DNA from: Methanosarcina spelaei
GTDB lineage: Archaea; Halobacteriota; Methanosarcinia; Methanosarcinales; Methanosarcinaceae
Direction of reading: 5' to 3'
NCBI RefSeq assembly: GCF_002287235.1
Contig: NZ_LMVP01000301.1
Span: forward strand, 1 to 35,466
Length of the DNA stretch: 35,466 nucleotides
This document shows positions 1 through 35,466 of the stretch, in pieces. Made by a program: the position numbers and the translations under genes. A model generated the notes under the pieces. It was not told where the DNA came from, did not search any database, and saw only the letters and a list, made by a program, of their open reading frames with translations. Within the stretch, counting starts at the first letter, position 1, and the number at the start of each line of letters is the position of its first letter.

Positions 1-297
1 AATAAGAGCAGCAATCCCAACCCCGGACCCTCCTCCGGTAACTGTTACGCTTTTTCCAGAGTTTTCAGCCATGAATTCTTCAGCTTCAGCCTGTGCAAGA
101 GGCAGAACTGTATCAGAGCCTTTCAGAGTAATGCTCTGTGCTTCGGACACAGTAGTTTTCTCTGCAGGAGTCTCTTCTGAGGACGTTTCTTGAGCAGGAG
201 ATGAACTTTCACTATTTTTTCCAGCACATCCAGCCAGAAACACAAATCCTATTATAAGTAATGTAAGAATTGCATAAGTCTTTAATTTATTTGTCAT
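1..297 (-). CDS. pstS: Phosphate ABC transporter substrate-binding lipoprotein PstS (N-terminal 99 residues, cut by window edge)
   Basis: The gene starts at 297 and runs off the left edge, so only the N-terminus is seen. It captures phosphate outside the membrane for the PstCAB importer. The first 19 residues form a signal peptide (MTNKLKTYAILTLLIIGF) ending in a lipobox LAGC, so the protein is probably lipid-anchored at that Cys. A Ser/Glu/Thr-rich tether of about 30 residues follows. The mature domain then begins with ITLKGSDTVLPLAQAEAEEF and a glycine-rich VTVTGGGSGVGIAAL, the pattern of PstS family N-termini (phosphate loop GSxT and GGGSGxG). A strong ribosome site (AGGAG, plus-strand 308-312 read in reverse) lies before the ATG. 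The family call is solid. Paralogues are common in Methanosarcina, so which pst operon this belongs to is unknown. Confidence 0.88.
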   Translation of the reverse strand, partial: MTNKLKTYAILTLLIIGFVFLAGCAGKNSESSSPAQETSSEETPAEKTTVSEAQSITLKGSDTVLPLAQAEAEEFMAENSGKSVTVTGGGSGVGIAALI

Positions 298-566
298 ATT
301 AAAGTCGCTCCTTTCGATAATACTAGAGAATTTGAAAACCCCCATGTTTGGCTGGGTGTTTATAAAGAATGTATAAACATTTATTGAAATCAGAGGTTCC
401 TCAAAATTCTCACTAATGTTCTTCTTTTTCCTTATTCAATTGATTATTTGTACGGCGTATACAAAAATAAAAAAGTATATATTATTTATCGACATACTCT
501 ATAGTTTAGAATATTTGAAATATATATCTAGAAACAGGTGACCTAATATATGTTTTCTATAGAAAA

Positions 567-707
567 ATGGATAAAATAAATATTGAGTACCTTAGTAATA
601 CTCTTCTAAACTCAGTTTGTGAATCAAATTATGTGTGGGCTCTCCATTCTAAGGAGATTATCCAAGAATCTAATGTAGGAGTACAAATATTTGAAAATAA
701 TATATAA
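567..707 (+). CDS. Possible 46-residue hypothetical protein (weak)
   Basis: A short open frame starts MDKINIEYLSNTLLNSVCES and ends with TAA at 705-707. I do not recognise it. The composition is plausible for a small folded protein (Trp, Cys, His present, mixed charge), and the frame is uninterrupted within an AT-rich stretch where stops are frequent. There is no well-placed ribosome site: an AGGTGA at 536-541 suits a different ATG at 550, which opens only nine codons. It may be a remnant or chance. Comparative conservation would decide. Confidence 0.15.
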   Translation: MDKINIEYLSNTLLNSVCESNYVWALHSKEIIQESNVGVQIFENNI

Positions 708-1177
708 ATTCCTCAAATTGAAAAACAAGATTTTGATAATTACTTGTAACTATTTGACAGTTTGTAAAGACTGGGCATTAGTGATCCCTTGCGCTTCCGA
801 TAGTTAAAATAACTAAATTAGGCAGTTGATTGATAAAAACTTGTTTATTGCCACAGAAACAATAAGAGTTATATATAAGTTCTAATTTGAAATTTACAAA
901 ATATTTTTCTTTAAAAACGGAAATGTATGTTTCTGGTATTATTTATCCGTTAAATAACTCACTGCTTTTCTTTATCTATATCACTATTCTTTAATAGATG
1001 TAGTATAGTTTTTTATCACAAATTATTTAACTATGATTTCATTTCGTCACTTTCTATTATTGATACTCCTGAAAAAGAGTAAGTGTCTCAGAGATATATC
1101 TTGGAAGCACTTAGCGGAAAATCTCTATTTAATAAAATCTCTGTTTAATATTAAGAGGAAAAACAGATTCTCAGATA

Positions 1178-1190
1178 GTTATATATAAAC
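1178..1190 (+). promoter_or_regulatory. Probable archaeal TATA box for the presenilin-like gene
   Basis: The stretch GTTATATATAAAC sits about 90 bases before the TTG start at 1276. This matches an archaeal TATA box and predicts transcription starting near 1205-1215, giving a leader of about 65 bases. This is inference from sequence only. Confidence 0.4.
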
Positions 1191-1275
1191 AGTCAAGAGA
1201 ACTCGAAGATGGAAATATAGTAGTATAATAAAGGAATAGAAAAGGCATACTGTTAAGAACTAAGGAGTTTAGCAA

Positions 1276-2163
1276 TTGAGTTCCATTGAACAATCAATTA
1301 AAGATTATTTACCTATTATTTCCATGGGAGGACTAATCCTTATAGTGCAGATTCTTGCACTCTTTTTGTCAACTCCAATGGAAGTTAGTGGAATGCAGGC
1401 TTTTGAGGACCCAACCCAGGTGTCCAATTCTATATATTATATTGTAATGATCCTGGTTTTTACCCTGTTTGTCCTTACGGCAATAAAGAAAAATATGAAA
1501 TGGGTGATCAGTCTCTCTATTTATTTGGCCATAATAAGCACTATTTATTATGTAGTCTTCGCCTTGTTTGCCCTCATTCCGTCACTTTCAGGATTTGAGT
1601 CCATTGCCTCAGTTGTGCTATCTATAGGAATAACAGTGCTGCTCTATAAACATCCAGAATGGTACATAGTCGACACTGTAGGAGTTTGTGTTGCAGCAGG
1701 GGTAAGTGCCCTTATAGGAATTTCCCTCTCAGTTGTTCCCGTAATAGTGCTTCTGGTGCTTCTTGCAATATATGATGCTATATCGGTATACAAGACAAAG
1801 CATATGGTAGATATGGCCGAGGGGATAATGGATCTGAAACTTCCAATCATGTTCGTAATTCCAAAACACCTGAAATATTCTTTCTTAAAGGAAGATTTCA
1901 AAAAGGGAGAAAAGCATGAGGCTTTTTTTATGGGGCTCGGAGATGCAGTTATGCCTACCCTGCTGGTAGTCTCAGCAAACGTCTTCATGAAAAGTAACTT
2001 CTATCCGGTACTTGGCGCCATACTGGGCACGCTTATAGGGCACGCAGTTCTTTCCATTCAGGTAATGAAAGGAAAACCGCAGGCAGGTCTTCCCTTTTTA
2101 AATTCCGGAGTAATCCTGGGGTTCTTTGTTGGTGTCCTGATATCAGGAGCCTCAGTACTGTGA
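1276..2163 (+). CDS. Presenilin/signal peptide peptidase homologue (intramembrane aspartyl protease, family A22)
   Basis: The 295-residue polytopic protein carries the signature of archaeal presenilin homologues (PSH, DUF1119). A YD motif at residues 166-167 and GLGD at 220-223 would supply the two catalytic aspartates, D167 and D223, in membrane segments 6 and 7. A GLPFL at 271-275 sits where the PAL motif is expected, in the last-but-one helix. The spacing is nearly that of the crystallised Methanoculleus PSH. About nine hydrophobic segments are visible, with a charged cytosolic loop (residues 171-215) between the two catalytic helices. The start is TTG at 1276, supported by AAGGAG eight bases before it. 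No ATG is better placed. Known family members cut transmembrane helices of other membrane proteins; the natural substrate here is unknown. The PAL motif being GLPFL is a mild variation. Confidence 0.9.
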   Translation: MSSIEQSIKDYLPIISMGGLILIVQILALFLSTPMEVSGMQAFEDPTQVSNSIYYIVMILVFTLFVLTAIKKNMKWVISLSIYLAIISTIYYVVFALFALIPSLSGFESIASVVLSIGITVLLYKHPEWYIVDTVGVCVAAGVSALIGISLSVVPVIVLLVLLAIYDAISVYKTKHMVDMAEGIMDLKLPIMFVIPKHLKYSFLKEDFKKGEKHEAFFMGLGDAVMPTLLVVSANVFMKSNFYPVLGAILGTLIGHAVLSIQVMKGKPQAGLPFLNSGVILGFFVGVLISGASVL

Positions 2164-2260
2164 AGTTATCTTTTCTTCACATATTGTCATTTTTATAAAT
2201 TCTTACTTTATTTTTACATTTTCGCAAAGATTTTTTTATTTAACAGCTTAATCACCTGAT

Positions 2261-3061
2261 ATGTCCAAAAGAATTGCAGTGGTCTTTGATAGCGCAGGGA
2301 CCCTTCTACATATGTATAGGGTAGCAAAAGAAGCCAGTACCGGAAATATTCTTGAAAACATAGAGAGCACTGCTATTGTCGCGCAAAAGAACGGATGCGG
2401 GCTTGTAGTTCTAAACGCTGAAAGTGATATACTCCTGCGCTCAAGAAAAGATATGCCTCTGTTTGAGTTTATAAAAGAGTACAGAGTTTCAATAGGTATA
2501 AGCTGTTCAAAAGGAAACTTTACTCCGGAAATGGCGTGTGATATCATAAGAGGAACATCCCCAAAAATGGGTGACGTACATGAAGTGCTGAAAGCGGTTA
2601 CATCCCACTGTCCTAACGTTTTTTACCTGGCAGCAGGTCTGATAGTTGACTCTCAGGCTAGAAGTGTTCCATATATACTGAGTACAGGCGGGCATGTATT
2701 CAGTACCACATTACAAACGGTCCAGGCTCTCCATTCTATGAAAGTAGACACTTATATAGCGTCCGGAGACAGTTTATTCGCTCTCCTGCAATTGGCTGAG
2801 TTCATAAATATTCCTCAAGAAAGAGTTTTTGCTTTTTCAAACACTCTTATGAAGGAAAAAGTAGTGCTCGAACTAAAACAAAGATATGAAAAAGTAATCA
2901 TGGTAGGGGATGGAATTAATGACATACTGGCGTTAAGGGCAGCAGATGTAGGAGTAATGACAATACAGCAAGGCGACAAAAGACCTAAAGAACTAAGAGA
3001 AGCAGCAGACGTAATAATTGACGATATTATAAAGGTTGTGGATGTGGTAAAAACGCTGTAG
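2261..3061 (+). CDS. HAD-superfamily protein resembling a soluble P-type ATPase catalytic domain
   Basis: The 266-residue protein has no membrane segments but carries the P-type ATPase phosphorylation-domain motifs in order. These are FDSAGT at 9-14 (nucleophile D10; the usual DKTGT with Lys-Thr replaced by Ser-Ala), IASGDS near 167 (equivalent of TGD/TGE), a Lys-rich LMKEKV near 197, and VGDGINDILALRAADVG near 216-232 (the GDGxNDxxAL magnesium-binding motif). It is therefore predicted to be an Mg-dependent phosphatase or phosphotransfer enzyme of the HAD class. The substrate is unknown. It sits 97 bases after the presenilin-like gene and 381 bases before atwA, all on the same strand. A role with MCR activation is possible only by position. 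No good ribosome site precedes the ATG, so a short or absent leader is likely. Confidence 0.75.
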   Translation: MSKRIAVVFDSAGTLLHMYRVAKEASTGNILENIESTAIVAQKNGCGLVVLNAESDILLRSRKDMPLFEFIKEYRVSIGISCSKGNFTPEMACDIIRGTSPKMGDVHEVLKAVTSHCPNVFYLAAGLIVDSQARSVPYILSTGGHVFSTTLQTVQALHSMKVDTYIASGDSLFALLQLAEFINIPQERVFAFSNTLMKEKVVLELKQRYEKVIMVGDGINDILALRAADVGVMTIQQGDKRPKELREAADVIIDDIIKVVDVVKTL

Positions 3062-3094
3062 TTAGGATGTAAAGAGAATTATTATATAAACGAA

Positions 3095-3178
3095 TTAATA
3101 TAACACGACGGGTCAATATAATAAGACAAATTAAGACAAATCAATATAATACATCGAGTCAGTATAACAGGACGAAAC
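3095..3178 (+). repeat. Degenerate 18-bp repeat, four copies, upstream of atwA
   Basis: A motif close to TCAATATAAYACGACGAG begins at 3095, 3113, 3141 and 3159. Spacing is 18, 28 and 18 bases; the longer step is explained by a duplicated TTAAGACAAA. The units are imperfect but the TATAAYA core is kept in all. The array lies 265 bases before the atwA start and within the only gap between the HAD gene and atwA. It could hold binding sites or simply be decayed tandem DNA. Confidence 0.55.
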
Positions 3179-3296
3179 TAAAGTACGGATTAAACAAATT
3201 CGGCAGATTACTTTAAATGTGCTTTAAATGTTAACAGTGAAAAAATAATGCGTTATGTTTATGTAATCTTTACTCTTATGTAGTTGTTGCCCAAAT

Positions 3297-3400
3297 GTGT
3301 GAAATTCGTTAAGCGTGTGAAATTTGTTATTTATGCTATTATATTATCATTTATAGTAATTGCTTTTCACTCTTGAGCGATATGCCCAGGCAGGCAAGAG
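3297..3400 (+). promoter_or_regulatory. atwA leader region: direct repeat and stem-loop
   Basis: Two copies of GTGTGAAATTYGTTA start at 3297 and 3315, an exact 18-base step. Downstream, CTCTTG (3370-3375) pairs with CAAGAG (3395-3400), and TGCC (3383-3386) pairs with GGCA (3389-3392) inside it, giving a possible leader stem-loop. These lie between the array at 3095-3178 and the ribosome site GGAGG (3431-3435). Function is unknown. The features are what can be seen in this 381-base gap. Confidence 0.35.
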
Positions 3401-3442
3401 CCACCAGAAATTATTGCAGCTCATAATTGCGGAGGAAAATCC

Positions 3443-5056
3443 ATGCCAGTATTTATTGAAGTCAAAAATCTAACCGTAGATTTCGACGGTCATAAAGCCC
3501 TGAAAAATGTAAGCTTAAATATCAATGAAGGGGAAATAGTTGGAATTCTGGGAAAAAGCGGTTCCGGAAAAACGATCCTGATGCATGTACTGCGCGGCAC
3601 AGAGTCTTTTGAGAATATTTCAGGTGAAGTAATTTATCATCTATCCCGTTGTCCGAAATGTGGATACATAGAGCGCCCCAGTAAAATAGGACAGAGGTGC
3701 CCGGTCTGCGGAGAAACACTGGATGCTTTCGAAGCTGATTTTGTAAAACTTTCTCTTTATGACCCGATAAGGAAAGATCTTACAAAGCGCATAGCTATCA
3801 TGCTTCAGCGGACCTTTGCTCTTTATGGAGACGAAAGGGTTCTTGTAAATGTCATGAACTCTCTGAATGAAATAGGATATACTGGAAAAGACTCCATGAG
3901 AAAAGCAGTTGAACTGCTGGAAGAAGTTAATCTAAGTCACCGCATGATGCATGTTGCAAGAGAACTTTCAGGTGGAGAAAAACAGAGGGTTGTGCTTGCA
4001 AGGCAGCTTGTGAGGAGTCCTCTGCTCCTGTTAGCCGACGAGCCAACAGGTACCCTCGATCCCATGACTGCAAAACTGGTTCATGATGCTATGATCAGGG
4101 CAGTTAAGAATTATAATATGAGTATGGTCTTGACTTCACACTGGCCTGAAGTTATTGAACAGATGGCGAACAAAGCCATCCTGCTTGAAAACGGAGAGGT
4201 AGTTATGGAAGGGGATCCACTTGAGGTTTCTGCAATCTTTATGCAAAGTGTATCCATTGTAAGGCAGGAAAAAAATGTCATGGTCGGAGAGCCCATAATC
4301 AGGGTAAGAGACCTTTCAAAGCGTTATATTTCAGTTGATCGAGGCGTGGTAAGAGCTGTAGATGGCATCTCTTTTGATGTAAAAGAAGGAGAAATCTTCG
4401 GGTTAGTCGGAGTGAGCGGAGCAGGCAAGACTACAACCTCAAAAATTCTAATGGGAATATTACCCCCAACATCTGGAGAGGTTGAGGTCCGCGTGGGAGA
4501 TGAATGGGTTGACATGACAAAGCTAGGAGTGGAAAATAAAGGAAGAGCAACCAAATATATGGGGTTCCTGCACCAGGAATACGGCCTTTACACTCACAGC
4601 TCGGTAATAGATAACCTTACTGAGTCTATTAGCCTTGATTTGCCTTTTGAACTCGGGGTCAGAAAAGCCGTAATTACTCTCAAAGCTGCAGGCTTTGATG
4701 AGAATAAGGCAAAAGCTATTTTACCCAAAATGACTGATGAACTGAGTGAAGGGGAGAGGCACAGGATTGCACTTGCACAGGTTCTGATCAAGGAACCAAG
4801 AATTGTCATTATGGATGAACCTACAGGGACTATGGATCCGATCACCAAAGCCTCGGTGACGACTTCCATCCTTAAGGCCAGAGAGGATATAGGAGAAACA
4901 TTTGTTGTAGTTTCTCATGATACCGATTTCGTAAACGAGATATGTGACCGTGTCGCACTTATGCGTAACGGGAAAATTGTTGACATCGGTGAGCCGAAGA
5001 ATATACTATCTCAACTTACTGAAGACGAAAGGATCCAGGCTGCAGAAGAAATATAA
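3443..5056 (+). CDS. atwA: Methyl-coenzyme M reductase system component A2 (twin ABC ATPase)
   Basis: This soluble 537-residue protein carries two ABC ATPase domains and no membrane part. Component A2 is the ATP-carrying factor needed for reductive activation of methyl-coenzyme M reductase (its Ni(I) F430 state) in methanogens. Domain 1 has Walker A GKSGSGKT (37-44), signature LSGGE (175-179) and Walker B LLLLADE (194-200). Domain 2 has GVSGAGKTT (323-331), LSEGE (434-438) and IVIMDE (454-459). Between Walker A and signature of domain 1 lies a zinc-ribbon-like insert with CPKC at 70-73 and CPVC at 86-89, a known feature of this family. The start ATG has GGAGG seven bases before it. It is followed after 39 bases by mmp3 and then the mmp6-7 operon, consistent with a shared role in MCR activation. 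Confidence 0.95.
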
Positions 5057-5065
5057 ATATGCTGC

Positions 5066-5098
5066 CACCTCTTAGTATGGAAAATACTAAATGAGGTG
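5066..5098 (+). promoter_or_regulatory. Stem-loop containing the mmp3 start codon and its weak ribosome site
   Basis: Left arm CACCTC-TTAGTAT (5066-5078) pairs with ATACTAA (5084-5090) and GAGGTG (5093-5098), with loop GGAAA and a two-base bulge (AT, 5091-5092). That gives 13 base pairs. The last paired bases are the GTG start of mmp3 (5096-5098) together with the only Shine-Dalgarno-like GAGG. It therefore looks able to hide translation initiation. It has no T-run, so it is a poor terminator. A processing site between atwA and mmp3 is an alternative. Confidence 0.6.
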
Positions 5099-6652
5099 CA
5101 GATTACGAGTAATGAGATCAGCGTAGAGGTGAACGGGCAACAATATACCTTACCTGCAGGCTCTACCCTTGGAGATGCCCTTAAAGTTTCCAGAGCCCCA
5201 TATATAGCCGGTACAGCGGTCGGAATTCTTAAAGAGGCCGCTAAAGAAAAGACAAAAACAGTCACTGAATACGCTATCAGTACTCCCAGAGGAGAACTCA
5301 GGATTGAAATAAAAAATCCTGAATCATCTTCTGGAAAATTATGGGCTGAGCATTTTAAAGAGTACGAAGGGAAATCAGTTCACTGGGCAAGTCCTGAAGC
5401 TCTGGCTTTTGGACCATTTGAAGCCGAAATTAAGCCTTCGCGTGAGACCGGGGGTTTTGAAGCGTTTGAGGTGATGTTTGGAGCAGGAGGTTTTGATCCT
5501 CATAATACTCATCTTATTTTTTCACTTAGGAGACATACTGCAGAATATGGGACTCCTGAAGATAGATCTTTTGCAGAAGTTATAGCCGGAAGAAATATTT
5601 TGTTCAGGCTTTCAAGAGAGGATACAATTCTTGGTATTGAACCAATTATAGAATGGGAACAAATCTCAGAAAAGACCTGCACAACTGATCTTTCTATTCT
5701 TCTTGAAGACGGTAACAGCATATTTACTTATTTTGAGGTCGAACTTTCCAGGAATGCTCCAAGAGGGGCAGAAAATTTCTATGCCCTTACACGTGAGGGA
5801 ACTCTCCATGTAGATACTACTACCAGTTCCTTCATCTCAGATGATGACCTAAAAGGAGAGCCCGTTCCTTACGAAAATTTCGAGCCAAGACGAGAAGGTG
5901 CAATTTCTGTTCGAACAGTCGGGTATGGATTAGGTAGAACATATATCTCCAGAGAGGATCGTCCTTCAAGCCTTGTGCATTCGGTTGTAGGGCATGTAAC
6001 AAAGGGCATTGAACTTATCAAGTTAGCAGAAGAAGGACAGAAACTCTCGATTGAAAGCCTTCCTCCTCAAATAGTTCTTCTGGGGCATAGCTTTGAAGAA
6101 GCAGGTCCAGTACTTTCTTCTATAGGTGTTGAACTGGTAAAAGACGGATACACTGGAGAAGATGCAATAATTGTCAGGCAGGATCCGCCAACAACTCTCG
6201 AGATTCTTGGAGAAGCAAAAGTAACGGCATATGCGGTATCCAGAGAAAAATTGATTGAAATCGAACTTTACCCTGAAAAAGCTCCGAAGTCTGTAGACTT
6301 TTTCCGCCATGCTCTTGAGCTGAAGACAAAAACTGTTGGAAAACTGCCTGTTTATATGATATATGACGATACTTATCTTTTTAAGACCGAAAAGGAAGTC
6401 GTGAAGTATAAGGAAATCCTTCCAGAAAATACTCCCACGAACAAAGTGCTCGGAGGAGAAATAGGAATCACGAGCCAGGCAGCAAAGAGAATGGGAACTA
6501 TAGGTGTGAAACTTGGGGACGATGAGCTTTTTGGCCCCACAGGAGAACGATTTTCCTCAACTAATATTATCGGCCGTATAATAAACCCTGAAAAGCTCCT
6601 CGGTGTCAAAGAAGGAGAGGCGATATACGTAACTGAAATTGTACGCAAGTAA
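5096..6652 (+). CDS. mmp3: Methanogenesis marker protein 3 (Mmp3), MCR activation complex subunit
   Basis: This 518-residue protein matches methanogenesis marker 3 (UPF0288) by size, context and features. The first 30 residues (VEVNGQQYTLPAGSTLGDAL) look like a beta-grasp/ThiS-type start. Two stretches resemble the opening of cyclophilin-type prolyl isomerases: FEVELSRNAPRGAENFYAL near 213-231 and IEIELYPEKAPKSVDFF near 387-403. Key cyclophilin catalytic residues are not obvious, so a structural role is more likely than isomerase activity. In Methanothermobacter, Mmp3 co-purified with McrC, Mmp7 and Mmp17 in the A3a activation component. The start is GTG at 5096, the only standard start codon in frame near the beginning of the frame. 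It lacks a free ribosome site because GAGG overlaps it inside a hairpin. It lies 39 bases after atwA. Confidence 0.88.
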   Translation: MQITSNEISVEVNGQQYTLPAGSTLGDALKVSRAPYIAGTAVGILKEAAKEKTKTVTEYAISTPRGELRIEIKNPESSSGKLWAEHFKEYEGKSVHWASPEALAFGPFEAEIKPSRETGGFEAFEVMFGAGGFDPHNTHLIFSLRRHTAEYGTPEDRSFAEVIAGRNILFRLSREDTILGIEPIIEWEQISEKTCTTDLSILLEDGNSIFTYFEVELSRNAPRGAENFYALTREGTLHVDTTTSSFISDDDLKGEPVPYENFEPRREGAISVRTVGYGLGRTYISREDRPSSLVHSVVGHVTKGIELIKLAEEGQKLSIESLPPQIVLLGHSFEEAGPVLSSIGVELVKDGYTGEDAIIVRQDPPTTLEILGEAKVTAYAVSREKLIEIELYPEKAPKSVDFFRHALELKTKTVGKLPVYMIYDDTYLFKTEKEVVKYKEILPENTPTNKVLGGEIGITSQAAKRMGTIGVKLGDDELFGPTGERFSSTNIIGRIINPEKLLGVKEGEAIYVTEIVRK

Positions 6653-6804
6653 AGTTAAAAGTATAAACAAAAAACAATTGGATAACTACTTAGGGGTACA
6701 TAATAAAAATAATATATATATAAAGTAATATACCTTAGTACAGTAATAAGTAAATAGCCTTGTAGTACCAGGCCAATAAATAACTCAAGCTGAAAATTGG
6801 CTTG

Positions 6805-6933
6805 CTGATTTCAGGTTAAAATTAATAATAGGCTGTTAATATCAGGTTAAAACCTTAACAATAAACCTGTTAGTATCAGGTTAAAACCTTAATAATAAAC
6901 CTGTTAGTATCAGGAACCTTGATAACAAAAAAG
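6805..6933 (+). repeat. 34-bp tandem repeat (two good and two degenerate copies) before the mmp6 operon
   Basis: Units beginning CTGTTAATATCAGG/CTGTTAGTATCAGG start at 6833, 6867 and 6901. A shortened copy starts at 6805. The 6833 and 6867 units differ at only two positions. Each full unit has the near-palindrome AGGTT-AA-AACCT. The array ends about 100 bases before the mmp6 start. The rest of the 384-base gap (6653-7036) holds a TATA-like GATATTTAAGC around 6969-6979, which would place transcription start near 7000. Confidence 0.7.
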
Positions 6934-7036
6934 TCAGCTCATTATAAAATGGTAGCTTTAATGAATCTGGATATTTAAGCGGATTCACACCAATTTATCG
7001 AAGGTGAAGTCTCCCGAGACTAAGGAGAGACGAAAG

Positions 7037-7480
7037 ATGACGGAAATGAAAAAAGAAGAGATTACAAAATATATTGTAATCAGTTCGGATAAAGTGCTGC
7101 CTTCAGATGCAGCTATGAAGATTTATGAGTCAGAGTTTCCGGTTACGGTAAAGGAGACCTGTTTTGGGCTTATTGTATCAGGAGCCAGAGATGACGTCGA
7201 GACCCTGGTTGAACAAATCCGGCAGCTGGATAAAAACCACATTTTTGTAAAAGACAGAGGATTTCCTCCAGGAGACGAAAGACGCTGCCGCGCAAGCAGA
7301 GGCGGAGGTCCGCGGCCAGGATTCCATTTTTTGAGGGAAGAAGTGCAGATGCTTCCTGCGATAGGGGCTGCACTTGACGAACTGGAAGCAAAGGAATGTG
7401 TAATAGAAAAACACAAAGCAAAATGCAGGCTTAAAACTTCGGATCTGGAAAAAGTTATTGAAGAGGAGCTTTCGAGGTGA
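7037..7480 (+). CDS. mmp6: Methanogenesis marker protein 6 (Mmp6)
   Basis: The 147-residue soluble protein is recognised as methanogenesis marker 6 by length, sequence style (opening KYIVISSDKVLPSDAAMKIY) and its invariant position before mmp5. Its molecular function is not established. A conserved-looking centre has FPPGDERRCRASRGGGPRPG, rich in Gly/Arg/Pro with one Cys. I chose ATG 7037 because AAGGAGA (7022-7028) is eight bases before it. An in-frame GTG at 7004 would add eleven residues but has no ribosome site. This is the first gene of a tight five-gene operon; its end overlaps mmp5 by four bases (GTGA). Confidence 0.87.
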   Translation: MTEMKKEEITKYIVISSDKVLPSDAAMKIYESEFPVTVKETCFGLIVSGARDDVETLVEQIRQLDKNHIFVKDRGFPPGDERRCRASRGGGPRPGFHFLREEVQMLPAIGAALDELEAKECVIEKHKAKCRLKTSDLEKVIEEELSR

Positions 7481-7989
7481 GTTTTTTGGCAAAGGTTTTC
7501 ATTTATCCTATAAATAGTCTTATTCTGGCTGATATGGTTGAACGTTTCGGGCATAAACCCCTTACTATGATGAGCCAGATCCGAGAAAAAGTTACAAATC
7601 TCAGTCTTGACTCTCCTCCTATAAATATTACTCCCGAAGACCCTAAATTGGGCCTTAAATATGCTGCAATTGAAGTGCCGGCTGGAGTAAGGGGAAGGAT
7701 GGCGCTGATAGGTCCTCTTATAGAACAGACAGAAGCTGCAATTATAGTTGAAAACCCACCCACGGACTTTGGCTGTGTGGGTTGTAACCGTACAAATGAG
7801 CTGACTAAGTATCTTGTCCGCTCAAAAGGTGTCCCTGTACTCGAGGTAAAGTACCCTGAATCTGACGAGGAAGCCCGCGATTTTGTAAACAAAATCGTTG
7901 CATTTCTGGAGTCATTGCCTAAGGAAAAACCTGAGGCAGATGAAAAGGCGAAAGATAAAGAAGCGGCTGAAAAGGAGGGCAAAAAATGA
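7477..7989 (+). CDS. mmp5: Methanogenesis marker protein 5 (Mmp5)
   Basis: The 170-residue protein fits methanogenesis marker 5. A CxxC pair (C100, C103 in [11 protein letters not shown]) could bind metal or act in redox. The final 20 residues are a charged Lys/Glu/Asp tail that looks disordered. The GTG start overlaps the mmp6 stop (GTGA), and GAGGAG lies just before it. The stop overlaps the next start (ATGA). Overlaps on both sides indicate translational coupling with Mmp6 and Mmp15. No activity is known for the family; a part in MCR maturation or activation is inferred from phylogenetic restriction to methanogens and from the neighbours. Confidence 0.87.
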
Positions 7990-9233
7990 GTGGTGAAGAT
8001 TCTGGACTTGTCAAGATTGCACTGGTATCTTGTGGCTCTGAGTATGCCGGAGTTCAGCCCGAGTTTGAAGAAGCCGCAGCCAAAGTAAATGCAAAATTTA
8101 TCTATCCTGAAATTGATGTTTCGTCCATAGATACTATAGGTAGAGATTTCGGACTTGAGGTTGCAAGTGGAGACCTGAGGCTTATGATGGCCCGGGCAAA
8201 GGCTGTTGTTGAAGGTACAACAAACGCGGATGGGGTTTTTATTACCACCTGTTTCCGCTGTGCTGAGGGAGCTATTGTACGAAATGAGATTCGAAGATAC
8301 ATTCATGGGCACTCTAACATTCCGGTAATCAGTTATTCGTTTACTGAAAGTACCAGTGCAGGCACGCTTCTTACTCGTCTGGAAGCCCTTACTACAATTG
8401 TACGACGCAGGCACCTTCTTACAAGGGAAGTTCAGACCGGACTGACTGCAGGAATAGACTCAGGGTCAACAACCACAAAAGCCGTGGTAATGAGGGACAA
8501 CAAAATAATAGGCAAGGGATGGGTTCCCACAACGAAAGTCCTTGAAAGCGCCGAAGAAGCATACTCACAGGCTCTAAAAGAAGCCGGGGTCTCTAAGGAA
8601 GAAATTCAGGCTCTTGGTACTACAGGATACGGCCGTTTCCTTATTGGTAACAGTCTTAAAGCTCAGCTTATTCAGGAAGAAATAACTGTCAACTCAAAAG
8701 GAGCTGTTTATCTTGCTAACAAGCAAAAAGGCAGTGCAACAGTTATTGACATAGGCGGTATGGACAACAAAGCAATCTCGGTTCAGGACGGTATTCCCGG
8801 AATGTTTACAATGGGTGGTATTTGCGCAGGCGCTTCAGGACGTTTCTTTGAAATGATCTCAAAGCGTCTTGGTGTAGATATTACCGAACTGGGAGCCCTG
8901 GCAGTCAAAGGGATGCATGAAAATGTATCCATGAACAGCTACTGCATAGTTTTTGGAACTCAATCCCTTGTAAATTCCCTTGCAAAAGGAGCTACTCCTG
9001 AAGATGTAGCTGCTGCAGCCTGTTATAGTGTGGTAGAACAGATATACGAGCAGCAGTTGCAGGAAGTAGATGTTAAAGAACCACTGATTCTTGTGGGTGG
9101 GTCTTCACTTATTGCAGGAGTTCCAAAAGCTCTTGAAGAGCTTCTCAAGATCAAGGTCCTTGTGCCAGAGAACTCACACCTTATAGGGGCAGTAGGAGCA
9201 GCTTTGCTTGCTTCCGGCTTTGTGGAGGAGTGA
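7986..9233 (+). CDS. mmp15: Methanogenesis marker protein 15 (Mmp15), HgdC/BadF-like ATPase
   Basis: The 415-residue protein has an N-terminal marker-specific region (about 1-150, with C89 and C92 in TTCFRC) and a C-terminal ASKHA ATPase domain. That domain starts [13 protein letters not shown] (157-169), with a second phosphate loop [12 protein letters not shown] (253-264). It resembles the activator of 2-hydroxyacyl-CoA dehydratases (HgdC, BadF/BadG), which uses ATP to push electrons to low potential from an interface [4Fe-4S] cluster. The cluster Cys positions appear kept: C280 in [10 protein letters not shown] and C320 in YCIVFGTQS. This makes it a good candidate for an ATP-driven electron donor in MCR activation; that last step is inference. 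ATG overlaps the mmp5 stop, and AAGGAGGG lies seven bases before it. Confidence 0.9.
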
Positions 9234-9240
9234 GGGGAAA

Positions 9241-9840
9241 ATGGATTCTCTTGAGGTCTTTGATGTCGAGTCCGCAATTGCTTCGGAGCAAGAATTTTAC
9301 AGAAAGATTATAGAGGACAACCTTTCAAATCTCAAGCTTGCCCCGGCGATAGGGAGAATAAAGGTGGTTTTAAGACCTGAAGATTCCCTTTTTCAAATGG
9401 CAATTATCCTGAGGGATGTGGGCACTAAAGTTACAACAACCGATATTGCCGATATGGAGGCAAAACCGGTTGCTGGCGAAATAATAATTTCTATAAAAAA
9501 AGAGCAGTACATTCCGGAACTTCTGGGAAAACTCTGGGAGCGCTATGGGAAAGCTAACATCAGCCAACCAGACCGCTGGACTGTGACCATAAGTACGGAT
9601 AAGCCAGATCAAGAAGCAGCTTTTCTTAAAGATATGATGGTTGCAGATCCCCGGCACAGGCTTCATGAAAACCTTGTTGATTTTGCAATCCGTGTCACTC
9701 CAGAGGGTTTCAGGGTTCGGTATCACCTGTATAAAGGTACCCAGTTTATTTTTGTGGCATCCGAGGAAGCACTAAAACGTGAATGGATAAAAGAGACGGA
9801 AGCGATGCTCGAGGAACTCATGAAAGGAGGGAAAAAGTAA
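9241..9840 (+). CDS. mmp17: Methanogenesis marker protein 17 (Mmp17), MCR activation complex subunit
   Basis: The 199-residue soluble protein matches methanogenesis marker 17 by position and length. I chose ATG 9241, seven bases after the mmp15 stop, with GAGGGG directly before it. An upstream in-frame ATG at 9208 lies inside mmp15 and would add eleven residues unlike the family start. The protein has no cysteines in the part I read, so it is unlikely to bind a cluster by itself. In Methanothermobacter, Mmp17 is part of the A3a component with McrC, Mmp3 and Mmp7. The stop is one base before the mmp7 ATG, so the two are probably made in equal amounts. Confidence 0.88.
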   Translation: MDSLEVFDVESAIASEQEFYRKIIEDNLSNLKLAPAIGRIKVVLRPEDSLFQMAIILRDVGTKVTTTDIADMEAKPVAGEIIISIKKEQYIPELLGKLWERYGKANISQPDRWTVTISTDKPDQEAAFLKDMMVADPRHRLHENLVDFAIRVTPEGFRVRYHLYKGTQFIFVASEEALKREWIKETEAMLEELMKGGKK

Positions 9841-9841
9841 G

Positions 9842-10774
9842 ATGGCAGTATTCCGACCCTATCTTTATACCGGTGGTGTCCACAAGCATGGACTTTTAAT
9901 TGAGCTGCTGGAAGACCTTGGAGGTTACATAATCCAAAAAGTAGTTACAGGGACTGAAGTCAATCTTATTATGCTTGTTCCGGAAAAAGACATCCCGATA
10001 GTAAAAAAACAAGCTGATGATTTACTTGGGATGATGGTAGAAGCTTCACTAACTGGAGTTGAGATTGCAGTCGTTTCGCCGACCCTTGCTTCTCACCACC
10101 TTCCACATTCAGCTTGTGATGTAGCAGAATATCTTCGTCATCCCGGAGCTAATACAAACATGATAGGACTTGCAAGAGGAATGGGGCGCAGGGTGTCTCT
10201 ATCTATGGATTACGAAAGGAAGCTTATCAATGAACACGATATTGCAGTTTTCACATTCGGATCTTTTAGCGACTGCATAATAAACAAGAAGCCAAAGCTC
10301 TTTGAAGGCATAGAAATCCCTATTGTGGTTACAGGTGGACCTGAATTAAAAACGGAGGAAGTTCACGGAGCAGACCTCTACGTTGGGAATATCGGAAGAA
10401 CATCTCACAGGTTAAGGAAAGCCGAGGAAGTTAGTGCCCTTGATAAACTCAACGAGGGAGTTGGAAAGATTGCTGATAATATTCGTAAACAGCAGGCAAA
10501 AGACCCACTTGCAGTGCTTCCTGCCAGAGTAATGAATGAGATAGAAAATCAGGTTCCGGAAATCCGAACTGTACTTTCGCCTGCTCCACTTACCCTCCAG
10601 CTTAATGGAGTCAGGGTCAAACTCTCATATGATGAATTCCATGAAAAAATTGAAAATTTGGAATTTGATGAAGGGGTCACCCTTTCCGAGCTTGCAGATA
10701 TTTCAAAATCAAAAATGAAAAATTATATATTGATAAAAATCAAATCTAAGTCTGACGTTGGTTTTGCAATTTGA
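9842..10774 (+). CDS. mmp7: Methanogenesis marker protein 7 (Mmp7), MCR activation complex subunit
   Basis: The 310-residue protein matches methanogenesis marker 7. Visible conserved elements are SHHLPHSACDVAEYLR (84-99) with C92, the glycine-rich MIGLARGMGRR (107-117), and VFTFGSFSDCI (136-146) with C145. The two separated cysteines and His-rich motif fit a metal-cluster binding subunit. The MCR activation complex has been reported to contain complex iron-sulfur clusters, and which residues here bind them is inference. AAGGAGGG lies within the end of mmp17 about eleven bases before the ATG. It is the last gene of the operon; a T-rich tail follows at 10800-10830. Confidence 0.88.
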   Translation: MAVFRPYLYTGGVHKHGLLIELLEDLGGYIIQKVVTGTEVNLIMLVPEKDIPIVKKQADDLLGMMVEASLTGVEIAVVSPTLASHHLPHSACDVAEYLRHPGANTNMIGLARGMGRRVSLSMDYERKLINEHDIAVFTFGSFSDCIINKKPKLFEGIEIPIVVTGGPELKTEEVHGADLYVGNIGRTSHRLRKAEEVSALDKLNEGVGKIADNIRKQQAKDPLAVLPARVMNEIENQVPEIRTVLSPAPLTLQLNGVRVKLSYDEFHEKIENLEFDEGVTLSELADISKSKMKNYILIKIKSKSDVGFAI

Positions 10775-10918
10775 CCCGGGTTCTGTTGCGTTAAGAGTTA
10801 TTTGCTTTACATTTTATTGGGTTCGTGCTTTTCACTTATCCTTTAGATTGTAAGGTTTGAAACAGAAAAAACTGCGTCGGAATCCTTTTTCCATGTTAAT
10901 CTATGCTGGTGGTTTCGT

Positions 10919-11386
10919 ATGGAACTTGAGGATATTGTGGAAATTCTGAAAAAGGACCCTGAGAAAGCTGTTCCTGAACTCCTTGAAGATGTCCGGAATC
11001 AGTATGGTGAAGTCCCCTACATAATGAACTTCATGAAAGACCTTCCGGAGATTTTCATTCCAAAAACACTTTATGAGAACTCCATAATGAGGGGATTCAA
11101 GAACCTCGATCCAGAGACAGTCGAACTTATTGCGATAGGTGTAGCTTCTGCCCTTCGTTGCGAGCATTGCCTGAAAATGCATATTAGAGTCGCAAAACGA
11201 AAAGGAATTAACAAAGAAAAAATATTTTATGCAATTATGATAGGAGCATCTATATCCAATGCCGCAGTACTAGCTGAAAGTACAAGAGCGCTTGCATCCG
11301 AATTTCCGGATGACGAAAATGAAGAAGAGTGCTGTTGTGACTCGAACTGTGAGATATGTAATATCTCCAAGGCCACTCTTAAGTAA
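10919..11386 (+). CDS. Carboxymuconolactone decarboxylase/AhpD-like protein with Cys-rich C-terminus
   Basis: The 155-residue protein has the helical AhpD/CMD core with the active-site pattern CEHCLKMH (C81, C84, H88), as in alkylhydroperoxidase AhpD-type thiol peroxidases and related enzymes. An acidic segment then leads to a cysteine cluster at the end: three consecutive Cys (138-140), C144 and C147. That tail is unusual for the family and could bind a metal or form disulfides. The gene starts 144 bases after mmp7 on the same strand; GGTGG is about six bases before the ATG. It may share transcripts with the mmp operon or have its own promoter. A redox-protection role for oxygen-sensitive MCR machinery is speculative. 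Confidence 0.8.
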   Translation: MELEDIVEILKKDPEKAVPELLEDVRNQYGEVPYIMNFMKDLPEIFIPKTLYENSIMRGFKNLDPETVELIAIGVASALRCEHCLKMHIRVAKRKGINKEKIFYAIMIGASISNAAVLAESTRALASEFPDDENEEECCCDSNCEICNISKATLK

Positions 11387-11755
11387 ATAGATAGATTCTA
11401 GGTTATGATAGATATATCTTCAATTATAAATTCATTATAAAAAATAACTCAGAATTCGCTTATAAATTTGTCTTTGCGATCTTATAAACTCAGTTCATTA
11501 GGATCACATTTAATTTTGAAAAACTTATTCTCTGACAAAACTTGACAAAAAGCTAGTCTCTGTAAGTTCTTCCGTTAATAATCGTCCACCGATACAGATC
11601 CGTCTATTTGCCCGGATTTTATGTGAATATATGTGACGTATGGAATATGTGTGAGATATTAGAATGTATGCGAGGGATCGATAGTTTTATGTCGGGTTTT
11701 CAGGGTTAATAATATTTTTATCATGGTAAGCTGATTTATATTAAGTTGAGACCAT
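11387..11755. other. Intergenic, no gene seen
   Basis: The 369 bases between the AhpD-like gene and the matrixin gene hold AT-rich sequence with several GTGTGA/ATATGTGA-like stretches near 11620-11660 but no open frame, hairpin or repeat I would defend. It presumably contains the terminator of the first gene and the promoter of the second. Confidence 0.5.
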
Positions 11756-12442
11756 ATGTACAGAGTTAGATTCTATTTGCTGTTATTTGCGGTATTTATC
11801 TTACTGACCGTCTCAGCTGCATCTGAAGCAAATCCGGAAAGGATTATGGACTATCCATGGGACCACTCTCCTATTACCGTATATATTGATGACAGCAACG
11901 TTCCAGAACACTACAGCCCTACCTATTACGCACAAATAGAAAAAGCTATGGAATACTGGGAGGAGGGAGGAAACGGAAACCTTAAGTTTACGCCTGTTTT
12001 CAAACTTGTGGATTCGAAAGAAGCTGATATCAGGATAAGATGGGTAGAGAATCTGGAGACTGTCGAAGGAGCTCCTCCAGGCGTTGCTGGCTATGCAAGT
12101 CCCAGGGTATCTAATGGTCGATTTGTAAGAGTCGACATAGTGCTTGAGGTAGGAAACTTTCAGGGGAAATCCTGGCGCCAGTATGGGGATGAGACAATGC
12201 TTTCTATTGCAAAACATGAATTCGGGCACGCCCTGGGCCTGGGTCACAGCAGCAATAGAAGGGATATCATGTACCCTGAACACGAGCAAAGAGAAGATAT
12301 AAATCCTCTCCTCCTGAGCAAGTACAGGCCTTTACTGAGTGTTGCAGCGCTTGTAGCTTTTGCAGTTCTTCTGTACTTTGGGATAAGCTGGCAGCGCAGC
12401 AGGAAAAAAAGGAAAAAACTTGAGGATAAATATTTCAAGTAA
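11756..12442 (+). CDS. Membrane-anchored matrixin-like zinc metalloprotease (M10 family)
   Basis: The 228-residue protein starts with a signal peptide (about residues 1-23, hydrophobic with an Ala-Ser end). The middle is a compact matrixin/metzincin domain with the zinc site HEFGHALGLGH (154-164; H154, E155, H158, H164) and the following Met-turn DIMYP (170-174). It ends with one hydrophobic helix (about 193-210) and a short basic tail, RSRKKRKK. The expected form is an enzyme outside the cell held by a C-terminal membrane helix with the tail inside. No propeptide cysteine switch (PRCGxPD) is present, so activation must differ from animal MMPs. The substrate is unknown; surface-layer or neighbouring surface proteins are obvious possibilities. 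The ribosome site is weak (TTGAGACC before ATG). Confidence 0.85.
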   Translation: MYRVRFYLLLFAVFILLTVSAASEANPERIMDYPWDHSPITVYIDDSNVPEHYSPTYYAQIEKAMEYWEEGGNGNLKFTPVFKLVDSKEADIRIRWVENLETVEGAPPGVAGYASPRVSNGRFVRVDIVLEVGNFQGKSWRQYGDETMLSIAKHEFGHALGLGHSSNRRDIMYPEHEQREDINPLLLSKYRPLLSVAALVAFAVLLYFGISWQRSRKKRKKLEDKYFK

Positions 12443-12618
12443 AATTTAGATAAAGTACCTCAGAGTGAATCCAATTTAAGATTTTATCCAAAAAATCAAA
12501 ATCGGTTTTAGGACAACTTATAAAAAATATTCCTGTACTAATATTGCAATAGTACTTTTTGTTTATCCATACTTTTTAAGTCTATTTCGACTAACTGATA
12601 TATAGTTACAGTAGTTAC

Positions 12619-12660
12619 GAGTATTTACGGTCGAGTATTTACGGTCGAGTATTTACGGTT
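12619..12660 (+). repeat. 14-bp tandem repeat, three copies
   Basis: GAGTATTTACGGTC occurs three times head to tail at 12619, 12633 and 12647; the last unit ends in T instead of C. It lies in the 477-base gap between two convergent genes. A recent slippage-type expansion is the simplest explanation. Confidence 0.85.
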
Positions 12661-12730
12661 CCGAATCATATTTGGCTCCCAAAAGAACGAATAGCTGTTA
12701 GCACCCTCGAAACTAAAAATGAAACTATAA

Positions 12731-12895
12731 AAAACTTAGATGAGGGTATTGAATTCTCATCATAAAACTTAGATGAGGTTATTGAGTCCTCGTCATAAAA
12801 CTTAGATGAGGTTATTAAGTCCTCGTCATAAAACTTAGATGAGGTTATTAAGTCCTCATCATAAAACTTAGATTAGGATGTTGAATCCTCATCAT
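12731..12895 (+). repeat. 33-bp tandem array of five units, each an inverted repeat
   Basis: CTTAGAT/CTTAGATGA recurs at 12735, 12768, 12801, 12834 and 12867, an exact 33-base period. Each unit contains GATGAGG, nine bases, then CCTCGTC or CCTCATC, forming a seven-pair stem. Changes between units mostly keep pairing (C/T swaps give GU or AU pairs); unit 5 has one mismatch. It sits between the 3' ends of the matrixin gene (+) and the PKD gene (-). Units are contiguous with no unique spacers, so it is not CRISPR. A bidirectional transcription-end structure or a small structured RNA is possible. Confidence 0.85.
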
Positions 12896-12919
12896 ATATT
12901 CTTTCTTTACTACATATTC

Positions 12920-14629
12920 TTACTTTCTTTTATACAAAATCACAGCAAACAAGCTAACGATTCCAATAACTGATTCAAAACCTGGAGATTTTTTGCTTTC
13001 GTTTTCAGAAGTACTTGGATTTTGTGTTTGTTTAACGTTTGTTGCATTACTTGCATTGTTTTCAAGACTACTATTAGATTCAGATTGAGTTTCAGATTTT
13101 GTTTCATTCAGAGTTGAACTTGGTGCTGTCTTGCCAGTTATTGCGAATGGAGAGGATAATTCCGAGGTTTCAGCTGTGAAATACAGGTACTTATCGTCTT
13201 CTCCTACGAGAGTGGTTTGTAAAGAATTCCATTTTGAGTCGCTGTATCCATTAAAGGTAATGGAAGACTTGTCTATATTTTTGTCTTGAACCCAGGATTT
13301 TTCAACCTTGAAATATACTCTTGTATTTTCAATATTATCGGGAGTTGCAAATCCACTGTTTCCTACCCAAATGTTTACGAATTTATACACTTCATCCGAA
13401 GGCGATTCTGAAACTAGAGTGGACTGATTTACTAGCATCTCAACTACAGCTGTAGTTTTACCAACAGTCTTTTTAGAATCAAAACTCATATTAGTTACAG
13501 GAGTGGCACGTTGTGGGAAATCGAAATTTGCAGAGTTTCCGTATGTAATAGAAGTTTGTGAAATTTCTTTAGCTTCTACATTACTTTGAGGCTCGGGCGA
13601 ACCCCCAACACCTCCACTGCTACTACCACTGCTACTGCCACTACCACTACCACTACCACTACCACTACCGCTACTACTGCTATCACTGTTACTATCACTG
13701 CTACTGCTACCACTGCTTCCATCACTTGAGTCGCTCACTTCTTCCACATATATTGTTTTGTTTGCCAAGCTTGTTCCGTTTTCATTGTTTGATGTAAGAT
13801 TGACAGTATAGTTTCCTGCTGTTGAATAGGGATGTTCTGGATTCTGCTCGGTTGAATTAGTTCCGTCTCCAAAGTCCCAGCTCCATTCACTTGCATTTTG
13901 TGAGGTGTCTGCAAATTGGACATCGAGACCATTGGAATTATCGGCGTCAAAGCTTGCTTCGGGAAGAACTTTTTGCTGTTCCAGAACGGTTATTTCTTGA
14001 GCTGTTGCATCCCAACCTCTTCCATTACTCACTTCTAAAACAACTCTATAAGTTCCGGGATAATTGAAAGTATATGTTGGATTCTTTTCTTTTGAAGTAT
14101 TTGTCAGTCCAAAATACCATAAAGCTGTAGTTGAATTTTTACTCTTGTCAGTAAATGTTACATTCAATGGTGCATATCCAGAAGTGGAGGATGCAGAGAA
14201 ATTAGCAGTTGGTAGGTCTGTAGTGTTTTTATTTCCCACTACATAATCTATCTTTTTAAGGGAATCACTTCCATTAGGCCCAACTACAGTCAAAGTAACG
14301 TTGAAAACTCCATAAGCTTTAGCTCTTCCAAATCTATGAGAAGTAGTTACCGAGTTTCCGTTTCCACTGCTGTAAGACCAATGGTCAATTTGTGGATTAT
14401 AAAATTCCCATTTCCAACTGGTAACTTTACCGGTCACGTTACCAGTTAACCTTGAATCAAAAGGAACAGTCCCTTTAAGGACGTTACAAGTAAAGTCATT
14501 AATTGTGACATTGCCTGTAGCTGTGACATTGTCTGCAGCCGAGACCACTCCAATTGATGGTATAATAGCTAAAATTACTTGCAAGAATAAAATAACTAAT
14601 AAAATCATAGATGAAAAAGATTTTTTCAT
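12920..14629 (-). CDS. PKD-domain surface protein with PGF-CTERM archaeosortase signal
   Basis: This is a 569-residue exported protein. Signal peptide: residues 1-31. Three PKD-type Ig-like domains follow at about 40-131, 140-216 and 222-296; the third has the classic WDFGDGT (251-257). Next comes a 45-residue Ser/Gly/Asp linker (298-343), coded by a short-period repeat. Then a domain of about 150 residues matches the PGF-pre-PGF type that precedes sorting signals. A Ser/Asn-rich stretch leads to SPGFESVIGIVSLFAVILYKR at the end: the PGF motif (549-551), a hydrophobic helix and a basic tail. Such tails are targets of archaeosortase A, which removes the helix and attaches a lipid. Many NxS/T sites suggest N-glycosylation. 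AGGAGG precedes the ATG by seven bases. The PKD domains suggest adhesion or S-layer contact. Confidence 0.9.
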   Translation of the reverse strand: MKKSFSSMILLVILFLQVILAIIPSIGVVSAADNVTATGNVTINDFTCNVLKGTVPFDSRLTGNVTGKVTSWKWEFYNPQIDHWSYSSGNGNSVTTSHRFGRAKAYGVFNVTLTVVGPNGSDSLKKIDYVVGNKNTTDLPTANFSASSTSGYAPLNVTFTDKSKNSTTALWYFGLTNTSKEKNPTYTFNYPGTYRVVLEVSNGRGWDATAQEITVLEQQKVLPEASFDADNSNGLDVQFADTSQNASEWSWDFGDGTNSTEQNPEHPYSTAGNYTVNLTSNNENGTSLANKTIYVEEVSDSSDGSSGSSSSDSNSDSSSSGSGSGSGSGSGSSSGSSSGGVGGSPEPQSNVEAKEISQTSITYGNSANFDFPQRATPVTNMSFDSKKTVGKTTAVVEMLVNQSTLVSESPSDEVYKFVNIWVGNSGFATPDNIENTRVYFKVEKSWVQDKNIDKSSITFNGYSDSKWNSLQTTLVGEDDKYLYFTAETSELSSPFAITGKTAPSSTLNETKSETQSESNSSLENNASNATNVKQTQNPSTSENESKKSPGFESVIGIVSLFAVILYKRK

Positions 14630-15161
14630 GTAAATCCTCCTTAGGACAAAATCAATTAAGATTTAAATTCTACAATCCTTCAATTTAGTCGAATAAGTCC
14701 TAGTTATTTTCACTCTGTTAACAAGATAATGACCAGAAAATTTGTTCTTAGATATAAAGCTTACTTTTTCGAATAAAATTATTTCATAAGTAAATATCTA
14801 AAAAAAGTTCATTTAATTTGCAATTTCTTGAAAACAACCCAATAAAGTAATAACTAAGGGAATAGTTCTTGAAGGATGTATTATAAACTGGATTAAAAAC
14901 ACATCTATAAAATAGAAAAAAAGTTCTTTATTATCAGCTTACAAATAACCTTAATGTAAGTCATCAATTTTTATTTCGAATTTTTACTTAAAGAACTGAT
15001 CCCAAAGCTCAAAATACACTTTTTTGAAGCTCCTTTTTAAAATCGTCAATTGAGCCTCTGACCAGGAAATTAATTCTATAACTTTTATAAATTATAAGAG
15101 TAAAAATAGGAGTAAAAGTTAGTTTGGGACAGGCTCAGCAGGTATCACTTTCAAGATAGGC
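14630..15161. other. Intergenic, promoter side of the PKD gene and 3' side of the Nudix gene
   Basis: This AT-rich 532-base stretch has no coding frame I support. It should hold the promoter of the PKD surface gene (reading left) and the terminator of the Nudix gene. No clear palindrome or repeat was seen. Confidence 0.45.
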
Positions 15162-15599
15162 TTAAATAGGCATCTCTGGAGGCTCTTTATTTTCTGCAGC
15201 GAATCTTTTAAAGAACTCTTTAAAATGCTCGGGAAGAGTATCAAGTTCCAGAATGCTATCAAGAGAAATCCACGTATGTTCAATGTGTTCGTCGCTCAAG
15301 TTTACCTCAGCAATGAGATATCCCCCGTCATATACTACGGCAATTACCTTTTTGTCCGGAAGCTCAAAGGTAGCATATCCTGCAATCTCTCCGGGAACAA
15401 TTGAAATCCCTGTTTCCTCCCAGACCTCCCGAACAACTGCTTCTTCAAGAGGTTCTCCACGGATCAGTTTTCCCCCTGGAAGGTCCCATTTTCCCGGGTT
15501 ACTGTGAGAGTTTTCCGACCGCCTGAGAAGCAGGAACTCGCCTTTCTCGTTCCGTAGAATGGCATAAATAGAAATGATGTAAGGTTTCTCCAGATTCAT
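15162..15599 (-). CDS. Nudix hydrolase (MutT-like)
   Basis: The 145-residue protein carries a full Nudix box at residues 42-64: GGKLIRGEP followed by LEEAVVREVWEETGI, matching GX5EX7REUXEEXGU with catalytic R57-E58 and E61/E62. It is predicted to be an Mg-dependent pyrophosphohydrolase cleaving a nucleoside diphosphate linked to another group. The start (IISIYAILRNEKGEFLLLRR) and WDLPGG resemble MutT-like sanitising enzymes, but substrate cannot be read from sequence. It stands alone, with gaps of over 500 bases on both sides. No strong ribosome site precedes the ATG, so it may have a short leader. Confidence 0.88.
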   Translation of the reverse strand: MNLEKPYIISIYAILRNEKGEFLLLRRSENSHSNPGKWDLPGGKLIRGEPLEEAVVREVWEETGISIVPGEIAGYATFELPDKKVIAVVYDGGYLIAEVNLSDEHIEHTWISLDSILELDTLPEHFKEFFKRFAAENKEPPEMPI

Positions 15600-16288
15600 A
15601 CAATAATATGTGAGATTTCTTTGTCTTAAAGGCTGGCTTTTTTAAGATCTTCAAGATATAACTTCTTTCAAATAAAGATTTCAACAACACTTTTTAAAAA
15701 ATCTTTTTCTCAACAATATTTAAAGATTCACATTTCAACGACACTTTTTAAATAGCCTCGGATTTGAGCGCAGAATCAAATATTATGGAATAATGGAAAA
15801 TGAAAATTGAAAAAATCGTATTGAGAAAAGAATAATCTAAAAAAATAATAATTATAATGTTTAAATAAAAATATTATTTTATATCTATTTTTCCAAGTTT
15901 GAGATGTAATATGTAATAAACCATTCGATTTTAGATCAAATAGAAATAAATATATTCTTATCTGGATATCTCTTTTAAAGTAGGGATTGAACATTCGTCC
16001 TTCCTATTCGGGTTTTTGGGGCAAGTAAAAATCTAGACTTGTTTTTATGTAAATTTCATAAGTCGTCTCCATACCTCAGTGCTTAATACAGGCTAAAAAT
16101 CACAAAGTTTGAAGAGTGCAGTCCCTAAATTTATCTCTAAATTGAAAACTGCAGCCTCGAATGTCGATTTGATTACAAACGGATCTTTCCTCAAATTTAG
16201 AGTTCAATAATCAAATATTGGAACAACTGGGTTTAGGAACAAAGAAAATGTGGATTAAAAATTTCATTTTAGATTGAGGGCAAACAAT
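15600..16288. other. Long AT-rich intergenic with a 20-bp direct repeat
   Basis: There is no gene in this 690-base gap. A direct repeat, TTTCAACRACACTTTTTAAA, occurs near 15678 and 15733. It lies just upstream of the Nudix gene reading left, so it may be part of its promoter. The central part is extremely AT-rich. The stretch near 16040-16220 repeats short themes of ATTT/CTAAA around a ...AAATTTAGAGTTC segment, but nothing firm. Confidence 0.4.
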
Positions 16289-18607
16289 ATGAAAATTAAA
16301 AAAAGTAAGTCAATTTCTTTTGGAGTACTTCTTGTTATATTTCTGATGACCATAGGGAACGCAGCTGCAGGTTCGGAAAGAAACTCAGTTATCTACGAAG
16401 ACCGGATAGTGTGGCAGGATGATAGCAATGGAAACTGGGATATTCAAATGTACAATATTTCTACTTCCACTGAAATCCAGATCACAAACGATGAAGCCGA
16501 ACAGCAAAATCCCGATATCTATGGGGACAGGATAGTATGGCAGGATAATAGCAGTGGAAACTGGGATATTCAAATGTATGATATTTCCAGTCAGACGGAA
16601 ACTCGGATCACCACTAATGGATCAAGTCAAATCAATCCTGCTATCTACAGCGATAAGATTGTGTGGCAGGATTCCCGTAATGGAAACCAGGATATTTACA
16701 TGTACGACATTTCCACTTCCACTGAGACTCAGATAACGCACAATTTATCAGATCAGGGCAATCCTGATATTTACGCTGACAGGATCGTCTGGGTTGAAGA
16801 TGGAACTCTCTACATGTATAACATTTCGACTTCTACCGAAACCCGGATTACAAGTTATTTCTGGGGCTCTGATCACGGATCTGGTGAAGCAGGAGATTTG
16901 AATCATGCTCCCTTCATTTACGGGGATCGGGTTGTTTCTTCGGCTGAGACCGTAACAGGAAACTACCTTATCAAGCTGTATGACCTTTCTACTTCCACTG
17001 AACAGGTTATAGGTGAGTATGATGCTGATTCAAATAATCCTGCCATCTATGGTAACAGAATAGTATGGGAAGACGGACGTAAAGCCGCTCCCGGTTACTG
17101 GAACCGTGATATTTACATGTACGACCTCTCGACTTCCAGGGAAACTCAAATTACTACCAATGAATCCCGTCAGGGTGATCCTGCGATTTATGGAAATAGA
17201 GTAGTCTGGACAGATGAGCGAAATGCTATAACTTACAATGATATGTCGGACATCTATATGTACGACCTCTCAACTGCCAAAGAAACCCGGATTACCACCG
17301 TTGAAGAAGAACAGCTGGCACAGGGCACGGAAACCCGAATAACTATCAGTAAAGCCGAGCAAGAATATCCTGCTATCTATGGGGACAGGATAGTTTGGAG
17401 GGATTGGCGCAATGGAAACCAGCATGACTTCATAAACGGAGATGTGTACATGTATAATATCTCAACTTCTACGGAAACCCAAATAACTACCAATAAGTCA
17501 TGTCAGGTGAATCCCGATATCTATGGGGACAGGATTGTATGGGCAGATGACCGTAATGGAAACTGGGATATTTACATGTATAACCTTTCCACATCCAGAG
17601 AGACTCAGATCACTACCAACAACTCCGATCAATTTGATCCCTCTATCTACGGAGACAGGGTAGTATGGTTAGATCAGCGCAATGGCTATCCCAACAACGA
17701 TATTTACATGTGTGATCTCTCAACTCATAAGGAGACTCAAATCACCACCAATGGATCAAATCAGCAGTCACCTAAAATCTATGGGGACAGGATAGTATGG
17801 GAAGACTGGCGCAACGGTGACGATTACAACATAAACTCCGATATTTATATGTATGATCTTTCCACTTCCAGGGAAACTCAGATCACTACCGATGGATCAT
17901 ACCAAGGAGAGCCTGCTATCTACAGAGACAGGATAGTATGGGCAGATCAGCGTCGAGGGTGGGATATCTACATGTACAATCTTTCTACTTCCACTGAAAC
18001 TCGAATAACTGCCAGAGAGGATGGAGATAAACAAGCTCCTGCTATCTATGAAGACCGGATAGTGTGGTATGAGAATCGAAATCTCAATGTAGAGTTAGGG
18101 GGGGATATTTACATGTACAATCTCTCTACTGATACTGAAACTCAAATCTCCACCAGCTGGTCAGCGAGTGATCCTGTAATCTATGAGGACAGAATAGTCT
18201 GGCACGATTCCCGTAATGGAAACCCAGATATCTACATGTTTACTCTTGCTTCGGCCGAAGTGCCGCCTCTGGATGATAACTGTACAGATGATGAGGGAGA
18301 TGAGAACGAAACTGAGCCTTCTGATAATTGTTCTTCGGAGCTAACGCCTCTGGGTAGGATACAGGCTCTTAAGGAGTATATAGAAATTACGTACAGGGGC
18401 CACGTAAATACAAAAGCAGGCCTGGAAAATCTGCTTGATACTTCGAAATGTTACTATGAAAAGGGCGAGAATACAGAAGCTGTTTCCGTACTTAATTCAT
18501 TCATTAATTTTGTTGAAAAAATGAAACTATGTGAACAGGTTTCGGCTGATGAAGCAGATTACATGGTCAGGAAAGCAAATGAAATTATCGACCAGATAGC
18601 AAATTAA
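16289..18607 (+). CDS. Secreted TolB-like beta-propeller surface protein with 14 repeats
   Basis: This 772-residue protein has a signal peptide (about 1-28, ending NAAAG) and then fourteen repeats of about 42-60 residues. Each reads roughly IYGDRIVWxDxRNGNxDIYMYDLSTSTETQIT, as in WD40/TolB-like propellers of Methanosarcina surface proteins. Fourteen is twice seven, so two seven-bladed propellers are likely. The fifth repeat is diverged (VVSSAET in place of IVWxD), and the seventh carries an insertion with a second ETRIT. After repeat 14 comes an acidic, Cys-containing linker and an alpha-helical domain of about 95 residues with no membrane helix, so it is probably released or bound non-covalently. 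ATG 16289 is chosen because GAGGG lies eight bases before it; an in-frame TTG at 16274 has no such site. Confidence 0.85.
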   Translation: MKIKKSKSISFGVLLVIFLMTIGNAAAGSERNSVIYEDRIVWQDDSNGNWDIQMYNISTSTEIQITNDEAEQQNPDIYGDRIVWQDNSSGNWDIQMYDISSQTETRITTNGSSQINPAIYSDKIVWQDSRNGNQDIYMYDISTSTETQITHNLSDQGNPDIYADRIVWVEDGTLYMYNISTSTETRITSYFWGSDHGSGEAGDLNHAPFIYGDRVVSSAETVTGNYLIKLYDLSTSTEQVIGEYDADSNNPAIYGNRIVWEDGRKAAPGYWNRDIYMYDLSTSRETQITTNESRQGDPAIYGNRVVWTDERNAITYNDMSDIYMYDLSTAKETRITTVEEEQLAQGTETRITISKAEQEYPAIYGDRIVWRDWRNGNQHDFINGDVYMYNISTSTETQITTNKSCQVNPDIYGDRIVWADDRNGNWDIYMYNLSTSRETQITTNNSDQFDPSIYGDRVVWLDQRNGYPNNDIYMCDLSTHKETQITTNGSNQQSPKIYGDRIVWEDWRNGDDYNINSDIYMYDLSTSRETQITTDGSYQGEPAIYRDRIVWADQRRGWDIYMYNLSTSTETRITAREDGDKQAPAIYEDRIVWYENRNLNVELGGDIYMYNLSTDTETQISTSWSASDPVIYEDRIVWHDSRNGNPDIYMFTLASAEVPPLDDNCTDDEGDENETEPSDNCSSELTPLGRIQALKEYIEITYRGHVNTKAGLENLLDTSKCYYEKGENTEAVSVLNSFINFVEKMKLCEQVSADEADYMVRKANEIIDQIAN

Positions 18608-18937
18608 GAGTGAGGATTGAGTCTACAGCCTTCAGGAAGCGTAAAGAAAAATCAATAACATTCTCTACTTTTATTCATTCATTTTTTTTCTTTTTATATT
18701 TATTTGGTAATTTAATTTTGCATATCTACGGCGCTTATGGGATTAGTTGCTATTAAGGTCATATTTCTCATCCTCAGATTATTGAATAAAAGCGCTAGTG
18801 TTAACTATTATGGTCTTATCCATGGTTATCTATCCAGAAGTAAGAACAGAATCAAGAAGCAGAAATAAAAATAAAAGTAAAAACAAAATTAAGAAGCAGA
18901 AGTAAAAAGGAATGACATCAGGAATAGAGGAATTAAT
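18608..18937. other. Intergenic with T-rich terminator-like tract and small direct repeat
   Basis: A T-rich run around 18680-18710, likely where transcription of the propeller gene stops, is followed by plain sequence. AAGAAGCAGAARTAAAA then occurs twice (near 18855 and 18893) just before the AOR gene. GAGGAA before the ATG is its ribosome site. No gene. Confidence 0.4.
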
Positions 18938-20713
18938 ATGGCTGGCTGGACAGGAAAAACAGTATACGTAAACCTTGATTCCGAATCTGTAAATACAGTC
19001 AGGACTGATGAAAACTTAATTCGGAAATACCTTGGTGGCCGAGGGATGGGGGTAGAACTGCTTTCCAAACTTGCAGGCGCGGATATTGACCCTCTTAGTC
19101 CGGAAAATCCCCTTATATTTACCTCTGGGCCTCTTTCTGGCCTTGCCCCAATGGCTTCAGGAGCGGTCCTCACGTCGAAATCACCTCTAACAGGCACAAC
19201 ATTTAGCTGGAATATGACTGGGGGCTTCGGGAGAGAACTCAAGAAGGCTGAAATTGATGCTCTGGTAGTCACCGGAACGACAAACAGGCCTTCCTATGTG
19301 GAAATTACAGAAGGAAATGTTGAAGTTGTGCCCGCAGAGCAGCTCTGGGGAAAAAATGTCAAGGCCTGTACTGAAGTCCTTGAAAATAAAGGCAGCGTGG
19401 CATGCATTGGTAAAGCAGGAGAAAAACAGGTTCCGATTTCCTCTTTTGTGGTCGATTCCATCCATATAGGAAGAGGAGGTCTGGGTGCAATTGCCGGCTC
19501 AAAAATGCTCAAAGCCGTTGTTGTGAAAGGAGAAAAAGAACTTTTACCTTTCGATCCTGAGGGATTCCGAGAACTTGAGATAAGAGTTTTGAAACTTTTT
19601 GATGCAAGTCCCATGCTCTCTAAAGGACTCTCAAATTATGGCACGTCTGCGCTTGTAAAATTACTGGATTATATGAATCTCATCCCTAGCAAGAACTTTA
19701 CTGGAAAGAATCCTCCCTTTGCAGATATGCTTTCAGGAGAGTATATCAAATCTGTCTTCAAGCTTGAAAAAGAGAGTTGTCCTGGCTGTCCTCTGGGTTG
19801 TAAAAAGAGAATTAAAGAAACAGCGCAGATGTTTAAAAAGACAGGACAGGTTTTGACTGAAGGACAAACTTTGCTTGAAGGACAAATTTTACCTGATTAT
19901 GATTCCATCTGGGCCTTCGGGTTTAACCTCGAAAACCCTGATATCACCTCCGTGATTAAAGCTGACAGAATATGCAAGGATTACGGGCTTGACCCGATCT
20001 CAGCAGGTTCCGTGCTCGGGGCTTGTGCAGAGCTCAAATCGAGAATGATTAACGCTAATGGACTGGAGTTTCTGCTCTCGAAAATTGGGGAAGGGTCAAA
20101 GTTAGGAAATGGGGCTAGAAGATACTTGTCAAGTCTTGGGAGAACAGACTTGAGCATGGATGTGAAAGGGCTCGAACTCGGAGGTTTTGATCCACGAGGG
20201 ATAAGGGGGCAGGCCCTGGCTTATGCTACTTCCAGCCATGGGGGAGACTATTTGACTGCTTTCATGGTCGGACCTGAGGTACTTGGGAAGCCTGTAGGTC
20301 TTAACCGTCTGAGCCTTAAAGGAAAAGCAGGTATTCTCCAGGTATTTGAGAACCTGACTGCAGTTCTGGACTCCTTTGTGTTCTGCCCTTACTCAGGTTT
20401 TGCCCTTGGTGAAGAGCTAGGTTCTGCTCTCCTACTTTCGGCTGCAGGTATGGAGATTTCGCCCGCAGAGCTCCTGAGAATTGGAGAAAGAACCTATAAT
20501 CTTGAGAGAATGTATAACCTTAAAGCAGGATTTACCCGAAAAGAAGATACCCTTCCTGAAAGGCTATTTGAAAACAATGGAGGGAATGAAGGGTACGGAA
20601 TTCCCAGGCAGGAGTTTGAAGCTGCACTTCAGGAATATTATCATTACCGAGGATGGAATGAAGAAGGAGTGCCCAGGCCGGAGAAGTTAAAGGAGCTTGG
20701 AATTAATTTTTAA
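18938..20713 (+). CDS. aor: Aldehyde:ferredoxin oxidoreductase (tungstopterin enzyme)
   Basis: The 591-residue protein is of AOR family length. AOR oxidises aldehydes to acids, or the reverse with ferredoxin, using a bis-tungstopterin and one [4Fe-4S] cluster in the cytoplasm. The cluster motif CPGCPLGC gives C281, C284 and C288; C483 in VFCPYSG matches the fourth ligand. These are close to C288, C291, C295 and C494 of the Pyrococcus enzyme. N-terminal GGRGMGVELL (33-42) and the later HGGDYLT region fit pterin contacts. GAGGAA lies before the ATG. It stands alone; no ferredoxin or tungstate transport genes are near. Substrate cannot be deduced; members also include formaldehyde and GAPOR-type enzymes, but the overall length and motifs favour AOR. 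Confidence 0.9.
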   Translation: MAGWTGKTVYVNLDSESVNTVRTDENLIRKYLGGRGMGVELLSKLAGADIDPLSPENPLIFTSGPLSGLAPMASGAVLTSKSPLTGTTFSWNMTGGFGRELKKAEIDALVVTGTTNRPSYVEITEGNVEVVPAEQLWGKNVKACTEVLENKGSVACIGKAGEKQVPISSFVVDSIHIGRGGLGAIAGSKMLKAVVVKGEKELLPFDPEGFRELEIRVLKLFDASPMLSKGLSNYGTSALVKLLDYMNLIPSKNFTGKNPPFADMLSGEYIKSVFKLEKESCPGCPLGCKKRIKETAQMFKKTGQVLTEGQTLLEGQILPDYDSIWAFGFNLENPDITSVIKADRICKDYGLDPISAGSVLGACAELKSRMINANGLEFLLSKIGEGSKLGNGARRYLSSLGRTDLSMDVKGLELGGFDPRGIRGQALAYATSSHGGDYLTAFMVGPEVLGKPVGLNRLSLKGKAGILQVFENLTAVLDSFVFCPYSGFALGEELGSALLLSAAGMEISPAELLRIGERTYNLERMYNLKAGFTRKEDTLPERLFENNGGNEGYGIPRQEFEAALQEYYHYRGWNEEGVPRPEKLKELGINF

Positions 20714-21190
20714 TATGAAAAACGGAAAGGCAGTGTGTTTGCCATAACAACTGCAGATCGAATCGTGAAATAATCTTAAAAACAAAAAGGAACTACTTTC
20801 AGTGATTTTTACTCTACCGCACACTCTAAAAAGTAATAAATCTTATAAGGTAAAGGATTTTCTATTTAAAGTCCAATATTCCCTTTAATTCAGTATTCCT
20901 TTAATCTGGATTTTTCGGAAATTTCATGCAGTTTTCCACGAAATTCGGTCAAAAGACGAAAAATCTCGCACAAGCGTTATATAGTCATGGATAATTAATC
21001 GTATTAGTTCTCGATCTGTAGATTGGTTCTGCAGGCATCCTAAATTTGGAATACTTTCCAGTTTTTCTATCCAGGCCTTAAGCAATGTATGGATAAAATA
21101 AGAGCCAGGCTTAAAAATTAGAAAAGCCTTCTTATACTACTTTACCGGAGTCATGGAAAGTCTTCGGCAAATTCGGAATGACGTTTACAG
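20714..21190. other. Intergenic upstream of the IF-5A leader
   Basis: There is no gene in this stretch. GCGTTATATAGTC near 20971 resembles a TATA box and would start a leader of about 300 bases ahead of IF-5A that includes the duplicated hairpin element at 21191-21271. This is plausible but not shown. Confidence 0.35.
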
Positions 21191-21271
21191 CTCATTTAGC
21201 ATGAAAATGCTGCCATCAGCATGCATTTTCATATAGTTGTGCATGTTATTCAAGGAATATCATGTTTGTTT
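21191..21271 (+). repeat. 81-bp duplicated hairpin element, copy 1 (IF-5A leader)
   Basis: It is identical at 80 of 81 positions to 24848-24928; the only difference is T versus C near the end (GGAATAT/GGAATAC). It contains ATGAAAATGCTG-CCAT-CAGC-ATGC-ATTTTCAT, a 12-pair stem with a four-base bulge and a CCAT loop, and ends with AAGGAAT...CATGTTTG, a ribosome site and an ATG. That ATG (21262) is in frame with IF-5A. It could be a regulatory RNA leader or a small mobile-like element. Confidence 0.85.
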
Positions 21272-21303
21272 ATAAACATCTAAAAACGTATGGGAGAATC
21301 GTT

Positions 21304-21690
21304 ATGAAACAGCAGGTAGAAGTAAAGGAACTCAAAGAAGGGAAATACGTAATTATCGATGACGAAGCATGTGTCATAAAGAGCATTACCAAATCCAAGC
21401 CGGGAAAACACGGGGCTGCAAAGGCAAGAATAGAGGCTATCGGACTTTTTGACGGCCAGAAGCGCTCTTTCATAGGCTCAGTTGCAACCAAAGTATACGT
21501 CCCGATTGTGGAAAGAAAGACTGCACAGGTAATCTCGATTACCGGCGACATTGCCCAGCTTATGGACATGGGAGACTTCTCAACCTTTGAGATCGTAATT
21601 CCTGATGAATACAAGGATAAGGTCAAAGAGGGCGAAGAGATTTCTTACATTACAGCTCTTAACAAGGTCAAGCTCGATATACGGACATAA
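21304..21690 (+). CDS. eif5A: Archaeal translation factor IF-5A (aIF5A, hypusine-containing)
   Basis: The 128-residue protein is archaeal IF-5A, which binds the ribosome and helps peptide bond formation at difficult sequences. The loop SKPGKHGAAKA (31-41) has K35 at the position modified by deoxyhypusine synthase. The C-terminal half is the OB-fold domain. Start choice: ATG 21304 (MKQQVEVKEL) has GGGAG eight bases before it and is where family members normally begin. An in-frame ATG at 21262, with AAGGA before it, would add fourteen residues and comes from the 81-bp duplicated element. Both could be used. Next downstream, after a terminator-like hairpin, is agmatinase, which supplies polyamine precursors related to this modification. 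Confidence 0.93.
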   Translation: MKQQVEVKELKEGKYVIIDDEACVIKSITKSKPGKHGAAKARIEAIGLFDGQKRSFIGSVATKVYVPIVERKTAQVISITGDIAQLMDMGDFSTFEIVIPDEYKDKVKEGEEISYITALNKVKLDIRT

Positions 21691-21711
21691 ATTTTCAAAA
21701 CTAAAGTGAGA

Positions 21712-21744
21712 ACTCAGGTTAAGGACCTGAGTCATTCTTTTTTT
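21712..21744 (+). terminator. Hairpin plus T-run after IF-5A
   Basis: ACTCAGGT (21712-21719) and ACCTGAGT (21725-21732) form a perfect eight-pair stem with loop TAAGG. A run of seven T (21738-21744) follows. It resembles an intrinsic terminator between IF-5A and agmatinase and might only partly stop transcription. Confidence 0.7.
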
Positions 21745-21773
21745 AAGCAAATAATTTCGTATCAGGCTAAATT

Positions 21774-22649
21774 ATGTTTTTACCCAATTCTTTTATAGAC
21801 GCTCTTGCAGACTATGAATCTGCACGTTATGTTATCTTCGGCGTGCCTTTTGATAATACCTCTTCTTACAGAGCAGGTAGCCGCTGGGCTCCTGACGCTA
21901 TGCGGCAGGCCTCCGCAAATTTTGAGAGTTACAACCCGACTTTCGATATAGATCTTGTCGATATTCCAATTTATGATGCCGGAAACCTGGAAACTTCCGC
22001 TTTGGTTGACGAAACACTTCAGAGTCTGTACGAAGCTACAAAAGACCTCCTGAATGATGGTAAGTTTCCAATTATGCTTGGTGGAGAGCATTCTCTGACC
22101 TTTGCTATGGTTAAGGCCTGCGCTGAAATCGCAGGAGAAGATTTCGGGGTTCTTGTCCTGGACGCTCATTTTGACCTGAGGGAAGAGTACAGGGGCTTTA
22201 AGCATAACCATGCGTGTGTGTCCCGAAATATTCTCAATGAGGTTACTAAGAATCTTGTTTCCATAGGCATAAGAAGCGGCCCGGAAGAAGAATGGGTTTT
22301 TGCCAGGGAAAATAACCTGAAGTATTACACAGCTGATGATGTGGAATCCACAGGCATGGTAGAGATCCTTAAAGAAGCCCTTGAGTGGCTTGACTGCAGC
22401 CAGATCTATCTTTCCCTTGATATGGATGCAATAGACCCGGCTTATGCTCCTGGTCTCGGCACGCCTGAACCTTTTGGCCTGAGTGCGCGAGATGTAAGGA
22501 CTGCAATAAGAACACTTGCTCCTTTCTCAATGGCTTTTGATGTCGTAGAAATCGCCCCTGAATACGATTCCGGACAAACCGCCATGCTTGGGGCAAAATT
22601 GATGAGAGAGCTTATTGCTTCCCACGCAAAGAGTTGTAGGAAAGCATAA
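21774..22649 (+). CDS. speB: Agmatinase (ureohydrolase)
   Basis: The 291-residue ureohydrolase makes putrescine and urea from agmatine with two Mn ions. All metal-site motifs are present: GGEHS (103-107, H106), DAHFD (130-134) and SLDMDAIDP (214-222, D216 and D218). GLGTPEPFG (227-235) matches the agmatinase-type loop. Length and the C-terminal AFDVVEIAPEYD favour agmatinase over arginase or formiminoglutamase. It starts 84 bases after IF-5A, on the same strand, with a terminator-like hairpin between. The link is sensible because polyamine synthesis feeds the hypusine modification of IF-5A. The ribosome site is poor, so its own promoter in the gap is possible. Confidence 0.93.
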   Translation: MFLPNSFIDALADYESARYVIFGVPFDNTSSYRAGSRWAPDAMRQASANFESYNPTFDIDLVDIPIYDAGNLETSALVDETLQSLYEATKDLLNDGKFPIMLGGEHSLTFAMVKACAEIAGEDFGVLVLDAHFDLREEYRGFKHNHACVSRNILNEVTKNLVSIGIRSGPEEEWVFARENNLKYYTADDVESTGMVEILKEALEWLDCSQIYLSLDMDAIDPAYAPGLGTPEPFGLSARDVRTAIRTLAPFSMAFDVVEIAPEYDSGQTAMLGAKLMRELIASHAKSCRKA

Positions 22650-22719
22650 GCTAAGAAAACAGAAAGTTTTAGCTAAAAACTGCTGGAAAAGGCGAAGTAT
22701 TAAAAACTTCGGGACTTTC

Positions 22720-22820
22720 CCAGAGTTCAATACCTCAGGACTTATTACATCCAGAGTTCAATATCTCAGGACTCATTACATCCAGGGCTCAGTATATCCA
22801 AGATTTGATACGTCCAGAAC
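22720..22820 (+). repeat. 31-bp tandem repeat, about three copies, after speB
   Basis: CCAGAGTTCAAT recurs at 22720 and 22751, with CCAGGGCTCAGT at 22782 and a partial CCAGAAC near 22814. The period is 31, 31, then 32. Units have CTCAGGACT...ATTACAT between. It ends just before the end of the convergent small gene at 22849. It is like the other short-period arrays in this window and is probably non-coding. Confidence 0.75.
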
Positions 22821-22848
22821 CCTTTTTATTCAACGAGGTTTACATTAG

Positions 22849-23025
22849 TTAAGTACGCCAAATGGCTATTATCTTGTCAATTGCTATGTGCGTGTACTTT
22901 TCATTATGCTCGAGAGTGAGCACATTGTCTGCGCAGGCTTCCACTTTTCCGTTAAATACATCAGGACCCCCGCAGTAAACATCTACGACTTCGCCTAGAA
23001 GATGTTCTACTATAAAAGGCTGCAT
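22849..23025 (-). CDS. Small Sm-like protein, copy A (unknown function)
   Basis: The 58-residue protein starts MQPFIVEHLLGEVVDVYCGG and ends IAIDKIIAIWRT. The pattern of a G-V-x-V-x-C-G-G strand, F-x-G-x-V, D-N-V-L-T-L and a final I-A-I-x-x-I-I-A-I strand resembles a minimal Sm/Lsm beta barrel, but without a search this is inference. Two Cys (C18, C31) are shared with the next gene. ATG 23025 is chosen because GAGGTG lies about eight bases before it; a longer in-frame start at 23070 has none. A paralogue lies directly upstream on the same strand (23230-23409), so this is a tandem duplication. The function is not known to me. Confidence 0.75.
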   Translation of the reverse strand: MQPFIVEHLLGEVVDVYCGGPDVFNGKVEACADNVLTLEHNEKYTHIAIDKIIAIWRT

Positions 23026-23229
23026 TTCTTTACACCTCGATATTTTTTCACATCTCAAACTCTGGGACACTAATTTGAGTGGCCTTTATTTCCCAAAGAC
23101 CAGGGCACCAGTTCAGCTTTTCAGTTTTAGTCAGATTTAGAAGAAAATTCTCAAAACTTTCCCTTAGTCCGTTTGTTCTCTATAATTGTCCTCTATAGTA
23201 CAGGAACATCGGAACTTGAAACTTTGAAC

Positions 23230-23409
23230 TTATTGGCCCCATATAGCTATTATCTTGTCAATAGCTATATGGGTGAGTTTTCCTTCGCTATTGAGCGTCA
23301 GAACATTATCGGCACAGGCTTCTACATTTCCCTTGAAAACATCAGGTCCACCGCAGTAAACGTCCACATCCTTATTAAGATAGTGTTCCACTATAAACGA
23401 TTGCATCAT
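23230..23409 (-). CDS. Small Sm-like protein, copy B (paralogue of 22849-23025)
   Basis: This 59-residue protein begins MMQSFIVEHYLNKDVDVYCG and shares about three quarters of its residues with copy A, including CGGPDVF, VEACADNVLTL and THIAIDKIIAIW. Between the pair, differences cluster after DNVLTL (NSEGK versus EHNEK). AGGAG is ten bases before the first ATG (23409); a second ATG follows at once (23406) and gives exactly the 58-residue length of copy A. Both copies are intact, so the duplication is being kept. The gap between them is 204 bases, enough for separate promoters. Fold and function as for copy A are inference. Confidence 0.75.
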   Translation of the reverse strand: MMQSFIVEHYLNKDVDVYCGGPDVFKGNVEACADNVLTLNSEGKLTHIAIDKIIAIWGQ

Positions 23410-23847
23410 AGATTCTTTTCTCCTGCTTATTTTCTTTACAACTTGTTTATTTACCTATTAGTTTTTCTGATGACAATAACTGACAGTCTGTACATCCGCA
23501 GATATCCGTTAATTGTAACTATCTTTTCATTTCTTATAAATATATTTAAAAACTAAAATTGTTTTTTGGAGTGCACTACTGTTAATCTTTGAAAGGAAAA
23601 TCAGCTTACTTGCCAGAGAGCCTGTATAGCTCCCAGTTCTTGTTTTCGTGGAAATATAAATTAGTTATATGGCTTTCTTTTCTCCAGGTTTACTTGTTTA
23701 GGGAGTTCAGGAAAGCTAGGTTTATCTGGAAATATTTCATAAATGAGCTTTCAATGAAAAAATTAAACTCAAAAAACTATCTGGGAAATACCCCTTAAAA
23801 TTTCTCAATTTTAAACCAGTAAATCCTTTATCTAAGAATCAAGTGAA
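23410..23847. other. Intergenic, no defended gene
   Basis: The stretch holds one 69-codon frame on the plus strand (23589-23798) whose composition (many Phe, Lys, Tyr, Trp) looks like chance in AT-rich DNA; I do not support it. No repeats or hairpins of note. It contains the upstream region of the Sm-like pair and the 3' side of the XRE gene. Confidence 0.4.
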
Positions 23848-24072
23848 TTAACCCTTTCTTTCAGAATTCCTGGCTTCACGGTCTTCATAGAGGAAAATTT
23901 CTTCAATACGGGCGTCAAAAAGCCTGGCAAGCTTGAATGCAAGTTCAAGCGAGGGATCATATTTACCTTTTTCAATTGCATTTATGGTTTGCCTCGTAAC
24001 TCCTACTTTTTCAGACAGGTTTTCCTGAGTAAGATCGTGTATTGCCCTGTAAACTTTTATATTATTTTTCAT
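23848..24072 (-). CDS. XRE-family helix-turn-helix regulator
   Basis: The 74-residue protein is almost all one HTH_3 domain. LTQENLSEKVGVTRQTINAI (14-33) is the DNA-binding helix pair, followed by EKGKYDPSLELAFKLARLFD, typical of small repressors of the YozG/YgzD kind. I start it at the second ATG (24072) because GGAG in the codons of an earlier in-frame ATG (24084) serves as ribosome site six bases before it. It is read after the DUF2178 membrane gene with a 90-base gap on the same strand, a pairing seen often. A perfect 13-bp inverted repeat lies 90 bases before that operon and is a good operator candidate. Confidence 0.87.
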   Translation of the reverse strand: MKNNIKVYRAIHDLTQENLSEKVGVTRQTINAIEKGKYDPSLELAFKLARLFDARIEEIFLYEDREARNSERKG

Positions 24073-24162
24073 TGAAAACTCCATATTTTCACAAGCGAAC
24101 GTAAACGGATATCTGACAAGATACTCCAGTAATCTGGAAACCTGTAAACTCTAACCGTTAAT

Positions 24163-24546
24163 TTATCCTCCTGATTTCGTATTAAAATACATATAAAAGA
24201 TAGAGTAAAGTACAAGACTCGCGCAAGCCGCGTATGACATGAAAAAACCAAAATCTGTATATTTCGGATAAGTATCTTTCATTGCTATAAGGACTGCACC
24301 CCCTATGGCAAAACTAAGAATTATGAACTGGAATGTAATTCCTGAGGCTTTTTGACTTATCTGACGAATTCTCTCATCTTCTACGATATCTTCCAGTCTG
24401 CGTTTTGAGAGGTACATAACAGCTATGCCTCCAAAGAAGGAAGCTACGGCAAGTGCAGGATTTCCTATTAAAATTGAAAAGCTAATTACAGCTGCCATAA
24501 CCATTGTAGTAAGAAAGGTGATTATTTTGAACTGCTTATGTTTCAT
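24163..24546 (-). CDS. DUF2178-type four-helix membrane protein
   Basis: The 127-residue protein has four membrane segments (about 7-28, 30-47, 68-88 and 99-121), with an acidic-basic loop SKRRLEDIVEDERIRQISQ (47-65) between helices 2 and 3. That loop and the arrangement match DUF2178 proteins, which are commonly paired with a small XRE regulator, as here. GGAGGT is seven bases before the ATG. The function of the family is unknown; ideas of a sensor or immunity role would be guesswork. Confidence 0.8.
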   Translation of the reverse strand: MKHKQFKIITFLTTMVMAAVISFSILIGNPALAVASFFGGIAVMYLSKRRLEDIVEDERIRQISQKASGITFQFIILSFAIGGAVLIAMKDTYPKYTDFGFFMSYAACASLVLYSIFYMYFNTKSGG

Positions 24547-24635
24547 TTACAGAACCTCCATAAGGGTTTTCAATGAAAGTCGAATTCTCTCAGTATAATC
24601 ATGTATATGTACACATGTAAATTGTCTATGTTTAA

Positions 24636-24669
24636 TTACAATATGTAATATAAACTTTACATATTGTAA
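24636..24669. promoter_or_regulatory. Perfect 13-bp inverted repeat, probable operator of the DUF2178-XRE operon
   Basis: TTACAATATGTAA (24636-24648), spacer TATAAACT, then TTACATATTGTAA (24657-24669). The arms are exact reverse complements. It is 90 bases before the DUF2178 start. Nearby TGTACACATGTAA (24608-24620) repeats a half-site-like GTAA. The XRE protein next door is the obvious binder, probably for autoregulation. This is inferred, not shown. Confidence 0.7.
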
Positions 24670-24847
24670 ATATGTTATTACATTATATTAAGTTGTCGAA
24701 AGGTTGTTCAGAGTACACGGATAAAGGTTGATAGAAGGGCAACTAGAAAGCAAGATTTCAATATCGAGTGGGTAGAAAGTATAGAGCCGTCAGAAAAAAG
24801 TTAAAAGCGTAAAAAATTAGCTTTCTACAGATATACACAAAATACTA

Positions 24848-24928
24848 CTCATTTAGCATGAAAATGCTGCCATCAGCATGCATTTTCATATAGTTGTGCA
24901 TGTTATTCAAGGAATACCATGTTTGTTT
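24848..24928 (+). repeat. 81-bp duplicated hairpin element, copy 2
   Basis: This copy matches 21191-21271 at 80 of 81 bases, 3657 bases further on, in the same orientation. Here it ends with AAGGAATACCATG and opens only eight codons (MFVFLIVH), not a gene. It precedes, by 124 bases, the decayed LVIVD/PGF gene. Flanking DNA is unrelated to copy 1 on both sides and no target duplication is evident. Apart from this element and the operator, the 506-base gap (24547-25052) shows only a TATA-like AAATTATATATC near 24998. Confidence 0.85.
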
Positions 24929-25052
24929 TCTTAATAGTGCATTAACTTAAAAGCGCATCCCGCCTTTAATGGATAATAGCGGACAAATTGGGAAATAAAT
25001 TATATATCTTTGTACATCCGGACTATCAATTGAGGAGAAGGGAGTATGATTT

Positions 25053-25516
25053 ATGGGAATAAGGAGACAAATAATTTATCCACTTATATTTGTTGCTTTT
25101 TTATTAATAATTGCAGTAGCAATTCCGGGGCAACATCCGTTCCTGAAGGTAAAGTGAAACCTGTGGACATTTCGGAGGGTTTACAGATGCCGTTGATGTC
25201 GTTGGCAATTACGCTTACATTGGACAAGGACAGGATCTTGTGATACTGGATATTGCCAATCCTTCTTCACCTGTCTCAGTGGGTAAGATTATGACAAAAA
25301 ACTTAATATCTGGAGTAAAAATTTCCGGCAATTATGCCTATGTAGCTAATAGTATTTTGGGTCTTGTGATTATTGATATAAGCAACCCTTCTTGAGCAGA
25401 AAAAAGAGACACGTACTCCTTCAAAAGAAAGCAAAAAAACTCCAGGATTTGAACTAATTTATGGGGTTGTTAGTTTGCTAACTATATTCTACATAAAAGG
25501 AAGTAACAAAAGGTAG
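25053..25516 (+). pseudogene. Decayed LVIVD-repeat surface protein with PGF-CTERM tail
   Basis: Pieces of one exported protein lie in successive frames. Frame a: start ATG 25053, signal peptide MGIRRQIIYPLIFVAFLLII. Frame b (about 25110-25172): SGATSVPEGKVKPVDISEG. Frame c (about 25170-25395): GFTDAVDVVGNYAYIG, LVILDIANPSSPVSVG, SGNYAYVANS, LGLVIIDISNPS, ending in TGA; these are LVIVD propeller repeats. A last frame (about 25397-25516) has KESKKTPGFELIYGVVSLL and a basic end, a PGF-CTERM sorting tail. At least two frameshifts and a large internal deletion (only two repeats remain) make it non-functional. An intact ATG with GGAG at 25046 exists but leads into the wrong frame. It was once a lipid-anchored surface protein. 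Confidence 0.8.
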
Positions 25517-25894
25517 TTACGCTGACTTTTTGTAAAAATTTTCAAAAATAAATGAAAAATTATTTTTTGGAAAAATTCAAAAATTACGAACAATTTATAG
25601 TGTTTTCGGTCTAATTACTTCATAACTATAGCCTGGAATGTCTATTAGAATCAAGTAACGGCTAAAAATAGGAGTTATATGTGAAAATTTATGGTTTTAG
25701 CTCAGTTTATTGAAGTGCATGAGTTTTAAGGGTCTATCTTGAAAAAATAATTTATAGTAGTCTTGCATATTATCAACTATGCAAGATAATTTCTTAAGAC
25801 AGGTTGAAATTATATTTTGTATTTGCTTGATCATACTTTTTCTAATTTCCTGTTGTAACACTTAACGGAAGAAGAGTTTAGATCCTCACTCTAT
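25517..25894. other. Intergenic, nothing seen
   Basis: This 378-base AT-rich stretch lies between the pseudogene and the RelE-type gene. I see no open frame, repeat or hairpin worth naming; A/T runs near 25530-25570 could help end transcription from either side. Confidence 0.4.
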
Positions 25895-26152
25895 TCAACG
25901 ATAGATACGATTTACAGGCTCGATCATTATAACTACCAGGGTCTGGTTCTCATAATTAACTCTATAAAGCAGCCTTAAATGCCTGGACCGCAGTCTGAAA
26001 AGCTTTTCTTTACTCTCAATTATTCTTTTCGCTCGCGGTGGGACCGGATCAAGGACAAGTTCATCAAGAATTTCTTTGACCCTGGAGTAAGTCGTTTCAT
26101 CGGCAGATTTCAAAAACGCTTGTGTAGGGATGTCAAGAAGGACTTCAAACAT
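25895..26152 (-). CDS. RelE/ParE-family toxin
   Basis: The 85-residue protein has the toxin fold pattern. An N-terminal FEVLLDIPTQAFLKSADE helix region is followed by ILDELVLDPVPPRAKRIIES (about 28-47), then RLRSRHLRLLYRVNYENQTL (53-72) and the C-terminal MIEPVNRIYR. Arg/His-rich strands and a final Tyr-Arg are typical of RelE-type mRNA endonucleases. Start: ATG 26152 with GAGG seven bases before it, one base after the stop of a 19-codon frame that appears to be a shortened antitoxin. Because the partner is missing its DNA-binding part, the toxin may be uncontrolled, inactive, or dependent on another antitoxin. No active-site damage is obvious. Confidence 0.8.
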   Translation of the reverse strand: MFEVLLDIPTQAFLKSADETTYSRVKEILDELVLDPVPPRAKRIIESKEKLFRLRSRHLRLLYRVNYENQTLVVIMIEPVNRIYR

Positions 26153-26153
26153 T

Positions 26154-26213
26154 TTAGAGCCTCATGTCTTCAAATCTGTTAAAAGATACTGGCTTCTTCT
26201 TTCTTATTTTCAT
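26154..26213 (-). pseudogene. Remnant of the antitoxin gene upstream of the RelE-type toxin
   Basis: A 19-codon frame (MKIRKKKPVSFNRFEDMRL) stops one base before the toxin ATG. Reading the same frame further upstream, without a start, gives ALKKDQVLKS, like a RelB-type antitoxin helix; the frame then meets TAG. The position and translational coupling fit an antitoxin whose N-terminal part was lost. It is short, so the identification is tentative. Confidence 0.4.
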
Positions 26214-26292
26214 ACTTTTGAGTACTTGGTCTTTCTTCAGCGCTGAGCAGGCAATCTGGTGAACAGGCTATTTATAGCCGGGATATGCTCAT

Positions 26293-26640
26293 TTATTCCT
26301 CTGGGCACTTTATTTCATAAAATGGATGACAAATCCCAAATACTTTATCCAGAGAAACCACAAATCCGATTCCCATTCCAGGTTCGTTAAGGTTTATAGC
26401 CTTAATAATACTATTTCGAATATCATCTTCAATACTTGAATCAACTATTGTAAGGACAATTTCTTTTTCGGGTTCAATCATTAAGCCAAGAATACTTTTA
26501 TTCTCGTGAATTCCTGTACCGCGACCAAATAAAATCGTTCCACCTTGAGCGCCGGCCTTTCTTGAAGCCTTGATTACTTCATCGCCCCAGCCTTTTTTTA
26601 CAATTGTTACTATTAAGACAAAATCTCTCTCATTGCACAT
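26293..26640 (-). CDS. PII-like small regulatory protein associated with DUF1538
   Basis: The 115-residue protein has the ferredoxin-like PII pattern. It begins FVLIVTIVKKGWGDEVIKAS, followed by a loop rich in Gly (GAQGGTILFGRGTGIHE, about 30-46), EKEIVLTIVDSS (58-69), and a final segment with GMGIGFVVSLDKVFGI. It lacks the uridylylation-type Tyr51 T-loop of GlnB, so it belongs to the diverged PII-like group. It is last of a three-gene unit: its ATG has GGAGGT seven bases before it and it overlaps the end of the upstream DUF1538 gene by eleven bases. PII proteins bind effectors and gate partner transporters; here the partner is presumably DUF1538. Confidence 0.78.
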   Translation of the reverse strand: MCNERDFVLIVTIVKKGWGDEVIKASRKAGAQGGTILFGRGTGIHENKSILGLMIEPEKEIVLTIVDSSIEDDIRNSIIKAINLNEPGMGIGFVVSLDKVFGICHPFYEIKCPEE

Positions 26641-27361
26641 TCTCTCTACCTCCGTTAAATCTCATATAAACGCCCAGAAGCAGGACAAAGATAATAGGTG
26701 CGAGTGCGATTATTGCAATCAAACCAAAGCCATCTTCAACAGGATCGGCACCCTCATATGCTGTAGCTACCCCCACAGCCAGAGACATAAGAAAAGATAC
26801 AGCCATCGGACCTGTTGCAACTGCCCCTGCGTCAAATGCTATACCTACAAAATCTTTATCACAAAACCATAGCAAAATAAGGACAAATAAATAACCTGGG
26901 ACTACGATGTAAAGAAAAGGAATTCTATATACGATTTTCGCCATTCCAACCGCAACCAGTGTAGCTACTGCAAAGGAAAGCGTATAAAGCATAAGATTCG
27001 AGTTTATATAACCACTGGACGACTCCTCAACTTGATAGGATAACACTCTTACAGAAGGTTCTGCAAAGGTCGCAAGTAAACCGAGAACGAAACCAATAGG
27101 AATTAAAAAGTTTTTTCTGTCAGAACCTCCAAAAAATTCGCCTATTTCCGTTCCTGCAGGGAGAAATCCGCTATTAATGCCGTGAAGAAATAATATCATA
27201 CCAAATGTTGTGAAAGCTAGTCCTGTATAAAGTTTTACCAACTGGCTTAATGGCAGCTTCAGGTATAATATCTGAAATAAGTTGAAGAAAATTACTAAAG
27301 GAACTATTGACTGAATAACCTCAAAAACTATAAACAATATTCCTGTACTTTCTGAACTCAC
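26630..27361 (-). CDS. DUF1538 membrane protein, second of pair
   Basis: The 243-residue protein has about seven hydrophobic helices. It shares with the gene upstream a motif at about 172-190, AFDAGAVATGPMAVSFLMSL, and a following loop AYEGADPVEDGFGLIAI, which mark DUF1538. In many bacteria two such units are fused in one chain; here they are two genes that overlap by four bases (ATGA), so a heterodimer is likely. The family is thought to be a transporter-like or channel-like protein regulated by the adjacent PII-like protein. The substrate is unknown. Confidence 0.8.
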   Translation of the reverse strand: MSSESTGILFIVFEVIQSIVPLVIFFNLFQILYLKLPLSQLVKLYTGLAFTTFGMILFLHGINSGFLPAGTEIGEFFGGSDRKNFLIPIGFVLGLLATFAEPSVRVLSYQVEESSSGYINSNLMLYTLSFAVATLVAVGMAKIVYRIPFLYIVVPGYLFVLILLWFCDKDFVGIAFDAGAVATGPMAVSFLMSLAVGVATAYEGADPVEDGFGLIAIIALAPIIFVLLLGVYMRFNGGRENVQ

Positions 27362-28050
27362 GAAGACAGTACACCCAGTAGCATAAGACTCATTATGGGA
27401 CCCATAGTTGCAAGGCCTATAAGCCCAAAACCATCAAGTTCAGATCTGTCTTGCAATACAGAGGCTATCCCGATTCCAAGGCCCATAAGTACAGGTACAA
27501 TCATAGCTCCTGTAGTCACGCTTCCGGCATCAAAAGAAATTGCCAGGTAGTCGGTAAGTACGAAGAAGGACAGCACAAGTATAATCGAATAACCTGCTGT
27601 AAACAAGTATCTTATTGAAACTCCATACACAATCCTCAGAATTGAAATAGCCATAAGGAAGCCGACTCCAAAAGCTATGGAGACGACAAGTAAATTGGTG
27701 TCCAAGCTACCCTGCAAAGCTGAGTCAACCATATTGCTAAGAACCTTTACGTTAGGTTCTGCTATGGTTGTAAGGAATGAGAGTAAAAACACTACTAATG
27801 CGATAAAAGTCACTGAATTATGCTTGGGCAAATCAGCTCCTATTGCTTCACCTATCGGAAGCATACTTAACTTAACTCCAGTTAGAAAAAAAGCCATTCC
27901 GACTACAGTTAATACTGTAGCTATCAAAACGGAGATAAGATCGGGTAAGCTTGTGCCTACAAACACAAGCATAAGTAACACTATTGTCAGTGTTAAAGGA
28001 ATTATTGCCTGAATAACTTCCCGAAAAGTTTCTCTAATATCACCCATCAT
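27358..28050 (-). CDS. DUF1538 membrane protein, first of pair
   Basis: The 230-residue protein opens MMGDIRETFREVIQAIIPLT and has about seven hydrophobic helices. Its SFDAGSVTTGAMIVPVLMGL and DRSELDGFGLIG segments match the second DUF1538 gene, giving a clear tandem paralogue. Start: I use ATG 28050, with GGTGG about eight bases before it; a GTG at 28077 is in frame but has no ribosome site. First gene of the DUF1538-DUF1538-PII operon; all three overlap. Upstream at 28145 lies a 15-bp repeat. Transport of an ion or metabolite under PII-like control is inference. Confidence 0.8.
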   Translation of the reverse strand: MMGDIRETFREVIQAIIPLTLTIVLLMLVFVGTSLPDLISVLIATVLTVVGMAFFLTGVKLSMLPIGEAIGADLPKHNSVTFIALVVFLLSFLTTIAEPNVKVLSNMVDSALQGSLDTNLLVVSIAFGVGFLMAISILRIVYGVSIRYLFTAGYSIILVLSFFVLTDYLAISFDAGSVTTGAMIVPVLMGLGIGIASVLQDRSELDGFGLIGLATMGPIMSLMLLGVLSS

Positions 28051-28144
28051 AGAATGTCCCACCAGATAGATAAGCACTTGATATAAGCGAGCGAATAAAA
28101 CTATTTAAATAGTCTAAAATAAGTACTGAATCCTTAATTTGCCG

Positions 28145-28204
28145 CTTGTGAATGTTCAACTTATGAATATTCAACTTATGAATTTTCAACTTGTGAATGC
28201 TCAA
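28145..28204. repeat. 15-bp tandem repeat, four copies, upstream of the DUF1538 operon
   Basis: CTTRTGAATRTTCAA-like units at 28145, 28160, 28175 and 28190 repeat with an exact 15-base period and few changes. They lie 95 bases before the DUF1538 ATG. On the minus strand they are in an open frame coding repeated IHKLN-like pentapeptides, but I do not support that frame as a gene. Confidence 0.85.
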
Positions 28205-28326
28205 GTACTTCAATACCCTCAAATTTTTAAAATTCAAATATTATAAACTAATTATTCTTAATATAAGTAGATGTCATCGATAAATCCGCTTCTAACTTAT
28301 ATTTCACTATGGTGGAACTTGATTCT

Positions 28327-30318
28327 TTATTCCCCACTATCCTCGAAAAGTCTTCTAATCTCATCGATGTTTTCAGGTGGGCTGATCACAAGCAGAATAT
28401 CATCTGAGAAAATTTCAGTTTCAGCTTCCGGCCCGGGAATGAGTTTATGACTGCGTGAGATTGCAAGCACAGATACTCCATAGTTCTTCCGAATATTGAG
28501 TTCTCCAAGAGTCATTCCTGCTGATTTTGAAAATTTCCCTACCCTGACACTTCGGATTTCTACGTTTGCAAAATCAAGAGCTAGATCGCAGATTTTTTTA
28601 CTGGGGATGTCAGGACTTCGAAGCATCTTATAATTGTCTGCACGTAATGTTGAGGTCAAGGAATTGATTTCACTGCTGGGAACCAAGTATCTGTGAAGTA
28701 CCCTTGTGAAAAGCTCTATTGAGCTTTCAAACTCATCTGAAATTACCTCATCTGCCCCAAAGTCATAAAATTTATCCAACTCACTCAGGAAATGTGTTCT
28801 GGCAATAATATGGACCTGAGGGTTCAACCTTCTGGCAGCTTCAATTATTCTTTTGGCGCTTGGAGGGTCACCTGCGGTCACAACAACCGATTTTGCAGTC
28901 TGGATGCCTGCATGTTCCAAAACAGCGTTCTGAGCGGCATCACCATAAAAAATATGCTCTTCTCTTTGTTTTTCTATCCGTATGACTTCAGGATTCATGT
29001 CAATTACTATGTAGGGAATTGAGGCTTCCTTTGCAGCAGTCACGACATTCTTCCCGTTTATCCCAAATCCTACTATTATTACATGGTTTTCAGGTTTTTC
29101 TTCAGATTCACCTTCTTTAAATTTACTGTACCAGCCCTGTTTCAGTATTGGAGGGAAAGGTAACAACTCTGCAAAAGTGGTTGTTCGATACCCTATGCTC
29201 ATAAAAAGAGGTGTAAGCACCATAGAAAGCACTGCCACATCCAGAAATTCCTGGTACATAAGAGAGGAGATTAATCCACCTGCAAAACCTACTTTTGCAA
29301 GAATAAAGGAAAATTCTCCAACCTGTGAAAGGGAAAATCCAACCAGGATTATTGTATTCAAAGGAAAACCTATGAGAAAGGTGCTCAGACTATTTGTCAG
29401 AACCTTCAGGAGCAACACAGCCAGGGTAGCACCCAGGATCAAGAGAAGATGTTCTCTTAATATATTGAGATCAAGCAGCATCCCTATTGAGATGAAAAAA
29501 ATACTCATGAACATGTCCCTGAATGGAATTAGATTCCCTAGAGCCTGAACAGAATACTCAGATTCCGAGATAATCAGGCCAGCAAGAAAAGCTCCCAGTG
29601 CCAGAGACAGGCCAACCATCGAGGTCAGCCAGGCGACAGAAAGTCCTATTGCTATAACACTAAGGAGAAAAAGTTCATTATTCCGTGTCTTTGCAACCTG
29701 ATACATGATAAAAGGAACAATATATCTGGCGCTTAGAAAGGTAAACACAATGAGCCCTAAGCCCTGCAGGATAAGCTCTAAAAATGATTTTTCGGTCCCT
29801 GGGGTACCTGCAAGAACTGGAATTAAGAGTATAATTATTACTGCAGCGATATCCTGAAAAATCAGTATTCCTAAGGAAGTTCGCCCGTGAAGGCTATATA
29901 TTTCTCCTTTTTCCTGTAAGAGTTTAAGGACAATTGCAGTGCTGCTTAAAGCTACTAAAAGCCCAAGGAAGATCGAAGATTCTCTGGAATTGCCAAACCA
30001 TAGGAATATGAGAGCAGCGATAACTGAAGTTATAGAAAGCTGTAAACCGCCTCCAAAAATTACGGTTCTTCTAAGCTGCAAAAGGTCACGCAATGAAAAT
30101 TCAATACCTATGGTAAAAAGTAGGAGTACGACTCCGATTTCAGCCAAAAGTTCGATGTTTTCTATCTCTCTAATCAGTCCAAAACCGAAAGGTCCTGCAA
30201 GAATACCTGCAAGTAGAAAACCAATTAGTGGAGCTATCTTCAGTCTGGAAAAAGTAAACACTACAGGGATGGAAAGCCCGAAAATGATCAGAAGGTCGGT
30301 TAGAAGATTATCTGCCAT
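28327..30318 (-). CDS. KefB/C-like cation:proton antiporter (CPA2) with RCK domain
   Basis: This 663-residue protein has about twelve membrane helices (1-380) followed by cytoplasmic domains. CPA2 hallmarks: ALSSTAIVLKLLQEKGE (about 123-139), FQDIAAV (154-160, catalytic Asp D156), and NLIPFRDMFMSIFFISIGM (262-280). Then a TrkA-N/RCK nucleotide-binding domain starts VIIVGFGINGKNV (413-425) with GFGING binding NAD-like ligand, and ends in a TrkA-C domain (about 575-655). It resembles potassium efflux or Na/H antiporters gated by nucleotides. I start at ATG 30318; TTG 30321 is in frame but no ribosome site favours it. A TATA-like TTTATATT lies about 35 bases upstream, so a nearly leaderless transcript is possible. 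It is a single-gene unit. Confidence 0.88.
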   Translation of the reverse strand: MADNLLTDLLIIFGLSIPVVFTFSRLKIAPLIGFLLAGILAGPFGFGLIREIENIELLAEIGVVLLLFTIGIEFSLRDLLQLRRTVIFGGGLQLSITSVIAALIFLWFGNSRESSIFLGLLVALSSTAIVLKLLQEKGEIYSLHGRTSLGILIFQDIAAVIIILLIPVLAGTPGTEKSFLELILQGLGLIVFTFLSARYIVPFIMYQVAKTRNNELFLLSVIAIGLSVAWLTSMVGLSLALGAFLAGLIISESEYSVQALGNLIPFRDMFMSIFFISIGMLLDLNILREHLLLILGATLAVLLLKVLTNSLSTFLIGFPLNTIILVGFSLSQVGEFSFILAKVGFAGGLISSLMYQEFLDVAVLSMVLTPLFMSIGYRTTTFAELLPFPPILKQGWYSKFKEGESEEKPENHVIIVGFGINGKNVVTAAKEASIPYIVIDMNPEVIRIEKQREEHIFYGDAAQNAVLEHAGIQTAKSVVVTAGDPPSAKRIIEAARRLNPQVHIIARTHFLSELDKFYDFGADEVISDEFESSIELFTRVLHRYLVPSSEINSLTSTLRADNYKMLRSPDIPSKKICDLALDFANVEIRSVRVGKFSKSAGMTLGELNIRKNYGVSVLAISRSHKLIPGPEAETEIFSDDILLVISPPENIDEIRRLFEDSGE

Positions 30319-31014
30319 CAATATATAATGATTTTTTAAATAATATAAATTTCATTGACCTGGTTCTTCGTAAAAAGACAGTAACATATTAAAAGTAATA
30401 TGAGGAACTGGGTTAGCTATCTTAACAAATAAAAGAGTATTGTAGAAATTTTGAAAACATGTGATGGTTTGGAGAATTAAAGGGTTATGTGAGGTATATT
30501 TGGATAAATAAGCAAAAAATAGGTATATGGGGTTTTAAAAGCCTTTTTTAGTCTTTATAGCTTAAAAAAAGTCTATCAATAAGTTAAAAATTTACTCTTG
30601 CCTTTATTTCTCTCTAAATACTTTATTACTTCCCTGAAACTGCTAAATCAAGAATCAATTGCTTTTTTGTCACTTTATACATATATAACCTCTTTAAACG
30701 AAGGAAAAACAGAAATTCTAAAAAAAATTGATTTTTAAAACAAAATAAAACAATTAACAAGTATAAAATTAAAAATAACCTCAAATAAAAAGGTATTTTT
30801 AAGTTTTTTTTCAAAAAAAACGGATTTTTAAAACTCTATTAGACAAAAAAGTATTTAATAGATTTGTTTAATAAATATATTAATGGATTTAAAACGTATT
30901 TTCTTTAAATAAGCTGAAAAATAAAGGATTTAATTTTCTAAAACAGAGTTCATTTTATTGTACTCTGGAAGTCTGTCCTATAATTTTTCTTTCAGCTTTT
31001 ACTGAGGTTTAAAT
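30319..31014. other. Very AT-rich intergenic upstream of ablA and the antiporter
   Basis: This 696-base gap between divergent genes is extremely AT-rich with many A- and T-runs. No gene, repeat array or palindrome is supported. It should contain the antiporter promoter (near 30345) and the ablA promoter, which in other Methanosarcina is salt-induced. Confidence 0.45.
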
Positions 31015-32274
31015 GTGAAATCTAAGATTATGAACTATTTTAATGCATCAAAAGAAGAATTTTCAGACTGGAAATGGCAGTACAGGCATAGAATTGAGAC
31101 TGTAGAAGAACTTGAAAAACTGATTGAGTTATCAGAGGCCAAGAAAGAAGACATAAAAAAAGCTCTTGAAGTTTTTCCCATGGCGATATCTCCTTATTAT
31201 GCTTCTCTTATCGATTCGAAAGATCATAACTGTCCTATCCGAATTCAGGCTGTACCCAGTTCAGCCGAACTTAAAAAATCCTCCTGGGAACTCGAAGATC
31301 CCCTATGCGAGGATAAGGATTCTCCTTCTGAAGAGAGCTGTATAACCCATAGATATCCTGACAGGGTGCTTTTCCTCATTTCAAACCGCTGTGGAATGTA
31401 TTGCAGGCACTGTACCCGCAAGCGAAGAGTTGGAAACAGAGAGTACGACTACCCTGAAAAGGCAATCCGAGAAGGGATCGAGTATATCAGAGAACATTCT
31501 GAAATAAGGGATGTCCTGCTTTCGGGAGGAGATGCCCTGCTCGTTTCCGATGAAAAGTTAGACTGGCTCCTGGGGGAGCTCTTTGACACTCCTCACGTGG
31601 AAATAGTAAGGTTAGGTTCAAGGGTTCCTGTAACCCTCCCTCAGCGCATAACTCCTGAATTATGTGAAATTCTTGAAAAATATCCTTCAGTCTGGCTCAA
31701 TACCCATTTTAATCACCCATAAGAGATTACCCCAGAAGCTAAAAAGGCAATGAGAATGCTAGCAAAAGCCGGAGTTCCTCTTGGCAACCAGTCTGTACTC
31801 CTCAGGGGAGTAAATGATTGCCCGACGATAATTAAAAAACTCTGCCACGAACTCCTGAAGATAAAAACAAGGCCCTATTATCTCTATCAGTGCGACCTTT
31901 CCTTTGGGCTGGAGCATTTCAGAACATCAGTTGCAAGAGGAATAGAGATAATTGAGATGCTTAGAGGACACACATCAGGTCTTGCAGTTCCGACTTTTGT
32001 TGTTGACGCTCCCGGAGGGGGAGGTAAAATTCCTGTAGGTCCGAATTACCTGATTTCAAGCTCGAATACAGGGACTATCCTTAGAAATTATGAAGGTGTG
32101 ATTTGTATGTACCCCGAACCTGCAGTTTATTCTTGGAAGTGCCAACAAACGTGTTCGATCTGCGATAATCATCCAAGGCTTAAAAGTGGTACTGGCATTG
32201 CAAAACTATATGACAAAGAAAATGACATTATAGCTCTCGAACCCGAAAGTCTGGAAAGAAAACAACGTTTCTAA
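31015..32274 (+). pseudogene. ablA: Lysine 2,3-aminomutase, interrupted by an in-frame TAA
   Basis: The frame codes a full radical-SAM lysine 2,3-aminomutase of 419 residues, which makes beta-lysine for the osmolyte N-epsilon-acetyl-beta-lysine. The SAM cluster motif CGMYCRHC gives C126, C130 and C133. The PLP lysine in PGGGGKIP is K338 by continuous numbering (K337 in the Clostridium enzyme). Zn-type Cys at the C-terminus (CQQTCSIC) are present. However, codon 236 (31720-31722) is TAA within HFNHP[12 protein letters not shown], where a Lys is expected (HPKEITPEA). One A-to-T change explains it. The N-terminal part would lack the PLP site. Methanosarcina reads TAG, not TAA, as pyrrolysine, so readthrough is not expected. 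Start: GTG 31015 with GAGG before it (ATG at 31013 runs into TGA). Confidence 0.9.
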
Positions 32275-32348
32275 AGAAAGAGTAGAGGAAATAAGCCCGT
32301 AAAATCTCCTCAAGTAAAAAAGCTTTAAAAACATAAGGAGGAAATAAC

Positions 32349-33317
32349 ACGGAAAAAAAAATCCCCTTTACTCTTGAAGTTAAAGAAGAACTAACAGGAT
32401 ACTGGAAAAAAATAGATCTGAGTATTGACGGATCAAGAGCTGAGCTTATAATTGATTACTACAACAGTAGAATAAAAATTATAAACTTTACTGGAAATTT
32501 TGAAAATATTTCAGGAATTCTCCAAATCGTCGCTGAAATAGTAAAAGTTGGAAAGATAATCGTATATGCATCTCTAGAAAATATAAAAGAGCTTGAGACC
32601 TGTGGATATATAGAGGAAGGAATTATTAGCGGATACTATGCAGGAAAAAAAGACTGCCATATTTTATCAAGTTACCTTGAAAGTTCCAGAGGAGTTTCTT
32701 CTAACAAAGAGAAAGAAGACCAGATAACTAAAAACTGTCTTACAAAAGTGGGAATTGCCCGAAGAAAACCGAATAAACAAGATGATCACCGAAAAAAAGA
32801 GAGCATAGGAATACGAAAAGAGGGTATAGGGTTTCCAAAAGAATACAGTATCAAACCTGCAGTTCAGGCTGATGCCTCATTAATGGCAATGCTTTACAGG
32901 CAGGAGTTTAAGTTTTATCCTGCTCCTTTGCACATGGAAAGTTATCTTCTAAAAACTATGGACTCCAATGTTCTTTATCTTCTTGCAGAAAAGCAAGGAA
33001 AAATCTTGAGTCTTGCTTCGGCAGAAATGGATCCAATAAACAAGTGTGCTGAAGTAACCGATTGCCTGACAATTTCTTCCGAGAGGGGAAGAGGATTGAT
33101 GAAAGAGCTCATCAAAGCCCTGGAAAAGGAACTTTCAAATAGAGGTTTCAGAAGCTCCTATACTCTTTGCAGGGCTTCATCTTCAGGAATAAACTCAGCT
33201 TTTGCTTCTCTTGGCTATGCTTACACAGGCCGGCTAATTAACAACTGTAAGATTGGAAACGGGTTTGAAGACATGAATATCTGGTGCAAAATGCTTAAAG
33301 AGAACAGGTTAGAATAA
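32349..33317 (+). pseudogene. ablB: Beta-lysine N6-acetyltransferase with ACG in place of the start codon
   Basis: The frame from 32349 to 33317 is open for 322 codons and ends with a GNAT acetyltransferase domain (about 165-318), with acetyl-CoA loop EVTDCLTISSERGRGLMKEL. It makes N-epsilon-acetyl-beta-lysine from beta-lysine. An ideal ribosome site AAGGAGG (32335-32341) lies seven bases before ACG (32349), while the frame has no ATG, GTG or TTG there. The first conventional start in frame is GTG 32748, after half the protein. A T-to-C change in the start codon is the simplest reading. A Lys-rich linker of about 50 residues lies before the GNAT domain. It starts 74 bases after ablA and belongs to the same operon. 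Rare ACG initiation could keep low expression. Confidence 0.85.
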
Positions 33318-34464
33318 AGGATAAAACAAGGCAAAAACTGAAAGAAACAGAAAATTGCCAGGATTTTGTTTTCGAAACTCCATAATGTTGAATAATTGCG
33401 ATCAAAGAAAGTCTTGAGTATTCTACTCAAACTTGGTGGTATTTCCTTTTACGGCTTGGGCTGTTTACGCAACCCATATAACCTAAGTTCCGCATTTTTA
33501 GGCGCATAAGTGTCTCCTGATATCGGAGTATGCGCTTAAGTTTAAGCACATAATATTTGTAGCAGAATTTCAAAATCGTGGTCTTCTGACCTCGCAGATT
33601 CTCATTACTACATATATGCGCTTAAATTTTGGGAACTAAGGATATAAGCTTTTTATGAGGTCAGGTATTTTGTGGCATTTTTTAATTTCGCCCGTTCTCT
33701 TATTAACTTTAATTCTTTCTAAAGTTTTAGTCTACGAAGATTATTGTTACAGGTACTTCATTAACTAATTAAAATATTTTATATTCCATCCAGTTGAGGT
33801 ATAGAAGAAAAGGATATTCAATTTGAAAAGTCATAACCAGGCGTATAGGTTCCTTCGCATTTACTGATATTAGTCAGGAGAGCTTGAGAAGTAATACTTG
33901 TTCCTAACTTCACTGGTGATTGACGTTTTCGTTCCTTTTCTCAAGTTCTATCGCTAAATTTTCCTAAGAATTTTCGAGAAGACAGTCATCACATTCTACA
34001 TAGGGGTAAACTCTACCTAAAAAGTCGAGATTTAATGGTTGACTGTGAAATGAGAACTTACCGTAGAATTGGTTTTGATTTCATTGTATCTCGCCTTAAA
34101 GTCCAGAATCCAAAAGAAAAAATAATATTTATAATAATTAATACAAAATAATTACTGCAAGAAAAAGTCTTCTATTTCACTACGATTTATATTTCTAAGA
34201 TTTATGTTTTGATCTTGAAAAAGAGATAGAAGATTGAAGAATAGTTACAGCTTAAATGTTTTAAATCAAAAATTTCATGTAAAGTTTAATATTTAGCCCT
34301 GATTTTGATGCTTGTTTATCAAAAGATACCGGAATTGATATTAGAGTCTATATCTGCAGTATTTTTTTTAAAACCAATACTTTTCCTGATCGCGTTTTCG
34401 TAACGAATGTATATAATTTGTGTTTTTAAGACTCAGTTCCAAAATCTAGTGATGAAAGTAAGTG
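33318..34464. other. Long intergenic between ablB and the insertion sequence
   Basis: No gene is supported in these 1.1 kb. A hairpin lies at 33502-33535: GCGCATA with TATGCGC, and CTCC with GGAG inside it around TGATATC. ATGCGCTTAA recurs near 33530 and 33616. The remainder is AT-rich DNA without repeats. It may hold debris of older insertions. Confidence 0.45.
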
Positions 34465-34512
34465 TAACATCACTACATAAATTTATAATTCTCTAATTAT
34501 GTAATGATGTTA
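34465..34512. repeat. 16-bp inverted repeat near the left end of an insertion sequence
   Basis: TAACATCACTACATAA (34465-34480) and TTATGTAATGATGTTA (34497-34512) are reverse complements with one mismatch, separated by 16 bases. The dyad lies just before the transposase start at 34524. It may be the terminal repeat of the element, an operator, or a hairpin restricting transposase translation. The right end is outside the window. Confidence 0.6.
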
Positions 34513-34523
34513 CGGCAAAAACA

Positions 34524-35466
34524 ATGGTAATTATAAATCTTACTCTTAATAACTTATCGGAACTCCCTGCTCTCTCATACCTTTTTGATAGTTATAGCAA
34601 TGATTACGAATATACCACAAGAGGAATTTTTCGTAGAAAAATTCCTCCAGCCTGCCCTATTTGCAGTGCTCCTATGGTTCATAACGGCTATAATCTATAC
34701 ATCAAAAAAGGTCTTGGAAAAATCAGCATTGGTCGATACAAATGCCAAAATTGTGGTAGTACAGACGAAGAAGATCATAGTTTTTGGGAAGGTCTGAAAA
34801 CTTTACTTTTTGATTCATTCAATAATTTTTTCCAGGTGCTCAGATACCATAAAGTTTCTTATGATGGAATTTCTGATATAATGAGCTTCATATTTCCAAG
34901 ATCAAGAAGCACTATTTTTAGAACATTCAACAAAGAAATGGAACAGGAAAATGTTCCAATTTTAGAAAATGTACATATGGTGCACTATGACGAACAGCAT
35001 CCAAAAGAGGGACGTTGTCAGAAATACCGTTTAACATTACTGGATGCAAAAACTCAAAGAACAATAGCAGATGAACTTTTTGAGGATAAAAGTTCAGAAA
35101 CCATCAAAACGTTTCTACGAAAAAATCTAGATACATCAGAACCTGTGTTTATTGTTACGGATTTTGATAAGAGATACCCAGATATTTTAAAGGAAGTTTT
35201 TGGGGATAAGTTAGTGCATCAATACTGTTTGATGCACTTAAACAAGCTTATAGTTAGCGATTTTCCGAAGAAAACAACAATTGAACAGGAACTATTAAAA
35301 TACAGGTTATTGAATATATTTTACAATCGTGAAAATGAGATTAAATTCCTGGAAAAAATTCTATCTGAAGAACTTAACGTAATTATGAATGAAGAAAAGC
35401 ATCAAGAATGGAGTATAAAGGCAAAAAAGGAATTTAACCGATTTAGATATAAATTGAAGCTAGAAA
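34524..35466 (+). mobile_element. Insertion sequence: DDE-type transposase, truncated by the window end
   Basis: The frame opens at ATG 34524 (MVINLTLNNLSELPALSYLF) and stays open to the last base, at least 314 residues. A zinc ribbon is at about 43-75 (CPICSAPM ... RYKCQNCGS). DDE-type candidates are VHYDEQH (about 152-158) and FIVTDFDKRYPDIL (about 208-221), followed by HQYCLMHLNKL, a C-x2-H pattern seen in ISL3/MULE-like transposases. I cannot assign the IS family with certainty. No ribosome site is obvious. A 16-bp inverted repeat precedes it. The 70-codon frame at 34585 on the same strand is a shadow. Confidence 0.8.

Follow-up and report, generated by a model that had tools for sequence, protein, structure and literature searches.

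A probable ACG start codon of ablB, shared with other Methanosarcina

Within a 35,466-nucleotide stretch of DNA (the window) from a Methanosarcina draft assembly (5.09 Mb in 559 contigs), the frame of ablB, a salt-stress gene of methane-producing archaea, opens at an ACG at position 32349. Comparison with related genomes makes it likely, in our judgment, that this ACG is the genuine ablB start codon and that codons of its kind serve across the genus; it is very probably a real but weak start driven by its Shine-Dalgarno (SD) sequence, and it looks old and preserved, not freshly mutated. The features on which this reading depends are as follows.

32334..32336, plus strand: TAA in frame with ablB, closing its frame on the 5' side and overlapping the SD region, from the sequence
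32335..32341, plus strand: SD of ablB, AAGGAGG, read directly
32349..32351, plus strand: ACG, predicted start codon of ablB, from homologous codons in relatives
32349..33317, plus strand: ablB, beta-lysine N-acetyltransferase (GNAT), 322 codons plus stop, from TIGR03827 and orthologue identity

The stretch 5' of the ACG reads ATAAGGAGGAAATAAC, and the codons after it are GAA AAA AAA ATC CCC. As an earlier note on this DNA had described, AAGGAGG stands seven bases upstream of the ACG (spacer AAATAAC), the frame is open from there for 322 codons (32349–33314, with the stop at 33315–33317), and no other start is nearby: the first in-frame ATG, GTG, or TTG downstream is a GTG at 32748, codon 134, 133 codons beyond the ACG. 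Upstream, the frame is closed five codons 5' of the ACG by the TAA, which is similarly positioned in most Methanosarcina relatives (TAAGGAGG). Directly upstream of ablB and on the same plus strand lies ablA, the neighbor expected of a gene for AblB. An open reading frame downstream of ablB (34524–35466) runs past the end of the window and is transposase-like by eye.

The ablB product is AblB, a predicted beta-lysine N-acetyltransferase, by its match to TIGR03827 (328.5 bits against a cut-off of 205.1; E 3.1e-98), which spans positions 3–266 of the 266-position model. It is 62–78% identical to Methanosarcina orthologues. The profile sets in at residue 30–32, before residue 45, which is a methionine in most relatives. 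A structure model of moderate confidence (mean pLDDT 65.6) contains four predicted strands at approximately residues 8–49, a block with pLDDT of ~70–87, and its structural match is an ordinary GNAT. No second copy of ablA or ablB was found in the source genome.

Among 31 Methanosarcina genomes, 13 carry ablB and the other 18 lack a detectable ablA/ablB pair. At the homologous start position the 13 genes read ACG in five genomes, GCG in five, and ATG in three:

ACG: the window, G001, G007, G009, G021
GCG: G002, G008, G010, G011, G024
ATG: G003, G005, G030, the M. barkeri-like genomes

Thus, 9 of the 12 other Methanosarcina ablB genes have ACG or GCG, at equal distance from the SD, and GGAG of the SD is kept in 13/13 sequences. 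The pattern is that of a conserved non-AUG start, with a codon other than ATG, GTG, or TTG in several species and an SD conserved at a nearly fixed distance. It favors what the earlier note gave as its alternative, namely that ACG is used as a start; the expectation of ATG, from which that note set out, holds against the M. barkeri-like genomes only and fails against most relatives, which have ACG or GCG. We take G001 to be M. acetivorans C2A. The pyrrolysyl-tRNA synthetase (PylRS) catalytic domain of G009 is identical in 239/239 residues to PDB 2q7e, the M. mazei protein, and we accordingly assume that G009 is M. mazei. The osmolyte pathway has been described in M. mazei (PMC12776343). In the sister genus g5 (UBA9310-like), ATC occupies the ablB start in 4/4 genomes, behind GAGGAGG. 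Elsewhere in the family, the AblB of other genera begins at a point corresponding to approximately residue 21 in Methanosarcina, most often with TTG and in some cases with GTG or ATG. Judged from these alignments, a weak ablB start is common across the family, and ATG is the minority form.

The codons immediately after the putative start evolve as coding sequence. Between genomes with NCG or ATC, dN/dS is 0.12–0.24 over residues 2–44 and 0.17–0.28 over the remainder of ablB; these first codons are under protein-level purifying selection like the rest of the gene, which is indirect evidence that they are translated. From the upstream in-frame stop to residue 23, Methanosarcina ablB contains no ATG, GTG, or TTG, apart from the three ATG genomes and the metagenome-assembled genome (MAG) G002, where the frame is open further upstream and holds ATGs. 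Initiation at NCG, or at AUC in g5, would be the simplest account of this arrangement. Over residues 45 onward, dN/dS between the window and the M. barkeri-like genomes is 0.31–0.38, slightly above the 0.23–0.28 within the M. barkeri-like group.

The NCG itself also looks constrained. Of the 33 ablB positions that can be C or T without a change of amino acid, and whose amino acid all ten NCG genomes share, only 2 have C in all ten, and G is kept in all ten at 1 of 21 positions; the corresponding values for ablA, which cover nine of the ten genomes, are 8/74 and 4/43. By this rough test, keeping both C and G by drift alone would be unusual, given an NCG ancestor of all ten. A single C-to-T change would yield ATG or GTG, and ATG at this position is seen, among these genomes, only in the M. 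barkeri-like group. These observations hint that a canonical start on ablB is not favored.

We propose that the strong SD, seven bases upstream, would position the small ribosomal subunit at the ACG, where the initiator Met-tRNA (anticodon CAU) would accept the near-cognate codon and presumably insert methionine. ACG differs from AUG at the middle base only, a C-A mismatch; GCG would combine this with a change at the first base, which GUG shows to be tolerated, and the AUC of g5 would place the mismatch at base 3. Such a codon should initiate weakly. That codons of this sort persist suggests that selection tolerates or favors a level of AblB below that of AblA. A precedent exists in Streptomyces, where sigR starts with GTC in 32 of 34 species and GTT in 2, and where the start is limited by IF3 so that the partner product is in excess (PMC5472188). 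Like ablB, sigR combines a conserved non-canonical start with a strong SD (AGGAGGTG in sigR), and its operon yields its two products at unequal levels. By this analogy AblB may be made below AblA, and the low output might carry some benefit. The two cases differ in that sigR is bacterial, uses different codons, and is established by experiment, whereas the ablB start is supported by comparison; the fidelity factor is IF3 for sigR and aIF1, together with aIF1A and aIF2, in archaea. The infC gene of bacteria has a conserved AUU start that is held against change to AUG. This AUH-type start resembles the ATC of g5 ablB, although the infC product is itself the fidelity factor and autoregulates, and AblB is a metabolic enzyme.

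A survey of 1.2 Mb of one relative (G008) yielded two further genes with genus-wide rare starts. The ksgA/Dim1 gene (L165–L194; source genome G000:C85:5325) has CTG in 28 of 30 Methanosarcina genomes and TTG in the other 2, never ATG or GTG; the CTG follows a strong SD (caggaggtttcagcc CTG; AGGAGG), and in g5 the start is TTG. The second gene, which encodes GT2 and LPG-synthase domains (L113–L141; source genome G000:C539:6669), has a predicted start of ATA in 16 genomes and ATT in 13, codons that likewise recall infC, and ATG, GTG, or TTG in 0/29 Methanosarcina genomes. The ksgA case is suggestive because, in Haloferax volcanii and E. coli, the proteins that increase when KsgA is lost are enriched for non-AUG starts (PMC7897474), and in its logic the ksgA CTG is nearer to infC than ablB is. 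By analogy with infC, one could imagine that a small set of Methanosarcina genes with near-cognate starts (ablB, ksgA, the GT2/LPG-synthase gene, and perhaps some ten per genome) forms a regulatory class defined by initiation fidelity, in which the ksgA CUG would close an autoregulatory loop; we regard this idea as speculative and rather doubtful. In a PfpI/DJ-1-like gene (L195–L221, with L202 left out of the counts), 21 genomes start with ATG, two each with CTG and TTG, and one with ATA; as this gene is mostly ATG, rare starts evidently also arise sporadically.

The archaeal start codons named in a review of initiation are AUG, GUG, and UUG (PMC7531240). Ribosome profiling of M. mazei assigns ATG to 79% of longer genes, and TTG and GTG (~20% each) and CTG (5%) to unannotated small open reading frames; ablB is unnamed in the main text, and the passages searched contain no ACG or GCG start (PMC11456600). 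A search of mainly open-access literature found no report of the rare starts of ablB, ksgA, or the GT2 gene. Conserved ACG and GCG starts across a genus, in a gene whose osmolyte pathway is well studied, would, if borne out, widen the archaeal set, and gene callers would be truncating AblB. As genetic tools exist for both M. mazei and M. acetivorans, the gene would then be a ready model for how the archaeal ribosome controls the stringency of start-codon selection.

The earlier note had read the ACG differently, as one of two separate single-base lesions that signal relaxed selection on the osmolyte pathway, the other being a stop in ablA:

31015..32274, plus strand: ablA, lysine 2,3-aminomutase, with one internal stop; 92–93% identity to M. 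barkeri-like orthologues
31720..31722, plus strand: TAA within the ablA frame, where 19/19 relative sequences have a Lys codon (AAA/AAG)

The ablA stop itself is real and separate. The TAA, codon 236 counted from GTG 31015, is unique to the source genome, and the M. barkeri-like orthologues lack an internal stop; AblA is probably cut short in the source strain. The stop could reflect pathway loss or a base error, and the pathway may be inactive there because of this stop, not because of the ACG. The ablB lesion is not supported by the comparison with relatives that the note had proposed, since the ACG recurs in genomes including M. mazei and ATG occurs only in the three M. barkeri-like genomes. 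Still, these three are the nearest relatives of the window, so that parsimony scarcely distinguishes an independent ATG-to-ACG change in the window from an older ACG that was kept, and mid-tree support in the ablB tree is too low to choose between retention and a second origin. A mutation in the source strain during decay of the pathway, matching the relatives by coincidence, would also sit well with the ablA TAA and with the frequency of loss in the genus (18/31 genomes without detectable ablB). It would have to have produced exactly the codon found in M. mazei, M. acetivorans, and others, in a frame otherwise open for 322 codons, and we consider it improbable. Relaxed selection, moreover, is not supported: the window branch has 17 nonsynonymous to 3 synonymous changes in ablB and 12 to 7 in ablA, against 8 to 2 and 3 to 2 on the sister stem, and an excess of amino-acid changes was seen in neither gene, in a comparison of low power. 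A recent loss would leave no such signal, so its absence is compatible with one, and if ablA is dead, constraint on ablB will have lapsed in the source strain. The marks of a start-loss pseudogene, canonical starts in relatives and relaxed selection, are nevertheless not those of ablB, and the ACG is, by these comparisons, not evidence of a broken pathway. A base error in the assembly is harder still to credit: the assembly is a draft in 559 contigs and the sister genomes have ATG, but the error must have hit the start codon and yielded precisely the codon of the relatives, while, of the other genes aligned in the window, almost every one is intact. Against G003, ~25 of these lack stops, with a repeat-like frame (24937–25513) as the sole exception; that frame matches a repetitive gene of G003 and has stops and a frame change. 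In MAG G002, ablA (L027, L028) matches in two frames, and this copy may be broken or misassembled.

Two further explanations would dispense with a near-cognate start, and both seem to us very improbable. C-to-U editing of the mRNA would turn ACG into AUG and GCG into GUG, and the second base is indeed C in 10/10 NCG genomes, each of which would become AUG or GUG. Plastids provide a parallel, with non-AUG start genes and a genomic ACG that is edited to AUG at the start codon (PMC9845219). Editing fails, however, on the AUC of g5, the AUA and AUU of the GT2 gene, and the CUG of ksgA; we rejected it as a general answer since the g5 ATC would not become canonical. Such editing is, to our knowledge, not known in methanogens. 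Alternatively, translation might begin elsewhere, at Met45 or at a start further upstream, with a subsequent frameshift. Met45 is the only widely conserved internal methionine candidate of AblB, and annotation pipelines would tend to pick it, but the window has Ile45 and no canonical start before codon 134. A start there, which we rejected, would also remove the first three of the four predicted strands, and it sits poorly with protein-level selection on the 5' codons and with the onset of the family domain at residue 30–32. The frameshift variant was dropped as well, because no upstream start in either of the other two frames of the window runs into the ACG. Initiation at the ACG itself thus remains our preferred reading. 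A conserved hairpin at the start was rejected, its energy being only −2.5 kcal/mol with no covarying pair, and a search of the ablB start region for Rfam families returned none. The SD can pair weakly with a downstream CCCTT (32335–32381), enclosing the ablB start, and this pairing is kept in most sequences.
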